Shown here: piece after piece, positions 1-64,000 of the stretch | How positions within the stretch are numbered: the stretch's first letter is position 1 | Layout: every line of letters starts with the position of its first letter | Assembly (NCBI RefSeq): GCF_039962255.1 | Contig: NZ_JAMPKY010000003.1 | Location: 62,001 to 126,000, forward strand | Reading direction: 5' to 3' | Length of the DNA: 64,000 nucleotides | Origin: Leptolyngbya subtilissima AS-A7 | GTDB lineage: Bacteria > Cyanobacteriota > Cyanobacteriia > Phormidesmidales > Phormidesmidaceae | Position numbers and translations under genes: made by a program | Notes under the pieces: generated by a model | The model's input: the letters and a program-made list of their open reading frames with translations, nothing else | Database searches by the model: none | What the model was told of the DNA's origin: nothing

Positions 1-291
1 GGACGGTTAATCTATGACGGCAGCCTAGAGGGGCTGCTCGATCGCTTTGCTCCCTACCGAGAAGTCACCGTAGATTTGGCCACTGGCTGCGATGCGGCTA
101 CCCTGAACCGTTACGGCGAATTAGAAAGCTTAGAGGGCTGCACTGCCCGGCTGATTGTGCACCGCGATACCCTAACTCAAACCGTCGCTCAGCTGCTGGG
201 AGATTTGGACGTGCAGGACTTGACCGTTAGCGATCCGCCGGTGGAAGAGGTGATCGGGCGAGTGTTTGCAGCAGGATCCGCAGAAAGGTGA
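1..291 (+). CDS. ABC transporter ATP-binding protein, C-terminal end (partial)
   Basis: The reading frame is open from base 1 to the TGA at 289-291, so the gene begins before the window. The 96 visible residues start with GRLIYDGSL, the typical turn after the H-loop of an ABC-2-type exporter ATPase. They end in a DUF4162-like tail (DLTVSDPPVEEVIGRVF). Walker A, signature motif and Walker B lie outside the window, so the substrate cannot be judged. A membrane permease would be expected next to it upstream; nothing downstream looks like one. The call rests on the tail alone and on recall of the family. Confidence 0.75.
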   Translation, partial: GRLIYDGSLEGLLDRFAPYREVTVDLATGCDAATLNRYGELESLEGCTARLIVHRDTLTQTVAQLLGDLDVQDLTVSDPPVEEVIGRVFAAGSAER

Positions 292-320
292 GGGGTGAGT
301 TTGGTGGAAGAGGGCAAGGG

Positions 321-656
321 CTAAAGGCGGAGGCCAAAGTAGGTGAGTACGAGTTCTTGGGTGCCGGTATTGGCGACTTCGTGGTGTTCGCCGGGCTCGA
401 TCGCAACACAGACGCCGGGAGTCAGTGCATAGGCTTGACCGTCAACAGTAATGGTACCATCGCCCGATTCAACAAAAAATACTTCGGCCATGTCGGCGTG
501 GCTGTGGCCATTGGCGACCTGTCCAGGGGCAAAGCGGGCCTGGGCAAAGTTGGTCAGGTGGGGTAAATCATCTCTTTGCAGCAGCACCCGCTTTTTAATC
601 GCCGGGTTGTGGGAGACCGACTCCTCGGGTACTTGGTCAAGGCCGGTAATTTTCAT
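321..656 (-). CDS. small single-domain cupin protein
   Basis: A 111-residue protein that is essentially one cupin barrel. Cupin motif 1 is seen as HSHADMAEVFFVESG (about residues 51-65), with two His and a Glu as metal ligands. Motif 2 follows as PGEHHEVANTG (about 87-97). There is no signal peptide and no second domain. Stand-alone cupins of this size bind a metal and act as small sugar or acid isomerases, dioxygenases or sensors; the sequence does not tell which. It lies 33 bases downstream of aroC on the same strand and may be read from the same transcript. Substrate unknown. Confidence 0.75.
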   Translation of the reverse strand: MKITGLDQVPEESVSHNPAIKKRVLLQRDDLPHLTNFAQARFAPGQVANGHSHADMAEVFFVESGDGTITVDGQAYALTPGVCVAIEPGEHHEVANTGTQELVLTYFGLRL

Positions 657-689
657 GATCTGGCGTTAGCCCCTCAAAACTGCCGTCAA

Positions 690-1778
690 CTAAAACAGCT
701 CACACTGGCCGTGGTGGCGCAGCAGGTGGTCGCACAGCACCAGAGCCACCATGGCTTCGACCATGGGCACAGCGCGGGGCAGCACGCAGGGGTCGTGGCG
801 GCCTCGGGCTTCTAATACAGTGGCTTCGCCGGTGTTAGTGACGGTGTTTTGGGCTTTGCGAATGGTGGCGGTGGGCTTAAAGGCAACGCGAATGATAATG
901 TTTTCGCCGTTGGAGATGCCCCCTTGGGTGCCGCCGGAGCGATTGGTGCGGGTGCGGAGGGTGCCCGCCTCGTCGGTGTAGAATTCGTCGTTATGCTCGC
1001 TGCCGGTGAGCAGGGTACCGGCGAATCCAGAGCCAATTTCAAAACCCTTGCTGGCGGGCAGCGACATTACGCCCTTGGCCAGGTCGGCTTCGAGCTTGTC
1101 AAATACGGGGGAACCCAGCCCGACTTTGACGCCGCGAGCTACGCACTCCACCACGCCACCGACGGAATCTCCCTGGTCGCGGATGGCTTCAACTCGGTCG
1201 ATCATTTGCTCGGCGGCGATCGGGTCGGGGCAGCGGACAATGTTGCTCTCGACCTGCTCTAGGGTGACCGTGCTGGGGTCCACGCTGCCCTCCAGATCCT
1301 GGATGCGTTTGACGTAGCCGATGATCTCAGTGCCGGTAATCTGGTGGAGGATCTTTTTGGCGATCGCCCCCGCCGCCACCCGACCAATGGTTTCTCGGGC
1401 TGAAGAGCGTCCGCCGCCTTGGTAATTGCGCAGGCCGTACTTGGCGTCGTAGGTGGCATCGGCGTGAGAGGGGCGATAGGCGGTGACCATCTCGCTGTAG
1501 TCTTGGGGGCGGGTATTTTCGTTGCGCACCAGAATCGAGATGGGTGTGCCCAGGGTCTTGCCCTGAAAGACTCCGGAGAGAATTTCGCAGCGATCGCTCT
1601 CTTTGCGGGGGGTAGTAATTTTGCTCTGACCGGGACGACGGCGATCGAGCTCAGCCTGAATTTCCTCGGCGGAAATCTCTAGGCGGGGCGGGCAGCCGTC
1701 GATGACCACCCCCACCCCACCGCCATGGGATTCGCCAAAGGTGGTGATGCGAAATAAATCCCCAAAGGTGTTGCCCAT
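690..1778 (-). CDS. aroC: chorismate synthase
   Basis: The enzyme converts 5-enolpyruvylshikimate-3-phosphate to chorismate, the last common step to aromatic amino acids, folate and quinones, using reduced FMN. All three family signatures are present: [16 protein letters not shown] at residues 15-30, [18 protein letters not shown] at 121-138, and [13 protein letters not shown] in the C-terminal third. At 362 residues it is the normal bacterial length. The ATG gives the canonical MGNTFG start. A cupin gene follows on the same strand; an M23 peptidase gene lies just upstream, also on the minus strand. Confidence 0.97.
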
Positions 1779-1823
1779 AGATCGGTAATGCCGGCGTCGG
1801 CCCAGGTAGTTTTCCCGATCCTA

Positions 1824-2702
1824 CTATTTAGTTTCCGCAAGCTTCAAATAATGGCGAGGATTCACCGCCTGACCGTTGCGGTAGATGCTGTAGTGCAGGT
1901 GAGGACCAGAGGAGCGCCCGGTGCTGCCCAGATAGCCCACCACATCGCCTCGCTGGACGCGATCGCCAATCTTGACCTCCAGCTTTGACAGGTGCCCATA
2001 GAGGGTTTCGTAGTTGTAGCCGTGGTCGATTCTGACGTGGTTGCCGTAGCCGCCGTTGTAGTCGGCTCGCACCACCACACCCTCCGCAGTGGCCAAAATC
2101 GGTTTGCCCACTGGCCCGGCAAAATCTACGCCCTCATGCATTTCGTAGCCTCGTCGGCCAAAGGGGTTGGGCCGCAGCCCAAACTCTGAGGAAATCGATG
2201 GCTCGCCTGCGATCGGTTTGCCATTGGGGAAGGCCGCCGCCTGCTCGGCTTCGGACTCCAGGGTTTGCTCAAGGGCTGGCTTTACGGCCCGAGCCAGCAT
2301 GACCTCTAAACTTGGTAGCTGACGGCGGGCCGCGTCGAACATGACCTCAGCTGGAGCCTCCTCTGCCACGCCGCCTCGGGGAGGAATCTCCGCTTTGGAG
2401 TTAGGGACGCGAGTGTTTTCAATGCTCTGCTCGGGTAAGCCAGCTCGATTTTTGAGCACCTCGATCTCATTGCCAATGGCGTCTAGCTCGGTAAGTACTT
2501 CGCTAGCGGTTTCAGACAAATTTTGGTTGCGCTGAACGAGCTGTACGTTTTGATAAAGCAGCAGGCTAATCCAAGTGAAGGGCAGCCCTACCAGCACCGC
2601 TAGCCCTACCAGCAGCGGCACCGGGCACAACCTGAGGGTGATAGGCGATTTGCCGGTTGCCGTAATCAGCACGGTGTAGGGCTTGAGCGGGAGAGGGGGC
2701 AT
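1824..2702 (-). CDS. membrane-anchored M23 (LytM-type) peptidase
   Basis: A probable peptidoglycan endopeptidase or amidase activator. From the ATG at 2702 the protein has 292 residues. A hydrophobic segment lies at about 28-50, then a coiled-coil-like stretch (about 52-90), a linker, and a C-terminal LytM domain. Zinc ligands are visible in HEGVD (H189, D193) and GPHLH (H268, H270), with the extra His of YGHLS. The site therefore looks intact, unlike activator-only EnvC/NlpD types. An upstream ATG would add ten residues; the later one puts the positive segment directly before the membrane helix. The LytM domain should face the periplasm. Confidence 0.88.
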   Translation of the reverse strand: MPPLPLKPYTVLITATGKSPITLRLCPVPLLVGLAVLVGLPFTWISLLLYQNVQLVQRNQNLSETASEVLTELDAIGNEIEVLKNRAGLPEQSIENTRVPNSKAEIPPRGGVAEEAPAEVMFDAARRQLPSLEVMLARAVKPALEQTLESEAEQAAAFPNGKPIAGEPSISSEFGLRPNPFGRRGYEMHEGVDFAGPVGKPILATAEGVVVRADYNGGYGNHVRIDHGYNYETLYGHLSKLEVKIGDRVQRGDVVGYLGSTGRSSGPHLHYSIYRNGQAVNPRHYLKLAETK

Positions 2703-2956
2703 GGCAAAATTGGCGGGGAGCAATGATAGCAAACGTCATCTCTTAAACCAAGATGGATTATACGGGGATCAGAGCATTTGCACAATTTCGAGGTTTGTTT
2801 GCAGGCCAGCGCCCAATTACCCTCAAGTGCGATCTTGGCCTGAAGACTTTTTCGGCTCCGTTTTCGCCTGCCGCTTGTTGCGCCTCAGCTAGTTAGCCAT
2901 GGCTTTGTAAAGAATCCGTTACACTAGGTGGCATGGCGCTCTATAGAGAATGTGCG

Positions 2957-3754
2957 ATGGAAGTCACCTGGCTCGACAGCAACTCTTGGCTGATTACCAT
3001 GGGAGGACAGCGCATTCTGGTTGACCCTTGGCTGGTGGGAGAGCTGGTATTTGGTCAGCAAACCTGGCTATTTAAAGGAGAGCATCCCCAACCTCAGCTG
3101 CTGCCCGAGGCGATCGACCTAATTTTGCTCAGCCAGGGGTTAGAAGACCACGCCCATCCCCCCACCCTCAAGGCCCTCGATCGCGCTATTCCGGTAGTGG
3201 GTTCGCCCAGTGCGGCGAAGGTGGCAGAGAGTCTTGGCTACAGCCAAGTTACTGCCCTCAGCCATGGCGAAACCTTCACCCTTAACCAGCAGGTGACCAT
3301 TAAAGCGATTCCTGGCACTCCCATGGGGCCGTTGGTGGTGGAAAACGGCTACATTCTGCGAGACGTTTCGTGCGGTGAGGCTGGGACTTCCCTGTTCTAC
3401 GAGCCCCACGGCTTTCACCGGCCTGAGCTAAAGGCGGAAGGCCCCGTGGATGTGGTGATCACCCCGGTGGTCGATCTGGCGCTGCCTGTGGTGGGGCCGA
3501 TCATTCGCGGTCAGAAGGGGGCTTTAGAACTGGTGGATTGGCTGCGACCCCAGGTGGTGCTGCCCACCGCCGATGCGGGCGCAGTCACCTATAGTGGAAT
3601 GCTGATCAACTGGCTCAAGACGGTAGGGGAGCCTCAAGCGCTGCAGGCGGCGATCGCGGCCCAGGGACATTCGACCCGAGTGCTGGCTCCGATTGTGGGT
3701 CAACCACTGCCCTTAAATCTCGTGCCGCGCCAGCCTTTGGCAACAGGAGTCTAA
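2957..3754 (+). CDS. metallo-beta-lactamase-fold hydrolase with degenerate metal motif
   Basis: The 265 residues match the UlaG-like branch of the metallo-beta-lactamase superfamily: MEVTWLDSNSWLI opening, a GGQRILVDPWL strand, and a later segment (VDVVITPVVDLALPVVG) where this branch has its C-terminal strands. The usual HxHxDH metal motif is replaced by QGLEDH (in LLSQGLEDHAH), so the first two histidines are missing and only the DH is kept. Cyanobacteria carry related proteins of unknown role. An ATG 24 bases upstream (2933) is possible, but it lies almost at the expected start of transcription if TACACT (2920-2925) is the -10 box. Confidence 0.7.
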   Translation: MEVTWLDSNSWLITMGGQRILVDPWLVGELVFGQQTWLFKGEHPQPQLLPEAIDLILLSQGLEDHAHPPTLKALDRAIPVVGSPSAAKVAESLGYSQVTALSHGETFTLNQQVTIKAIPGTPMGPLVVENGYILRDVSCGEAGTSLFYEPHGFHRPELKAEGPVDVVITPVVDLALPVVGPIIRGQKGALELVDWLRPQVVLPTADAGAVTYSGMLINWLKTVGEPQALQAAIAAQGHSTRVLAPIVGQPLPLNLVPRQPLATGV

Positions 3755-3853
3755 TGGCACAATGCGATCCCCGCCAGTCGGAGGGTATCCAGAAAGGCTG
3801 TATTCAGGTAACCTTCTTTTAAGGTTAGTCAAGTTTTAAGAAGGATTATAGCT

Positions 3854-4024
3854 ATGCCTTACACCACCGAAGAGGGCGGTCGCCTCAACAACTTTGCCAC
3901 TGAGCCTAAGATGTATGAGGCTGAGCCCCCGGACCCTAGCCAAAAGCGCAACTATTTGATTTTGGGCGGCCTGGCCTTCGCTCTGGTGGGCGGGCTTCTG
4001 GTGGTGGCAATCTCTGTCTCTTAA
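3854..4024 (+). CDS. psb34: photosystem II assembly protein Psb34
   Basis: A 56-residue single-pass membrane protein. The N-terminus MPYTTEEGGRLNNFATEPK, the PDPSQKRNYLILGG junction and the C-terminal helix match the ssl1498/Psb34 family. Psb34 binds CP47-containing photosystem II intermediates during assembly and repair, near the site used by Hlips. The gene stands alone between a hydrolase gene and the SF1-like gene. An AAGGA about ten bases before the ATG can serve as ribosome binding site. An Hlip gene lies at 15671 in this window, but not next to it. Confidence 0.92.
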   Translation: MPYTTEEGGRLNNFATEPKMYEAEPPDPSQKRNYLILGGLAFALVGGLLVVAISVS

Positions 4025-4140
4025 ATAATCTCTGCGGTTCAGCAAACGAATCTCAGCGGCAGCCGAGGCAGTCTACTGCCTCGGCTGTCTTGTATCTGGA
4101 GTCGGAGTTAGAGTAGGCATAGCGTTTACCTCGGGTTGGC

Positions 4141-6216
4141 ATGGCAAACTCGCCCCAATGGCTTGAGGGTGCAACGGGCAGCGGCAAGACCACCTGGCTG
4201 CTGGAGCAGCTGCGCCCAGATACTTCCGCGCTACTAGAGCTCGGCCAGAGCCACTTAATCTTTGCGGCCAACGGCGACAACCGCCTGCGGCTGGCCTCGC
4301 GGCTAGGAGATATTGCCCCCGGTGTGGCGGCGGTCACGACTACGCCCAACGGGTTTATTCAAGATGAGGTGACCCTATTTTGGCCGCTGCTGGTGGCTGA
4401 GCTAGGCCTGTCACCCCAGTTTCCGCTACGGCTGCGACCCGAAAATGAGCAGGAGCTGGCCGCCGAGCATTGGCGGCAACAAATCTTAGATGGCACCCTA
4501 GCGGTGGAGGGCTGGCTAGAAGCTCAGACCGTGCGGCGATCGCTCGATTTTTTGCAGCTAGCGGCCGCTGGCGGCATTCCGGCAGAAGATCTGCCCGTGC
4601 TGTTGCCCGAGGGCATTCCCTCAGGCTTTGCCTCCGAAGCGGTATGGCAGGCCATTGGCAATGCGCTGGTCGAGTGGCGCGACTGGTGTCTGGCGCGGGG
4701 TCTGCTGACCTACGGGGTAATGACCGAGCTTTACTGGCGGCATTTGCTGCCCCACCCTCTCTACCAAGAGAAACTGCTGGCCCGCTACGGCGGCATATTT
4801 GCCGATGACCTAGATGAGTATCCGGCGATCGCTGCCCAGTGGCTACAAGTGTTTATCGATGCTGGGCGGCCCGTGGCCATGACCTGGAACCGCCATGGCA
4901 AGGTGCGCATGGGGCTGGGAGCCGATCCTGATGCCCTCGAACAGCTTCGAGATCAGTGCCAGGTGACTGATCAAGCCACCCCAGCAACCGACTCCTTGGC
5001 TTACAAGTGGGGAGATCGGGTGGTGGAGTGGGTCATGGATCCCCTAGCGCTGCCGGAACCGCTGCCTTGTTTTCAAACCCTGCAAACGGTGTCGCGGGGA
5101 GAGCTGCTGCGCCAAACGGCGGAGCGAGTGGTTGAGGTGGTGAAAGAAGGCCAGGTCGCTCCTCACGACATTGCGATTATTGGGCCGGGTTTAGATGCGA
5201 TCGCCCGCTACACCCTGGCTGAAATCCTCAGCGATCGGGGGCTGCCTGTGGCCTCCCTCAGCGACCAGCGACCGGTGATTCACTCCCCCCTGGTGCGATC
5301 GCTGCTCACTCTGCTCACCTTTGTCTATCCCGGTTTGGGGCGGCTGGCTACCGCTGAGGAGGTGGCCGAAATGCTGGTGGTGCTGAGCCAGATTCCCCAG
5401 GCTCCGGAGGTCGGCCCCTGGTTTGAGGCTGTGCAGATTGACCCAGTGCGGGCCGAGCTGCTGGTTGACCACTGCTTTGAACCCAGTCTGGAGCAGCCCG
5501 AACTGTTGCCCGTAGAGCGCTTCGAACGCTGGGATCGGCTTGGCTACAAGGCCACCGAGGCTTACAGCCGTCTGCGCCAGTGGATTGAGCAACAGCGCCA
5601 GCAGCGCCAGCAGCGCTTGACCCCGGGAGTGTTGAGCGTGCTCGATCGCGCCATTCAAGCCTTTTATTGGGGCGGTAGTCACCTACCTGCCGATCAGCTG
5701 GCCGCCCTGCGAGAGCTAATGGAAACCGCCCAGCACTACTGGGCAGTGGACGATCGCCTGCGCCAGGTAGCGCCCATGCTGGCCAAAAAACCGGCGGAAC
5801 CGATCCGCAATTCCCTAGAGCGGTTTATTCTGCTGCTGCGCCAGGGCACCGTGACCGCCAACCCCTACCCGGTAGAGTCGGCCCAAGTGATCACCATCGC
5901 CACGGTGTACCAGTACCGCCTGCAACGCCTGCGCCACCGCTGGCACTTTTGGATTGACGCCGGGTCGCCCCGCTGGCTGGCTGGTACCGACAATCTGCTG
6001 TTTGGCTACCCAATATTTTTGGGGTCGTACCGGGGCCGCCCCTGGACTACTGAGGATATTGAAACGCTGCACCGCGATCGCCCTGAGCGCATTTTGCGCG
6101 ATCTACTGGGACGAGTCAGCGATCGCGTTGTGCTCTGCCACAGCGACTTGACGGTGAGTGGCCAAGAGCAAGTTGGCCCTCTGCTGACCCTGGTCACCGC
6201 CAACGCCGACGACTAG
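4141..6216 (+). CDS. degenerate UvrD-like superfamily 1 helicase (AddB-like)
   Basis: A 691-residue protein of the cyanobacterial 'recombinase family'. Walker A is EGATGSGKTTWL (residues 9-20). An acidic Walker B-like segment, GGIFADDLDEYP, lies near residue 220. A motif III/IV-like stretch with GLGADPDALEQL follows. The C-terminal half keeps helicase-like blocks (IAIIGPGLDAI, HSPLVRSLLTLL), but the motif V region reads TIATVYQYRLQRLRHRWHFW where active enzymes have a TxHxxKGLE type motif. This resembles the inactivated helicase half of AddB. No nuclease domain is attached; a RecB-type nuclease with four cysteines is encoded at 28671. A role in recombination or repair is inferred. Confidence 0.65.
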   Translation: MANSPQWLEGATGSGKTTWLLEQLRPDTSALLELGQSHLIFAANGDNRLRLASRLGDIAPGVAAVTTTPNGFIQDEVTLFWPLLVAELGLSPQFPLRLRPENEQELAAEHWRQQILDGTLAVEGWLEAQTVRRSLDFLQLAAAGGIPAEDLPVLLPEGIPSGFASEAVWQAIGNALVEWRDWCLARGLLTYGVMTELYWRHLLPHPLYQEKLLARYGGIFADDLDEYPAIAAQWLQVFIDAGRPVAMTWNRHGKVRMGLGADPDALEQLRDQCQVTDQATPATDSLAYKWGDRVVEWVMDPLALPEPLPCFQTLQTVSRGELLRQTAERVVEVVKEGQVAPHDIAIIGPGLDAIARYTLAEILSDRGLPVASLSDQRPVIHSPLVRSLLTLLTFVYPGLGRLATAEEVAEMLVVLSQIPQAPEVGPWFEAVQIDPVRAELLVDHCFEPSLEQPELLPVERFERWDRLGYKATEAYSRLRQWIEQQRQQRQQRLTPGVLSVLDRAIQAFYWGGSHLPADQLAALRELMETAQHYWAVDDRLRQVAPMLAKKPAEPIRNSLERFILLLRQGTVTANPYPVESAQVITIATVYQYRLQRLRHRWHFWIDAGSPRWLAGTDNLLFGYPIFLGSYRGRPWTTEDIETLHRDRPERILRDLLGRVSDRVVLCHSDLTVSGQEQVGPLLTLVTANADD

Positions 6217-6236
6217 CCCGCCCCCCTGGCCGCAAC

Positions 6237-6273
6237 AAAAGAGGGACACTGACCAGCAGCATCCCTCTTTTTT
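6237..6273. terminator. bidirectional Rho-independent terminator
   Basis: AAAAGAGGGA (6237-6246) pairs with TCCCTCTTTT (6262-6271) around a 15-base loop. T runs on the right and A runs on the left let it work in both directions, ending the 4141 gene and the convergent rpsU. Confidence 0.8.
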
Positions 6274-6310
6274 AACAGTTGCCTTACCCGTGTCTTACAC
6301 GAGCTAGGGC

Positions 6311-6487
6311 TTAACGAAAGCGCTTTTTACGGCGCGCAACAGCTTTGCGCTTTTGCTTTTCTTGGGGCGTCTCGAAGTGGCGACGACGCTTAACTTCTGA
6401 AAAAACCCCGGCCTTAGATACCTGCCGCTTAAAGCGACGCAGGGCCGATTCAATGCCTTCGTTTTCACCTACAACGACTTGAGTCAT
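6311..6487 (-). CDS. rpsU: 30S ribosomal protein S21
   Basis: A 58-residue basic protein beginning [20 protein letters not shown] and ending in a lysine/arginine-rich tail ([13 protein letters not shown]). Both ends and the length match bacterial S21, which joins the small subunit late and helps initiation. It is convergent with the SF1-like gene and shares the terminator hairpin between them. About 250 bases upstream hold no other gene and probably carry its promoter and leader. Confidence 0.95.
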
Positions 6488-6704
6488 ACGAAATCGCTTC
6501 TATACTCCTGGGCATGCACTAACGAATCAAACAACAGGTTGTTAAACCTACAGACTGTTCTAGATTGCCCCGGAGCGGTCGAGCCACCTCCCATTGCTCC
6601 AGGCAGAGTCGTCATGATTAGCTGTCAGTACGAAGTAATACAGACAAGGAAATTCGGGCATAGTTGCCCGTAATCCTTATCAGACTAGCACAGAATATGC
6701 CGCT

Positions 6705-6743
6705 GCCTAGCCCTGCTAAATGGGGTTCAGGCAGTGGCTAGGC
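6705..6743. terminator. inverted repeat at the end of the phosphoesterase gene
   Basis: GCCTAGCC (6705-6712) is an exact inverted copy of GGCTAGGC (6736-6743); CTGCCT/AGGCAG offers an alternative pairing. The right arm covers the TAG stop (6738-6740) of the minus-strand phosphoesterase gene. No U tract follows, so termination is only a possibility. Confidence 0.4.
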
Positions 6744-8012
6744 GCTGTAAGTTTTGGGTCTAGGAAAGGGCACATGCCCAGTGCAGAAGGCTGGGCCTAA
6801 CCGCTGTTCGCAAAAGGATTTTTCGTCGGGGGCGAGCTCGTCGTAGCTGACATCTCGCCGCAGCACAATGCCGTTATGACCTGCCAAAAACCGAGGCAGC
6901 TCTGCGTACTCAATGGTGCGCAGGGTTGCCATGTCGTAGCTGGTGTAGGTGGTCAACTCTGGGTCGGCAAAGTCAACGTCGATCACGGTCAGCACTTTCC
7001 CTGGCGGCAGACTGCTGTCGATTAGCGCGCGCGGTCCAGACCCCAAAATGCCGGTGTGCAACAGCTGAAGATTGCCTCGGTGGCCAGGATAGTAGGCGTG
7101 CTGATGGCCGCTGATGTAGGTGTGCACGTTGTAGCGCTCTAGCATGGCCCGCAGCTGATCGGGGTTGTCGAGCACTTCCCCGGGTTTGTCGCGCCCCACC
7201 GCGATGCCGTAGAGGGGCAAGTGGCTCAGCAAAATGCGCGCCTTGGCCTGCTGGGCCGCGTCGCTGGCTAGGGCTTGCTCCACCCAGGCCAACTTTTCCT
7301 CAGGCAGGCGGCTCGATGAGCCATCCCAGGCCATGAAGAAAATCCCCTGCTGCTCGAAGGTATAGTAAAAGGGAAAATCGGTGCGATCGATAAAGTTAAC
7401 CCCAGGGCTATGCTCGGCGGCTGTCCAGTAGGCCGTGGCTAAGTCGCGCTCCTGCTGAAAGAGAAATTGGTTGTTGGGACCCTTGGCACCCGAGGCATCG
7501 TGGTTGCCGATGGTAAAGCCAAAGGGCACGGCTTGTCGGCGCAGGGGCGCTGCTACATGGTCATCAAACGCCTGCCACATGGCTTGAATTTGAGGTGCCG
7601 TAAGAGATGGACTTTGCCCCGCCACCATGTCGCCGCCGCACACCACCAGGTCGGGCTGCCAGAAGGGTAATAGGGCGATCGCCCTATCTACCTCAGGGTC
7701 GTAGTCGGTCGAGCCGTAGGCGCTATTGAGATCGCTAATAGCTACCAGTCGCACATCCTTGCGGGGTGGGTTGGCTAGACCTCCCGCTATGCTGGCCACG
7801 ATCGCCTCGGCTTCGGCAGACAACTCTGGCGGGGCTGGAGCCACATCTGTGACTGCACTCTCACGGGCCTCAGCGGGGGATATGGTCTCAGCTTCAGCAG
7901 TTGGGGTTGCTGGAGCAGGAGTTTCCGAGAACAGCGCCCGTTGGGAACAAGACAGACACACGCTGAGTACGAGACCCAGGCAAAGACCGGTGAAGAAACG
8001 CTTAAAACCCAT
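6738..8012 (-). CDS. lipoprotein calcineurin-like metallophosphoesterase
   Basis: From the ATG at 8012 the protein has 424 residues and starts with a lipoprotein-type signal (MGFKRFFTGLCLGLVLSVCL, then SCS), placing it outside the cytoplasmic membrane. A Pro/Ala/Glu-rich linker leads into a calcineurin-fold domain. Metal-binding blocks are visible: VAISDLNSAYGSTDYD, VVCGGDMVAG (GGDM), TIGNHDASG (GNHD), LLSHLPLYG, and SGHQHAYYPG (GHQH). An upstream ATG at 8060 would place 16 residues before the signal and is less likely. Cell-surface phosphate-ester hydrolysis is likely; the substrate is unknown. Confidence 0.85.
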   Translation of the reverse strand: MGFKRFFTGLCLGLVLSVCLSCSQRALFSETPAPATPTAEAETISPAEARESAVTDVAPAPPELSAEAEAIVASIAGGLANPPRKDVRLVAISDLNSAYGSTDYDPEVDRAIALLPFWQPDLVVCGGDMVAGQSPSLTAPQIQAMWQAFDDHVAAPLRRQAVPFGFTIGNHDASGAKGPNNQFLFQQERDLATAYWTAAEHSPGVNFIDRTDFPFYYTFEQQGIFFMAWDGSSSRLPEEKLAWVEQALASDAAQQAKARILLSHLPLYGIAVGRDKPGEVLDNPDQLRAMLERYNVHTYISGHQHAYYPGHRGNLQLLHTGILGSGPRALIDSSLPPGKVLTVIDVDFADPELTTYTSYDMATLRTIEYAELPRFLAGHNGIVLRRDVSYDELAPDEKSFCEQRLGPAFCTGHVPFPRPKTYSA

Positions 8013-8224
8013 AACCGAGGAAGGCCAAACCACAGGCCTAAACTTACCCCATCTATCCAACTTTTGTGCGGGGAGTAGGGCAAGTTTGCTGGTCGGATAG
8101 CTGGGTTGCAGGTGGAAAGGTTGACAGTCGTCTGGGCTGGCTCATCCAAACGGTAAATCTGTGCACTCCGCTCGTCTATCCAAAACCCAGGTTCCTACAG
8201 CAGGCATTTGAGGAAACTTCCAAT

Positions 8225-8971
8225 TCACTTGCCACCCGCTATATCAATGAATGACCCTGTGGTGTAGGAGGCCTCTGACGAAAGCAGCCACAGAATTGCC
8301 TGGGCCACTTCCACCGCTTGCCCGCCTCGCTGCATGGGTACAGCAGACTGTACACGCTCGACGCGATCGGGCTCTCCGCCTCTGGCGTGAATATCGGTGT
8401 AGATGAACCCCGGGCGCACCGCGTTGACGCGAATGCCCTCGGCGGCCACTTCCTTCGCTAGGCCAATAGTGAGACTGTCGATCGCGCCTTTAGACGCGGC
8501 GTAGTCTACATATTCTCCTGGCGACCCCAGCCGCGCCGCCACCGATGACACATTGACGATCGCCCCACCGACCCCGCCATACTTCGTTGACATGCGCTTC
8601 ACGGCTTCCCGCGCGCAGAGAAAGCTGCCGGTTACATTGGCGGCAAAGACTCGGTTGAGCCGGGCGGCATCGAGTTCATCCACGCGCCGTTGCTGCTCCA
8701 AAATGCCGGCATTATTCACCAGGGCCGTCAGCGTGCCCAGCTGCTCATCCACAGTTTGAAAAAGGCGGAGCACATCGTTTTCTAAGGAAATATCGGCGGC
8801 AACGGCGACTGCGCGTCCGCCCTCTTGGATGATTGAGTCAACCACCCCATGGGCCGCCGCTGAGTTGTGCAGATAGTTGACGCAGACCGCACATCCTCGC
8901 TCAGCCGCTAAGCGGGCCGTAGCAGCGCCAATTCCCCGACTGCCGCCGGTAACAACCAAAACCTGTGCCAT
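8225..8971 (-). CDS. short-chain dehydrogenase/reductase
   Basis: A 248-residue classical SDR with TGGSRGIG for NAD(P) binding (residues 8-15), NNAG at about 87-90, the catalytic Ser in NVSSVAA and the catalytic pair in YVDYAASK. The end SYTTGSFIDIAGGK is typical of the FabG/glucose-dehydrogenase-like branch. Its ATG overlaps the TGA of the upstream adenosine deaminase gene (TGATG), so the two are probably translationally coupled. An Asn-Tyr after the second beta strand suggests NADPH use, but weakly. Substrate unknown. Confidence 0.88.
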   Translation of the reverse strand: MAQVLVVTGGSRGIGAATARLAAERGCAVCVNYLHNSAAAHGVVDSIIQEGGRAVAVAADISLENDVLRLFQTVDEQLGTLTALVNNAGILEQQRRVDELDAARLNRVFAANVTGSFLCAREAVKRMSTKYGGVGGAIVNVSSVAARLGSPGEYVDYAASKGAIDSLTIGLAKEVAAEGIRVNAVRPGFIYTDIHARGGEPDRVERVQSAVPMQRGGQAVEVAQAILWLLSSEASYTTGSFIDIAGGK

Positions 8972-10551
8972 CAGCGAGACCGAAACGACGATAGCGACTC
9001 AAATTCGGCAAATTCGGTTTCGAGCCGCCACTGGGTGCGGGCGCGATCGCTCCCCCCCAAAAAGCTGGCGCAGCCCGCCGAAGTCGTTGCTGAACCAGGA
9101 ATATCTTCGGCACAGGGAACTGAGAGCTGGTTAAATTCGGGCGAGGCCCAAAGACTGTCCCCCGTTAGAAAGCTATATTCCAAGCTGTTGCGGGCCAGCT
9201 GCTTGAGGTCGCGGTAGCCCAGGTCGTAGCGCTGTGCCGCCAGCCCATACTCGTTGCTCAGGTCGATGCGAGCAATGCCCTCATCATCGGAGGCCAGGGT
9301 CATCGGTACCCCAGCGGCCCGGTAGTCGAGAAAGGGATGCTCGTCGCCCTCGACATTGAGAATTACCTCGTTGCTGGTGAGGCAAATTTCCACCAGTACG
9401 CCCCGGCGGCGCATTTCCTCCAGCAGTTGAAAGGGCTCGTTTTCGTAGAGAATAGCGACCCCATGCCCAATGCGGCTGGCCTGGGCCACCTCCACTGCCT
9501 GACGAATGTGAAAGCGCAGGTCGTCGGGCGGCACCAGCCCCAGGGTCAGCTCGCCAGCGTGAAGCGAAATGTTGACCTCAGGAAACTGGGCTTTAAGAAA
9601 GCCGAGCATCTCCATGTGCAGGCTATAGTCGCGCAGGGCCACAGGGTTATCTTCTGGAGCCACCAGGTTGATGCCGACCACTCGGGAGTCGGCTTTAGCC
9701 AGCTCAAAGGCGTAGACAAACTGGGCAAACACTTCTTCGGGCAGGCGGGTGCGGGTGGTCTGCTGCAAATATCGCACTGTCACCTCACAGCCGGGCTGGG
9801 GGCGCGGTGTCTCACAGCCTAAGGTTTTGTCCACCTCGCGTTCGAGGGCGGCCATATCCTGACTGCCCTGGGCAACTAGATCCATTAGGCCCTCGTCGAG
9901 CAGCCGCTGGCGCATTTGGGCAAAATTGCTGTTCCAGCCCACGGTTCGCCCCAGCTGCCTCGCCTCGCTGCCTTTGACCGTCATCAACAGCTCTAGGTAA
10001 GAAATATGCTGGGAGGCGGCGCGATTGGCGACCTCAGCCACCATGTCATCCTGGCGGGTTAGGGACGAGGAGATCGCGTCAAAGCCGCCGAACGCCTCAA
10101 AAAACTGGTCGTGGCCCGACTGGTTGGCAAAGGGTAGATTGCGGGTCGACCAGAGATTGACCAACGCATCGTAGGTGGCCGGGCGGCCGTAGAGCTGGGC
10201 CGCCGGAAAGTAGCTGCTGTCTTGATTGCAGGCGCTGGGCTCGACTAGGTCAGGCCCCGCCGGATCAATGCAGTAGCCGTCTGCCGCCGCCCACTGTATG
10301 TAGCGCTCGGCATATACAGCCCCGCTCAAGTGGCTGTGAATATCGCCGCCCTTTGGCATGCGCTGCACAAAGGCCCGTAGTAAGGTGGGGCGATCGCGAT
10401 TGGCCTCAAACCATTCTGCTACCTCGGTTTCCGCCTGACGGCTCGATGCCTGTGCCTGGAGCACTTCCTGCGCCATGACCTCAGACGAGGCTACTACACT
10501 AGAGCCGATCAGCAGTCCCCAAAAAGCCGCAGTGGCGGAAAACTTTGCCAT
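8971..10551 (-). CDS. exported adenosine deaminase family protein
   Basis: A 526-residue metal-dependent deaminase of the ADA/ADGF type. The N-terminus MAKFSATAAFWGLLIGSSVV with a following AQ site is a signal peptide. Catalytic blocks are present: GDIHSHLSGAV (HxH), SLHAGEL, IGHGVAIL, LTSNEVILN and LASDDEGI, covering the metal ligands and the SHG/E catalytic residues. It is longer than cytosolic ADA because of an insert in the first third. Two cysteine pairs in the mature part fit an oxidizing compartment. It is followed with a one-base overlap by an SDR gene. Extracellular adenosine salvage is the likely role. Confidence 0.88.
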   Translation of the reverse strand: MAKFSATAAFWGLLIGSSVVASSEVMAQEVLQAQASSRQAETEVAEWFEANRDRPTLLRAFVQRMPKGGDIHSHLSGAVYAERYIQWAAADGYCIDPAGPDLVEPSACNQDSSYFPAAQLYGRPATYDALVNLWSTRNLPFANQSGHDQFFEAFGGFDAISSSLTRQDDMVAEVANRAASQHISYLELLMTVKGSEARQLGRTVGWNSNFAQMRQRLLDEGLMDLVAQGSQDMAALEREVDKTLGCETPRPQPGCEVTVRYLQQTTRTRLPEEVFAQFVYAFELAKADSRVVGINLVAPEDNPVALRDYSLHMEMLGFLKAQFPEVNISLHAGELTLGLVPPDDLRFHIRQAVEVAQASRIGHGVAILYENEPFQLLEEMRRRGVLVEICLTSNEVILNVEGDEHPFLDYRAAGVPMTLASDDEGIARIDLSNEYGLAAQRYDLGYRDLKQLARNSLEYSFLTGDSLWASPEFNQLSVPCAEDIPGSATTSAGCASFLGGSDRARTQWRLETEFAEFESLSSFRSR

Positions 10552-10797
10552 AGAGAGCGATGCACCAAACGCACAATTTGCCGCACTATATCGCCAAACC
10601 TAAGAATGCTCCTGCTGCCGTTCTGAAAACTTAATTTTTACGTCTATCTACAGCGAATTTATGCCCAGATGCAATCGCGAAAAAACCATCCTCGGCTATT
10701 TACTCAGGGGAACCCAAGGTGAAATATCAATAATGTCGAAGAACCAAGAATCGAGCCGATTCAAAAAAACTTCAGTTGATTGAAGTTTGCGGTCGGG

Positions 10798-11187
10798 CTA
10801 CATTTTGTCTTTAGCATCTAGCTCTGCAAACACATCTTTGGCGACTAGCAATGAATTGACCGCAGCAGGAAAACCTGCATACACGGCCATTTGCATGATG
10901 ACTTCAACAATCTCATCTCGGGTGCAGCCTACATTTAAAGACCCTTGAATGTGGGCTTTCAGTTCAGTGGGAGCATTGCCAAGGGTGACTAAGGATGCGA
11001 TCGTAGCGATCTGCCGCTCCTTTGGAGATAGCCCGTTGCGAGAATAGATATCGCCGTACGGAAACTCAATAATAAAACGCGCAAAGTCAGGGGCGATGTC
11101 ACCCAATGCATTCATCACGCCTTCGCCAATGTGGCCATGAATTCTGGCCAGCGCCTCTTGCCCACGGGTATACCGAGTTGAATCCAT
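10798..11187 (-). CDS. carboxymuconolactone decarboxylase family protein
   Basis: A 129-residue all-helical protein. The core LSPKERQIATIASLVTLGN and the stretch ELKAHIQGSLNVGCTRDEI followed by VIMQMAVYAGFPAAVN match the CMD/AhpD superfamily. The CxxC of AhpD peroxidases is absent, so a disulfide-type peroxidase is unlikely; the sequence is closest to the gamma-carboxymuconolactone decarboxylase-like group whose real substrates are mostly unknown. It stands alone, 35 bases downstream of polA on the same strand. The 246 bases between it and the deaminase gene show nothing clear. Confidence 0.85.
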   Translation of the reverse strand: MDSTRYTRGQEALARIHGHIGEGVMNALGDIAPDFARFIIEFPYGDIYSRNGLSPKERQIATIASLVTLGNAPTELKAHIQGSLNVGCTRDEIVEVIMQMAVYAGFPAAVNSLLVAKDVFAELDAKDKM

Positions 11188-11222
11188 CGAGTGTCCTTTC
11201 TCAAAAGTGGTTTTCCGGGTGG

Positions 11223-14183
11223 TTACTTGGCTTCCATCCAGTTTGGCCCGGCGTGGGCTTCGACCTTGAGGGGCACCTTTAGCTCCACGGCAGATTCCAT
11301 TACGGCGGTGATTTTAGGCTGGAGTTCTGCCCACTCGTCGGGGGGCACCTCAAATACCAGCTCGTCGTGGACCTGGAGGAGCAGGTTAGCTTGATAATCC
11401 TTCAGCAGCTCGTGCAAGTGAATCATGGCAATTTTGATGATGTCGGCGCTGCTGCCCTGGATGGGTGCGTTGGCTGCTGCCCTTAGAGAGCCGGCATCGA
11501 AGCCGTTGGAGCGCAGAGAATCTAGATCAATACTGGCTGGATCGGTGCCGCGCAGCGATCGCAGCTTGCCATCAGTAAAGTTGAAATAGCGCCGCCGCCC
11601 GTAGATAGTCTGCACATAGCCCTGGGCGATCGCCTCTCGCTGCATTTTCAGCAGGTACTCAAACACCTTTGGGTAGCGCTCGTAGTAGCGATCGATAAAG
11701 GTCTTAGCATCGGCGCGGTTGACCCCAGCCTCGCGGGCGAAGCGAGAGGCCCCCATGCCATAAATGACGCCAAAGTTAATCACCTTGCCCGCCCGCCGCT
11801 CTTCCGCCGTGATGTCGTCTTTCTCGAACAGCAGCCTAGCGGTGAGGCCGTGCACGTCGTCGTTGTTTTTGTAAGCCTCCACCAGCACAGGTTCACCACT
11901 GAGGTGAGCCAGAATGCGCAGCTCAATCTGCGAGTAGTCTGCCGCCACCAGCTGCCAGCCGTTTTCAGGAATGAACGCCGCCCGAATCTTGCGGCTAAAG
12001 GCGGTACGAATGGGGATGTTTTGCAGGTTGGGGTTCGACGATGACAGCCGCCCGGTGGCCGTCACCGCCTGGTTAAAGTCAGTGTGCACCCGATGGGTTT
12101 CGGGCCGAATCAGGGTGGGTAGGGCATCCACATAGGTAGATTTCAGCTTAGAGAGGGTGCGGTGCTCCACCACCAAATCCACCACAGCGTGGTCGCCCTG
12201 GAGTTTCTCCAGAGTTGGCGCATCGGTAGAATAGCCGCCCGACTTGTTTTTGCGCGACTTGCGCTTGTCGAGGCCCAGCTTTTCAAAAAACAGCGTGCTC
12301 AACTGTTTGGGAGAACCCATATTAAAGGTTTCCCCAGCGGCTTCATAGGCGGTTTTTTCTAAGCGGGCCAGGTCAATCTCAAGCTGTTTAGAAAATGTAG
12401 CTAGGTAGTCGGGGTCAATGCGAATGCCCGTACATTCCATCTCCGCCAGCACTGGCTCTAGGGGCAGCTCGACCTCGGCAAATAGGGTTTTGAGGTCGGG
12501 AACTTCGTCTAACTCAGCCTGAAGCTTGGGTACTAGCAGGTAGGTGGTGTGAACGTCGGCGCCGCAGTAGTTGGCTACATCGGCGATCGCCATATCCGCG
12601 ATCGTCTTTCCCTTGGGCACCAAATCCTCATAGCTCTGGGCGGAGAGGTTGAGGTAACGCAGGCTCAGATCCGTTAGGTTGTGGCTGGTCTCCGGGTTGA
12701 GCACGTAGCTGGCCAGCATGGTGTCGAAGACTACGCCCGCTAGATGTATGCCCTGGTGACGCAGCACCAGGCGATCGTACTTGGCATTTTGCAGCGCCTT
12801 GGGGAACTCAGCGCTCTCGAGAATGGGGCGCAGCGCCTCTAGCACCATCTCCAACGGCAGCTGTTCTCCCTCGCTATGGCCCACCGGGATGTAGGCCATC
12901 TCATCGCGCCCAGTGCCCCAGCAGCAGCCGATACCCACCAGCGCGGCGTCCCTCGGCTCTAGCGATGTCGTCTCGGTGTCCCAGGAAACAGGGGTTTGGG
13001 GGTCTTTTTGCGCTGAGAGAATGTCTAGCAGTTCGTAGAGCTGGGCCTCAGTGGTGATGATTTGAGGGGCGATCGCCACCTCGTCCACCCCTTGGGCACT
13101 GTCCGTTTCCTCCGCCGTAAAGAAGGCCACGTCCGCGCCGCCAGTATCCCGAAAGCGGCTGACTCGACTGGGTTCTTTGCTGCTGCTGGAATTTTCACTC
13201 AGCGCCTGGCTGGCTTTCGCCGCTGTTTCCTCGGCAGCCTGGCCTCCAAAGGCAATTTGCAGCTTGCCTAGCCGGTTGACAAAATTTTGGAACTCCAGCT
13301 TTTTGAGTGCCGGAATCACCAGGTCGGGGTCAAAGCCATCGAGCTTGCAGGTGGCCAGGTCGATGGGCAAATCCACATCGGTGACAATCTTCGCCATGTA
13401 GCGCGAGTGGTAGGCCGACTCTTTGCCTTCAATCAGCTTTTTCTGAGTCGCGCCCTTGATGTTGTCGATGTCAGCATAGATGGCATCGAGGTCGCCATAC
13501 TCAGCCAGCAGCTTAGCGGCGGTCTTGGCCCCAATGCCTTTAACGCCAGGGATGTTGTCTGACGAGTCACCGCACAGCGCTTTGTAATCCACCACCTGGT
13601 GAGGAAAAATATCGAGCTTGGCCTTGACATCTTCAATCTTGAACTCCTGCGCCATCCCTGTCTTCGGCCCCTTAGCAAAGGCATTGCCCAGGTGCAGCAC
13701 GGTAATGCACTCGTCAGGGTCAATCAGCTGAAAGAGATCCTGATCGCCGCTGAGAATTTTGACGCAAAACCCCTCTGCCAGCGCCTTGGTCGCCAGGGTG
13801 CCGATTACATCGTCGGCCTCGAAGCCGGGAGCGACGTAGATGTTGAGGCCAAAGTCAGTCAGCAGTTCTTTGAGATTCCGCACGTCTTCGCCAAAGCCTT
13901 CAGGGGCTTCAGGACGACCATCTTTGTAGGTGCTGTCTGCCGTGTGGCGAAAGGTAGGCTGGTCGAGGTCAAAGGCGACGGCGGCATACTGAGGCTTTTC
14001 GACCTCCATCATGTCGAGCAGCGACTTCAAGAAGCCGTAGCACACGCTGGTGGGAATACCGGTGGAGGTGCGCAACCCGCCGTCGGCATTTTTCGCAAAG
14101 GCAAAGTACGAGCGAAAGGCCAAGGAATGGCCGTCTACCAGCATTAAGGTGGGCTTGTCGGCTTGGGAGGAGGTTGCTGCCAC
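11223..14183 (-). CDS. polA: DNA polymerase I
   Basis: A 986-residue repair and Okazaki-fragment-processing polymerase. The 5'-3' exonuclease domain covers about residues 1-300 (LMLVDGHSLAFRSYFAF, GFEADDVIGTLA, SGDQDLFQLI). The 3'-5' exonuclease domain covers about 375-560, with its acidic residues intact (SWDTETTSLEP, NAKYDRLVL, YCGADVHTTYLL), so proofreading is probably active. The polymerase domain has motif A DYSQIELRILAHLSGE, motif B RRAGKVINFGVIYGMG and motif C LLQVHDELVFE. A low-complexity linker near 320-365 joins the first two domains and accounts for the length. Confidence 0.97.
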   Translation of the reverse strand: MAATSSQADKPTLMLVDGHSLAFRSYFAFAKNADGGLRTSTGIPTSVCYGFLKSLLDMMEVEKPQYAAVAFDLDQPTFRHTADSTYKDGRPEAPEGFGEDVRNLKELLTDFGLNIYVAPGFEADDVIGTLATKALAEGFCVKILSGDQDLFQLIDPDECITVLHLGNAFAKGPKTGMAQEFKIEDVKAKLDIFPHQVVDYKALCGDSSDNIPGVKGIGAKTAAKLLAEYGDLDAIYADIDNIKGATQKKLIEGKESAYHSRYMAKIVTDVDLPIDLATCKLDGFDPDLVIPALKKLEFQNFVNRLGKLQIAFGGQAAEETAAKASQALSENSSSSKEPSRVSRFRDTGGADVAFFTAEETDSAQGVDEVAIAPQIITTEAQLYELLDILSAQKDPQTPVSWDTETTSLEPRDAALVGIGCCWGTGRDEMAYIPVGHSEGEQLPLEMVLEALRPILESAEFPKALQNAKYDRLVLRHQGIHLAGVVFDTMLASYVLNPETSHNLTDLSLRYLNLSAQSYEDLVPKGKTIADMAIADVANYCGADVHTTYLLVPKLQAELDEVPDLKTLFAEVELPLEPVLAEMECTGIRIDPDYLATFSKQLEIDLARLEKTAYEAAGETFNMGSPKQLSTLFFEKLGLDKRKSRKNKSGGYSTDAPTLEKLQGDHAVVDLVVEHRTLSKLKSTYVDALPTLIRPETHRVHTDFNQAVTATGRLSSSNPNLQNIPIRTAFSRKIRAAFIPENGWQLVAADYSQIELRILAHLSGEPVLVEAYKNNDDVHGLTARLLFEKDDITAEERRAGKVINFGVIYGMGASRFAREAGVNRADAKTFIDRYYERYPKVFEYLLKMQREAIAQGYVQTIYGRRRYFNFTDGKLRSLRGTDPASIDLDSLRSNGFDAGSLRAAANAPIQGSSADIIKIAMIHLHELLKDYQANLLLQVHDELVFEVPPDEWAELQPKITAVMESAVELKVPLKVEAHAGPNWMEAK

Positions 14184-14400
14184 GGTTTCTTGAGAGCGAG
14201 GTTTTGAGTTTCTATTGTAAGGGGCTAGGCCAATCTCAACTTCCCAGAGCGCTGACCCGGACGCGGAGCAAATCTTCTAAATCGGCAGGCACCCGGTAGA
14301 TATTGAGGTCTTGGGGCGTATCAATTTGCGCAACGAGGGCAAGGGCTCGTCCGAAACGGTTGATACTAATCTCAGTCTGTATTCTGTAGGGGTAACACCT

Positions 14401-15528
14401 ATGCCTGAGATGCTGAGCCTGAAGCCGTTAGGCTGTGTCTTGGTGGTAGCTTTGGCCACGACTACACCACTCTCCGTTAATGCCCAGGGCACCCCTTCTC
14501 GGATCGCCTGTGAAACGATGGCTTCTCTAGGCCAGAGAGGGAGTTTAACCTACCGACTAGCGGGCAGCCTGTCAGAGAATACGGCGGCAGACAACCTGCA
14601 AAACCCAAATGGCACAGCCCTGACCCTAACAGTGCAGTGGCAAAATCAAACCGGTCGGGTGCAAACCCTGCTCAATGCCTCTGCACTGAGTGCTTATGGA
14701 CAACTGGCTCACAATGCTGACTATGCTCAACTGCCCTTTGAAGACCCTTTTCGTGGTCGGCCCAACAATGCTGAGCATCTCTATGGAATACCCGATTCGG
14801 TGCATGGCCTCTACGTCAGTCTGCGCCCCACCAGCGAACTGCCCCAGCAGATGCAGGTTGTCCACTACTTGAGCCCTAGTGAGTACGTGCGCTCAATGGT
14901 GGGCACCTGCCAGACTGCGAACGCCGAAGTCGACGGGGCGATTGACGAGCAGTTGGCGCTGTTACAAGAACGCCTTCAAGCTCAGGACTGGGCCGCTGCC
15001 GATCGCATAACCCGACGGTTGCTGGCCCCAGGGACAACCTCACGGCCACCTTTCGATCCCCTACCCTCTGATCCAGTATTGTTGCGGCCAGAGCTAATAA
15101 ACGCCATTGACCAGATGTGGCTAACGGCCAGCAGCGGGCGGTTTGGACTCAGTGTGCAGCGGCGTCTTTGGCAGGAGGCGCTGGCTGCTCATCCCAATGA
15201 TGGTGCAGCGGCGGTCAATGCCTTTCGCGATCGCGTCGGCTGGAAACTAGCGGCTCCTCGTGCTGAGGTTGACTTCATCAGCAGTGACTGGTTAAACGAG
15301 TCGGAGGTGACCTACTCGTTGCAGGCTCCGGAAGGACATCTGCCCTGGGCTGGCGTGTCGGATGAGGTGGTGCAGGCGACCGCGGTTCCACCAGCAGGGA
15401 TGCATTGTGGTAGTTGCACGGTCGATGCTATGCAGCTCCGCAACGAACACTTCTATACATACATTCCAAAATTGATGGAACGGGTGGCATTGTATCTAGA
15501 CCGGCCAGTTTCCCAGAATGCACCGTAG
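14401..15528 (+). CDS. exported protein with a GUN4-like domain
   Basis: From the ATG at 14401 the protein has 375 residues. It begins with a clear signal peptide (MPEMLSLKPLGCVLVVALAT, cleavage near NAQG). Residues about 30-165 are a beta-rich domain without a family I recognise. Residues about 180-285 look like GUN4: LLQERLQAQDWAAADRITRR, then LINAIDQMWLTASSGRFGLS and VQRRLWQEA. GUN4 normally binds porphyrins and stimulates magnesium chelatase in the cytosol or at the thylakoid. A tail with HCGSC follows. The 90-base upstream extension from a TTG lacks a signal at its N-terminus and is rejected. Export together with GUN4 is unusual. Confidence 0.75.
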   Translation: MPEMLSLKPLGCVLVVALATTTPLSVNAQGTPSRIACETMASLGQRGSLTYRLAGSLSENTAADNLQNPNGTALTLTVQWQNQTGRVQTLLNASALSAYGQLAHNADYAQLPFEDPFRGRPNNAEHLYGIPDSVHGLYVSLRPTSELPQQMQVVHYLSPSEYVRSMVGTCQTANAEVDGAIDEQLALLQERLQAQDWAAADRITRRLLAPGTTSRPPFDPLPSDPVLLRPELINAIDQMWLTASSGRFGLSVQRRLWQEALAAHPNDGAAAVNAFRDRVGWKLAAPRAEVDFISSDWLNESEVTYSLQAPEGHLPWAGVSDEVVQATAVPPAGMHCGSCTVDAMQLRNEHFYTYIPKLMERVALYLDRPVSQNAP

Positions 15529-15670
15529 CAACGCCTGATATAGCGCTGGCCAGCGGCTTAAGACAGTAGAGCAATCTGTGGTGGCCAAGGATGGGGGTGA
15601 GGGGGCGATCGCCCCGTCTGTCCACGCCTATATCACAACCGGCAAACCATAGGGTAGGCTAGGAAAGCAA

Positions 15671-15859
15671 ATGACACACCCTAAACCCATGGCCAACCTC
15701 GAACCCACCGTCATCCCCACTGTTGAGCGTTCTAAGGCGGGCTTTAATGACTATGCCGAGCGGCTGAACGGGCGCGCCGCCATGCTTGGGTTTGTGGCGC
15801 TGGTGCTGTTTGAGATGGCTACTGGGCAGGCGATCGTCACCTGGCTGGGGTTGCGCTAG
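15671..15859 (+). CDS. high-light-inducible protein (Hlip/Scp), one-helix chlorophyll-binding protein
   Basis: A 62-residue protein with one membrane helix. The motif GFNDYAERLNGRAAMLGFVA is the chlorophyll-binding helix of the LHC/Hlip family (ExxNGRxAMxGF), followed by the TGQAIVTWLGL end usual in cyanobacteria. Hlips bind chlorophyll and carotenoid, protect photosystem II intermediates and are induced by high light. AGGA six bases before the ATG supports this start; a second ATG 18 bases on is possible. The gene appears monocistronic. Confidence 0.93.
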   Translation: MTHPKPMANLEPTVIPTVERSKAGFNDYAERLNGRAAMLGFVALVLFEMATGQAIVTWLGLR

Positions 15860-16030
15860 GTTAGGCTTTTTGCCGCCTTGGGAACGATGTTTTATAACTA
15901 AGCCAGACTTCCCCAGGTCCTTGCCGAAAAGTTTCACTCGGCATTCCTTTTTTAAGGGAGACAGGGGGAATCTTCAGAGGCCACTTCACTGTCAATAAAT
16001 CTGCTACATCCAGGAGACCGACCCATTAAG

Positions 16031-16303
16031 GTGCTTTTTAGAAAACAACCGTGGCTAGCTACAGCGCTCACCGTAGGCGCTGTCGATGGCCTTATGGGAG
16101 CGACAGAAGACAAGGTTTCCTTAGCGTTGTTTGGCCTGCTGCTAGCAGGCGGGGCCGTAACCTTGAGCTGGGGACAGATTCAGCGCCATGCTACCTCTAG
16201 CAAAATGCCTGTGCTGCTGAACCCGCCGGGGCAGGTTTACATTCCGACATCCATGGGCCGAAACGACCTACAGGCCAACACAGGCGACGAATCTACCCCC
16301 TGA
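16031..16303 (+). CDS. small putative membrane protein (GTG start)
   Basis: A 90-residue frame starting with GTG. Two hydrophobic stretches (about residues 9-24 and 30-47) suggest a small membrane hairpin; the rest is polar. An AGGAG lies 14 bases upstream, rather far. Its last 67 bases overlap the 3' end of the convergent minus-strand gene. I recognise no family. The hydrophobic pattern is the main support; it could be a chance frame. Confidence 0.4.
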   Translation: MLFRKQPWLATALTVGAVDGLMGATEDKVSLALFGLLLAGGAVTLSWGQIQRHATSSKMPVLLNPPGQVYIPTSMGRNDLQANTGDESTP

Positions 16304-17145
16304 AGTGGGCACTTGGCCTGACTACAGGAGCGGCAGTTGGCGTTGAGCAGGTATTCTAGACTGCGCTGGCGGTAAAGGCTCACGTTTTGGCGAATGTAGC
16401 CCTCAACCTCAAGCTCTGACAAGTTATCGGCAATCAGAATGGCCTGGGGAGTTGCTAAGGCCTGACGGCTGAGATTAATGGCGGCCAGATTGTCGCAAAA
16501 GCTAATCTGAGGCGAATGCACCACTACCGGCATCTTTTGGGGCTGGCTGCGAAAGCCCTCGGGACGCTGCTGGGCGTAGTGGTCTTTAAATTGCAGGGTA
16601 ACGGTGCCGTCTGCATAGCAGCGGCTGCGAATGTGGCGCTGAAAGGGCATGGTGAGAAACCCATCTGAGGCGAGGCTGTACCACCATGACTTGTGCCACC
16701 CCTGGGAGGGCAAATTGAGAATGTGCTGCACCTCGTCGGGGTCAAAGCCCGATCGCGCCAGCAAGGCCTCAGCTTCAGTCAAGGAAACATTTTGAGCCAG
16801 GGTGGCGAGGTCGGAGTGGCAGGGGGTGATGGCCTGGTATTCGCGATGATTGTGAACATCGGGCAGCGGCGGCGCATCGGGATAAGACCCGGCCAGCACG
16901 CAGTTGATGTGCTCGAAAGTGAGCGCGGCATCCATGCGGCCCTGGGCATTGGGCAGGGGAACGCCGACCTCGACAGTGACGGAGCCAATTTCGTGGGGGT
17001 GGGCGATCGCAGGCAGACTCTCGGTGAGCAGCGATCGCAAAAAACCATCGTCAGCCACGGCTAGAGCCAGCTGCGGGTCAGCGGTAGACAGGCTACTTTC
17101 CGGTTGGGTGCGTTGAAAAGGCTGGGCGAGAGGAGAGCTAACCAT
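16237..17145 (-). CDS. cyanobacterial protein of unknown function with C-terminal four-cysteine motif
   Basis: From the ATG at 17145 the protein has 302 residues and no signal or membrane segment. No known domain is recognised. The C-terminus carries CX2CX4CX12C (NCRSCSQAKC, then LACRSF), a spacing that could hold zinc or an iron-sulfur cluster. The central part is rich in Trp, Tyr and His (GWHKSWWYSLASDGFL). The frame stays open to 17382, but that extension crosses the neighbouring gene's terminator hairpin, so the later ATG is preferred. Real coding is supported by length and composition. Confidence 0.65.
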   Translation of the reverse strand: MVSSPLAQPFQRTQPESSLSTADPQLALAVADDGFLRSLLTESLPAIAHPHEIGSVTVEVGVPLPNAQGRMDAALTFEHINCVLAGSYPDAPPLPDVHNHREYQAITPCHSDLATLAQNVSLTEAEALLARSGFDPDEVQHILNLPSQGWHKSWWYSLASDGFLTMPFQRHIRSRCYADGTVTLQFKDHYAQQRPEGFRSQPQKMPVVVHSPQISFCDNLAAINLSRQALATPQAILIADNLSELEVEGYIRQNVSLYRQRSLEYLLNANCRSCSQAKCPLQGVDSSPVLACRSFRPMDVGM

Positions 17146-17346
17146 AGGTAAACACTCGCCAAAATGAGGAGTACCGCTATTGAGTGGGCCTAGATCTAGC
17201 CACCAAACCCGTTTCACTGTTCTATCAAGTCGGTCAGCCGCTAGGGAGTGCCACGCCAGGAAACGTTGCACAGGTTTGCACAGCGCAACGTAACCGCCGT
17301 ACTTCGTTACCGTTTTTGGTGCCCTCAGCAGCAGAACCGCACCTTT

Positions 17347-17380
17347 AATAAAAAAAGCCTCCGCGATGTCACGCGAAGGC
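17347..17380 (-). terminator. Rho-independent terminator of the 17422 gene
   Basis: On the minus strand GCCTTCGCG (from 17380) pairs with CGCGGAGGC (to 17357) with a small internal mismatch, followed by a run of T (17356-17350). Confidence 0.75.
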
Positions 17381-17421
17381 ACTCTTGCTTTACCTAAGGA
17401 TCAATACACAACCAACCAAAA

Positions 17422-18030
17422 CTAGACGTTTGTCGAGTCGTCCACTGAGGTTTCGACGTCGTCCAACACAACGATGCGGACGGGGGTGGGCGCAGTAGGC
17501 GCAGCGGGCTGACCCAGTTTGCCGTAGGCCAACGCTACTAGGGAACGAAAGCCGCGTACTAGGGGCCGGACAACGTCGTAGCGATCGCCCTGTTCCGTAG
17601 CCATTTTGGTGTCGAAGCGATCGATTTGAGTTTGAAGGCCAGACAGAATTTGCTGGGCCCAGCCAACTTTGCGATCGTCGGCTAGATAGCGCAGGTCGGC
17701 AAAAATTTGTGCCCAGGTTGGGGCAGGGGCGCTGGTCTCGGTAGCGGTCTCAGCATTGATCGCTTCGGCCTGAACAGCCTCGGCAACTGCATCGGCGACA
17801 GCTTCAGCGGTAGCTGCATCGGCCGCTTCGTTAGCCCGAAGTTGCGCAATCATTTCTGCGAGGGTTTTGCGACCTTGGGTTTCGATTTCGCCGGAGCCTT
17901 CTCTGAGTTCAGCCAGAGCTTCAGCAGCGGCAGCTTTAACGATTTCGCGAATGCGGCTAGCGCGCTGGCCACCTTCTTTTTGGGCTTTTTCCCACTCGGT
18001 CTTAACGCGGTCTTGTACGGTATTGGTCAT
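17422..18030 (-). CDS. alanine/glutamate-rich helical protein of unknown function
   Basis: A 202-residue soluble protein. Residues 1-105 are almost all Ala, Glu, Arg and Gln with heptad character (REIVKAAAAEALAELREG), predicting a long helix or coiled coil. Residues about 107-180 contain a second helical region with conserved-looking Trp and Tyr (WAQIFADLRYLADDRKVGWA, then YDVVRPLVRGFRSL). Such apolipoprotein-like helical proteins occur widely in cyanobacteria without assigned role. It has its own terminator; the YkvA gene lies 105 bases upstream on the same strand and could share a promoter. Confidence 0.7.
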   Translation of the reverse strand: MTNTVQDRVKTEWEKAQKEGGQRASRIREIVKAAAAEALAELREGSGEIETQGRKTLAEMIAQLRANEAADAATAEAVADAVAEAVQAEAINAETATETSAPAPTWAQIFADLRYLADDRKVGWAQQILSGLQTQIDRFDTKMATEQGDRYDVVRPLVRGFRSLVALAYGKLGQPAAPTAPTPVRIVVLDDVETSVDDSTNV

Positions 18031-18135
18031 AAGGATTCCCCTAATTGAAAATGGATTGAAAGAATGTTGAATTGTGTCTAAGCTGGTCGCGGTGTTTGCT
18101 CACCAACAGTGCTTGAAAACCGAACCAAACTAGGT

Positions 18136-18450
18136 TTAGCGAACAGCAACAGCATCTACGTCAATTACTGTTGCGCTGGTATCTACAGATTCTGTCATTG
18201 CGATCGTTTCATCGACTTGGCGTAGATTACGTCTGCGATCGAGCAGAATTTGGGTGATTTCAGTGACGGCGATCGTAGCGATCAGACCATCATCAAGCCA
18301 ACCTAAAACCGGAAGAAAGTCGGGAGAAATATCAATGGGGCTGACCAGATAAACCAGGGTGCCAAACAGCACAACCCAACGATACTTAGAGTTGCGTAAC
18401 AACTGACGGTACCAATTCATAAAAGGCTTACCAAAAAATCGCTTTGCCAT
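18136..18450 (-). CDS. YkvA/DUF1232 family membrane protein
   Basis: A 104-residue protein with the DUF1232 signature YLVSPIDISPDFLPVLGWLDDG (residues 34-55, given here in part for its Pro/Asp pattern) and flanking hydrophobic helices. The family is widespread and its function unknown. The basic N-terminus RFFGKPFMNWYRQLLRNSKY and the signature are typical. A perfect nine-base hairpin and a G-rich repeat lie in the 270 bases upstream, between it and the divergent upp gene. Confidence 0.85.
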   Translation of the reverse strand: MAKRFFGKPFMNWYRQLLRNSKYRWVVLFGTLVYLVSPIDISPDFLPVLGWLDDGLIATIAVTEITQILLDRRRNLRQVDETIAMTESVDTSATVIDVDAVAVR

Positions 18451-18519
18451 TGCTATCTCCTTGCGCCGATATGTTCATCTTGACAGAATCAAAGGGTGCG
18501 CACAGGTGTGGCTTACCCC

Positions 18520-18540
18520 TGTAAAAACAGGGTTTTTACA
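18520..18540. promoter_or_regulatory. short perfect hairpin upstream of the YkvA gene
   Basis: TGTAAAAAC (18520-18528) and GTTTTTACA (18532-18540) form a perfect nine-base stem with a three-base loop, 70 bases ahead of the YkvA start. It might be a protein-binding palindrome or a small attenuator; nothing decides between these. Confidence 0.4.
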
Positions 18541-18552
18541 CCGAATAAACCG

Positions 18553-18630
18553 TAGGAGGAGAGCCGTAGGGGTAGGGGTGAATGAGTAAGTGAGTGGATG
18601 GGTGGGGGGCTAAGGAGTGGGGAGTGATGG
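18553..18630. repeat. G-rich low-complexity repeat, copy 1
   Basis: A purine/G-rich tract between the divergent YkvA and upp genes. Bases 18584-18603 match the 20-base core seen twice at 62680-62722 at 18 of 20 positions. The strand asymmetry (nearly no C) makes G-quadruplex formation possible. Confidence 0.6.
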
Positions 18631-18722
18631 TTTAGGCGGTATCAGTTCTGTGTTGGGGAGGAATCGCTTCTCCGGGAGACTCCGGGGTATGATGTGGCAG
18701 ATTTTTCGCGGGCACCTGGGTT

Positions 18723-19376
18723 ATGTCATCCTTTCAACTGCGTATTTATGTTCCGCCGCATCCTTTGGTTAAGCATTGGTTGGGGGTAGCTCGCGATGCT
18801 GATACGCCGGGGCCACTGTTTCGCTCGGCGATGGAAGAATTGGGCCGCTGGCTCACCTACGAGGCCATTCGCGAGTGGATCCCAACGATGGATACGACGG
18901 TGAATACGCCTCTCGGCCCGGCTCCGGCCACATTTATTAACCCTGAGGTGCCGACGATGATTGTGCCGATTTTGCGGGCGGGGCTGGCGCTAATGCCGGG
19001 GATTCAGGCCTTGCTGCCCCTGGCTTCGGTTTACCACGTAGGCTTTGTGCGCAACGAAGAAACTTTGGAGGTCAGCTGCTACCTCAACAAGCTACCGGCT
19101 CAGCTCGACCCCGCCACGCGAGTGATCATCAGTGAACCGATGCTGGCCACGGGCGGCACCATCATGGCAATGATGGATCAGCTGACTCAGCGGGGCATTG
19201 ACCCGGCGGTGGTGCGAATTATTTCGATTGTGGCGGCACCGCCGGCCCTGCAAAAGCTAGCGGCGGCCTACCCTGCGGTGACTATCTACACCGCCATGAT
19301 TGACGAAGAGGTGAATGAGCACGGGTTTATCGTGCCGGGGCTGGGGGATGCGGGCGATCGCACCTTTGGCACCTAG
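18723..19376 (+). CDS. upp: uracil phosphoribosyltransferase
   Basis: A 217-residue salvage enzyme making UMP from uracil and PRPP. The PRPP loop is EPMLATGGTIMAMMDQL (about residues 138-155), the central VPILRAGLALMPGIQ block and the C-terminal uracil-binding GFIVPGLGDAGDRTFGT are all intact. Length and start are normal. It is a lone gene, divergent from YkvA, with the G-rich repeat in its upstream region. Confidence 0.96.
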   Translation: MSSFQLRIYVPPHPLVKHWLGVARDADTPGPLFRSAMEELGRWLTYEAIREWIPTMDTTVNTPLGPAPATFINPEVPTMIVPILRAGLALMPGIQALLPLASVYHVGFVRNEETLEVSCYLNKLPAQLDPATRVIISEPMLATGGTIMAMMDQLTQRGIDPAVVRIISIVAAPPALQKLAAAYPAVTIYTAMIDEEVNEHGFIVPGLGDAGDRTFGT

Positions 19377-19518
19377 CCCACTCGCCACCCAAAATCCGTC
19401 AGAATGAAAGCGGTATCGGGGGCGATCGCCGAATTTGTACTGTGCAGTTGGCCGGTTGCTTTGCCACAATTAGAGTATTGTAGGCTTCGGTTCTTTGGGT
19501 TAGATGGATTAACGACCT

Positions 19519-19845
19519 ATGAGTCAGCAAGACAATTTCGTCGGTGGATTTCTGCTCGGCACCCTGGTGGGTGGCACCCTGGGCGGCGTGGTGGGTGCGT
19601 TGGCGGCCACGCGCATTCAGCAGTCGGGGGGCAAAGCTAAGTCTGCGCTACCCAAAACCAGCGGCAGACTGGCCTTTGGCGAATTTGACGACCCCGACGA
19701 AGAGAGCATTGAAGCCGCCCGCCTCGGCTTAGAAGACAAGATTGCCCAGCTCAACGACGCGATCGATGACGTGCGGCAGCAGCTCGGCGGCATCAACGGC
19801 CACTCTGAGCGCCCTTGGGAAAGCCCCTCCCGCATAGACTCTTAA
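19519..19845 (+). CDS. small membrane-anchored protein of unknown function
   Basis: A 108-residue protein with one glycine-rich hydrophobic segment at residues 8-31 (GGFLLGTLVGGTLGGVVGAL), a charged middle (FGEFDDPDEESIEAARLGLE) and a C-terminal helix with heptad pattern (LEDKIAQLNDAIDDVRQQL). The layout resembles YtxH/GvpP-like stress proteins, but the match is to composition only. It is followed after 108 bases by YggT on the same strand. Confidence 0.7.
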   Translation: MSQQDNFVGGFLLGTLVGGTLGGVVGALAATRIQQSGGKAKSALPKTSGRLAFGEFDDPDEESIEAARLGLEDKIAQLNDAIDDVRQQLGGINGHSERPWESPSRIDS

Positions 19846-19953
19846 GCAAATCTACCGGGTTCGCTCCGTGCTGGACGAAGCAAACCGTTACACTAACTGA
19901 CAGACTTAGACGCTCCGTGTATTGTTGATAACGACTACTGCCGAGGTTCTCAA

Positions 19954-20238
19954 ATGGACATATTGGTACAAACCCTCACCACGTTTTTATCGATCTATAC
20001 GATCTTGCTGATCGTACGCATTCTTCTGAGCTGGTTTCCCAATGTGGATTGGTTTAGCCCGCCCTTCTCGGTGCTGAGCCAGCTGACCGACCCCTACTTG
20101 AACCTATTCCGCTCGATTATTCCTCCCCTGGGCGGCATTGACATCTCACCTATCCTTGCCTTCTTGCTGCTGTCGTTTGTGCGGCAGGGGCTGGTTGCGA
20201 TCGCCGCCGCCACGGCATCATCCTACGCCTACTTCTAG
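19954..20238 (+). CDS. YggT family membrane protein
   Basis: A 94-residue two-helix membrane protein. IYTILLIVRILLSWFPNVDW followed by LTDPYLNLFRSIIPPLGGID and a second hydrophobic helix are typical of YggT (Ycf19-like). Chloroplast and cyanobacterial members are linked to membrane organisation, cell or nucleoid division and photosystem/cytochrome assembly, so the exact role is open. A long inverted repeat 25 bases after the stop probably ends transcription. Confidence 0.9.
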   Translation: MDILVQTLTTFLSIYTILLIVRILLSWFPNVDWFSPPFSVLSQLTDPYLNLFRSIIPPLGGIDISPILAFLLLSFVRQGLVAIAAATASSYAYF

Positions 20239-20261
20239 GCTCCTACTGCCAGATTTAACTC

Positions 20262-20312
20262 AAGCCTGACCGCTGGACTCTCCCGTTTGGAGAGGAGCTA
20301 GCGGTCAGGCTT
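20262..20312. terminator. long hairpin after yggT
   Basis: AAGCCTGACCGCT (20262-20274) is a perfect inverted copy of AGCGGTCAGGCTT (20300-20312), with an inner CTCTCC/GGAGAG stem. It has no clear T run, but its size and position suggest a terminator. Confidence 0.6.
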
Positions 20313-20362
20313 AACTGCTTTAAAGGATTGCCGCTCGTCGTAGTCCGGGGGCCAGGGTTCCC

Positions 20363-20368
20363 TATAAT
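20363..20368 (+). promoter_or_regulatory. candidate -10 box of lysS
   Basis: A perfect TATAAT 37 bases before the lysS ATG. No good -35 box is found at the right distance, so the assignment is tentative. Confidence 0.4.
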
Positions 20369-20404
20369 GGGGGCTTGTGACGTTTTGCCATTCACTCCCT
20401 AGCT

Positions 20405-21946
20405 ATGTCGTCTGACTCTAACCGCCCAGGCCAAAGCGCCTCTAGCCTTGACGAAATTCGCGCCGCCCGCCTGCAAAAGGTAGAAGACCTCAAGCAGCTA
20501 GGCCAAAACCCCTTTGCCTATCGCTGGGATGTCACTCACCACACCGCCGACTTGCAGGCCAAATACGCCGACATAGAAGCCGGAGCCGAGGTAGATGCTG
20601 CGGTTTCTCTCGCCGGAAGAATTTTGGCGCGGCGGGTGTTTGGCAAGCTGGCCTTCTTTACCCTGCAAGATGAGAGCGGCATCATTCAGCTCTACCTTGA
20701 AAAAGCCACCATTCAAGAGCACATGGGCGCGGCGGATGAGCAGGCCTTTGAGCACCTGAAGCAGCTCACCGACGTAGGCGATATTCTTGGCGTGCGCGGC
20801 ACCATCAAACGCACCGAGAAGGGTGAACTCTCGGTCAAAGTGCAGGAGTACAGCTTGCTGACCAAGGCGCTGCTGCCCCTGCCCGACAAGTGGCACGGCT
20901 TGACGGATGTGGCCAAGCGCTACCGCCAGCGCTACGTCGATTTAATCGTCAACCCCACCGTGCGCGACACCTTTCGCAAGCGGGCGCTGATCACCTCCGG
21001 CATTCGTCGTTATTTAGAAGATCGGGGATTCTTAGAGATTGAAACTCCAGTGTTGCAAAGCGAGGCCGGGGGGGCTGAGGCGCGCCCCTTCGTCACTTAC
21101 CACAACACTTTGGAGATGGATCTCTACCTGCGTATCGCTACCGAACTGCACCTGAAGCGGCTAGTGGTGGGCGGTTTTGAGCGGGTGTTTGAGATTGGCC
21201 GCATTTTTCGCAACGAGGGCGTGTCTACCCGCCATAACCCTGAGTTCACCAGCGTGGAGTTTTACCAGGCCTACGCCGACTACCACGATCTAATGAATTT
21301 GACGGAAGACCTGATCGCGACTCTCGCTAAAGACATTTTGGGAACGCTCAAAATTACCTATCAGGGTGTAGACATCGACCTGACCCCGCCTTGGAGACGG
21401 GTAACGATGCATGACCTAGTGCAGGAGCACACTGGGCTAGATTTTCGCCAGTTCAACACCTTAGATGAGGCCAAAGCAGCGGTTAAGGATCTCAAGCTGC
21501 ATGGTGTTGAAGACTGTGACTCGGTCGGCAAACTGCTGAATGAAGTCTTTGAGCAAAAAATTGAAGAAACTCTGATTCAGCCGACGTTCTTGATCGACCA
21601 CCCGGTAGAAATCTCGCCTCTGTCGAAGCCTCACCGCAGCCGACCTGGGGTGGTGGAACGATTTGAGCTATTTGTGGTGGGCCGAGAGACCGCCAACGGC
21701 TTCTCGGAGTTGACTGACCCCATCGACCAGCGGCAGCGGTTTGAGTTGCAGGCGGCGCGCAAGGCGGCGGGCGATCTGGAAGCTACTGGGGTGGATGAAG
21801 ACTTTCTCACGGCTCTGGAGCACGGTATGCCGCCTACCTGTGGTGAGGGCATTGGTATCGATCGCCTGGTGATGCTGCTCACCGATAGTCCCAGTATTCG
21901 CGATGTGATCGCCTTTCCGCTGCTGAAGCCGGAGCGGGAGGAGTAG
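20405..21946 (+). CDS. lysS: lysyl-tRNA synthetase, class II
   Basis: A 513-residue enzyme charging tRNA-Lys. An N-terminal OB-fold anticodon-binding domain (about residues 60-165: [20 protein letters not shown]) precedes the class II catalytic core, with motif 2 ([20 protein letters not shown]) and motif 3 ([20 protein letters not shown]). Length is usual. The last two sense codons and the stop (GAG GAG TAG) run into a dispersed G-rich repeat, so the extreme C-terminus may have been reshaped by it. Confidence 0.97.
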
Positions 21947-22020
21947 GGGAGTTGGTGGGTAGGCGGGTGGATAGGTAGGAGGGTTGATGAGGAAGGTGGG
22001 GGGGTGAGGAGGGGGGAGTT
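21941..22020. repeat. G-rich low-complexity repeat, copy 2, overlapping the lysS stop
   Basis: Bases 21941-21960 match the 20-base core at 62680-62699 at 18 of 20 positions, and the tract stays G-rich to about 22020. It includes the TAG stop of lysS (21944-21946). The rest of the gap to the next gene (22297) holds the palindromic terminator and about 200 bases without a supported gene. Confidence 0.6.
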
Positions 22021-22058
22021 ACCATCCAAAATCGCTTGTCCAACGTTGCTTTCCTAAC

Positions 22059-22090
22059 GAAAAGCTCCCCGCCTAGGCGGGGAGCTTTTC
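22059..22090. terminator. perfect palindromic terminator
   Basis: A 32-base perfect palindrome: the left arm starts GAAAAGCTCCCCGCC and the right arm ends GGCGGGGAGCTTTTC. The GC-rich centre with A and T flanks fits a bidirectional terminator serving lysS and the convergent HTH gene. Confidence 0.75.
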
Positions 22091-22296
22091 AAATATAGGG
22101 AGTTCAGCTAGAAAGTGGGGTTCTGTATAGTAAAGGTGCAGTGGGTTTGCCCGGTTATGACCTACCCACGCATAAGATTCCCATGCTGGGGCCCAAATTC
22201 CGTAAAGAACTGCAAAAAAATCTCCAACTTCATCAGGTATTTATTGGCAGGGTAAAAATTTTGCTGGAGCTGGCACCAAGCTCAAGGCAGCGGCGT

Positions 22297-22968
22297 CTAG
22301 GCTTGGATCGGTGTGACTTTGGCGCGGTACAGCAGGCGATCGCCTTGACGGTATCCCATATGGCTCACCCTCGCTGGCTGGCCTGGTGATAGAAAGCCGG
22401 CCTTAGGTTGATGAATCTGCGGATCATAGGACACTTCGGCCCCGACTGTTTCTATGGGGGTAACCCCCCAGCTCTGTACAAGGGTTTCTACGGGGCGCAC
22501 CAGGGGGAGCAGTTTTTGGGCAGGAAGATCGGCCTTTTGCTGGGCGGCGTGGGCGGCGGTGGGCCACTGCACCAACCAGGGCTCTAGCTGGACGATTGCC
22601 TCCTGCTGCACCTGCTGGCGCACGGTGTCGGCCTGGATGGCGAGCTGGGCTTGGAGGCGATCGCACTCCTGCCGCAGGGCCTTAATTTGATCCGTTGCCT
22701 CAGTCCCAAAGTCTCCTTTCGACTGAGGCGCAGTGGTTAAGCTAAATTTATCTACCAAAGCCTCTAGCGACAATCCCAAAGCTTGGCTGAGGCGTTGCAG
22801 CACGTCCACCCGCAGTCGCCCAACCTGCCCCTGGCGCAGGCTGTCGATCGCCGAACGGGGCACGCCGCTGGTCTGGCTCAGGGCACGATAGCTGGCAATA
22901 TTTGACTCTGCCATCAGCGATCGCAGCGCTGGGCTGTGGTCTACTCGGTTAGAACTAGAACTTGTCAT
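22297..22968 (-). CDS. HTH (XRE-like) protein with C-terminal GrpE-like domain
   Basis: A 223-residue fusion. Residues about 13-66 form a Cro/XRE-type helix-turn-helix (NIASYRALSQTSGVPRSAID, then LRVDVLQRLSQALGLSLEAL). Residues about 88-125 are a coiled coil. Residues about 148-223 resemble the beta domain of GrpE: WGVTPIETVGAEVSYDPQIH, then GYRQGDRLLYRAKVTPI, corresponding to the GrpE FDPxxH and GYxLxDRxLRxAxV blocks. GrpE is the DnaK nucleotide-exchange factor. The gene lies 27 bases downstream of a membrane-anchored protein gene on the same strand. Function is inferred: a regulator or adaptor linked to a DnaK-type chaperone. Confidence 0.7.
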   Translation of the reverse strand: MTSSSSNRVDHSPALRSLMAESNIASYRALSQTSGVPRSAIDSLRQGQVGRLRVDVLQRLSQALGLSLEALVDKFSLTTAPQSKGDFGTEATDQIKALRQECDRLQAQLAIQADTVRQQVQQEAIVQLEPWLVQWPTAAHAAQQKADLPAQKLLPLVRPVETLVQSWGVTPIETVGAEVSYDPQIHQPKAGFLSPGQPARVSHMGYRQGDRLLYRAKVTPIQA

Positions 22969-22995
22969 AGCCCTCCGCCAACGGTTTATGCTTCC

Positions 22996-24486
22996 CTAAA
23001 AATTGAGGTCTAACTCTTCCGGCGGGCGGTTTTGCAGGTCGGGGAGATTGCTGCCAGAGGTTGGCTCTTGGTCGCGCATGCCTTCGCCCAGCGGATCGCG
23101 GGGTCGAGTTGCCGGCGGGGTCGTAGGACGAGGCGCTGGGGCAGTTTGGCTACTGCCGCTGGAGGTGCCGCCCCCCTGATTAATGATTACGGGCTGATTG
23201 GGTCGAGGGTTGAAGGTCTCAAAGGTAACGGCACGCACCAGGGGCGGGTTTTGGCCGTCGGTGACCCGCAGGGTCACGGTGGTAGTGCCCGCTGGGCTGA
23301 GGGGCATCGACAGCGCTCCCTGAAGGCCCACTGTCCCCGGTGAAGGCAGCAGTTCAACTTTAGCCGTTGAGCCACCCTCTACTCGCCAGGCCACCTGGAA
23401 CCCAGGGATTTGCTGGCCCGGCTCTACTGGCACTAGATATTTGGGCTGAGCCTCACGTCCGTTGATGGTGAACGAAGCAATGCGCACCGGGCGGGGCTGA
23501 ATATTCACCACTTCGCTCTGTTTGGCCGCTGGCAGCTCGCGATCGCCCAAGTTAGCCGGTACCGGAGTGAGCTCAAACTGGTACTGCCCCACCTCCATCA
23601 TGCCGCTGGGCACCCCTTGGCAAATTAGCCGGTCTTCTAGTTTGCAAAAGGGCTGAAGCTCTTCGGGCAGAGACACCTGGGGGCTATCTGGTTTGCGCAG
23701 GGCAAACCGTCGCCCCCCTATGGTTGTGCCATCGGGCCGCTTGACCACCAGCAGTAGGTCTTGCAGGCTTGCGGGGTTGGTGACAATCCAGCTGACGCGA
23801 ATGCCGGCATCAGTAACGGGCGGGGCAAGGGTCGGTGTGTTTGCCGAAACTTGGGTACCGGCCTCGGAGTAAATTACTTGGTCGGGGGCGAGCTCGACCA
23901 CGGTGGGCTGGGGTAGGTCGGCTACGGTGACTAGACTGCTCTCGGCCTGGATGGGGGCTAAGTTCAGACCCATATCGGGCAGCAGGGTGAGCTCAAAGCG
24001 GTATTGGCCCGGCTCACGCAGTTCGAGGGGCACTTCGCGACAGGTCAGCAGCCGTCTAGTCTGGTCACAGTAGGGCAGCAGGCCAACCGGCAGCCCCTCC
24101 GATAGGTCGTAGGTTTCTGGGCCAAATACCAGGGTGCCGTCCGGGGCGTAACCGCGCAGCAGTATGGTCTGCACCTGGCGAGGGTTGCTCACCTGCCAGC
24201 TCAGGAGTGGGCTTTCCCCACGAGCGATCGCATACTCACTCTGGGAGGGCGAAATATCCATCACGTAGGGATGTGACGGCGTGCGCAAAGCCCACCACAG
24301 CAGACCGCCGAGACCGCCTAGGGCCCCTATGCCAGCGGCGATCGCCAGTCTTCTCTGCCACCGAGGGCGCGGCCGCGGCGCGGGCAACGGCGCTAGGGTG
24401 ATAGCCGCCGCCGTCGCTGCGCTCTCCACCGCTGGGTCGTTTTTGAGTTCTGGCTCGTGCCACTGTTCGATTTGAGACCCTGCCAT
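22996..24486 (-). CDS. single-pass membrane protein with duplicated extracytoplasmic module
   Basis: A 496-residue protein: an N-terminal cytosolic stretch of about 45 residues, a basic patch (PRPRPRWQRR), a membrane helix at about 47-66, then a long outside part. That part has two repeated beta-rich modules, each running from a SWxVxNP opening through a PDGT turn and a C...C pair to PGQYRFELT (first) or VGQYQFELT (second). A third Ig-like segment (about 345-430) and a Pro/Ser-rich tail follow. The cysteine pairs could be disulfides. No family is recognised. It likely shares a transcript with the HTH-GrpE-like gene 27 bases downstream. Confidence 0.75.
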   Translation of the reverse strand: MAGSQIEQWHEPELKNDPAVESAATAAAITLAPLPAPRPRPRWQRRLAIAAGIGALGGLGGLLWWALRTPSHPYVMDISPSQSEYAIARGESPLLSWQVSNPRQVQTILLRGYAPDGTLVFGPETYDLSEGLPVGLLPYCDQTRRLLTCREVPLELREPGQYRFELTLLPDMGLNLAPIQAESSLVTVADLPQPTVVELAPDQVIYSEAGTQVSANTPTLAPPVTDAGIRVSWIVTNPASLQDLLLVVKRPDGTTIGGRRFALRKPDSPQVSLPEELQPFCKLEDRLICQGVPSGMMEVGQYQFELTPVPANLGDRELPAAKQSEVVNIQPRPVRIASFTINGREAQPKYLVPVEPGQQIPGFQVAWRVEGGSTAKVELLPSPGTVGLQGALSMPLSPAGTTTVTLRVTDGQNPPLVRAVTFETFNPRPNQPVIINQGGGTSSGSSQTAPAPRPTTPPATRPRDPLGEGMRDQEPTSGSNLPDLQNRPPEELDLNF

Positions 24487-24689
24487 AGCCGTTGTTTGTC
24501 CTCACATTCCAGGGCAGCATAGCGACTTAGCGGTGCCCCTGCCAACCACCTCGACTCACCAATGCTCTAATGGTGACATTCTATCTATCACGCGCTGCTA
24601 TCTCTTTCAGGCTGCTATCTATCTCAAGGATGAGTTCTAAACCCTAGAACCCATCGAAACTAGTCCTTATCCTACAAAAGGTTTGAGCC

Positions 24690-25052
24690 ATGTCAGACGA
24701 TCTAATAGAAGATGTCTTTCCCGAAGCTGATTCACCCCAAGATATTCAGTGGGCCGCCGACTCGGCTGATGAACCTACCTTCCCAGAGGGAGCCTGGACG
24801 GATAAAACAGCTATAGTTCAAGACCTTCTGGAGGGCCGCAAGTACCAGGTTAAGTTTGAAGGGGTCTACTGGACTGCGATCGCAGCCTCCGCTGCAGTAC
24901 CGCTGGTGCCCGGCGACACCGTGGCTGTTTTGGGCCGCGACGGCAACGAACTCATTGTGCAAAAGCTGCCCGAGGACCAACCCGATCTTCAGCTGCCTAA
25001 TGTTGCAGTTGGCTCCGAGGGTCAAGCGCCCCTGCCAGACCCCTTGATTTAA
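24690..25052 (+). CDS. NfeD-like OB-fold protein
   Basis: A 120-residue soluble protein. After an acidic N-terminus (MSDDLIEDVFPEADSPQDIQ), residues about 40-95 follow the NfeD C-terminal pattern: GRKYQVKFEGVYWTAIAASA, then PGDTVAVLGRDGNELIVQ. In NfeD this domain lies in the cytosol below a membrane part and works with a stomatin-type partner; here there is no membrane helix and no stomatin gene nearby. A hairpin with a T-rich stretch lies about 190 bases downstream. Confidence 0.7.
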   Translation: MSDDLIEDVFPEADSPQDIQWAADSADEPTFPEGAWTDKTAIVQDLLEGRKYQVKFEGVYWTAIAASAAVPLVPGDTVAVLGRDGNELIVQKLPEDQPDLQLPNVAVGSEGQAPLPDPLI

Positions 25053-25244
25053 ATCATCCCCAGCGGCACGCGTTCTGACGGCGAACCTAGTTGAGGTCAC
25101 CAAGACCGAGCGTGACCATCTCTGTCTAGAGAGGGCAACGGGAAGAGAGCCTTCAAAAGACAGAGGTTTATAGGCCAACCCTACACCCGCTAGCTACAGC
25201 AGACGCGCCTAATTGTTTTAACAGCGTTCAATCCAGTGCCTCTC

Positions 25245-25280
25245 ATCCCTCGGCTGTAGTCGGGGGATTTTGAATTTTTT
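25245..25280 (+). terminator. probable Rho-independent terminator
   Basis: ATCCCTCG (25245-25252) pairs with CGGGGGAT (25261-25268) with one G-U pair, followed by TTTTGAATTTTTT. It is 190 bases beyond the NfeD-like gene and just before the end of the convergent lyase gene. Confidence 0.5.
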
Positions 25281-25291
25281 GAGAGATGTGC

Positions 25292-25813
25292 TCAGTCGGC
25301 AGGTTTGGCTACGCCCATGCGAATTTCTGAGCAAAACGATGCCGTTTGCACATCATCTCCAGTTTTGAGCACGCTGGTGCGCATGCGCAGGTTGGGGTTT
25401 ACAAACCACAGGCGTTCTTCTACCTGCCCTGCGTCGGTGGGGGTAACAATGGTCAACACTTCATCCTCAACCCGGTAGCTGCCCTGGAGCGCCGGTGAGG
25501 CCGTTGGCGCTTGCACCAGCACCCCGTCCCCCGCTTCGGTGGGAGTCATAATCACCATCAGGGCACTGCTCTGGATTTTTTGGTTTTCGCCCTCAAGCTG
25601 GCTGTCTTGGTGAACCCGCAGACCACAGGCAATCTGGCTAGGGTCATGGCCGAGGGTGGTGCAGACCTGGGCTAGATCGGTATCGGTGGCGGGCAGAAAC
25701 TCAATCAGCAGATTAGACTGCCCCGCTTGGGAACTCTGACCAGCCAGGTTGTGAATGGTGCGCTGAGAAAACCACTTGCCGGCCAGGGTTTCAAAAAAGT
25801 TCACAATTTCCAT
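25292..25813 (-). CDS. CpcS/CpeS-family phycobiliprotein lyase
   Basis: A 173-residue lipocalin-fold protein that attaches bilin chromophores to cysteines of phycobiliproteins. The opening FFETLAGKWFSQRTIHNLAG, the middle ACGLRV block, and the end EERLWFVNPNLRMRTSVLKT with TASFCSEIRMG are characteristic of the family. Which bilin and subunit it serves cannot be told; it resembles the CpcS/CpcU group more than CpeS to my eye. No phycobilisome genes adjoin it. Presence of the gene fits a phycobilisome-bearing cyanobacterium. Confidence 0.88.
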   Translation of the reverse strand: MEIVNFFETLAGKWFSQRTIHNLAGQSSQAGQSNLLIEFLPATDTDLAQVCTTLGHDPSQIACGLRVHQDSQLEGENQKIQSSALMVIMTPTEAGDGVLVQAPTASPALQGSYRVEDEVLTIVTPTDAGQVEERLWFVNPNLRMRTSVLKTGDDVQTASFCSEIRMGVAKPAD

Positions 25814-26048
25814 GGGGATAATCTGCGTCTCGACAAACAGTCACAGTCTTTAATTCTAAAGCGAAGCGCTCCCTTTTCCCGCCTGGGTAATGGGCGACTG
25901 TGGTGTCTACTCTGTTCAGGGGTTCAACGCCGAAGCTGCAATAACCCAAGGAAAGCTGTCTAGAGATTAGCGGTGCCTACAACGTAGGCTGCGTAAGGCG
26001 TTGGGCGGCAGGCAGTCCGTCCTATCCGCAGAGAATTGTTGCCAAGGG

Positions 26049-27182
26049 CTAGCGATATGAATCCGCTGTTTTAGTTAAAAATCCCGTCTCTGTAAGCAGT
26101 TGCTGTAAGGTTTTATGGGGAAATTTAGTATCCTTTTTGGTGTTTCCCCAAATATCAAAGAAAAAATTCCGTATGAGCAAAATCACACTGCAGTACCTGA
26201 CAACAACAGCCACCCAATATGCACCGAAATCCATTGTGTTATTAGTATGAATTTGCCCTAGGTTCGCGAGCAGTAGGGTAGCTAATTCATAGCGCTCGGT
26301 GTTGTCTTTTATGCCGCACATGATCCTAATGCTGCGCTTGGCCTGCTGTGAGCACGAATCGTAGTGCCACTGCACCATATGGCCGACATTGCGAAAAATT
26401 TCACAATAGTCGTAGAGCCTATGGGTCTCAAAAAAAGCGCGTTCATGCTCTGATAACGCAAAGCTCTGATCGAGAGCCAGGCCAAAATCGGTTAGATATA
26501 GTTGTTTGCCGTCGGTAAGAATATTGCGAAAATGGGCATCGAAATGAATAACTCCTTTAGCACCCAAAAAAGCAATAATCTCGCGCAGATTGTCTAGGAC
26601 TTTTGGCAGTGTGTGTGGATGGTGCTGGAGCCAGGTTGCTAGCGTCTGCGGCAGGTATTCTAAAAACAAAACTAGCTCATATCGGGCGTTTGCTCGCTCT
26701 AACATATAGGTGCCGGTGTTTTCATGGTTGCCCCAATACGCTACAAATTCCTTGTGGCAACCTTTGTCAATTTCTGTGGGTAAACCTGAATAAGGCACGA
26801 TTCGATAGTGGTACATCAAAGGAAAAGCGGCGCTCGCCCCCTCCAATACCCATTGGGTGGTTTTTATATGGGTAATAAGCTCACGAAAGACATTTAACCC
26901 AGCAACGCCTAGCCCTGCAGAGCCAAGGCCATAGTTAAAATAGGTGGGCAGGTGATAGAGATTTTTAGTAGAGAATAGATTGTCATATTCCAATTGGGTA
27001 ATGGGAATGCGTTTGACAAAAACCTGACATTGTCCAACGGTGATCGTATCAGTCAGACCCCACCCGAGCTTTAATTCACTATTACTCAACAGGCTCCGCA
27101 GCTTTTGGCTGTCGAGTTGGGCAATTTTTGCGCTTAGCTCAAAATAGTTTGCTAAGCGATCGCCCACAGAATTGTTTGACAT
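26049..27182 (-). CDS. protein-kinase-fold protein, low GC
   Basis: A 377-residue protein with the catalytic residues of a Ser/Thr-type kinase: Lys in VFVKRIP (residue 57 from the ATG at 27182), a hinge-like LVLFLEYLPQTLATWL, the catalytic loop GVIHFDAHFRNIL (D215, N220) and the metal-binding DFG in YLTDFGLALD (D232). No glycine-rich P-loop is evident. The C-terminal third has a hydrophobic stretch (YWVAVVVRYCSVILLI) that could be a membrane helix. The gene is clearly poorer in GC than its neighbours, which suggests transfer. It lies alone between a bilin lyase and hemE; its target is unknown. Confidence 0.75.
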   Translation of the reverse strand: MSNNSVGDRLANYFELSAKIAQLDSQKLRSLLSNSELKLGWGLTDTITVGQCQVFVKRIPITQLEYDNLFSTKNLYHLPTYFNYGLGSAGLGVAGLNVFRELITHIKTTQWVLEGASAAFPLMYHYRIVPYSGLPTEIDKGCHKEFVAYWGNHENTGTYMLERANARYELVLFLEYLPQTLATWLQHHPHTLPKVLDNLREIIAFLGAKGVIHFDAHFRNILTDGKQLYLTDFGLALDQSFALSEHERAFFETHRLYDYCEIFRNVGHMVQWHYDSCSQQAKRSIRIMCGIKDNTERYELATLLLANLGQIHTNNTMDFGAYWVAVVVRYCSVILLIRNFFFDIWGNTKKDTKFPHKTLQQLLTETGFLTKTADSYR

Positions 27183-27497
27183 CTTTTCCCCTATCACTGC
27201 ACTCGAAACTACGTTGGTTCAAAGCCAAAAAAGCATTTTTCTTATACTCTTTTGTTAGAGCATCAACGGAGACGATGGCGGAAGCAAATACACGAGAGTG
27301 GAGGCTGTGCACCAGAGCAGCCGCGCTCAAGGGGTACTGCTCTACCGGGAACCCTCAAATTGTGTACAAATGTTGCGATACAAAAAGTGCTGAACCCCTT
27401 TTCCCGTAAGAATTTAGAAGCATCACAGAGTGATAAGCTAACGGTTACGCTAAAGACTGTTTTGTAACGCTGTTCTTGTAAATTGGTGACGCCTTCC
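27183..27497. other. intergenic region between divergent kinase-like gene and hemE
   Basis: 315 bases without a supported gene; it should hold the promoters of both neighbours. A partial direct repeat (GTTACGCT near 27444 and GTAACGCT near 27465) lies upstream of hemE. Frames of 63-93 codons crossing it are inconsistent with each other and look random. Confidence 0.6.
27241..27246 (-). promoter_or_regulatory. candidate -10 box of the kinase-like gene
   Basis: On the minus strand TATAAG lies about 60 bases before the ATG at 27182. TTGATG upstream is only 14 bases away, short for a -35 box, so this is tentative. Confidence 0.3.
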
Positions 27498-28559
27498 ATG
27501 ACCGCAGTGAACCAGGTACCTTTGTTGCTCCGCGCTGCTCGCCACGAAGCGCTAGAGCGCCCGCCGGTGTGGATGATGCGTCAGGCGGGTCGCTACATGC
27601 AGGTGTACCGCGACCTGCGCGATAAATATCCGTCCTTTCGCGATCGCTCTGAAAACGCCGACTTGGCCATTGAGATCTCGCTCCAACCCTGGCGCGCCTT
27701 TCGCCCCGACGGCGTGATTATGTTCTCCGACATTCTGACGCCGCTGCCGGGCATGGGCATTCCCTTTGACATTATCGAGAGCAAGGGGCCAATCATCGAG
27801 CCGCCCATTCGTACCCAGGCTCAGATCGACGCGGTGCACGAGCTGGACCCCGAAACGGCGCTGCCCTACATTCGCACCATCCTGCAAACCCTGCGCCAGG
27901 AAGTCGGCAACGACGCTGCCGTGCTGGGCTTTGTGGGCTCTCCCTGGACGCTGGCGGCCTACGCGGTGGAGGGCAAGACCTCCAAGAGCTACACCAACAT
28001 CAAGGGCATGGCCTTCAGCGAACCCGCCATGCTGCACACCCTGCTGGGCAAGCTGGCCGACAACATCGCCACCTACGTACGCTACCAAATTGACTGCGGT
28101 GCTCAAGTGGTGCAGCTGTTTGACTCCTGGGCTGGGCAGCTTAGTCCGATGGACTACCGCACCTTTGCTCTGCCCTACCAGCAGCGGGTGGTGCAGCAGG
28201 TGAAGCAGACCCATCCAGATACTCCCCTGATTCTCTATATCAGCGGTAGCGCCGGTGTGTTTGACCTGATGGGTGAGTCGGGCGTCGATATCGTCAGCGT
28301 CGACTGGACGATGGACATGGCCGAAGCTCGCCGCCGTCTGGGTCCCAATATTGGGGTGCAGGGCAATATCGACCCGGCAATTTTGTTTGGCTCCCAGGAT
28401 CTGATTCGCGATCGCATCCTCGACACCATTAAGAAAGCTGGCAATCGCGGCCACATTCTCAACCTGGGCCACGGCATTTTGCCCGGTACCCCTGAAGAGA
28501 ATGCTGCCTACTTCTTTGAAACCGCTAAAAACATCGACAAGCTGCTGGCGACTGTTTAG
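27498..28559 (+). CDS. hemE: uroporphyrinogen decarboxylase
   Basis: Removes the four acetate carboxyls of uroporphyrinogen III to give coproporphyrinogen III, on the way to heme and chlorophyll. From the ATG at 27498 it has 353 residues. The signatures [13 protein letters not shown] (near the N-terminus) and [16 protein letters not shown] (middle) are present, with the catalytic Asp in [12 protein letters not shown] 15 bases upstream is a less likely start. No other tetrapyrrole gene adjoins it. Confidence 0.97.
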
Positions 28560-28589
28560 AGCAACGCCATAGAAGCCTGTTGGAGGAGG

Positions 28590-28662
28590 GGTGCAGGGTT
28601 TAAGGTTTAAGGTACAAGGTCTGAAACAAAGCCTTGAACCCTAAACCTTGAACCTTGACCCC
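28590..28662. repeat. AAGGTTTAAGG-type dispersed inverted repeat, copy 1
   Basis: Left arm GGGTTTAAGGTTTAAGGT is followed by a right arm with CCTTGAACCCTAAACCTTGAACC, an imperfect inverted repeat that fills the hemE/nuclease gap. Bases 28590-28609 are identical to 34871-34890. Confidence 0.7.
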
Positions 28663-28670
28663 CTTTTCCT

Positions 28671-29456
28671 ATGCTCTCCCTTACCCAGGGCCATTTACGC
28701 CTGCTGGAAATCTGCCCCCGGCGCTACCAATACACCTACCTGGAGCACCACACAGCCCCTATGGATCCGGCTATGGCGGAGCGGCAGCGGTGGGGCACGG
28801 AGTTTCACCGGGTGATGCAGCAGCGAGATTTGGGCCTGCCCGTCGATGACTTGCTAAAAGAAGACGCTGCCCTAGATGCGGCGGTGCATAGCTTGCTGGC
28901 CGCTGCCCCAGAGCTGTTTTTGCCCCAGGTCGATGGCTTTCGCCAAAGCGAGCACCGTCGCACTCTGGCCTTTAATGGCTATACCCTCACTGCCATTTAC
29001 GACCTGCTGGTAATGGGGCCGACCAGCGGCCAGATTGTCGACTGGAAGACCTACCAAAACCCGCCTCAGCTGGCCCAGCTAACCCAGGATTGGCAAACCC
29101 GTCTGTACCTCTATCTGTTGGTCGAAACTAGCCATCTGACTCCAGAGCAGGTGACCATGACCTACTGGTTTGTGGCCCCTCCAACGGCGCAGGCCGCGCC
29201 TAAGCCGCCCAGCAGTATCACCATTGCCTATAGCGCCGCCCAGCACCGCCGCACCGAGACCGATCTGCAAGGGCTGACCGACACTTTGACCGCCTTGCTG
29301 GCCACCGAGGCCGATCTGCCCAAGGTTGACCTAGCCCTGGGCTACTGTGCTCAGTGCCCGTTTGCGGTGCGCTGCCAGCGGTGGTCGGAGCGCTTTGGCC
29401 AGGAGGGGGTGATGACCTTGCCTGCGATCGCAGATATTGCCGAGGTGCCCCTGTGA
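28671..29456 (+). CDS. RecB/Cas4-like PD-(D/E)XK nuclease with predicted Fe-S cluster
   Basis: A 261-residue nuclease-fold protein. The N-terminal LLEICPRRYQYTYL, the His in GTEFHRVMQQ, the Asp in IYDLLV and the VDWKTY core give the PD-(D/E)XK motif set of the RecB/Cas4 branch. Four cysteines, one at residue 15 and three in YCAQCPFAVRCQR near residue 220-235, have the arrangement of the 4Fe-4S clasp of AddB and Cas4. No cas gene is nearby. It could work with an SF1 protein such as that at 4141; that link is inference. Confidence 0.82.
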   Translation: MLSLTQGHLRLLEICPRRYQYTYLEHHTAPMDPAMAERQRWGTEFHRVMQQRDLGLPVDDLLKEDAALDAAVHSLLAAAPELFLPQVDGFRQSEHRRTLAFNGYTLTAIYDLLVMGPTSGQIVDWKTYQNPPQLAQLTQDWQTRLYLYLLVETSHLTPEQVTMTYWFVAPPTAQAAPKPPSSITIAYSAAQHRRTETDLQGLTDTLTALLATEADLPKVDLALGYCAQCPFAVRCQRWSERFGQEGVMTLPAIADIAEVPL

Positions 29457-29595
29457 TCCTCTCCCTGAGGATATAAGGTCGCGGTGAGACCACTGTTACC
29501 CTCGTTTTCACCGCAATGCAGCGGTTAATATCGGAGTTATAGGCAGGCTGATCGACTAGATCTGGTCACAACTTATCTTTCAGGGCGTTTTCTCT

Positions 29596-32439
29596 ATGAC
29601 GCAGCCCTTTTCTTTGCAGTCTATGGTGGCTTTGGCCCAGCAGGTGCAGGTCTGCGAAGCCCGTTGCCGCACCCTGTTTGACCACGCTCAGCTCGGCATC
29701 GTGTTGGCCAATGCTGAGAGCTATTGCTTTGACGCCAACCCTGCTGCCTGCAAGATGTTTGGCTACAGCCGTGAAGAATTTGTGGGGTTGCACACCTCTG
29801 ATCTGGTGGTGCAAAGCGAGGGGCAAACCGTCGAAGCCGCTCTAGAGGCCATTCACAGTGGAGCTGACTACCAGCAAGAATGGCAGTTTCGCCGCCGGGA
29901 CGGCACCGTCTTGGCGGCGGAGGTGATTGCTACTTTGATGCCCGACGGCACGCTGCTGGGGCTGATTCGCGATCTGAGCGATCGCAACCAGGCTCAAACC
30001 GACCGCCAGTACTTAACTACCCTGATTGAGACGTCTCCCGACGCTATTGTCAGCAAAGACTTGAATGGCATCGTCACCAGCTGGAATGGGGGGGCAGAGA
30101 ATCTGTTCGGCTACACCGCCGCCGAAATGGTCGGCAACTCGATTACCCAGATCATTCCAACGTATCGACATCAGGAAGAAGTTTTTATCTTAGAACGACT
30201 CCGGCGGGGCAAACGGGTAGAGCAGCTAGAGACCCAGCGGCAGGCCAAAGACGGACGTTTGATCGATGTCTCCATTACCGTGTGGCCAGTGCGCAGCGCC
30301 AGCGGGGCGATCATTGGCGCCGCAAAAATTGCTCGCGACATTACCGTGCTAAAAGCGCGTGAGCGCGAGATTATGCGCATGTCAAGGCTCTACGCGGCCC
30401 TAAGTCAGATCAACCAGGCGATTGTCTGGGCGACCGATCGCGACCAGCTTTTTCAGAAGGTGTGCCAGGTGTTGGTAGACGATGGCGGCTTCTGTATGGC
30501 CTGGATTGGGTGGCACCGCCCAGACCCAGCCGGGCTAGAGCTGATGGCGGCCTACGGCGATGACGATAGCCTAGTGCCCAGCCTGCTGGCCGTTGATCAG
30601 GGCCAGTCGCCAGCCTCCGATCGGTCGGTTGGCTTGGCCGCTATAGCTCTGCGATCGCAGCAGCCCTACATCTGCAACGATGCCCTCAATGACCCGGAAA
30701 CCAGCGCCTGGCGCGGTGCGATCGCCCACGGCAAGTTTCGAGCCTCAGCCCACTTTCCGATCTGGGCAGATGGGGCTGTAGTGGGGGTGCTCAACGTCTA
30801 CGCTGAGCAGCCCAATGTCTTTCACGACAAAGAGATCGCCCTGCTCAAAGAAGCCACTGGCGATCTCTCCTTTGCCCTCAAAACCTTTGCCCGCGACGCG
30901 GCTCGCCGTCAGGCCGAGCAGGCCCTCCGCGACGAAAAGCGGTTTGCCGACATCATGATCGAGAGCATGCCTGGCTTGCTCTACTTCTACGACGCCGAGG
31001 GGCGCTTCTTGCGCTGGAACGAAACCTTTGAACGAGTCTCGGGCTACTCTGCCGATGAAATCGCCCAGATGCACCCGCTCGACTTCTTCGCAAGCGATGA
31101 CAAAGGGCGGCTAGAACAGCGCATTGAACAGGTCTTAAGGGACGGCAAATCGTCTGTTGAAGCCAACTTTGTCGCCAAAGACGGCACCGCTACCCCCTAC
31201 TTTTTTACCGGGCAGCGTGTGCAGTTCGACAACACTTGGTGCCTAGTGGGGGTCGGCATCGATATTTCAGAGCGCCGGCGAGCAGAAACCCGTTTGGCCG
31301 AAAGCGAGCGCAAATACCGCGAGCTGGTCGAGCATGCCAACAGCATTATTTTGCGCTGGAACTCCGGTGGGTACATTACCTTTCTCAACGAGTATGGCCA
31401 GCGCTTTTTTGGCTATAGCGAGGCCGAAATTCTCGGTCGCCACGTGATGGCAACCATCGTGCCGCCCACCGAAAGCAGCGGCCGCGACCTACAGCAGCTG
31501 ATCGCCGACATTTGCGCCGACCCCAGCGCCTTTGAGCAAAACATTAACGAAAATGTGCGTCGCGATGGCCAGCGCGTCTGGGTTGCCTGGACCAACCGCG
31601 TTGAGTTTGATGCCGAGGGGCGGGTGGTCGAAATTCTCAGCATCGGCACCGACATGACCGCCCGCCAGCAGGCTGAGGCCGAGCGCGAAAAGCGGCATCG
31701 GGCTGAGGCGGCCGATCGCATCAAATCGGCCTTTTTGGCCACCATGAGCCACGAGCTGCGCACCCCGCTCAACTCGATTATTGGCTTTACGGGCATTATT
31801 TTGCAGGGGTTGGCCGGGCCGCTCAACGCCGAGCAGAGCAAGCAGCTGACCATGGTGCGCACCAGCGCCCGCCATTTGCTGGCCCTGGTCAACGACGTGC
31901 TCGATATTTCTAAAATTGAAGCTGGGCAGCTAGAGGTGGCCCGCGAGCCCTTTGACCTGCACCAGTCGATTGCCAAGGTGCTGGCGATCGTGCAGCCCCA
32001 GGCCGAGGCTAAAGCGTTAAATCTGCGCGTTGAGGTGGCTTCCAACCTGGGTGAAGCCTTGGCCGACCAGCGGCGGTTTGAGCAGGTTTTGCTCAACCTG
32101 CTGAGCAATGCGATTAAATTTACCGATCGCGGCGAAGTCGCCCTGACGGCAGAATTGGTTCATGAGCTCCCTGGGCCTAGCGCTGCTCCAGCGACGCTGC
32201 GGTTGCGGGTGTCTGACACGGGCATAGGAATTAAAGCCGAGGATCTACCCACCCTGTTTCAGCCCTTTCAGCAGATCGACTCGGGGCTGGCGCGCAACCA
32301 CGAGGGTACGGGTCTGGGTTTGGCAATCTGCCGTCGCCTGATTGACCTAATGGGGGGCGCTATTCAGGCCGAGAGCACCTGGGGTAAGGGCAGCACCTTT
32401 ACCGTGACGCTGCCGCTGCAAGCACCGGAGACACCATGA
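29596..32439 (+). CDS. multi-PAS/GAF sensor histidine kinase
   Basis: A 947-residue soluble sensor kinase. Order: PAS about 20-135 and 145-260, GAF about 275-430, PAS about 445-570 and 575-695, HisKA with H719 in ATMSHELRTPLNSIIGF, and HATPase with NLLSNAIKF, VSDTGIGI and GTGLGLAI boxes to about 940. No membrane helix is seen, so the signal is probably internal (redox, light or ligand). It is the first gene of a three-gene operon: its TGA overlaps the next ATG by four bases. Which cofactor the PAS/GAF domains hold cannot be told; no clear bilin-type Cys is seen in the GAF. Confidence 0.92.
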   Translation: MTQPFSLQSMVALAQQVQVCEARCRTLFDHAQLGIVLANAESYCFDANPAACKMFGYSREEFVGLHTSDLVVQSEGQTVEAALEAIHSGADYQQEWQFRRRDGTVLAAEVIATLMPDGTLLGLIRDLSDRNQAQTDRQYLTTLIETSPDAIVSKDLNGIVTSWNGGAENLFGYTAAEMVGNSITQIIPTYRHQEEVFILERLRRGKRVEQLETQRQAKDGRLIDVSITVWPVRSASGAIIGAAKIARDITVLKAREREIMRMSRLYAALSQINQAIVWATDRDQLFQKVCQVLVDDGGFCMAWIGWHRPDPAGLELMAAYGDDDSLVPSLLAVDQGQSPASDRSVGLAAIALRSQQPYICNDALNDPETSAWRGAIAHGKFRASAHFPIWADGAVVGVLNVYAEQPNVFHDKEIALLKEATGDLSFALKTFARDAARRQAEQALRDEKRFADIMIESMPGLLYFYDAEGRFLRWNETFERVSGYSADEIAQMHPLDFFASDDKGRLEQRIEQVLRDGKSSVEANFVAKDGTATPYFFTGQRVQFDNTWCLVGVGIDISERRRAETRLAESERKYRELVEHANSIILRWNSGGYITFLNEYGQRFFGYSEAEILGRHVMATIVPPTESSGRDLQQLIADICADPSAFEQNINENVRRDGQRVWVAWTNRVEFDAEGRVVEILSIGTDMTARQQAEAEREKRHRAEAADRIKSAFLATMSHELRTPLNSIIGFTGIILQGLAGPLNAEQSKQLTMVRTSARHLLALVNDVLDISKIEAGQLEVAREPFDLHQSIAKVLAIVQPQAEAKALNLRVEVASNLGEALADQRRFEQVLLNLLSNAIKFTDRGEVALTAELVHELPGPSAAPATLRLRVSDTGIGIKAEDLPTLFQPFQQIDSGLARNHEGTGLGLAICRRLIDLMGGAIQAESTWGKGSTFTVTLPLQAPETP

Positions 32440-32825
32440 CAAAGACCATTCTGTTAATTGAAGACAATCCTCAAAACCGCTATTTGGCGCAGTTTTTGCT
32501 GGAGCATCGGGGCCACAAAGTTCTTCAGGCAGAAACCGGCCCCGAAGGGCTGAAGCTAGCGGCGATCGCCCGCCCCGACCTGATTTTGCTCGATATTCAG
32601 CTGCCCGGTATGGATGGTCATGCCGTAGCCCGCGCCCTTAAGAGCGACCCGCAGCTCAAACTAATCCCCATTGTGGCGGTGACCTCCTATGCCATGGTGG
32701 GCGATCGCGAAAAATGCCTGGCTGCCGGAGCCGAAGGCTACATCGAAAAACCCATCGACCCCGAGTCCTTTGGCGATGAAGTGGAGCAGTTTTTGCCCGC
32801 TGCCCTAGGAGGTATCGCCCCATGA
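32436..32825 (+). CDS. single-domain response regulator (CheY-like)
   Basis: A 129-residue receiver domain and nothing else. The acidic pair is ED at residues 9-10, the phosphoacceptor D53 in LILLDIQLPGMDG, and the conserved Lys is in YIEKPID. It overlaps the kinase gene before it and the hybrid kinase gene after it by ATGA in both cases. With no output domain it probably shuttles phosphate between the two kinases. Confidence 0.93.
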   Translation: MTKTILLIEDNPQNRYLAQFLLEHRGHKVLQAETGPEGLKLAAIARPDLILLDIQLPGMDGHAVARALKSDPQLKLIPIVAVTSYAMVGDREKCLAAGAEGYIEKPIDPESFGDEVEQFLPAALGGIAP

Positions 32826-34891
32826 GCCCGGTGCTGATCGTTGACGACAACCTCGAAAATCTCTACCTGCTGCGCATGCTGCTTCAAGGCCACGGTTACA
32901 GCGTAGAGGAAGCTCACCACGGCGTCGAAGCCTTGGCCAAAGCCCGCCAGCAGCTCCCCACCCTGATCATCTCTGACCTGCTGATGCCGGTGATGGATGG
33001 CTACACCCTGCTGCGCCAGTGGAAGGCTGACGACCAGCTCAAAGCCATTCCCTTTATGGTCTACACCGCTACCTATACTGACCTTAAAGATGAGCGCCTG
33101 GCCTTTGACCTGGGGGCTGACGCCTTCTTAGTCAAGCCTGCTGAACCAGAGACGTTGATGGCCAGCATTACGGCTCTACTGGCCAACCTTGACCCCGCCC
33201 AGCCTTCGGTGCGCCAGCCGCAGATCGAAGAAAAGGCTCTGCTCAAAGACTACAGCGAGGCCCTGTTTCGCAAGCTGGAGAAAAAGGTCGAGAGCCTACA
33301 GCAGACCAACCGGCGACTAGGAACCGAAATTGCCGAACGCAAACGCACCGAGGCCGCCCTGCGCGCCAGCGAAGCTCGCTACCGCCAGCTATTTCAAGCC
33401 ATCACTGATCCAGTGTTGGTCTGCGATCGCACCACCCTGGCCTGCCTAGCCGTCAACGATGCCGCTGTAGCTGAGTATGGCTACAGCCGCGACGAGTTTT
33501 TGACTATGACCCTGCAAGATATTTATCCGCGCGAGGATGTGCCCGCTTTAATGGAGCGATTGGCTCAGGCAGGCTCATCCCTCGAACGTCGCGGCGTCTG
33601 GCGCCACCACAAGAAAACTGGGGAGATCATCAGCGTCGAGATCTCCACCTACGGCCTAACCTTCGCCGATCGCTCCGCTTACCTGGTGCAGGCCCGCAAC
33701 GTCACCGAGCAGCAGCAACTCGAAGAACAGTTTCGCCAGGCCCAAAAAATGGAGGCCATCGGTCGGCTGGCGGGAGGCATTGCCCACGACTTTAACAACC
33801 TGATTACCGTAATTAAGGGCTATAGCGAGCTTTTGCAGAGCCGTATTCCCGCCAGCGACGCCGCCGCCCAGCTGCTGGGTGAAATTTATCAGGCGGGCGA
33901 ACGCGCTGGTACGCTAACCAGCCACCTGCTGGCCTTTAGTCGTCAGCAGGTGCTAGCGCCCCAGGCGCTCAACCTCAACACCGTGGTCAGTAATACCGAA
34001 ACCATGCTGCGCCGCCTGATCGGCGAAGACATTATTTTAACTACTGACCTGAGCCCTACCCTCGGCCCAATTAAAGCTGACCCCGGTCAGATCGAGCAGG
34101 TGTTGATGAACCTGGCGGTCAACGCTCGCGACGCTATGCCCCAGGGCGGCACCCTTACCCTGGCCACCCAGACCGTGCAGCTAGACGAAGCCTACTGCCG
34201 CCAGGTATCTGATTTGAGCCCCGGAAAATACGTGCGGCTAACGGTGACCGACACCGGCTGCGGCATCGACACTGCGACCCAAGCCAAAATGTTTGAGCCC
34301 TTTTTTACCACCAAACCTGTGGGCAAAGGTACCGGACTAGGCCTAGCCACAGTGCATGGCATTGTCAAGCAGTCGGGCGGCCACATCGCGGTAGAGAGTG
34401 GGGTGGGCCAAGGGACGAGGTTTCAGATCTACCTGCCGCTGGTGGCTGAGCCGCTGCCTGAGGGGCGATCGCCGGCGCGATCGCGCACCCTGCCCCAGGG
34501 CACCGAAACTGTCTTAGTAGTCGAAGACGAAGATGCCGTGCGTGCCCTAGAAATTCACGTTTTGCAGCGCTGTGGCTACCGGGTGCTAGAGGCTGCCAAT
34601 GGCCAGGCGGCTCTACACCTGGTCGAGCATGCGCCCGGCCCCATTCATCTGCTGATGTCCGATGTGGTGATGCCCCACTTAGGGGGACGCGAACTGGCCG
34701 CTCAGGTGACCCACACCTATCCCCACTGCAAAGTGCTGTTTCTCTCGGGCTACACCGACGATGCCGTGATTCACCACGGCGTTTCAAAGGCCGACGTCGC
34801 CTTTTTGCAAAAGCCCTTTACCCCGTCGGCGCTGGCCCAAAAAGTGCGGCAGGTGTTGGATGGGGAGACTGGTGCAGGGTTTAAGGTTTAG
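32822..34891 (+). CDS. hybrid histidine kinase: REC-PAS-HisKA-HATPase-REC
   Basis: A 689-residue hybrid. The first receiver has D52 in [13 protein letters not shown] coiled coil (about 140-180) leads to a PAS domain (about 185-305), then HisKA with H322 in [15 protein letters not shown], the NtrB-like type. HATPase boxes are [20 protein letters not shown] and [10 protein letters not shown] second receiver follows with D614 in [13 protein letters not shown]. The last residues TGAGFKV and the stop are encoded by a dispersed repeat, suggesting a replaced C-terminus. Third gene of the operon. Confidence 0.92.
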
Positions 34892-34923
34892 AGAACGGCC
34901 TTAAACCCTTGGCCTTAAACCCT
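34871..34923. repeat. AAGGTTTAAGG-type dispersed repeat, copy 2, inside a gene end
   Basis: The first 20 bases equal 28590-28609. AGGGTTTAAGG is followed by two inverted CCTTAAACCCT units (in CCTTAAACCCTTGGCCTTAA). The left part is coding and supplies the TAG stop (34889-34891) of the hybrid kinase. Confidence 0.7.
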
Positions 34924-35121
34924 CAAAATCTCCTGTTACAGATCGACAAAACCAGGCACAAAACTTCAACAGGTGAACTTTCTAGAACCTGATCAAACAG
35001 GCGGTTAAGGTCGCGTTAATCTGGAGTTAGACACAGCTGAGTCACTTCATATCAAGCTCGTCACGCCTTCAAGCTACAGGCTTTTCTCTACATGCCATCG
35101 CACCATGGCAAGGAGTTTATT

Positions 35122-37149
35122 ATGGCTCAAAACGTCCTTTCAGGCCGACGTAATGTAGCGCTGGTCGGCACCTATTCCAGCGGCAAAACAACTCTTTTAG
35201 AGAGCATCTTGTCTGTCACTGGGGTCACAACTCGTAAAGGCAGCGTCGATGAGGGCAACACCCTCGGCGATAGCTCCCCGGAGGCCCGCACCCGCCATAT
35301 GACCGTAGAACTCAATGCCGCCAGTACTCAGTACGGCGGCATTTGTTTTACGTTTGTCGATTGCCCCGGCTCGGTGGAGCTTCAGCAGGAGACCAACCAT
35401 GCCCTGATGGGGGTCGATGCGGCGATCGTGGTCTGCGAAGCCGACCCCAACAAAGTGCTCACCCTCTCGCCCCTGCTGCAATTTTTAGACGCTTGGGAAA
35501 TTCCCCACCTGATCTGGATTAACAAGCTCGATCGCGCCAACGGCACCTTTGCTGAAGTGCTGGCGGCCCTGCGTCAGATCTCCTCCCGGCCAGTGATTCC
35601 CCAGCAGTACCCAATTCGCCAAAACCACGAATTAGTAGGCTTTATTGATCTCGTTACAGAACAAGCCTTCCACTACCATCCCGGCGCTCCCGCTGACCCC
35701 GTACCGCTGCCTACCGCGCTCCAGGCCGAAGAACAAGCCGCCCGCGCTGAGATGCTGGAAGCCTTAGCTGACTATGATGACCACCTATTAGAAGAACTGC
35801 TAGAGGACATCGCCCCCCCTGAAGAAGAAATCGTCCATGACCTCAAAATGGAGCTGGGGGCTGACCTAATTGTGCCGGTGTTTATCGGTGTCGCCCTAAA
35901 CGACTATGGCGTACGCCCCCTGCTCGATGCCTTGGTGAAGGAAGCCCCGGCCCCAGAGGTCACCTGCGAGAAGCGGGGCATCACGTGCGAGACCGACACC
36001 CTAGCCCAGGTGCTCAAGACCTATTACACCCCTCAGGGCGGCAAACTTTCCCTAGTCCGGGTCTGGTGTGGCGAACTCAAGGATGGGGATAGCCTGAACG
36101 GCGATCGCATGGGGGGGCTCTACGACCTGACGGGCACCCAGCAAACCAGCCTCACTAGAGCAGAGGCTGGGCGCATTGTCGCCGTCGCCCGCTTGGAGGG
36201 GGCTCAAACTGGCGATACCCTGACAACCGGTACTCTCAATACCCTGCTGCCCAAAGCTCCAGTTATTGAGCCGGTCTACGCTCTGGCCATTACCTCCGTC
36301 AAGCGCAGCGATGAGGTTAAACTCAGCGCCGCCCTCACCAAGCTGCTCGAAGAAGATCCCTCGCTCTTTTGGGAGCAGCACGGTGACACCCACGAGGTGA
36401 TTCTCTGGGGGCAGGGGGATGTGCACTTAAATTTGGCGATCGATCGCCTCAGCCGCAAGTACAACTTGCCCATGAGCACCCACCTGCCCCAGGTGCCCTA
36501 CAAAGAAACTATCCGTCAGGCCAAAGAGGCCGTTCACGGCCGCTATAAACACCAGAGCGGCGGTCACGGTCAGTTCGGCGATGTCTATCTGTCGATTCAG
36601 CCGCTGCCGCGCGGCGACGGCTTTGCCTTTAGCGATACCATCGTCGGCGGCGTGGTGCCCAAGCAGTACATTCCCAGTGTCGAAACCGGCGTGCGCGAAT
36701 ACCTCGACCACGGGCCGTTGGGCTTTCCGGTAGTGGATGTGGCGGTGACGCTGACTAATGGCTCCTACCACAACGTCGACAGCTCCGACAATGCCTTCAA
36801 ACAGGCGGCCCGCATCGCTATGCAGGAGGGCCTGGCGGCCTGCACCCCCACCCTGCTCGAACCCATTGACCTAGTAGAAATTTCGGTGCCCAGCAGCTAT
36901 ACCTCTAACGTGCTGAAGCTGATCACCGGCAGGCGTGGGCAAATCCTTGGCTATGAGGGCAAGGCCGACTGGCCCGGTTGGGATGTGGTCACTGGCCACC
37001 TGCCCCAGGCCGAAATGCAGACCATGATTCTGGAGCTTAGGTCGCTGACCATGGGTATTGGTTTCTTTAAGTGGACCTACGACCACCTCGACCCGGTGCC
37101 GGAGAAACTCACCGAGCGGATCCTAGCGAGTACGGGGGGCGATCGCTAA
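35122..37149 (+). CDS. elongation factor G-like GTPase (paralogue)
   Basis: From the ATG at 35122, preceded by AAGGAG at a good distance, the protein has 675 residues and all five EF-G-type domains. The G domain has GTYSSGKTTLL (P-loop), NKLD in WINKLDRANG, but the G3 block reads DCPGSVELQ where EF-G has DTPGH: the catalytic His is Ser. Domain IV contains HGRYKHQSGGHGQFGDV and domain V the usual PSSYTSNVLKLITGRRGQI. It matches the second EF-G type found in cyanobacteria, not the str-operon EF-G. No ribosomal genes adjoin it. Role unknown; a specialised or stress factor is likely. Confidence 0.85.
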   Translation: MAQNVLSGRRNVALVGTYSSGKTTLLESILSVTGVTTRKGSVDEGNTLGDSSPEARTRHMTVELNAASTQYGGICFTFVDCPGSVELQQETNHALMGVDAAIVVCEADPNKVLTLSPLLQFLDAWEIPHLIWINKLDRANGTFAEVLAALRQISSRPVIPQQYPIRQNHELVGFIDLVTEQAFHYHPGAPADPVPLPTALQAEEQAARAEMLEALADYDDHLLEELLEDIAPPEEEIVHDLKMELGADLIVPVFIGVALNDYGVRPLLDALVKEAPAPEVTCEKRGITCETDTLAQVLKTYYTPQGGKLSLVRVWCGELKDGDSLNGDRMGGLYDLTGTQQTSLTRAEAGRIVAVARLEGAQTGDTLTTGTLNTLLPKAPVIEPVYALAITSVKRSDEVKLSAALTKLLEEDPSLFWEQHGDTHEVILWGQGDVHLNLAIDRLSRKYNLPMSTHLPQVPYKETIRQAKEAVHGRYKHQSGGHGQFGDVYLSIQPLPRGDGFAFSDTIVGGVVPKQYIPSVETGVREYLDHGPLGFPVVDVAVTLTNGSYHNVDSSDNAFKQAARIAMQEGLAACTPTLLEPIDLVEISVPSSYTSNVLKLITGRRGQILGYEGKADWPGWDVVTGHLPQAEMQTMILELRSLTMGIGFFKWTYDHLDPVPEKLTERILASTGGDR

Positions 37150-37166
37150 ACCCTAACTCCACTTAA

Positions 37167-37211
37167 AAAATCCCCTGGGTAAATGCTTTCGTACAAGCCC
37201 CAGGGGATTTT
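37167..37211 (+). terminator. Rho-independent terminator of the EF-G-like gene
   Basis: AAAATCCCCTGGG (37167-37179) pairs with CCCAGGGGATTTT (37199-37211), with As before and Ts after. It can work in both directions. Confidence 0.85.
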
Positions 37212-37328
37212 GATGGAATTTAGCTAGCTTTTGAGCAGTTGAAGGATCAGATACTGGCGCGATCGCAGCCTCAAGCAGTTTGCCCAACCTCAGCCCTAAT
37301 GGCTTTAGCCCTCGGCCAGGCAAACCCC

Positions 37329-37475
37329 TTAGTTGGTGCGCTGACGCTTTTGCAGCGCCTCCAGCATCTGCTGCTTGACGGCTTCAGCCCAGAGGCTGAA
37401 GTCTTCTCGGTTTTCTAAAGCGTTACGGGCTGAAGAAGAAGCAGAAGCCGATTGCGATGTTTTTAAGGTAGTCAT
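37329..37475 (-). CDS. small conserved-looking protein of 48 residues
   Basis: ATG at 37475, TAA at 37329-37331. After a Ser/Ala-rich N-terminus the protein has an amphipathic, charged helix (RNALENREDFSLWAEAVKQQ, then MLEALQKRQRTN). There is no membrane segment. The pattern looks like small soluble proteins present in many cyanobacteria, but I recall no name. It sits between the EF-G-like gene terminator and the 37612 gene in a stretch otherwise empty. Confidence 0.55.
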   Translation of the reverse strand: MTTLKTSQSASASSSARNALENREDFSLWAEAVKQQMLEALQKRQRTN

Positions 37476-37611
37476 GGCGCTGTACAGAGTTGCTAATATT
37501 TCTGATATAGCAAATCTACTAGGGTGCTAGCCGCGCCATTATGCGCCCCTTGCATTGGCCTGACTGAGACCTGCATAGTGCTTGGAAATTACCTAGGTTT
37601 GTGTTGATTTC

Positions 37612-38451
37612 CTAAAATTTCTCGGCTTCGGCCAGGGCCTTGGCTTTGTTGGCGGTGTAGATCTGCACTCGATCTTGAGCAACGGGGTAGCGCTCGTCCC
37701 CAGGTGGCACCTCGGACATTAGATCGGCTGCCCGCTGCCAGCGCACCGCTAAATCTAGCCAGGCGGCAGCGGTGGCAGCCGACTTACCGTCTTCCACCGA
37801 CTGCTGAGCAATGCGCACCGCCAGTACGAAGGGATCCTGGCCCGTGGGCGCCTCTGGAGCTGGGGTGGGAGGCGGTTCAGTAGTGGGGGCAACCTGCGAC
37901 CCCAACGGCAGCTCAACGCCCAGCCAGTCTTTAGTCGCCCATCCCACCAGCAGCAGCAGCAGCGCCAAACTGGCACCGCCAACTAACCCCCGCCAAAAAG
38001 CGCTGCGGCTCGAAGCCGGCTTTTTTTTGTACACATCATCTAAAAACGGGTTGCGCTGGCGAGGAGCGCGCAGGTCACGCCACAGTCGGGCTACCGGGTT
38101 GGGCTGCTTGAGCACAATCGGCTCTGACCAGAGCAGGCTGTTTTTGGGGTCACGCTTAATTTCATCAAGCCACAGCAGCTGCTGCTCTTGCACAATGCGG
38201 CTGTTGATATTGACCTTGTTAATGCCCCGTGGGCTAATCGACTCCAGCACGTTGCGCACCTGGTCAACTACCGTCTCCCGAGGCAGGGCATCGGCGCTGG
38301 GGGCCTCGACCAGCAGCTGCAAAATGCCGCTGTCTTGAATGGCGCGGGTGCGAATGCCCTCGTCAGCGAAGTGCTCATTCAAAATTTGAATGATGGCGGC
38401 TACACTCCCCTGGCGGGCCTGAAAGTCGATGTCGTCAATGGTTGGATGCAT
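37612..38451 (-). CDS. single-pass membrane protein of unknown function
   Basis: From the ATG at 38451 it has 279 residues. Residues about 1-95 form a soluble domain (TIDDIDFQARQGSVAAIIQI, then ILQLLVEAPSADALPRETV), a pattern seen in cyanobacterial proteins without assigned role. A positive stretch and a membrane helix at about 155-177 (GGASLALLLLLVGWATKDWL) follow, then a Pro/Ala linker and a C-terminal helical part resembling the end of TPR-like modules (AWLDLAVRWQRAADLMSEVP). An upstream ATG at 38469 is possible. A TATAAT lies at 38518-38523 on its strand. Confidence 0.75.
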   Translation of the reverse strand: MHPTIDDIDFQARQGSVAAIIQILNEHFADEGIRTRAIQDSGILQLLVEAPSADALPRETVVDQVRNVLESISPRGINKVNINSRIVQEQQLLWLDEIKRDPKNSLLWSEPIVLKQPNPVARLWRDLRAPRQRNPFLDDVYKKKPASSRSAFWRGLVGGASLALLLLLVGWATKDWLGVELPLGSQVAPTTEPPPTPAPEAPTGQDPFVLAVRIAQQSVEDGKSAATAAAWLDLAVRWQRAADLMSEVPPGDERYPVAQDRVQIYTANKAKALAEAEKF

Positions 38452-38517
38452 GGTTCCGAGCTGCTGCATGCCACGGAGTTCCGCAGCATAGCGCAGGTAT
38501 AAACGGCTGATCCCGAA

Positions 38518-38523
38518 ATTATA
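38518..38523 (-). promoter_or_regulatory. candidate -10 box for the 37612 gene
   Basis: A perfect TATAAT on the minus strand, 67 bases before the ATG at 38451. No convincing -35 box, so tentative. Confidence 0.4.
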
Positions 38524-38633
38524 TCAACCGCTGTCCAACCTGGAACGTTCTCTCTTGAGGCACAAGATCCCTGGGTAACTTCCTCCCTGCTGCATCCAGC
38601 TTGGAAAAGTCCAGCGGCGGCTGGCAACCAGGG

Positions 38634-39695
38634 CTACAGCAGGTGCTGAAAGCGATCCTCTGCACCGATCTGCTTCACCGCCGCCTTGATGTCTTGGGTA
38701 CGGTCTTTGCGCACAATTAAAGTGGCATTGCCGTCGCGCACAATCACCACATCCTCCAGGCCAATGGTGACGATGACCTCATCGGGGTCGGCGGAGTAAA
38801 CAATGCTGCCTTCGGTATCAAGGGCGACGTGGGTGGCTAAATCGACGTTTTTCTCGCCGGGCTGCTTCAGCAGGCGCTCGACCGCGTTCCAGTCGCCCAG
38901 GTCATCCCAGCCAAAGGTGACGGGCATGACGTAGGCGCGATCGGTGTGCTCCAGGACGGCGTAGTCAATGCTGAGCTTGTCTAGGCCGGGATAGGCGTCA
39001 ACCCCTTCAGCAATCAGGGCTTGCATCAGAGCAGGGGCGTGGGTTTTCAGCTCGTTGACCATCACCCCGGCGGGGAAGATGAACATACCGCTGTTCCAGC
39101 TGAAGCGACCGCTGTCAATGAAGGATTGGGCGGTGGGAGCGTCGGGTTTTTCGGTGAAGCGGCTGACGGTGTAGGCGCTGAGGCTGCCGTAGGTGCCGGT
39201 GGCCTCCCCCTGCTCGATGTAGCCGTAGCCGGTGGCGGGGTAGGTGGGGGTAATGCCCAGGGTGGCGATCGCCCCTTGGCTAACGGCCAGCTCAGCCGCC
39301 GCCGTTAGGGTCTGACAAAATGCCGCTTCGTCGGCAATCCAGTGGTCGGCCGGGAAAAAACCCACCAAAGCGTCATCGCCGTAGCGCTGGGCGACCTCCA
39401 GGGTGCCCCAGGCAACTGCCGGAGCGGTATCACGACCCACTGGTTCGACCAGCAGGTTAGCTTCGGGCAGTTCAGGCAGCTGTTCACGAACCCGATCAGC
39501 TAGGTGAGCGGCGGTAATCACCCACATATTTTCCCAGCCGTTGGCCAGGGGCAGCAGGCGATCGGCGGTGGCTTGCAGCAGGCTGCGATCGCTGCCGTCT
39601 AGACACAAGAACTGTTTAGGACGGGCCAAACGGCTCACCGGCCAAAACCGCTCGCCCTTACCCCCTGCCAAAATAATAGGAATTAACGCCGCCAT
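38634..39695 (-). CDS. mannose-1-phosphate guanylyltransferase
   Basis: A 353-residue nucleotidyltransferase making GDP-mannose from GTP and mannose-1-phosphate. The signature IILAGGKGERFWPVSRLARP with PKQF (residues 7-29), FFPADHWI and the FTEKP block are present. Only the pyrophosphorylase domain is found; the isomerase domain of the bifunctional form (about 480 residues) is missing. GDP-mannose feeds exopolysaccharide and glycan synthesis, which fits the LCP gene diverging from it. Confidence 0.92.
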   Translation of the reverse strand: MAALIPIILAGGKGERFWPVSRLARPKQFLCLDGSDRSLLQATADRLLPLANGWENMWVITAAHLADRVREQLPELPEANLLVEPVGRDTAPAVAWGTLEVAQRYGDDALVGFFPADHWIADEAAFCQTLTAAAELAVSQGAIATLGITPTYPATGYGYIEQGEATGTYGSLSAYTVSRFTEKPDAPTAQSFIDSGRFSWNSGMFIFPAGVMVNELKTHAPALMQALIAEGVDAYPGLDKLSIDYAVLEHTDRAYVMPVTFGWDDLGDWNAVERLLKQPGEKNVDLATHVALDTEGSIVYSADPDEVIVTIGLEDVVIVRDGNATLIVRKDRTQDIKAAVKQIGAEDRFQHLL

Positions 39696-39980
39696 AAAAA
39701 TTTCCCCTGGACTTTTAAGTCATTAAGTCATAGCGGCGGCTTCACAACCACCTGCATAAGTGGCTCAATCCTATCCTTTGGAATGAGATTTCAGGGCAAA
39801 ATTCGCTTAATATTGATTAACACATTAACCTGCTGCGAAGTTTTAATAGGGTGTTAGGGGGTGTCCCTGATCCTGTCTTTAAGCGTTGAAATTTGGGTCT
39901 AAAACCATGCTGAGGCTACATTGGCCAATCGTGGCAGGGGCTATGGTGGTAGGGCGTCGCAGCAAGTCAAGCAGGTATTC

Positions 39981-41420
39981 ATGACAACCCCTTTGCAGAA
40001 TGTCGACCCTAAAGAAAGTCGCTCTACCGACCCTGAACAGGCTGAGCTTGTAGCCTCAGACGGTCAACCATCTGCACCAGCCTCATCTGCTGACCAATCA
40101 TCCCACCCCCCTAGGATGGCCCGACGTCTGGTTAAATCGCTGCTGTGGGGTAGCCTATTTGTCGGTACGGCTGCGGTTTCGGCTGCGGTTGGGGCGGTGA
40201 TTTCCCTTACGGTGCCTTTGCCCGACTTTATGGGTGGCAACACCAACCGCGCCGCTAGCTTTGGCGATCTCTGGCAGGCGGGCTTTCGCTACCAGGTGAC
40301 GCGTCCGGTCAACATTTTGGTGATGGGCATTGACGAAGTTCCCGATGCCCAGCCCAACTCGGACGCTGTGTTTGCTGGTCGTACTGACACCCTGTTGCTA
40401 GTGCGGGTCGATGCCGAATCCGGCACCCTCAACGTCATGTCTATCCCCCGTGATACCCGCGTGCAAATTCCAGGCTTTGGGATGGATAAAATCAATCAGG
40501 CCAACGTCCTAGGTGGCCCAGAACTGGTCGCTCAAACCGTGGGCTACAACCTGGGTAACATTCAAATTGATCGCTACGTACGCATCAACACCAGCGCTTT
40601 TCGAGAAATGGTTGACCTGGTAGGGGGCATTGAGGTCAATGTGCCCACCCGTATGGAGTACACGGATCGCACCCAGGGCCTCTATATAGATCTGTATCCC
40701 GGCTGGCAAACCCTCAATGGCGACCAGGCTGAGCAGTTTGCTCGCTACCGCAAAGACAGCGGCGATATCGGCCGAGTGCAACGCCAGCAAATGCTGCTAA
40801 AGGCGCTGCGGGAGCGGTTGACTAACCCCGCCGTGCTGCCCAAGCTGCCCCAGGCGCTGCGGGTGGTGGAGCGTTATGTCGATACTAACCTCACCCTGGA
40901 GGAAATGCTGGCGATCGCCAACTTCGGCCTCGAAATGGAGTCTGACCAGCTGCAAATGGTGATGCTGCCCGGTCGATTTAGCACCCCAGCCGAGTTTAAC
41001 GCCAGCTACTGGCTCCCCAACTGGGAAGCTTCGGCCACCGTCATGCAAAACTTTTTTCAGGCTGAAGGGGTGAGCATTTACGCCGACAATTCCCAGGGCA
41101 ACTACGTAGCCGATCTGTCTATTGCGGTGCAAAATGCCTCTGGCCAGCCCGATCAAGCCGCCTCGGTAGCCAACTACCTGCGCGAGAACGGCTTTAGCAA
41201 TGTCTATATCATCGATGACTTATCAACCACCATGGCCCGCACCGAAGTTGTTGCTCAACGCGGCGATGTCGAGAGTGCCCGTACGGTCGAGTCATTGCTA
41301 GGAGTAGGGCTGGCCCTGTCGGAGTCAACCGGTGACCTCGACTCCGACATTACAATTCGGGTGGGGGAAGACTGGGTTGAACAGGCCACCCAAACGTCAG
41401 AGACCCAGCCCCAGGAATAG
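39981..41420 (+). CDS. LytR-CpsA-Psr (LCP) family protein
   Basis: From the ATG at 39981 it has 479 residues: a Ser/Pro-rich N-terminus, a membrane helix at about 47-69, an LCP catalytic domain and a LytR_C domain. LCP marks are VNILVMGID, GRTDTLLLVRVD, MSIPRDTRVQIPGFGMDKIN, the DLVGGIEV block and FARYRKDSGDIGRVQRQQ, containing the Arg and Asp residues that bind pyrophosphate lipid substrates. The LytR_C part opens IAVQNASGQPDQAASVANYL. LCP enzymes move lipid-linked glycans onto the cell wall. A TTG at 39921 would add 20 residues. Confidence 0.9.
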   Translation: MTTPLQNVDPKESRSTDPEQAELVASDGQPSAPASSADQSSHPPRMARRLVKSLLWGSLFVGTAAVSAAVGAVISLTVPLPDFMGGNTNRAASFGDLWQAGFRYQVTRPVNILVMGIDEVPDAQPNSDAVFAGRTDTLLLVRVDAESGTLNVMSIPRDTRVQIPGFGMDKINQANVLGGPELVAQTVGYNLGNIQIDRYVRINTSAFREMVDLVGGIEVNVPTRMEYTDRTQGLYIDLYPGWQTLNGDQAEQFARYRKDSGDIGRVQRQQMLLKALRERLTNPAVLPKLPQALRVVERYVDTNLTLEEMLAIANFGLEMESDQLQMVMLPGRFSTPAEFNASYWLPNWEASATVMQNFFQAEGVSIYADNSQGNYVADLSIAVQNASGQPDQAASVANYLRENGFSNVYIIDDLSTTMARTEVVAQRGDVESARTVESLLGVGLALSESTGDLDSDITIRVGEDWVEQATQTSETQPQE

Positions 41421-41460
41421 ACTAGGTATTGCCCAGTATCATCTTCAGCTCTGGCTACCC

Positions 41461-41853
41461 ATGTCTAGCCTTTACCCACCCCATGCCCAGGACGCTCTGG
41501 CCCGCGATCGCAACCGCCTCGCCGCCGATCGCTCCCTCCTATCCTTTGTGCGCAACAGCCTCACGCTAATTGGCCTGGGTTTGGGTCTTGAGCAAATCTT
41601 AGCGGCGCTCGGTGCCCACTGCGTTGACCGTGGCATTGATGGGTGGGCCTATGGTCTCAGCCTAGTGTATGTCGGTCTGGGGGTGCTGAGCCTGGGGTTT
41701 GCGATCGCCGACTATCAAACTGAAGGGACGCACCTGCGAGCGCCCCACTATCGATACCGGCCCCGCTGGTCTGTGGCAGAAGCTACGGGACTAGCAATTT
41801 TTGTGACCGGTGCCGTGGCCTTGGGCTGGTTAGGATTTAACCTGCTGAAGTAA
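41461..41853 (+). CDS. DUF202/YidH family membrane protein (1 of 3)
   Basis: 130 residues with three hydrophobic helices. The N-terminal RNRLAADRSLLSFVRNSLTL is the DUF202 signature (RxxLAxERTxLAWxRT type). The frame is open further upstream, but this would overlap the LCP gene by 89 bases; the ATG 40 bases after the LCP stop is preferred. Function of the family is unknown. First of three such genes in 1.4 kb. Confidence 0.8.
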   Translation: MSSLYPPHAQDALARDRNRLAADRSLLSFVRNSLTLIGLGLGLEQILAALGAHCVDRGIDGWAYGLSLVYVGLGVLSLGFAIADYQTEGTHLRAPHYRYRPRWSVAEATGLAIFVTGAVALGWLGFNLLK

Positions 41854-41860
41854 GAAACCA

Positions 41861-42262
41861 TCACGGCAGCACTAGCGTTACCCCTAACCCGGCGATTCCT
41901 GCTAGCACAATGGCAACCACCGCCCAACGATTTAGCGTCTTGATCGACAGCAGCACATTGCCTTGCTGCTCAAGGGCGTTGAGCGTTAGCCGGTGCTGCA
42001 CCAGCGCTAGCCCCAGCAGCAATAGACCCATGCCCACAAACCCCAGGCCCACCAGGGTCGGATTCGGGTTCGCTATGATGGCTGCCGATGTCACGTGCCG
42101 CCGCAGGCTGCGTGTAATTTGTTCATAAGCCACGCCAAAGCCAATCAAGCCCAGGCAAATTCTGCTCCAGGCGTTTAGGGTACGTTCGGCAGCAGCGCGG
42201 TTACGTTCTCGAGCTAGCTCGTTGGTGATGTTTACCAGAGAAGACGGAGGGGCATTACTCAT
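41861..42262 (-). CDS. DUF202/YidH family membrane protein (2 of 3)
   Basis: 133 residues from the ATG at 42262. The signature is NELARERNRAAAERTLNAWS, followed by three hydrophobic helices. It is convergent with the first DUF202 gene (7 bases between stops) and divergent from the third, with about 217 bases between the two starts. An ATG five codons upstream is possible. Confidence 0.82.
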   Translation of the reverse strand: MSNAPPSSLVNITNELARERNRAAAERTLNAWSRICLGLIGFGVAYEQITRSLRRHVTSAAIIANPNPTLVGLGFVGMGLLLLGLALVQHRLTLNALEQQGNVLLSIKTLNRWAVVAIVLAGIAGLGVTLVLP

Positions 42263-42479
42263 GGGTAAAATTGCCATTTGAAGCGATCGGTGGCAGGTCG
42301 CAAGGTTGATAGTTTGAAACGGGCCATCTAAATGGCAGAACCACGCTCGCCGCTGATTTTACCTCTGGGTCAGGGTCAACCACGCAGCACAAAAAAGTGA
42401 TTCAGGCTCAAGATTGAGCCACCTGAGCGTAGGATAGTTTCGCTGAGCCGCTTGTTTGTCTACCCTTGCTGGTGTTGCC

Positions 42480-42881
42480 ATGAGTTCGTCTAACCCAGAG
42501 CCTAACCCAGCAACAGAACTGGCTAAAGAGCGCAATCGCGCCGCTGAAGAGCGCACCTTGATGGCCTGGATTCGCACGGCCCTGGCCTTAATTGGCTTTG
42601 GCTTCGGGATTGAGCGCATTGTGGCAGCCATTCACCAAACCCTGGGAGACGGGGTGAATCCCCTGCGGTTGACTCGAATTTTAGGCCTATCCTTTGTGGC
42701 CTTAGGTACCTTGGCGCTGTTAGGTGCCGCCCTCGATCACAACCATCAGCTCCAGCGCATTCAGCGCAACGATCTAGTCTACCGATCGCGGCGGTCTCCG
42801 GCCCTGGTGGTGGCCTACATTCTGGCCGGGCTAGGGGCGATCGCCTTCGTAGGCATTTTAATTAGTCCCCTAGTGCCTTAA
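42480..42881 (+). CDS. DUF202/YidH family membrane protein (3 of 3)
   Basis: 133 residues from the ATG at 42480. The signature TELAKERNRAAEERTLMAWI is the closest of the three to the family norm, followed by three hydrophobic helices. It shares the RNRAAxERTLxAW core with the second copy, so these two are probably duplicates. Earlier in-frame ATG at 42456 is less likely. Confidence 0.85.
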   Translation: MSSSNPEPNPATELAKERNRAAEERTLMAWIRTALALIGFGFGIERIVAAIHQTLGDGVNPLRLTRILGLSFVALGTLALLGAALDHNHQLQRIQRNDLVYRSRRSPALVVAYILAGLGAIAFVGILISPLVP

Positions 42882-43221
42882 CGGTAACCTAGGCTACTTA
42901 GCGCACGGCCACAAACCCAGCAGACTGACAACAATAAACCACCGTCAAGAAGCGCGAGACGGTTCAAAAACCATTTTTTCCCTGAATAGAAAAGCCGTCT
43001 ATTTGCCCAAATCATTTAGGGGCAAGGTGTAACAATCTCAGCAAATATGTTTACAAAGCCAGACATTTCTTAGCCGCTTTTCAGATTACTAAGGCTGTCT
43101 TAGAGCGGGTGTAAATATCACAGCAACCCCTGCGAATAAAGGTTAAATGATTCAGGAGACCCAATGTGATCTATTACCTTGAGTCTAGGATGAGAAGGGA
43201 AATTTAAAAACCAGGCGTCAC
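42882..43221. other. 340-base intergenic region
   Basis: No gene is supported here. The stretch is richer in A and T than its surroundings, with a small GGTT/AACC hairpin followed by a T run near 42970, which could end the DUF202 transcript. The rest probably holds the promoter of the 43222 gene. Confidence 0.5.
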
Positions 43222-43593
43222 ATGGACTCTATGCAAACCCAGGTCAGTCTTTTGACAAATAAGATTGACGCCCTGCATCACATGATTGATCAGGTCAACG
43301 ATCAGGTTGCAGCCTTAATCGCGACCCAGGCCTGCTCGGTTACTCCCGGCGAGCCAGGTATCAGTCGCTTTGCCTACGGCAATGCCCCCCGCCACAGCCC
43401 CAGTATGTTGGACAGTGTTTGCGAGCACAAAGATATTTTGCTCGACAGCAGCTATCTCGATTTAGACCGCCAGAGTACCGAAACCAATTTCTCCCAGGAC
43501 GTACAAATTCAGCGGCTAACGGCCCAGCTTACAGCAGCGTATAACCGCATTGCCGCTCTAGAAGAGCAGCTATTGGCTTCCCGAGTCCATTAG
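43222..43593 (+). CDS. small coiled-coil protein of unknown function
   Basis: A 123-residue soluble protein with heptad helices at both ends (VSLLTNKIDALHHMIDQVND at about 8-27; IQRLTAQLTAAYNRIAALEE at about 95-115) and a non-helical middle. Such proteins could form dimers or bundles. No family is recognised. The upstream region is long and AT-rich, fitting independent control. Confidence 0.6.
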   Translation: MDSMQTQVSLLTNKIDALHHMIDQVNDQVAALIATQACSVTPGEPGISRFAYGNAPRHSPSMLDSVCEHKDILLDSSYLDLDRQSTETNFSQDVQIQRLTAQLTAAYNRIAALEEQLLASRVH

Positions 43594-43655
43594 CCAAACC
43601 CATCAAATGGCAAGGGCAATTCAGGTATAGAACTGATGCCCGCCAGTGGATAAAC

Positions 43656-44063
43656 TCAATCTTGAATGTAGGGTTCGCCAGCGCTGAGAGCAGCTTCGGC
43701 CCGCATAAATTCGCGCCCTAAGTAGGCCGCATGATCGAGATAGGTGATAGGGCAGGGACGCTCTGGATCTTCAAAAATAGAAATACAGAGTTCTTTGGCT
43801 GTGTGACCGCTATAAGTGCAGGTGGGCACACGCTCTACAGGGCCACGCACGGGTAGGGGTTTGCCAGTAGCGGGGTCACAGGCCAACCCTTTGTCGTTAA
43901 TGATATTGGCAAAGTGCTTAGCGCAAATCAGCCCCAGCTCTACGTCTAAATAGATTAAAAAATAGCCCGCTGGGTCCAGCTCAATGTAGCGCTTCGAGAG
44001 CTGGTCATCGAGGGCCTGGCGCTGGGCTTTGTCGACAGGCTGGGTGCTAGAAGGTAGAGTCAT
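43656..44063 (-). CDS. DUF4346 domain protein
   Basis: A 135-residue protein. YIELDPAGYFLIYLDVELGL followed by ICAKHFANIINDKGLACDP matches the cyanobacterial DUF4346 domain, also found at the end of tetrahydrofolate-methyltransferase-like proteins. A histidine-cysteine rich pattern (ICAKHF, PTCTYSGHTAKELCISIFE) is striking and could bind metal, which is inference. It is 96 bases downstream of the cyclase gene on the same strand. Confidence 0.8.
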   Translation of the reverse strand: MTLPSSTQPVDKAQRQALDDQLSKRYIELDPAGYFLIYLDVELGLICAKHFANIINDKGLACDPATGKPLPVRGPVERVPTCTYSGHTAKELCISIFEDPERPCPITYLDHAAYLGREFMRAEAALSAGEPYIQD

Positions 44064-44159
44064 CGCAGGTTAGGCCACCGCGATCGCGGCCTGGTAATAC
44101 AACGTTAGGACTCTCTATGGTAACGCGCCGAGCTGCCGCCTCAATTTTCTGATAGTAGG

Positions 44160-45710
44160 TCAGCCTTCGAGGCTATAAATCGCTTGAGGAGTGGCTTTGC
44201 CCTTGAGCAGTAGTTCCCCTAAAAACCTACAGCGGTAGTTGGAATCGGACTCAAGTACCTGCCTGGTAGCGGCATCGAGCAAGATTTGATTTTGGCTGGC
44301 CTGACTCATCAGCCGGGCGGCGGTGTTGACTGTATCCCCCAGCACATTAAACTCGCGTCGGCCTCGGGGCTCACCAATCTCTGCCGCAAACACCGGGCCG
44401 TAGGTCAACCCCATGCGGCAGCTAATGGGTAAGGGCAGGCCCAGCCGCATGGGCTGCCGCAACTGGCTCACCAACGTACGAATTGCCAGCAGGGTTTCGG
44501 TGGCCCGTAGGGGAGCCTCGGGATCGGGGGCGAGCACGCCAAAATGAATCAGCAGCTCTGAGCCTACTGAGTGGTAGGTCACCTTTTGCAAAATGCCGCG
44601 CCGCCGTTCTACTGCGCCGTTGATGAGGGCAAAGGCATGGGAGAAGCAGGTGACAATGCCGTCAGTATCGTCGGGATAAGCGGTATCTACTGCCTCTGGC
44701 AAACCCATTAAATTGACAAAGGCCACTGCCGCCGTAGGAAAAGCCGGGGGAATACGGCGAGCGGCAGCGGTATTGACAAGCAACTGGAGCACTGGGCGAG
44801 GCAGATAGCTAGCTAAGGGTTCAACGGTGGCGAGGCTAGCCTGAATTTCACCAATTAGGCCGGGCACGCTGCGGTCAAACAACATTGAGCTGGCTGTGCG
44901 GCGACGGCTTAGAGTGAGGTCGTACTCTCCCAGGGTTTTAGCATTCAGGTCGTCGACCACCAGCCAGCTAGACTCGGAGTTAGGTTCTAGACTCAGGGGG
45001 TGGGCCGCAGGTTGAAGGCAGTCATACCCAGCTTGGCTGAGGCAGACTCGGCCCACTGCCCCGGCCCCTTCGGTCTGCTTAGCCACCAGCACTGGCTGTC
45101 CCAACAGAACGTGAGCTCGGCGTAAAGGGGTACCAATATCTGCCGCTACAAACTGCCCCGGATGAATGCCTAGCCGCATGCGCAACGATAGAGGGCCCTG
45201 AGCGGTTTCAAGGGCAGAAAAATTCTCCATGGCTCGCTGCATTCGCAGACCGGCATAGACGGCCTGCGTTATCTCGGCGTTGTCGCCGCCAGACTGATAG
45301 GTCTCGTGGCGAAACTGCACCAGCATGGCATCGCCGGTAAACTCCAGCAGGTTACCGCCAGCTTTGCTGACCAGCTCTACCATCCGGGCAAAGTAGTCGT
45401 TGATTAAGGTCAATAGAGTCTCGGCCCCAGCTTGCCCTGCCGCCGCACTAGCCGCAAATAGCGGAGTAAACCCAGCTAAATCAGTAAACAATAAGGTGCC
45501 GCGATGCCAGCAATGGCGTATCTGAGGGCTGAGGGGTGGCTGCTGGGCTACATCGCGAGGCAGGTAGTCGATCAAAATATGCTGTAGCGTACGCAGATGA
45601 TCAAACACCTTGACCAGGGTTTGGGCAGAAGGGTCAACCCATAGGGCTGCGTATAGGTCAGCAGGGGCTAGGTCTCGCAGGCTGCGCTCAATGCTATCCA
45701 GTTCTGCCAC
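44160..45710 (-). CDS. class III adenylate/guanylate cyclase with two tandem domains
   Basis: A 516-residue soluble protein. Domain 1 (about 68-235) keeps both metal aspartates, D77 in LLFTDLAGFT and D127 in EFTGDAML, but lacks the transition-state Asn and Arg (L208, Q212 in GQPVLVAKQ). Domain 2 (about 323-490) has lost the metal aspartates (N333, S384) but keeps Asn462 and Arg466 in LGDTVNTAARL and a Lys (K376) where the substrate-choosing Lys lies. One composite site, formed between the domains as in animal membrane cyclases, is therefore likely. ATP or GTP preference cannot be decided. The region between, about 240-320, holds no recognised domain. Confidence 0.85.
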   Translation of the reverse strand: MAELDSIERSLRDLAPADLYAALWVDPSAQTLVKVFDHLRTLQHILIDYLPRDVAQQPPLSPQIRHCWHRGTLLFTDLAGFTPLFAASAAAGQAGAETLLTLINDYFARMVELVSKAGGNLLEFTGDAMLVQFRHETYQSGGDNAEITQAVYAGLRMQRAMENFSALETAQGPLSLRMRLGIHPGQFVAADIGTPLRRAHVLLGQPVLVAKQTEGAGAVGRVCLSQAGYDCLQPAAHPLSLEPNSESSWLVVDDLNAKTLGEYDLTLSRRRTASSMLFDRSVPGLIGEIQASLATVEPLASYLPRPVLQLLVNTAAARRIPPAFPTAAVAFVNLMGLPEAVDTAYPDDTDGIVTCFSHAFALINGAVERRRGILQKVTYHSVGSELLIHFGVLAPDPEAPLRATETLLAIRTLVSQLRQPMRLGLPLPISCRMGLTYGPVFAAEIGEPRGRREFNVLGDTVNTAARLMSQASQNQILLDAATRQVLESDSNYRCRFLGELLLKGKATPQAIYSLEG

Positions 45711-45797
45711 TGACCCTATCCATTGCTTACTCAGCCGAACAAATCTGCTCTTCTAGGGTGCCCGCCTGTGCTGTTGCTATACCCAAGCTGTTTAGGC

Positions 45798-46997
45798 CTA
45801 AGTCTGAGGGCAGAGGCTATCCCCTGGAGGTAGTTTAAGGGGTAGCTCGGCATTGATAGTGTCAATTTCCTGCTGCTCGAGCTCGTTGACCTCAGTGATG
45901 TAGCGGGTCAGGAGGGTTTTCATGCGAGGCGAATAGAACCGATGCAGGCTGTAGTTACCCAGGGCTGGAAAGCCCCGTCGTTTTTTATGGCGTCCTCCCG
46001 CCCCAGGATCGAACAGGGTAATGTTGTTAGCGATCGCCCACTCAATCGGCGCGTAGTAGCAGGCGTTAAAGTGCAGATTGTTCATCTCCATCGTTGAGCC
46101 CCAGTAGCGGCCGTAGAGGCGATCGCCCTTAGTCAGGCAAAACGACATGCCTATCGGGTTGCTGTCGTCTTCGCTATAGGCGACAAAAAACACCATGCGG
46201 TGGCGGTAGTCGTGGTGCAGCAGGTGAAAGAATTTGCGGCTCAGGTACTTGCTGCCCCACCAACCAAACTTGTCGCAGGTGTCGGCATAGAAATCGTACA
46301 TCTGGTCGCACAGGGTCTTGCTGATGGCATCTCCAGCGATCGCCTCCAGACGCAGGCCCGCCGTCGCCATCGACTTGCGCTCACGCTTGATGTTGCGCCG
46401 TTGGTTGGCGTTAAACATGCCCAGGTAGTCGTCAAAATCTTTAAACCCATGGTTTTGCCACACGTAGCTGTGGTGCAACCATTCAGCAAAGCCTAGCTGG
46501 GTCATGGTGGCCCGCCACTCGGGATCAACGTAGAGAAAGTGGCAGCCGGAGATGTTGTTGCGATCGCAAAACCCGTCAATCACCTCTACCATGGCCCGAG
46601 TGACGATCGCTTCATCGGCGTCGGGGGCAATCAAAAATCGATAGCCCTCCGTTGGGGTAAACGGCGCCATGCCTAGCAGCTTGGGATAATACTCTACCCC
46701 CAGACGCTCAGCCAAATCGGCCCACTGGTGGTCAAATACAAATTCGCCCCGGCTGTGGCCCTTCAGATACATGGGAGCAGCCCCGACCAGGGTTGTCCCC
46801 TGCCAGAGAGCCAGATGACAGGGCAACCAGCCCGTGTTAGCCCCCACGCTGCCCGATCGCTCCATATTGTGCAGCCAGCTCCATTCCAGGAACGGTGTAA
46901 TTAGGGGCTGGGCTAGTTCGTCCCACACGGCCTCGGGAATCTCATCAATGGAGCGCAGCCAGGTGGCGGTCAGCGACGGCACAGAGGGATAGCCCAT
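45798..46997 (-). CDS. FemAB/GNAT-like N-acyltransferase (COG3146 type)
   Basis: A 399-residue protein of the 'peptidogalycan biosynthesis' family. Marks are PFLEWSWLHNMERSGSVG, GWLPCHLAL, YLKGHSRGEFVFDHQWADL, then FDDYLGMFNANQRRNIKRER, and the C-terminal YCYAPIEWAI-like and GGRHKKRRGF segments. The fold is a double GNAT domain related to FemABX. Substrate unknown; cell-wall or aminoacyl transfer is inferred. It follows the RibD-like gene by 6 bases on the same strand, so the two are probably cotranscribed. Confidence 0.85.
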   Translation of the reverse strand: MGYPSVPSLTATWLRSIDEIPEAVWDELAQPLITPFLEWSWLHNMERSGSVGANTGWLPCHLALWQGTTLVGAAPMYLKGHSRGEFVFDHQWADLAERLGVEYYPKLLGMAPFTPTEGYRFLIAPDADEAIVTRAMVEVIDGFCDRNNISGCHFLYVDPEWRATMTQLGFAEWLHHSYVWQNHGFKDFDDYLGMFNANQRRNIKRERKSMATAGLRLEAIAGDAISKTLCDQMYDFYADTCDKFGWWGSKYLSRKFFHLLHHDYRHRMVFFVAYSEDDSNPIGMSFCLTKGDRLYGRYWGSTMEMNNLHFNACYYAPIEWAIANNITLFDPGAGGRHKKRRGFPALGNYSLHRFYSPRMKTLLTRYITEVNELEQQEIDTINAELPLKLPPGDSLCPQT

Positions 46998-47003
46998 GGA
47001 AGA

Positions 47004-47771
47004 TTAGTCAGTAGGAGAGGGTTGGTTATTCTCCAGGGTAAAGGAATTTCCAGACCCTTGCAGAGGTGGGGGCAGGACCCGATAGTGCAAAAACACCTCC
47101 CCTCCTATCGCTTCATGGGAGAGCAACTGTAGCCGGGGAGCGATCGCTGCCAAAAAACCTGCTCCCTCTACTGGGGTCGGGGCCGTTGTGCCCCCCAAAA
47201 TCAGCGGGCACACCGTTACGAAGATGTCGTGGACGCAGTGGTGGGCCAGTAGCTCTGCCACCAGCCCGCCCCCGCCTAAGAGGGCTAGGTGGTGGATGCC
47301 CGCCGCTTTCAACTGGGCTAAAATCCAGGGCCAATCCCAGGACTGGGTTTTGGCTTCGGGCACTATCCAAATGTGCTCGAACAGCCCCGTTTCTGCCCAG
47401 TGCTGAGCCCCATCGGCAGTGGTGACTAGCCCTCTAGGTACCGGCTGCTGAAAGTATCGAAACTTGGGGTCGAGATTGCCCGAGGGTGACCAGACAATCT
47501 GCACAGGTTGGTTTGTTTGGTGCCGCTGTCGCCGCTGGGCCAAAAGGTCTGGGTTGCGCACGCTTAAGGTGGTGCCGTAGGCCCGCAGAGTACCTCCCCC
47601 AAACAGCACCCCGTCCGCCGCTGCTACTTTTTCCTCCAGGTGAGCTAGGTCGGCCACTGAAGAAAACCGGGCGGCACCACGCTGGGCATCGGCAATTTTG
47701 CCGTCCAGGCTCATGGCCAGCACCAGGGTGATGTGAGGCAGGATTGGGTCGGGGGCGATCGCCAAGGGCAA
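47004..47771 (-). CDS. RibD C-terminal-type reductase
   Basis: A 255-residue protein with the dihydrofolate-reductase-like fold of RibD: ITLVLAMSLDGKIAD, ADGVLFGGGTLRAYGT, LLGGGGLVAELL (NADPH-binding glycine run) and FVTVCPLILGG. It lacks the N-terminal deaminase half, so it may act as the separate riboflavin-pathway reductase or on another pyrimidine or pterin. Start at the first ATG. Forms a probable operon with the acyltransferase gene (6 bases downstream). Confidence 0.88.
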   Translation of the reverse strand: MPLAIAPDPILPHITLVLAMSLDGKIADAQRGAARFSSVADLAHLEEKVAAADGVLFGGGTLRAYGTTLSVRNPDLLAQRRQRHQTNQPVQIVWSPSGNLDPKFRYFQQPVPRGLVTTADGAQHWAETGLFEHIWIVPEAKTQSWDWPWILAQLKAAGIHHLALLGGGGLVAELLAHHCVHDIFVTVCPLILGGTTAPTPVEGAGFLAAIAPRLQLLSHEAIGGEVFLHYRVLPPPLQGSGNSFTLENNQPSPTD

Positions 47772-47789
47772 GGGCTATGGAGCGTATCT

Positions 47790-48359
47790 CTAGTTTACCG
47801 AGGCCTCTAGAACCGCAGGTTGGCTTTCACCTAGATCCCAGCTGCTGTGGCATTTCCAGCTTTGATTGGTCAGCTGCTGGTAAAACCGCATCTCCCACTG
47901 GGTGGGGGTTTTCCAGTCAATGGCTGCTTTTGCCTCGGTAACTATGGCCTTGTTGTCTTTGCGGTTAGAGCCATAGGCCAGGGGTAGACCCAGCTCATCC
48001 TGAATGCGGAGAGGCATTTTGCGGGTGGGCGACTTCACGGTGCAGGCAAAATTCACCATCACCTGCTTCAGCCAAGGAGAGGTAATCGCCAGACCGCTCC
48101 AGTCGGGTTTGACTACTAGGCCCTCTAGGGTCACCACCGGAGTGGGGCGTGCTTTTAGGCCGCGGTTGTAGGCGCGATCGAGGCTGCGGGTATAGATCGG
48201 GGCCGCACCAGACTGTTCTTCAAAGCCTTCAATTAGCAAGCAGCAGGCATCTGGGCCTTGCTGAAGGGGGGCTGCTGTCTCTCTGTGCTCGGCTAAGAAC
48301 CGCTTGATCTGCTCGGCTAGGCTTCCGGTCGGGCAGACGTAAATTGCAAACTTGGTCAT
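47790..48359 (-). CDS. conserved-looking protein of unknown function
   Basis: A 189-residue soluble protein. It opens TKFAIYVCPTGSLAEQIKRF and has a CCLLIEGFEE strand, a central LKARPTPVVTLEGLVVKPDW block and a Trp-rich end (WEMRFYQQLTNQSWKCHSSW). The alternating strand-helix pattern and small size recall 2H phosphoesterase or RNA-ligase-like folds, but the two HxT/S motifs are not there. I do not recognise the family. It lies 18 bases upstream of the RibD-like gene on the same strand and may begin that operon. Confidence 0.65.
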   Translation of the reverse strand: MTKFAIYVCPTGSLAEQIKRFLAEHRETAAPLQQGPDACCLLIEGFEEQSGAAPIYTRSLDRAYNRGLKARPTPVVTLEGLVVKPDWSGLAITSPWLKQVMVNFACTVKSPTRKMPLRIQDELGLPLAYGSNRKDNKAIVTEAKAAIDWKTPTQWEMRFYQQLTNQSWKCHSSWDLGESQPAVLEASVN

Positions 48360-48559
48360 AGGGCATTCCCAGAGAAACAGCGAACTGGGAAGTACGGTAG
48401 GCAGCCTGCTCTAGCCCACTGGCTGGATGCAGACGCTAGGGATAGAGGCAGGACAACGACTATACCTCTATATAGCAGCTTAGACTATGAATGCTCGAAT
48501 GCCGTTAATGGGGCATTATTATTTACTTAAGAACTCCGGTTTTGCTAATCCTACAGTCT

Positions 48560-49012
48560 TCAGCAACTGGGCACGTCAAAGGCATTTTCGATGTAGTCTT
48601 GCAGCGTTAGATAGCGAACATCATCCACTAAAAGGTGCTTGGCAGGGTTGGTTGGTGGTTGCTGACCACGGCGGCAGGCCACCAGGGCTACGTCAAATCG
48701 GCAGGTGGCTTCTGCCCACTGGGGATGCTTGATCAAGTAGAGCTGGGCAGCTTTCCACAGTTTGGCTTGCTTGCTGCGGGTGATTGCCATCAAGCCGTAG
48801 GCATCCCAGTTACCCTGGCTGCGAGTTTTGACTTCGACAAAGGTAAGCTGACCGCTGGGGTTAGCGGCTCCCCAGGCCATCACCAAATCGAGCTCGCCCC
48901 AGGGACAGTACCACTGGCGATCGCACTGTTGCCAGCCCTGGGTCGTTAGCCAGTTGGCTACTAGGGTTTCGCCCAGGGTGCCCAGTTCGGTCTTGGTGAG
49001 TTCGGCGGTCAT
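48560..49012 (-). CDS. YraN/UPF0102 endonuclease-fold protein
   Basis: From the ATG at 49012 it has 150 residues. LGTLGETLVANWLTTQGWQQ, then WGELDLVM, TFVEVKTRS and CRFDVALV give the PD-(D/E)XK-like pattern of YraN (E...D...ExK). The family is linked to recombination or Holliday junction handling, without firm proof. The 200 bases beyond its stop show no gene I can support. Confidence 0.88.
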   Translation of the reverse strand: MTAELTKTELGTLGETLVANWLTTQGWQQCDRQWYCPWGELDLVMAWGAANPSGQLTFVEVKTRSQGNWDAYGLMAITRSKQAKLWKAAQLYLIKHPQWAEATCRFDVALVACRRGQQPPTNPAKHLLVDDVRYLTLQDYIENAFDVPSC

Positions 49013-49084
49013 GGCGTGATGTTCCTGGGGCAGCATTCTTTAGCGTGCCCAAGGAGTGAGGGGCGATCGCCCTACCAATGGTTT

Positions 49085-49576
49085 CTACCGATAGTTGGTA
49101 AACTGCACCGCCACGGGCCAGTCTTCCTGCTTCACTAGCTGCATCGCCTGTTGCAGGTCATCTTTAGACTTGCCGGTAACCCGCACCGCATCCCCTTGAA
49201 TCGCAGCGGTCACCTTTTTGAGGTTGTCGCGGATCAGCTTAGTAATTTGCTTACCCATCTCCTGCTCAATGCCCTTTTTGAGGGTGATGGTCTGGCGTAC
49301 GCGGGTGCCGCTAGCCGCTTCCACATCACCAAACTCAAAGATCTTGAGGGAAAGATTGCGCTTGGCTGCTTTCTGGTACAACAAATCTTTGACCGCGTCT
49401 AGAGTCATGTCGCTGGCGGTTTCGATGGTGATGGTGCTGTCCGCCAGATCAATGGAGGTTTTAGTGTCTTTCAGGTCGTAACGACTGATCACATCCCGCC
49501 GGGTTTGGTCGAGGGCGTTGACCAGTTCTTGGCGGTCGAAATCGCTGACGATATCAAAGGAAAAGCTAGAAGCCAT
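49085..49576 (-). CDS. YajQ family nucleotide-binding protein
   Basis: From the ATG at 49576 it has 163 residues: [20 protein letters not shown], then [17 protein letters not shown]-type core ([20 protein letters not shown]) and the end [20 protein letters not shown] with FTNYR. These are the family marks. YajQ-like proteins bind cyclic di-GMP or nucleotides in some bacteria. An upstream ATG at 49603 would add nine residues. MAPEG gene follows on the same strand upstream. Confidence 0.95.
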
Positions 49577-49607
49577 AGGTACCGTTGAGTATCTGCGCAC
49601 CAACAGA

Positions 49608-50024
49608 CTACATCAAGGCCGACCGACAGCTCAAGACATAGAGGGTGAAGGTGCTCAGGTTGGCGACCCCAAACATCAGCGATCGCCCGAGCGGCACATT
49701 CGCAATGTAGGCCACCGGGTACAGGGTGCGGGCAGCGAGGTAGGCGATCGCGGCTCCCAGCGCCAGCCCTGACTGCTGCTGGGTGACGTAGGCCATCAGC
49801 GCCGCTGGAGCAAATAGAATCATTGACTCAAAGGCATTTTCGTGGGCCCAAGTAGCCCGCTGCGCATAGGGGGGCAGTTTGGCCAGCATGGTCCGAGGGG
49901 CGGTCTGGTCGTAGCCCACCGCAAATCGCCCGTAGCCCACGACCAGGAAGGGTAGATAGACTAGCAAAGCTGCCAGCCCAATGCTAACCAGCAAAAACCC
50001 CGGCATAGACAGCAAAGATGCCAT
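49608..50024 (-). CDS. MAPEG family membrane protein
   Basis: A 138-residue protein with four hydrophobic helices. [20 protein letters not shown] and [20 protein letters not shown] match the MAPEG fold (glutathione-dependent membrane enzymes and leukotriene-synthase relatives). Bacterial members are mostly uncharacterised; detoxification or lipid peroxide handling is the usual guess. It ends 31 bases before the YajQ start. Confidence 0.88.
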
Positions 50025-50066
50025 GAATTATTGTCCTCAATAACTTTTTTGCTGTAACTCCAATCG

Positions 50067-50570
50067 TTAGTCGAAGTAAAACAGCGTCACAATCTTGCGC
50101 TGGTCTTCCGCATCCTGGCAGGTTTTCAGCAGGGTGTGGCTGTCGTGAAAAGCAAAGCAGACCAGCTGTTGACAGCGAGAAATAATCTCCTGGTTGCACA
50201 GCGAGCTTGCCTCTGCCAAAGACATGGCATCGTTGGCCGGGTTTTCGACTAGGTGCATGACCTGCTCTAGCTGATCGCGCGACTCGCGAGGCTGGCGTTC
50301 TAGGCTCTGGGGCAAAATTACAGTGAGCAGGTTGGGATCGGCCTGCATTGCTCCCTTAATGGCGGCGGAGTTGGTGCCAGTCGCCCCCGAGGTGATGATG
50401 CGATTACCCCCGAGGGCCAGCGCATAGGTCATCAGCTCGATGAGTTGCTGGTGGGTAATCGGCACATGGCGCGACCCCAAAATAGCCACCCGCTTGGAAC
50501 CTGACTGTTGAATAGCCGCAAGTTCCTGCAAAAACGTGTCGACTTTAGCGGATTCGAGCGACGCTTCCAT
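50067..50570 (-). CDS. DprA/LOG-like Rossmann-fold protein
   Basis: From the ATG at 50570 it has 167 residues. KRVAILGSRHVPITHQQLIE, the GGNRIITSGATGTNSAAIKG block (nucleotide-binding glycine run) and VILPQSLERQPRE match proteins called 'DNA recombination-mediator protein A' in cyanobacteria. It has only the Rossmann core, shorter than full DprA, and the LOG motif PGGxGTxxE is not seen. Role is therefore open: a nucleotide-binding sensor or a DprA-type single-strand DNA partner. Confidence 0.75.
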   Translation of the reverse strand: MEASLESAKVDTFLQELAAIQQSGSKRVAILGSRHVPITHQQLIELMTYALALGGNRIITSGATGTNSAAIKGAMQADPNLLTVILPQSLERQPRESRDQLEQVMHLVENPANDAMSLAEASSLCNQEIISRCQQLVCFAFHDSHTLLKTCQDAEDQRKIVTLFYFD

Positions 50571-50667
50571 GGACTGACTCAAAGGCTGCACCGAATGCGA
50601 GAATAACGCGCTTCATTGTATCAGACCAACCGGGTTAGGCTACACTCTGTCCCCAGGTCAGCAGACC

Positions 50668-51750
50668 TCAGGTGGCCGAAACCGGCAGTTTGAGATCGAG
50701 TAAGTGCAGCAGACGGTCTAGGTCAAAGTTGGTAGCTACCAACTCTTGAATGCACTGTACCTTAATGGGCTCATGCAGGCGCACCTGGCCAAACAGCTCA
50801 TCAATGCGCTCAACCGTAGACAAGGTGTCAGAGTCAACGGAGACAATCGGTACTTCCAAGTCTGAGGCGCGCTCTAAGATCTCCCGGGAAGGGGGGATTT
50901 GGCCCGTTAGCACCAGACACTGGGTAGAGGTTTCTAACGCCGCAAACTGGATGTCGGTGCGATCGCCCCCGGTCACCACCGCCATGTTGGTGGCTTTGCG
51001 GAAATACCGCAGGGCTGAGTTCACGTTCATGGCTCCGATGGTGAGAGTCTCCACCATTAGGTCAAGGCGGTTAGAGCAGCACAGCACCTCAGCATCAAGC
51101 CGAGCGACAATCTCGCGCACGGTAATGCTGCGCATAATGGGCGATCGCGGCAGCACCGCCAGCACCGGAATTCCCTGGTTTTCTAAGAATGGACGGGCCA
51201 GCTCAGCGCAGGCCTTTACCGCATCCGTAGGCACATCGTTGATAATCACTCCAATCAGGCGCGACCCCAGCTGAGCCTTAGCAGCCAGCAGGCGATCGAC
51301 CAGCAGCAGCGAATCGTAGCGCGTCACCAGCAGCACCGCGGCGTCAATATCGGCAGCAATGTGGGCCACAGACAGGTTCAGCAGCGTCCCCTCAGTGAGA
51401 TTGCCGGGCCCTTCCAGCAGCAGTAAGTCTTCGCCCCGCTGCTCGGTATAGTCCAGCAAGCTGTAGCTTGCCGGAGGCTGACCGCTAAGCGCTAGGCGAT
51501 CGGCCACAGTAGCTTCGGTCAACGAGATGGCCGGAGGGTAAAATCGCGCCGCTGACAGCCCTAGCGTGTCAACAATGAACTCTAAATCTGGATCCTTCCC
51601 ATCCCCGTTGGTCGAGTTGCCCATGGGTTTACCAAACCCAACATCCATGCCCAACCCCTGAAGCTGGAGCCCAACACCCAGTAAAATTGCCGATTTGCCA
51701 CTATACGACTCGGTTGAACCAATCACCAAACGCTTTGCTGAACTGGGCAC
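50668..51750 (-). CDS. phosphotransacetylase-like protein with BioD-like and DRTGG domains
   Basis: A 360-residue protein. The N-terminal half is a BioD-like P-loop domain (RLVIGSTESYSGKSAILLGV with a SGKS loop, DVGFGKPMGN). A DRTGG domain follows from about residue 220 (GAMNVNSALRYFRKATNMAV, then TGGDRTDIQFAAL). This is the layout of the N-terminal region of long Pta proteins without the acetyltransferase domain. Cyanobacteria encode it separately; function not established. Confidence 0.82.
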   Translation of the reverse strand: MPSSAKRLVIGSTESYSGKSAILLGVGLQLQGLGMDVGFGKPMGNSTNGDGKDPDLEFIVDTLGLSAARFYPPAISLTEATVADRLALSGQPPASYSLLDYTEQRGEDLLLLEGPGNLTEGTLLNLSVAHIAADIDAAVLLVTRYDSLLLVDRLLAAKAQLGSRLIGVIINDVPTDAVKACAELARPFLENQGIPVLAVLPRSPIMRSITVREIVARLDAEVLCCSNRLDLMVETLTIGAMNVNSALRYFRKATNMAVVTGGDRTDIQFAALETSTQCLVLTGQIPPSREILERASDLEVPIVSVDSDTLSTVERIDELFGQVRLHEPIKVQCIQELVATNFDLDRLLHLLDLKLPVSAT

Positions 51751-51936
51751 GCCACAAGTCCTCCATGGGGTAATGCACTGCTCCCCGACCCCAACGACTA
51801 CAGAGCACCCTAGTCAACCAGGCCAGTGGGCACAGCACCACCCCCATTCTGCCACCTTATAGGGATGTCAGCGTTAGGCATCTCACTGCCCCTCCGCTCA
51901 ACCTATCCCTAGAACCTCACTGGCCTTGCGGTTGCC

Positions 51937-52317
51937 CTACTCATCCAATCGCAACAGCTTGCGATAAAACCCTTGGGAAAAATCTGCTGGGCGCTTTTGG
52001 CGCAGCGCCACAATCACGTCAAACAAAAAATCCACAAACTCAAAGGTCGCCATTGTAATTTCGTAGCTGAGATCGCTATCACCTTCAAACTGCATGCGAC
52101 AGCGGGTCAAGTCTGCCGGTAGTACAGACACATTCCAGGTCGCTACAAAGGCAATACTATCGCTCCCCTCAATTTGCCGCTCCCCCTCCAGATTGCCCTG
52201 TTTATATAGAGAAATGGCGTAAGGCAGCGCGTTACGCTTATTGCCCTGGTAATAGGGCATGTAAACGCTGATATCCTGCTTGCCTGCGGGCTGAATTGCC
52301 TCAAACGTCAAACTCAT
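51937..52317 (-). CDS. ebsA: EbsA, type IV pilus/biofilm regulation protein
   Basis: A 126-residue protein matching cyanobacterial EbsA: ISVYMPYYQGNKRNALPYAI, then LYKQGNLEGERQIEGSDSIA, FVATWNVSVLPADL and a C-terminal FVDFLFDVIVALRQKR. In Synechococcus elongatus EbsA belongs to a complex with type IV pilus parts and is needed for biofilm self-suppression. The gene stands alone here, divergent from a GT2 glycosyltransferase gene 271 bases away. Confidence 0.9.
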   Translation of the reverse strand: MSLTFEAIQPAGKQDISVYMPYYQGNKRNALPYAISLYKQGNLEGERQIEGSDSIAFVATWNVSVLPADLTRCRMQFEGDSDLSYEITMATFEFVDFLFDVIVALRQKRPADFSQGFYRKLLRLDE

Positions 52318-52588
52318 GGGTCTGGCCTTAGGTCAAATTTCAACAAACGAATATTCGGACGGTCATCGAGGTTAGATGCTTAGGATACTGGATACTTACC
52401 TCGCCGGGTTGCTAACGATGACGCGACCTAGAACTAGCATTCCCCAGGATGGTATTGGGTGTATCACTAAAATTTTCCGCAAAATCGAGGATGATAGACC
52501 TAGGCCGAGGCCGTACTCGGCATGAGGTGCTGATCCGTGTTGTGGTCTGGCCACCGTCGTTTTTTGTTGTGATCCCTACTCTGAGTTC

Positions 52589-54028
52589 ATGGTTGATTTT
52601 CCCGGACGCTCTTCCCCTAGGCGCTTCCACACTCCGATCAAAGATTTGGAAATCGAAGATTTTCCGGGATTTGCCGGTCGGCGTTCCAAGGCGGCCCTGA
52701 CCTTGAGTGTGCTGTGGGGCCTTACCGTTGTGCTGCACCTGGTCTCTTGGGGCAGTTGGGCAGTGCTGGGGTTAACGGCCATTCTTACCACCCACGCGCT
52801 GCGAATTTTGTGGGGCAGACCTTTGCTGCCGCCGCCGCCGCTGCCCTCGATCACCCAAGAGGTCTCTCACGGCGGTGATGCGATGGTTGAAGGCCGATCT
52901 GCGGCGATCGCAGGCTCCCCTTGGGACGCTTGGCCCTACGTCTCGCTTCTAGTGGCTGCTAAGAACGAAGAAACCGTCATAGAACCCTTGGTCGCAGCCC
53001 TTTGCCAGCTGGAGTATCCTGCCTGCCGCTACGAGGTCTGGATCATTGACGACAACAGCACCGACGGCACCCATCAGCGGTTGCAAAAACTCACCACCCG
53101 TTATCCCCAACTGCGGATACTGCGCCGCCCCGCTGGGTCCAGTGGGGGTAAGTCAGGAGCACTTAACCAGGTATGGCCCAATACCAAAGGCGACATCATT
53201 GGCGTATTTGATGCCGATGCCCGTGTGCCCAAAGATCTACTGCGCCACCTAGTACCTTTGTTTGACCAAGCTGAGGTTGGTGCTGTGCAGCTACAGAAAG
53301 CTGTGGTCAACAGAGCTAAAAATCTTTGGACCCGTGGTCAGCAGGCCGAAATGGCCCTTGATAGCTACTTTCAGCAGCAGCGCATTAGCCTCGGCGGCAT
53401 CGGCGAACTGCGGGGTAATGGCCAGTTTGTGCGGCGGGCTGCCCTAGCTCAGTGCGGTGGCTGGAACGAAGAAACCATTACCGACGACCTCGATCTCACC
53501 TTACGCCTGCACTTTAGCGGTTGGGAGATTCAGTTTTTGCTGCATCCTGCCGTGGGCGAAGAGGGGGTTGAGCGACCCCTGGCCTTGTGGCACCAGCGCA
53601 ACCGCTGGGCTGAAGGGGGCTACCAGCGCTACCTTGACTACTGGCGGCTAATTACCCAGCGCCGTCTGCCTCCGGCCAAAACCTTCGATATGGCCGCCTT
53701 TTGGATGATTCAGTATGGTCTGCCTGCGGTGGCTCTGCCTGACTTTGCGATGGCCATGCTGCGCCATCGCCTGCCGCTGTTTTTGCCCGTATCCAGCTTG
53801 GCGCTGACGCTGTCCATGGTAGGTATGTTTTGCGGTTTGCGACGTATTCGGCAACAGCCGATCTGGGTGAGTGGTCTACAAACCTTGTGGGGTAACCTGT
53901 ACATGCTGCACTGGCTACTGGTCATCGCTACCATGACGATGCGCCTGTCGGTACGGCCCAAGCGACTGCGTTGGGTAAAAACTATCCACCTGGGTAGCGA
54001 AGACGATCTCCAAGTCGATCTACCCTAG
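52589..54028 (+). CDS. GT2 family glycosyltransferase, cellulose-synthase-like
   Basis: A 479-residue membrane processive-type transferase. Two hydrophobic helices near residues 33-70 precede the GT-A domain, which has WIIDDNSTDGT (UDP-sugar Asp), FDADARV (DxD), TITDDLDLTLRLHFSGW and HQRNRWAEGGYQRY, the QxxRW-type product-binding motif. Two or three helices follow. It is similar to N-acetylglucosaminyl or polysaccharide synthases. Substrate unknown. Surface glycan synthesis is the likely role. Confidence 0.88.
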   Translation: MVDFPGRSSPRRFHTPIKDLEIEDFPGFAGRRSKAALTLSVLWGLTVVLHLVSWGSWAVLGLTAILTTHALRILWGRPLLPPPPLPSITQEVSHGGDAMVEGRSAAIAGSPWDAWPYVSLLVAAKNEETVIEPLVAALCQLEYPACRYEVWIIDDNSTDGTHQRLQKLTTRYPQLRILRRPAGSSGGKSGALNQVWPNTKGDIIGVFDADARVPKDLLRHLVPLFDQAEVGAVQLQKAVVNRAKNLWTRGQQAEMALDSYFQQQRISLGGIGELRGNGQFVRRAALAQCGGWNEETITDDLDLTLRLHFSGWEIQFLLHPAVGEEGVERPLALWHQRNRWAEGGYQRYLDYWRLITQRRLPPAKTFDMAAFWMIQYGLPAVALPDFAMAMLRHRLPLFLPVSSLALTLSMVGMFCGLRRIRQQPIWVSGLQTLWGNLYMLHWLLVIATMTMRLSVRPKRLRWVKTIHLGSEDDLQVDLP

Positions 54029-54054
54029 GCCAGCTGTAAGACAAACTTTCTGCT

Positions 54055-54321
54055 ATGCCCTGGTTCGTTAAAATCGAAAAAGGTGTCGTTAACAAAGCCA
54101 TCTTTGACCAGCATGTACCGGCCCACGTAGCCTACGTCAAAAGTCTTATTGCCCAAGGCTATGCCGCTAAGAGCGGTTACTGGGCCGAATATGGGGGTGG
54201 TATGCTGTTATTCCGGGCTAATTCTATCGATGAAGCCCGCGCCATTGTAGCTGCTGACCCGCTGATTCAACATCACTGTGTCGAGTATGAACTGCATGAG
54301 TGGCGGGTGGTGGTGGAATAG
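54055..54321 (+). CDS. YciI-like protein
   Basis: An 88-residue ferredoxin-like alpha-beta protein. [40 protein letters not shown] and [20 protein letters not shown] match the YCII family, with the usual His and Asp pattern. The function is unknown; some members are lyase- or dehalogenase-like. It lies 26 bases after the GT2 stop and only 11 bases before smpB, so the three genes are probably cotranscribed. Confidence 0.85.
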
Positions 54322-54332
54322 GAGGACACACT

Positions 54333-54803
54333 GTGGCCGATTCAAGTGATGGATACAAAATTGTCAGCGATAACCGCCAGGCCCGCCACGAGTACGAAAT
54401 CCTCGAAACCTATGAAGCTGGACTAGAGCTGATGGGTTCAGAGGTGAAGTCGATTCGCCAGGGTAAGGTTAACCTGCGCGACGGCTATGCTCTGATCAAA
54501 GACGGGGAGCTGTGGCTGCACAATGTACATATTTCGCCCCATACCATGACCAACAAGGCCTACAACCACGAGGCCAAGCGCACCCGCAAACTGCTGCTGC
54601 ACCGCGACGAGATTCGCAAGCTAATTGGTAAAGTCGAGCAAAAGGGACTTACCCTGGTGCCGCTTAAGCTCTATCTCCAGCGGGGGTGGGTCAAAGCCAC
54701 CATTGCCCTAGCTAAGGGTAAAAAGCTCCACGACAAGCGCGAAAGCCTCAAGCGCAAGCAAGAATCCCGCGAAACTGCCCGCGCCCTCAGCGGACGGGAT
54801 TGA
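54333..54803 (+). CDS. smpB: SsrA-binding protein SmpB
   Basis: A 156-residue partner of tmRNA in ribosome rescue. Marks are [51 protein letters not shown] and the end [20 protein letters not shown]. The start is the GTG at 54333, with AGGAGG (54320-54325) seven bases before it; the ATG-open frame from 54300 would overlap the YciI gene. No tmRNA gene is visible here. Confidence 0.96.
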
Positions 54804-54854
54804 TTCAGTTCACACCCTAAGCGTTTGCTTAACGCCTAGGTTGCTGGCTAATGT

Positions 54855-56543
54855 CTACTCAATACTCACACCACTAAAAGTTTCGGCCTTTTTGCCAGTA
54901 CTAGCAGGAGCGGCTTTTTCTAGGTGGCGGGCCTGCTGACGGTGGCCTTGAAAGTGGCTGAGCCAAGCCTCTGGAGCATTCATAGTTTCGCCGCCGTGCT
55001 TGGTCAATCGCTTGCGCACCTGGCAGAGTACCGGAGTATTGACGCAGGCTCCTGAGACAATCACTTGGCCCTTGGTCAGGGACGGCAATTCTTTTAACAG
55101 ATCGCGCCCAGCGGCTTCGACCCCGTACTTGAGGCTGTCCTGATCTACTGGGTTGACGATACGCATGAGGAACTGGCTCATGCACTGGCTGAGCACGTCG
55201 GAGTCGAGCTTACCGGGGCGCTGGGTAATCAACCCTACGCCCATACCAAATTTGCGGCCCTCACTGAGAATGGTGCGCAGCACCTGCTTGCAGCGGGCCG
55301 GCTCATTGGCCGGAGCAAATCGGTGGGCCTCCTCGATCAGAATGAACACCGGGTAAGGCAGGTAGTTCTCGTCATCAGCAGAAATTTTATCCTTAGCGGT
55401 GTTGATGCGAGCCTGGTAGCTTTGGCGCAGCACGGCGGCGCAGATCACCTGCTGCTCTTCTTGGCTGATCTCGTTCATTTGCAGCACGGTAACTTGGCCG
55501 GGGGCAAACAGATCCTTCGGGGCCAGGTGCTCCATGCGGTGGAAGTAGTCCGATCGCTCCAGTTTGCCCAGCTTCCACTCCAGGGCTGGAGCCGACGAGC
55601 CGGTTTTCTCGTTGCCCTCGTCGTCGGTGGTGCGGTCTGACTCGTAGCAAGCCGAGATCAGATCCTGCACATCCCAGCGGTGTTCGCCAAATTTGTGCTT
55701 GCCCAACAGGCTAAAGGCTTTGTTGAGAATGGCCTGCTGGCGATCGCTCATATCGGGCAGCAGGGTGAGAATGTCGTAGTAGTCGAGCGACGACATACGG
55801 ATGCGAATGTCGTCGGGGGTAAGCAGCTTAACTTCAGGGCTGTAGCCATCGTCGCTAGCAAAGCTAGGATGGCCGCGCATGTCGGCTAGGGTGCCGTACT
55901 CACCGTGGGGGTCAAAGATCAGCACTGCCGCCCTATTGTAGGGGCTGAGCAATTCTTCAATCAGTACCCCCGCCGTGTAGCTTTTGCCCGAGCCAGTGCC
56001 CGCCAAGATCGCCATGTGGGTACTCACCAGCTCTTTCACATCCAGCGTTACGGGCACCCGCCCGCCGGGACGCAGCAGTAAGGAGCCGATTTCGGCAGAG
56101 CCCACCTCTTTGGGTTGTTTCTTATTAATAATCTGGCGCAGGCTTTCGTCGTCGGCTAGACAGACCTTGGCCCCTGGATCGGGGGCGATGCGAGGGTTCA
56201 TAAAGCCTAGGGCAGGGTGAAAATGACCCACCACATCGACAGTGACCTCGTAGATTTCAGGATTGGGATGGGCGAATCCAACCAGTGCCGCGATCGCCTC
56301 AGGATTGATATCTGGGTCAGCAAAGATGCGATCGGGCAGGTGGTCGATCAGGCGGCGATCGGAGATCTTTCCTAGAATCTGGGCGCTGGGGATATCCGCT
56401 AGATCGACGGTGTAGTAGACAAACTCACCGATTTTGACCTGGCGGTTGTCGGCGGTAATGAACACATACTGGTTGCCGTTTTCCCCCGGCCCCTTAACGG
56501 TGCCAATTACTGGAGAAGCCGAAGGTTGCTTTGACCGTGCCAT
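54855..56543 (-). CDS. HerA-like ATPase with HAS-barrel
   Basis: A 562-residue AAA+/FtsK-type translocase. The N-terminal beta-barrel (HAS) covers about residues 10-150 (NQYVFITADNRQVKIGEFVY). Walker A is AGTGSGKSYTAG (about 182-193), an IFDPHGEYG block, Walker B ILIEEAHRFAP, and a sensor stretch with ITQRPGKLDSDVLSQCMSQF. HerA works with the nuclease NurA in DNA end resection; no NurA-like gene is seen here. Start at the ATG of MARSKQPSAS. Confidence 0.87.
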   Translation of the reverse strand: MARSKQPSASPVIGTVKGPGENGNQYVFITADNRQVKIGEFVYYTVDLADIPSAQILGKISDRRLIDHLPDRIFADPDINPEAIAALVGFAHPNPEIYEVTVDVVGHFHPALGFMNPRIAPDPGAKVCLADDESLRQIINKKQPKEVGSAEIGSLLLRPGGRVPVTLDVKELVSTHMAILAGTGSGKSYTAGVLIEELLSPYNRAAVLIFDPHGEYGTLADMRGHPSFASDDGYSPEVKLLTPDDIRIRMSSLDYYDILTLLPDMSDRQQAILNKAFSLLGKHKFGEHRWDVQDLISACYESDRTTDDEGNEKTGSSAPALEWKLGKLERSDYFHRMEHLAPKDLFAPGQVTVLQMNEISQEEQQVICAAVLRQSYQARINTAKDKISADDENYLPYPVFILIEEAHRFAPANEPARCKQVLRTILSEGRKFGMGVGLITQRPGKLDSDVLSQCMSQFLMRIVNPVDQDSLKYGVEAAGRDLLKELPSLTKGQVIVSGACVNTPVLCQVRKRLTKHGGETMNAPEAWLSHFQGHRQQARHLEKAAPASTGKKAETFSGVSIE

Positions 56544-56890
56544 AGGAACCCGCTAGGAAAGGAATTTTTGCCAGGGTAGCAAAAGTCTAGCCATCCCCAG
56601 CGTTGACTTCATTAATACTAATGTCCTGCTGACGATTAGGGTAGAGGCAACGTCATCGACCTGTGAAGAAGATGTAGCGCTGAACCTTGCGATGATCAAG
56701 GACCAGCCTTCGGCTATCCCGGTAGAGATTGCGGATCTTACTGAGCGAAGGCGATCGAAAAATTGGCGTATTCACGGATACTGCCTTGCAGGCTAGTAGA
56801 TAGGCTAGGAGTAGTCGAGGGTGAGGTCAGGCTAGCCCAAACCCCACCCCCGGCTCAGGAGGTCAGGAATACTTCGCTGGACGATTGCCC
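56544..56890. other. intergenic region between divergent herA-like gene and histidine kinase gene
   Basis: 347 bases with no supported gene. It should hold both promoters. I saw no convincing -35/-10 pair, repeat or structured RNA; a 60-codon frame here (56763-56945) begins inside non-coding DNA and looks random. Confidence 0.5.
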
Positions 56891-58240
56891 ATGGCTTCGG
56901 AAAATCCGACAGTTTTGTTCCAGGCTCGCCCTCCCGAGGGGTTAGCGTCTACCTCTACCTATCTTTGTGAAGGGCGCGAAACCTGGCCCTTGGTTCACGC
57001 CCTGGCTGCTACGCTCAATGAGCCCGACATCTTGCCGTCTTTGGCGGAGGTGCTGGGCACTCACTTGGGAGCAGGGGCTTGCCTACTGCTCTGCCACTAT
57101 CCTGACCACGGGTTGACTTACACCTGTTGGCGCCAGGGGGGAGCCTCTGTTAACCACCAGCTCGGTGACGCCAAAAGCGGCTCGATCCTAGATCGACAGC
57201 GCCAAGCAGCCCTAGAACTCGTTCAACAAACCATTGACCAAGCAGCAGGCAAGGCTCGGCTGTCTTGGCAGAAGGGGTTGGCAGGGCTGCTGCGGAACGA
57301 AGCAGAGACACCTGCCTGGCTACGCACCATTGCGCACTGCACCGCTATTGCTGTGGATGGGGCAGGGTTGCAGGGCGCGATGCTGCTGCTGGGGGCTGGG
57401 GGGCTGAGCGTGGAGCCTACCGCCCAGGCTAACTTGGCCAGCATAGGCGCGATCGCTTTCCATCAGCACTACCTTCAAGGGCAAGCCCAGCGCAACACCG
57501 AGCAGTTACGCTACCTCAACTACCTCAAAGAAGACTTTCTCAGCACCCTTAACCACGAGCTACGCACCCCCCTCACCAGCATGATGCTGGCCATTCGCAT
57601 GCTGCGCCGCCCCGATCTCACCCCCGAGCGATCGGCTATGTATTTGGATATTTTGGAACAGCAGTGCACCCGCGAAATCAACCTAGTGAACGACCTGCTG
57701 ATGCTGCAAACTCTGGAGTCTAAAGCCCCTGCAGAAGTTCGCCAATCTACAGATTTAGGGCAGCTGCTCACGGATTTGGCCAAACAGTCACAGGAACAAT
57801 TTCACCAGGCTCAGCTAACGCTGGCACTACAGCTACCGTCTAAGCCGGTATTGCTAGCCACTGACCCAGAGCGGCTGACCAAAGTGTTAAAAGAGCTGGT
57901 GAGCAACGCCCGCAAGTATTCAACCCCGAAAACGGTTGTGACCTTTGCCCTAGCTGATAATCAGGCCCAAGAGGGACGGGTCACTCTGCAAGTTAGTAAT
58001 TTGGGGGCGGCCATTGAGGCAGACGACTTGCCTCACGTTTTTGACAAGTTTCGGCGAGGCCACAACGCCACCAAAGATGGCATTGCTGGTACCGGTACCG
58101 GCCTTGCCCTAGCCCGTGGGCTTGTAGAGCAACTGGGGGGCACTATAAAGGTGTCAAGCCAACCAATCGACGCCCAACTCTGGCAAACCTGTTTCACCCT
58201 TGAGTTTGAACGCCATGACAAATCTATCCCTAATTCGTAG
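56891..58240 (+). CDS. GAF-domain sensor histidine kinase
   Basis: From the ATG at 56891 it has 449 residues. Residues about 40-200 form a GAF-like sensor. HisKA follows with H222 in DFLSTLNHELRTPLTSMML, then an HATPase domain with LVSNARKY, DNQAQEGRVTLQVSNLG (D replaced by N-rich turn), FDKFRRGHNATKDG and GTGTGLALARGL. No membrane helix is seen. The response regulator partner is not adjacent. A TTG two codons earlier is possible. Confidence 0.88.
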   Translation: MASENPTVLFQARPPEGLASTSTYLCEGRETWPLVHALAATLNEPDILPSLAEVLGTHLGAGACLLLCHYPDHGLTYTCWRQGGASVNHQLGDAKSGSILDRQRQAALELVQQTIDQAAGKARLSWQKGLAGLLRNEAETPAWLRTIAHCTAIAVDGAGLQGAMLLLGAGGLSVEPTAQANLASIGAIAFHQHYLQGQAQRNTEQLRYLNYLKEDFLSTLNHELRTPLTSMMLAIRMLRRPDLTPERSAMYLDILEQQCTREINLVNDLLMLQTLESKAPAEVRQSTDLGQLLTDLAKQSQEQFHQAQLTLALQLPSKPVLLATDPERLTKVLKELVSNARKYSTPKTVVTFALADNQAQEGRVTLQVSNLGAAIEADDLPHVFDKFRRGHNATKDGIAGTGTGLALARGLVEQLGGTIKVSSQPIDAQLWQTCFTLEFERHDKSIPNS

Positions 58241-58346
58241 GGCAACAATTCATCGGGGCAACACCATGCCAGTAAATTTTGCTGGTATTCTGGGCACAGG
58301 TGTGGTGGCCTGGCCAAACTACACCCTTAACGGCTGGTTTTGACCC

Positions 58347-58913
58347 ATGACTGCGACAACCCCTGAAATCCCCAACTTTGAACCAGCGCTCCTAGGTGCT
58401 GAGGTTTCTGCGCAGGCAGCAGGTGTCACCATCCACACCGAGAAGCTGGAGGGACAGCAGCGCCGTATTTTGGCGTCAACCCAGATTCCTGCCACAGCCG
58501 ATCAGGTCTGGCAGGTGCTGACAGACTACAACAACCTGTCGAGCTTTATCCCCAATCTCTCCCACAGTCAGCGGTTGAGCCATCCCAATGGCGGCATTCG
58601 CCTAGAGCAGATCGGCTCCCAATGCTTTCTCAACATCAAGTTTTGCGCCCGTGTGGTGCTGGATATGGTCGAGGCCTTTCCGAAGGAACTGCGCTTTACC
58701 ATGGTGGAGGGTGACTTTCGCCAATTTGAGGGCAAGTGGACGCTAGAACCAGTGAAAGATGCCGCTGGTGAGGTAGTTTGCCTAGGCTATGATCTGGTGA
58801 TTCGGCCTCCCCGAGCGATGCCGGTGGCGCTGATCGAGCGGCATATCCGCAATGACCTGAGCCGCAATCTGCAAGCAATTAGCGATCGCACCCTCGTGCT
58901 GTTTGGCGCTTAG
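58347..58913 (+). CDS. SRPBCC-fold (polyketide cyclase/START-like) protein
   Basis: A 188-residue protein with the helix-grip fold. RRILASTQIPATADQVWQVL, TDYNNLSSFIPNLSHSQRL, and the C-terminal MPVALIERHIRNDLSRNLQA are usual in the cyanobacterial 'cyclase/dehydrase' group (COG2867 type). Such proteins bind lipids or quinone-like ligands. It follows the kinase gene after 106 bases, convergent with the methyltransferase gene. Ligand unknown. Confidence 0.82.
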   Translation: MTATTPEIPNFEPALLGAEVSAQAAGVTIHTEKLEGQQRRILASTQIPATADQVWQVLTDYNNLSSFIPNLSHSQRLSHPNGGIRLEQIGSQCFLNIKFCARVVLDMVEAFPKELRFTMVEGDFRQFEGKWTLEPVKDAAGEVVCLGYDLVIRPPRAMPVALIERHIRNDLSRNLQAISDRTLVLFGA

Positions 58914-58941
58914 TCTGAAACCTTTGACACCGAGTCCAGGG

Positions 58942-59604
58942 CTAGCTAGACACCAGCGGTTCCATCCGTTCGGCAATGACGGCATAGAAGGGGTCACCGC
59001 CGGGCATGCCGAGCATTTGCAGAATGGCGGGAACGCTGGGGGTGTGAGTTACCACCTCTGGGCTGCTAAAGCCGGGTACAGAGCCAAAATAACCTTTGAC
59101 CAGATTGACCCGGCGGGTTTCGCTTCCGTCACGCCAGGCGGCGATCGCCTTCTGATAAAACATGCGGTTTGAGAAGCTAACAATAGCAATACCGCCCGGC
59201 TTGAGAATGCGGTAAATTTCGCCAAACACCACCTCAGGCTGCTGGAGATACTGTACCGATACTGTATTGAGCACTGCGTCAAAGGATTGGTCATCCAGCG
59301 GCAGCTTGGGGTTTTCGTTGAGGTTTTGCACGAAATAATGGTTGAGGCGGGGGTTTTTGGCCAGCTCTTCGGCGTTTAGGCCATGGCCTTCGACCCATTC
59401 AAAACCCATGTCTTTGGGCAGGTGGGAGACCCAGCTGCTCATCATGTCGAAGATGCGGCTGTTGGGGGTTAAACGTTCACGGTAGAGATCCGTGAGCTGC
59501 TGAATGAAGCCATCATCTACATGGGTTACAAAGCGGGGCGCATCGTAGAAAGCGGTGTCGCTAGACTCGTCGAGCTTGGTGCGCTGGTCGGGCTGAAGCA
59601 GCAT
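58942..59604 (-). CDS. class I SAM-dependent methyltransferase
   Basis: From the ATG at 59604 it has 220 residues: RTKLDESSDTAFYDAPRFVT, then RIFDMMSSWVSHLP (motif I region), HGLNAEELAKNPRLNHYFVQ, FDAVLNTVSVQYLQQPEVVF and GGIAIVSFSNRMFYQKAIAA. The AdoMet-binding motif I lacks the usual GxGxG, so catalysis may differ. The pattern is seen in cyanobacterial proteins of unknown target. An upstream start at 59661 would add 19 residues. Confidence 0.75.
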   Translation of the reverse strand: MLLQPDQRTKLDESSDTAFYDAPRFVTHVDDGFIQQLTDLYRERLTPNSRIFDMMSSWVSHLPKDMGFEWVEGHGLNAEELAKNPRLNHYFVQNLNENPKLPLDDQSFDAVLNTVSVQYLQQPEVVFGEIYRILKPGGIAIVSFSNRMFYQKAIAAWRDGSETRRVNLVKGYFGSVPGFSSPEVVTHTPSVPAILQMLGMPGGDPFYAVIAERMEPLVSS

Positions 59605-59783
59605 GGTAGTCGGGGGTAAAGGCTTTCTTTGAGTGTAAACAAAGATTAAGCTCAGGGCCACACCGGTTTACCCTGCTGTAGTGCGGCTCTGGGATGAAGG
59701 ATTTTTGTTTAATTTTAGCGAGTGTTTCCACCCATTCCCCGTCTGGAGAAGGGTTTGGTTAGCTTGGAGACTGCGCAAGCCGG

Positions 59784-60368
59784 CTAAGGCTCGCCCCGCA
59801 TCACCGGCGGCTGCCAGTCACTAAAGCCCTCTAGATGACCCCAGTAGCCCAGAAAGCCAACGAAGGCCCACACCAGCGCCGCCACCAGCAGGACTACAGT
59901 CCCCAGGATGCGCCAGCCTTTGTTGCTACGCAGGTACACCAGGGTAGGGGCTGCCAGTACCCCGCCCAATCCTGTCAGAATAAAGCCTAGCCCAGCTACT
60001 AATGGCTGTTGGGTTTGACCCAGATTAATGATGCGTGCCCCTATGACGACTGCGGTAAGGCCGGCAAAAAAAGCGTAGACTGCCAGCGAAAGCAAATCCC
60101 AGCCCTGAACGATCGCGATCGCAGTGGCCAGATAAAGCCCCCCAAACAGCACTGTGGTTTCGCCAAAGGAAATGTTGAAGCTGCCCGGTACGGGCCAGGT
60201 CAAGACCATGTGCAGGCCGGTGACCAGAGCGATCGCCCCCACTAACCCAAAGCCCGGTATCCACCGCTTGAGGTTGGCCCCGTCTAGCCCGTGATAGACA
60301 AAGTCGGCCAGCAGCACTAGCCCGGCCACCATGTTGATCAGCATGAGGGTGATGTAATCGATAAACAT
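59784..60368 (-). CDS. DUF981 family membrane protein
   Basis: A 194-residue protein with about five or six hydrophobic helices. FIDYITLMLINMVAGLVLLA, GPLHMVLTWPVPGSFNI-type loop (HMVLTWPVPGSFNISFGE) and a GARIINLG stretch match DUF981. Function of the family is not known. It is divergent from nothing clear; a terminator at 60580 separates it from hisG. Confidence 0.82.
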   Translation of the reverse strand: MFIDYITLMLINMVAGLVLLADFVYHGLDGANLKRWIPGFGLVGAIALVTGLHMVLTWPVPGSFNISFGETTVLFGGLYLATAIAIVQGWDLLSLAVYAFFAGLTAVVIGARIINLGQTQQPLVAGLGFILTGLGGVLAAPTLVYLRSNKGWRILGTVVLLVAALVWAFVGFLGYWGHLEGFSDWQPPVMRGEP

Positions 60369-60579
60369 GACGGCAGCTTTTAGAGTGCGATGTTTTACAT
60401 CCTACCGGGCGATCGCTTGATGTTTACGCTGATGCCGACGATATTTGAGGTTGATAACAGGCTGACTAGGCCACTGTTGGGGCTAGTGGCCTTTGTGGCG
60501 GTATCGCTGCTGACGTACAAACCGCTCAGCCGGATGAGGTGCGATCGCCGGTTAAGCTTCTATTGCTTATTGCATTACA

Positions 60580-60610
60580 AAAGCCCTCTGTCTTGTCGAT
60601 AGAGGGCTTT
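60580..60610. terminator. bidirectional Rho-independent terminator
   Basis: AAAGCCCTCT (60580-60589) pairs perfectly with AGAGGGCTTT (60601-60610). It lies just beyond the hisG stop on its strand. Confidence 0.8.
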
Positions 60611-60645
60611 ACTGTTCTTGAAACTAACCTATCCAGCAAGACTTC

Positions 60646-61293
60646 CTACACAGTCACTGCCTCTGCCTGGGTGCGCACCCGATCGATCAAATCCTTTAGA
60701 CCGTAGGGGTTGACCCGATAGCTCAGCGGGTGGGCAATCAGTCGGGCAGTGCTGTGGTAGAGCACCTCTAGCTCCATCAGGTTGTTTTCCTTCAAGGTTT
60801 TGCCCGTCGAAACTAGATCGACGATCGCCTCCGACATGCCCGTAATCGGCCCCAACTCTACCGAGCCGTAAAGAGGCACAATTTCTACCGGCAAATCTAG
60901 GCTTTGAAAGTAGTCGCGGGCGCAGTTGACGTACTTAGAGGCCACCCGGCTGTGGGCAGGCAGATCGAGGGCCGAGCGATAGGGGCTGGTGGTTTTGACG
61001 GCCACCGACAGACGACAGCCGCCAAAACCTAAGTCAGCCAAGTGGGCTACAGCGGGCTTTTTCTCGCGCAGTACGTCGTAGCCAACCATGCCGAGCTGCG
61101 CTTGACCGTATTCCACATAGACGGGCACATCCTGGGCGCGCACCAGTAGCCCTGTCGCCTGGCCCGAGGCGTCGGTAATTTGCAGCTGGCGATTAGCGCT
61201 GTCGAGAAACAGGCTAAAGTCGAGGCCAACAGCTTGGAGTAGGCGAATGCTGTCTTTGAGCATGCCGCCCTTGGGTAGCGCGATGGTGAGCAT
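60646..61293 (-). CDS. hisG: ATP phosphoribosyltransferase, short form
   Basis: First step of histidine synthesis, joining ATP and PRPP. From the ATG at 61293 it has 215 residues. [37 protein letters not shown], and [20 protein letters not shown] are the family marks. The regulatory C-terminal domain of the long form is absent; such short enzymes need the HisZ partner, which is not encoded here. An upstream frame to 61365 is rejected because the canonical start is the later ATG. dapL lies 97 bases upstream. Confidence 0.94.
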
Positions 61294-61390
61294 GGAAGTT
61301 TTCCTCAGCGGTGCTCTAAAGGAGGTTTGATTGGGTAAAAAGGCTAACTGGTGGGCACTGCCCACCCGACAGAAGCCTCATTGATTTGTC

Positions 61391-62626
61391 TTACACCCGG
61401 AATTTCTCAGTGACGCGGCGCATGGCTTCGTTCACGTTGTCGCGGCTGTTGAAGGCTGAGATGCGGAAGTAACCTTCGCCTGCGGCCCCAAAGCCCGAGC
61501 CGGGGGTGCCGACCACATGGCAAGTGTGCAAGAGCTTATCGAAAAAGTCCCAGCTGGTCAGGTCGTTGGGGGTTTTGACCCAGACGTAGGGGGCGTTGAC
61601 GCCGCCATAGACAGCAATGCCTGCGGCCGTGAGCTGCTCGCGAATGATGCGAGCGTTCTCCATATAAAAGTCGATTAGGGCTTTTGTTTGAGCCTGACCC
61701 TCGGGAGAGTAAACCGCCTCGGCCCCGCGCTGCACGATGTAGGAGACGCCGTTGAACTTGGTGGATTGGCGGCGGTTCCACAGGCCGTGGAGGGCTATTT
61801 CGCTGCCGTCATCGGCTTTGCCCATGAGGGTTTTGGGGACAACTGTTAAAGCACAGCGAGTACCGGTGAAGCCAGCATTCTTCGAGAAGGAGCGGAATTC
61901 GATCGCACATTCCCGCGCTCCCTCAATTTCATAGATGGAGTGGGGAATGGTGGGGTCGGTGATAAAGCCTTCGTAGGCGGCATCAAACAGAATGATTGAG
62001 CCGTGGGCGCGGGCGTAGTTGACCCAGGCTTGCAAATGCTCTTTGCTGGCGACCGCCCCGGTGGGGTTGTTGGGGAAGCAGAGATAGATCAGATCTACTT
62101 TTTCGTGGGGGATGCTGGCGGTGAAGGCATTGGCGGCGCTGATCGGCAGGTAGGTGAGGCCGCCGTACTCGCCGTTTTCGTTGGCGGGGCCGGTGTGGCC
62201 TGCCATCACATTAGTGTCGACATAGACGGGGTAGACCGGGTCGGTGACGGCGATCGAGTTGTTGCTGCCAAAAATATCGAGAATGTTGCCGCAGTCGCAC
62301 TTGGAGCCGTCGGAGATAAAGATTTCGCTGGCATCAATGTCGCAGCCCCGGCTCTGAAAATCGTGTTGGGCAATTTTTTCGCGCAGCCAGAGGTAGCCCT
62401 GCTCAGGGCCGTAGCCGTGGAAGGAGGTGCGATCGCCCATGTCTTCCACCGCTTTGACCATGGCGGTGCGGCAGGCTTCGGGCAGGGGCTCGGTCACATC
62501 GCCAATGCCCAGCTTAATAATCGGAGCGTCGGGGTTGGCCTCGGCAAAAGCGCTGACCCGGCGAGCAATTTCGGGGAACAGGTAGCCCGCTTTAAGCTTG
62601 AGATAGTTGTCGTTGATAGTGGCCAT
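61391..62626 (-). CDS. dapL: LL-diaminopimelate aminotransferase
   Basis: A 411-residue PLP enzyme making LL-diaminopimelate directly from tetrahydrodipicolinate, the usual lysine and peptidoglycan branch in cyanobacteria and plants. [53 protein letters not shown]-type block and [20 protein letters not shown] (PLP lysine) are all present. The end [20 protein letters not shown] is also typical. Same strand as hisG. Confidence 0.95.
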
Positions 62627-62679
62627 GGAGCGTTGCGCGATGGTGACAGTTACTTAACTAAGGGTACAGCGCGACGGGG

Positions 62680-62773
62680 GAGTAGGGGAGTGGATGGGTG
62701 GCGAGTAGGGGAGTGGATGGGTAGGGGGTGGATGGGTAGGGAGTAGAACTAGCTCATCCACCCATCCACCCCC
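62680..62773. repeat. G-rich repeat with two exact copies and a hairpin arm
   Basis: A 20-base core occurs exactly at 62680-62699 and 62703-62722. GGGGGTGGATGGGT (62724-62737) then finds a perfect 14-base inverted partner at 62760-62773. This fills the dapL/purC divergent region. Confidence 0.75.
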
Positions 62774-62815
62774 GAGGACGCTAGTATGGGATGTCCCTGA
62801 TACCGCCCCACGACT

Positions 62816-63562
62816 ATGGTCCCTGGTGAATCTTTTGGCGAAAAACTCTACGAAGGCAAGGCCAAAATTATCTATGCCACCGACGACCCGGCGGTGCTGC
62901 TGACCTACTTTAAAGATGACGCCACTGCTTTTAATGCCCAAAAGAAGGGCCAGATAGTTGGCAAGGGGCACATCAACTGCGCTATCTCTACCTATCTTTT
63001 TAAGCAGCTTGAGGCAGCAGGCATTGAGACCCATTGGCTAGAAACAACGGGCGATCGCACCATGCGGGTCAAAGCCCTCCAGATCATTCCCCTCGAAGTC
63101 GTCGTTAGAAATTTGGCGGCGGGCAGCCTCTGCAAGCAGACCGGTCTGCCCCTAGGCCAGCGCCTCGATCCGCCGCTGGTGGAGTTCTATTATAAGGACG
63201 ACGCACTGGGTGATCCGCTGCTGACGGGCGATCGCATTCGCGCCATGGCAATCGCCAGTGAGGAACAGATCGCCACTCTGCGCCGTCTTGCCCTCAGAAT
63301 CAATCAAATCCTGACGGATTTCTTCATGGGTTGCGCTATCACCCTGGTTGACTTCAAGCTGGAGTTTGGCCTCGATACCCAACAGCAGATTTTGCTGGGC
63401 GACGAAATTAGCCCTGACACCTGCCGTCTATGGGATCAAACCACCGACGACGAAGCTCAACGGGTGCTCGACAAAGATCGCTTTCGGCAAGATCTGGGCC
63501 AAGTCGAAGCAGCTTACCAGCGTGTGCTAGAAAAGGTGGCGGCACAATCGGCCAAGAATTAG
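62816..63562 (+). CDS. purC: phosphoribosylaminoimidazole-succinocarboxamide synthase
   Basis: The 248-residue enzyme makes SAICAR from CAIR, aspartate and ATP in purine synthesis. ESFGEKLYEGKAKIIYATDD, TMRVKALQIIPLEVVVRNLA, AGSLCKQTGLPLGQ and LVDFKLEFG are the family marks. The next gene on the same strand looks like an Omp85-type gene; in Synechocystis slr1226 (purC) and slr1227 (Omp85) are neighbours too. The gap is 127 bases. Confidence 0.96.
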   Translation: MVPGESFGEKLYEGKAKIIYATDDPAVLLTYFKDDATAFNAQKKGQIVGKGHINCAISTYLFKQLEAAGIETHWLETTGDRTMRVKALQIIPLEVVVRNLAAGSLCKQTGLPLGQRLDPPLVEFYYKDDALGDPLLTGDRIRAMAIASEEQIATLRRLALRINQILTDFFMGCAITLVDFKLEFGLDTQQQILLGDEISPDTCRLWDQTTDDEAQRVLDKDRFRQDLGQVEAAYQRVLEKVAAQSAKN

Positions 63563-63689
63563 CACCATCAATGCGGTAGAATTTGTCCGATTGTGGGGGC
63601 AGTGGCCCGCCCAGGGCAGTTTTCCCTGGCTCTCAGCCCGGGAGAGGGTCCTTGATTGGTGTGTGGACGTGTTTAGCAGGTGTGTTTAG

Positions 63690-64000
63690 ATGCGGGTTTC
63701 TCCTAATTATTTATTGGCCGTGTTGGCCACCTCTGGGCTGGTAGGGCTGATTGCTGCCCCGGCCCACGCCGATCCAGTCGCCCTAGAATTTGTCGTGCAG
63801 GCAGATTCCTCCGCAGCTGAACCCTCGGAGACCCTCGAACCAGGCTATAGCCAAAGTGCTGATGCCCTGGCTGAGCCTGTTATAGGTATCTCCGATCCCG
63901 CCAGCACTATCGACTTTGACCAGGTTCAGCCCGACCTCGGCCCTAGCCCAGTCGCCGAAAACCTCCAGAGTGCGATCGACGGCTACCGTTCTGTTGAAGG
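63690..64000 (+). CDS. probable Omp85 (BamA/Toc75-like) outer-membrane protein, N-terminus (partial)
   Basis: The gene runs off the end of the window. A signal peptide is visible (MRVSPNYLLAVLATSGLVGL, cleavage near AHADP), followed by an acidic, Ser/Pro-rich linker as in cyanobacterial Omp85 before the POTRA domains. The assignment rests on the signal, the linker and the purC neighbour; no POTRA or barrel sequence is seen in the window. Confidence 0.5.
   Translation, partial: MRVSPNYLLAVLATSGLVGLIAAPAHADPVALEFVVQADSSAAEPSETLEPGYSQSADALAEPVIGISDPASTIDFDQVQPDLGPSPVAENLQSAIDGYRSVE

Follow-up and report, generated by a model that had tools for sequence, protein, structure and literature searches.

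A tandem class III cyclase on the minus strand

The gene described here lies in a window of 64,000 nucleotides, that is the whole stretch of DNA that was analysed, from Leptolyngbya subtilissima AS-A7 (contig NZ_JAMPKY010000003.1, positions 62,001 to 126,000; coordinates below count from the first letter of the window). Positions 44160-45710 comprise exactly one open reading frame on the minus strand, which starts with GTG and encodes a protein of 516 amino acids. Sixteen orthologues from other genomes could be aligned over almost the full length of this protein, and the GTG is found at the same position in 10 of them, which supports the start codon call. A Pfam scan revealed two Guanylate_cyc (PF00211) stretches within the frame (genome positions C3:107012-107497 and C3:106169-106573), and the presence of this fold twice, indicated by Pfam, the structural model and fold matching, assigns the protein to class III. 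Identity with the TOMM kinase/cyclase NCBIfam was rejected, as the score was 25.5 bits versus a cut-off of 705.75. The gene and its parts are as follows.

44160..45710, minus strand, stop codon included: tandem class III nucleotide cyclase, 516 aa (open reading frame, Pfam, orthologue alignment)
45516..45710, minus strand: N-terminal helices, residues 1-65, alignable to the sAC N-terminus from about residue 25 (model, fold alignment)
45003..45515, minus strand: C1 cyclase domain, residues about 66-236, metal-binding half (Pfam, PDB alignment, model, trees)
44748..45002, minus strand: linker, residues about 237-321, with lower model confidence near 261-280 (model)
44163..44747, minus strand: C2 cyclase domain, residues about 322-516, base and transition-state half (Pfam, PDB alignment, model, trees)

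Just downstream on the same strand lies a gene for a DUF4346 protein of the pterin-binding type (PF14251, 135 aa, 43656-44063). A FemAB-like gene (PF04339, 45798-46997, same strand) is located 87 bases upstream of the cyclase gene and may share a transcript with it.

The two domains are predicted to pack on each other

The first-pass annotation had suggested that both domains pair within one chain and had likened the arrangement to the animal transmembrane cyclases (tmACs). The AlphaFold model has a mean pLDDT of 90.2 and a pTM of 0.91, values that support the predicted relative placement of the domains, and the predicted packing corresponds to that in human sAC and tmAC. When compared with VIA-align, human sAC structures scored Z 37.2-39.9 across rows, the best being 4clk (Z 39.9, 435 residues, model residues 25-516 on 4clk residues 1-464, rmsd 4.5, 22% identity); since the alignment spans residues 25-516, the C1 and C2 halves are predicted to pair. 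Ranks 1-24 of a Foldseek search were all human sAC. AC9, with Z 38.0, scored no lower than some of the sAC structures, so the fold alone cannot separate sAC from tmAC, and the cyclase-like Pseudomonas protein 6yii scored 28.1.

In sequence searches of the PDB, a profile built from 60 members had human sAC as its top match (E 2.3e-28), in a single alignment that begins in C1 and reaches the NxxxR motif in C2. Searching with the single sequence placed two single-domain cyclases (CyaB 3r5g, 2w01) before sAC, which came third; among the first six matches, only sAC aligned across both domains in one stretch. The likeness to tmACs thus holds at the level of fold, where the scores are nearly equal, whereas by sequence the soluble sAC is closer.

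One set of catalytic residues is divided between C1 and C2

According to Table 1 of PMC12867704, Asp47 and Asp99 of sAC bind the metals, Lys334 recognizes the base, Arg416 contacts the alpha-phosphate, Asn412 serves product release and Lys144 binds pyrophosphate, while Lys95 and Arg176 bind bicarbonate. The proposal that the two domains complement each other to form one active site had been based on D77, D127, L208, Q212, N333, K376, S384, N462 and R466, and each of these residues is indeed present at that number. Alignment with human sAC equates D77 with Asp47, D127 with Asp99, K376 with Lys334, N462 with Asn412 and R466 with Arg416. One refinement is necessary: in the PDB alignments the C1 residue that matches Arg176 of sAC is K211 and not Q212.

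Conservation was assessed using the best 80 of 487 confirmed relatives from a collection scan, the 16 orthologues and the query, which together make 97 rows; 86 of these, query included, constitute a nonredundant set with <98% identity, to which the counts below refer.

45480..45482, minus strand: D77, first metal aspartate (sAC Asp47; alignment; 86/86)
45342..45344, minus strand: E123, pseudo-site, at the bicarbonate-binding Lys95 of sAC (alignment; 86/86)
45330..45332, minus strand: D127, second metal aspartate (sAC Asp99; alignment; 86/86)
45078..45080, minus strand: K211, pseudo-site, at the bicarbonate-binding Arg176 of human sAC (alignment; 86/86)
44712..44714, minus strand: N333, replaces the first C2 metal aspartate; same Asn in human sAC, FVNL (85/86)
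44583..44585, minus strand: K376, purine-recognizing lysine (sAC Lys334; alignment; 79/86)
44559..44561, minus strand: S384, replaces the second C2 metal aspartate; Cys in human sAC (84/86)
44346..44348, minus strand: N455, second purine position (sAC Thr405, number counted back from Arg416; 86/86)
44325..44327, minus strand: N462, transition-state Asn (sAC Asn412; alignment; 86/86)
44313..44315, minus strand: R466, transition-state Arg (sAC Arg416; alignment; 86/86)

R179, at the position of the pyrophosphate-binding Lys144 of sAC, is likewise invariant (86/86). K376 is replaced by Asn in five rows and by His and Asp in one row each. Positions 208 and 212 of C1 vary, with six residue types each in the 86-row set and at least six each in the 97-row set. 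Invariance of the metal and Asn/Arg residues across the 97 rows while positions 208 and 212 drift indicates that the residue split is more than chance. The composite site, as read from the alignments and conservation rows, carries the two metal aspartates, NxxxR and the purine lysine, and the division of these residues between C1 and C2 is a trait of the whole family. The first-pass view of a single site built from complementary halves is thereby supported: the split is conserved, and the model predicts with confidence a packing of the domains like that of human sAC and tmAC.

The collection scan demanded the peptide FTDLAGFT or GLRMQRAM and so favoured D77; among those 80 rows its invariance is in part a product of the search. 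D77 is also kept in the 16 orthologues and in seven full-length rows from a phylum search, all found without the peptide condition, although many of the 16 orthologues are genes also in the collection scan and one phylum-search row (L173) is the same gene as L024. In these seven rows, D77, D127, E123, K211, N333, N455 and N462 are each present 7/7, R466 6/7 and K376 5/7, the exceptions being L176 and L171 (Asn at 376). The most divergent member, L176 (G105:C1, 41% identity), has Tyr at 466, Asn at 376 and a gap at 383, and to judge from these changes may have turned into a non-catalytic binder or dead enzyme. Comparison of the Leptolyngbya gene with three orthologues yielded dN/dS values of 0.148, 0.094 and 0.095.

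Distribution and gene neighbourhood

The best 80 of the 487 relatives come from Cyanobacteria, Chloroflexota and one Deltaproteobacteria MAG. Their open frames measure 460-647 aa between stops and end 0-24 residues past the matched end, such that 79 of 80 terminate right after C2; the remaining one (L060) runs off its contig there, and L070 runs off at the other end. Full-length orthologues were detected in 12/26 genomes of the genus, in 3/8 others of the family and in 2/23 others of the class. Five of the 14 genus genomes in which no full-length orthologue was found are <90% complete. In one genome (G038) the copy is split into two frames (L177, G038:C1:1309692-1310523) and is perhaps a decaying gene. 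The gene is therefore dispensable, given the split copy and the 14 of 26 genus genomes in which the orthologue was not found. Among 292 genomes sampled evenly across the phylum, 10 had a match at 1e-60 with up to five candidates scored per genome, and one of these is the broken copy.

The genome of L. subtilissima AS-A7 has 14 Guanylate_cyc matches, two of which belong to the tandem cyclase gene, and 16 matches to cNMP-binding domains, 14 of them over the cut-off. Receivers for a cyclic nucleotide may thus be at hand. A cNMP-binding protein is encoded in the flanks of 6/80 relatives.

DUF4346 is found downstream of the cyclase gene in 9/80 loci and FemAB upstream in 8/80, in all cases among the nine nearest relatives (L039-L047). 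This confinement identifies the arrangement as local synteny, and the two genes were rejected as a functional clue. Using single-linkage clusters, a MinD/ParA-like ATPase was detected in the flanks (up to 6 kb) of 26/80 relatives from both phyla, and in none of L039-L047. Neither a MinD-like nor a cNMP-binding gene adjoins the gene in the window. Within the genus, the MinD-like gene occurs in 12/12 genomes with the cyclase and in 11/14 without it; its occurrence is therefore not tied to that of the cyclase and was rejected as a functional clue. Loci with the MinD/ParA-like ATPase include L105:7527-10789, L113, L066 and L062, and most copies inspected contain RGGTGKSN. A small protein is encoded near the MinD-like and cyclase genes in 11 loci, with a weak winged-helix match in L105, and a tail resembling W-x-[ST]-L-[DE] is common to the small proteins of L105 and L113 and a PrsW-like protein of L105. 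The L. subtilissima genome has a MinD/ParA-like ATPase and its small partner together on another contig (L168:7022-8133).

Bacterial sACs share the division of residues

The existence of bacterial sACs has already been published (PMC6660944). We compiled a set of 19 bacterial sAC loci (L119-L121, L152-L167) with open frames of 1022-1494 aa, except for L158 and L159 with ~400. L121, the one that was scanned for domains, has two cyclase domains followed by AAA_16 and TPR. The bacterial sACs share the residue division of the stand-alone cyclase family: Asp is present at the D127 place in 19/19 and at the D77 place in 18/18 readable sequences, and the Lys, Asn and Arg of C2 are each present in 18/18 readable. 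Neither C2 metal place carries Asp, and the first of them has Asn in 11/19. The two groups differ elsewhere. At the E123 place, the bacterial sACs have Lys in 16/19 and His, Ser or Thr in the others; at the N455 place, Thr in 17/18 readable; and at the K211 place Gly, Ala, Ser, Phe or Cys, never Lys or Arg (n=19). The fixed Glu-Lys pair of the pseudo-site is accordingly found in 0/19 bacterial sACs examined. The absence of Lys and Arg at the K211 place in these sequences also indicates that the Arg176 of human sAC is not general among bacterial sACs and that the basic residue is a constant of the stand-alone family's own.

To follow descent, we separated the domains of 18 of the 97 family rows, 16 bacterial sACs (omitting L157, L158 and L159) and human sAC and built two trees from them, one with 78 domains and one with 89 domains that includes 19 single-domain cyclases (L028 represents the L121 gene and was omitted from these outgroups). 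Supports are given as ultrafast bootstrap/SH-aLRT. The C1 domains of the family grouped with those of sAC at 100/97 in both trees, and the C2 domains with those of sAC at 100/98 (78 domains) and 99/98 (89 domains). In the 89-domain tree these groupings stand apart from the 19 single-domain cyclases, and within them the families are separate (family C1 97/99, sAC C1 100/99, family C2 100/100, sAC C2 95/89); the sAC C2 group is weaker in the 78-domain tree (88/64). Our domains are thus placed beside each sAC group and not nested inside it. The exact placement of human sAC is unsure, as its branches are the longest in either tree. Since C1 goes with sAC C1 and C2 with sAC C2, the asymmetric tandem probably predates the split of the two families, and was probably inherited from an ancestor common with sAC. 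The trees were midpoint-rooted for drawing, and gain of the NTPase by sAC as well as its loss in the stand-alone family both fit.

A probable sister of sAC with one predicted composite site

From the residues, their conservation and the trees, together with the modelled pairing, we infer that the gene very likely encodes a stand-alone soluble cyclase of a sister family of sAC, with one composite site that likely makes cAMP, a non-catalytic pseudo-site and no activation by bicarbonate. According to the model, the two domains would pair within the chain to form a pseudo-heterodimer. C1 would contribute the metal aspartates D77 and D127, and C2 would provide K376, N455, N462 and R466, yielding one active site whose product would most likely be cAMP. 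The mirror-image site, without metal ligands and Asn/Arg, would not catalyse.

In guanylyl cyclases, Glu occupies the position equivalent to K376. At the N455 position, adenylyl cyclases have Thr or Asp and guanylyl cyclases have Cys or Ser, and Asn fits neither pattern. The atypical N455 and the variation at K376 (7/86 rows, and Asn in 2/7 phylum-search rows) leave the substrate uncertain. The same composite site could make cGMP, as the sole product or besides cAMP, and the title of one reference calls a Dictyostelium sAC homologue a guanylyl cyclase. We nevertheless regard this as unlikely, as the adenine-type lysine is kept in 79/86 rows. Loss of catalysis altogether would leave a class III-like protein that regulates by binding a nucleotide, ATP or a different one, as suggested by 6yii, which matches across both domains with Z 28.1 and is titled cyclase-like and ATP-binding, and by L176 with its missing catalytic Arg. 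However, D77, D127, N462 and R466 are present in 86/86 rows, purifying selection is strong and the match to sAC is far better than that to 6yii (Z 39.9 versus 28.1), which makes a dead enzyme quite improbable.

As to origin, the asymmetry of C1 and C2 could have arisen independently in the stand-alone family and in sAC. Asn occupies the first C2 metal place in only 11/19 bacterial sACs, and for tmACs a separate duplication and fusion is assumed (PMC9552081). Against this, both trees group C1 and C2 with their sAC counterparts (ultrafast bootstrap 99-100, SH-aLRT 97-98), and Asp is found at the first C2 metal place in 0/19 bacterial sACs; hence we consider convergence very improbable. The sister-family reading can be extended tentatively: the stand-alone family may represent the core as it was before fusion to the NTPase-TPR region, the split of residues being an older bacterial invention, and the Glu-Lys pseudo-site may answer a signal other than bicarbonate, possibly one linked to the MinD-like ATPase whose gene neighbours that of the cyclase in many relatives. 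This is conceivable, albeit rather doubtful.

In human sAC, bicarbonate is bound at the pseudo-site via Lys95 and Arg176, and the C2 beta2-beta3 loop partly closes this site (PMC4506562). PMC12867704 regards Arg176 as a switch that pairs with either Asp99 or bicarbonate. In the stand-alone family these ligands are absent and Glu123 and Lys211 are present instead, in 86/86 rows, so that the second pocket appears constrained. Bicarbonate is unlikely to bind beside E123, and Glu at the Lys95 place together with Lys at the Arg176 place predicts that there is no bicarbonate activation. That two charges stay fixed in a pocket which has lost its Asn/Arg points to a function in structure or regulation; the first-pass annotation had raised a regulatory pocket as a possibility. 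K211 is perhaps a switch like human Arg176, and would then pair with D127 in the off state. Most non-mammalian animal sACs also deviate at Lys95/Arg176 (PMC12867704). Since none of the 19 bacterial sACs has Arg or Lys at the second of these places, the ligand pair marks mammalian sAC and not the sAC family.

Our literature search found no description of the stand-alone sister family; older work (Roelofs and Van Haastert 2002, Kobayashi 2004) was outside its scope, and an earlier description is possible. A 2014 paper on the structure of human sAC compares its single chain with a homodimeric cyanobacterial enzyme and credits the differences to the fusion from which the mammalian enzyme arose (PMC4506562). 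Our trees suggest instead of a late origin that two bacterial families inherited the asymmetric tandem from their common ancestor. The small stand-alone sister, with the same asymmetry and other residues at the bicarbonate site, lends itself to asking which residues turn the pseudo-site into a sensor.

Comparison with known cyclases

The first-pass annotation considered a soluble bacterial protein with both halves in one chain uncommon. This does not hold, as the same plan is present in human sAC, in 19 bacterial sAC loci and in a family with at least 80 loci. The design is not unprecedented but is the sAC plan; what sets the sister family apart is that it stands alone and carries other residues at the second site.

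Like the sACt form of ADCY10, which consists of C1-C2 only, the Leptolyngbya protein is a soluble single-chain tandem with metal ligands in C1 and base and transition-state residues, including NxxxR, in C2, and is predicted to have one active site and one pseudo-site. The NTPase and TPR region that follows C2 is absent from the open reading frame in the window, as it is from sACt. The sACt form arises by splicing from a gene that also yields a 187 kDa protein (PMC12802110), whereas in Leptolyngbya the gene itself stops after C2. Further differences from mammalian sAC are Glu123 at Lys95, Lys211 at Arg176 and Asn455 at Thr405, at 22% identity. The C1/C2 heterodimer with one active site and one pseudo-site is also common to animal tmACs (Z 38.0 to AC9). 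These have two membrane parts, which are absent here by alignment coverage of the chain: residues 25-516 all match the C1-linker-C2 part of sAC, leaving no room for membrane domains. The homodimeric Spirulina cyclase (PDB 1wc0) has the class III fold in common with the Leptolyngbya protein, but possesses two identical nucleotide sites (PMC4506562). In Leptolyngbya, neither domain carries a full catalytic set, C1 lacking the Asn/Arg and C2 both Asp, and the tandem halves are unequal.
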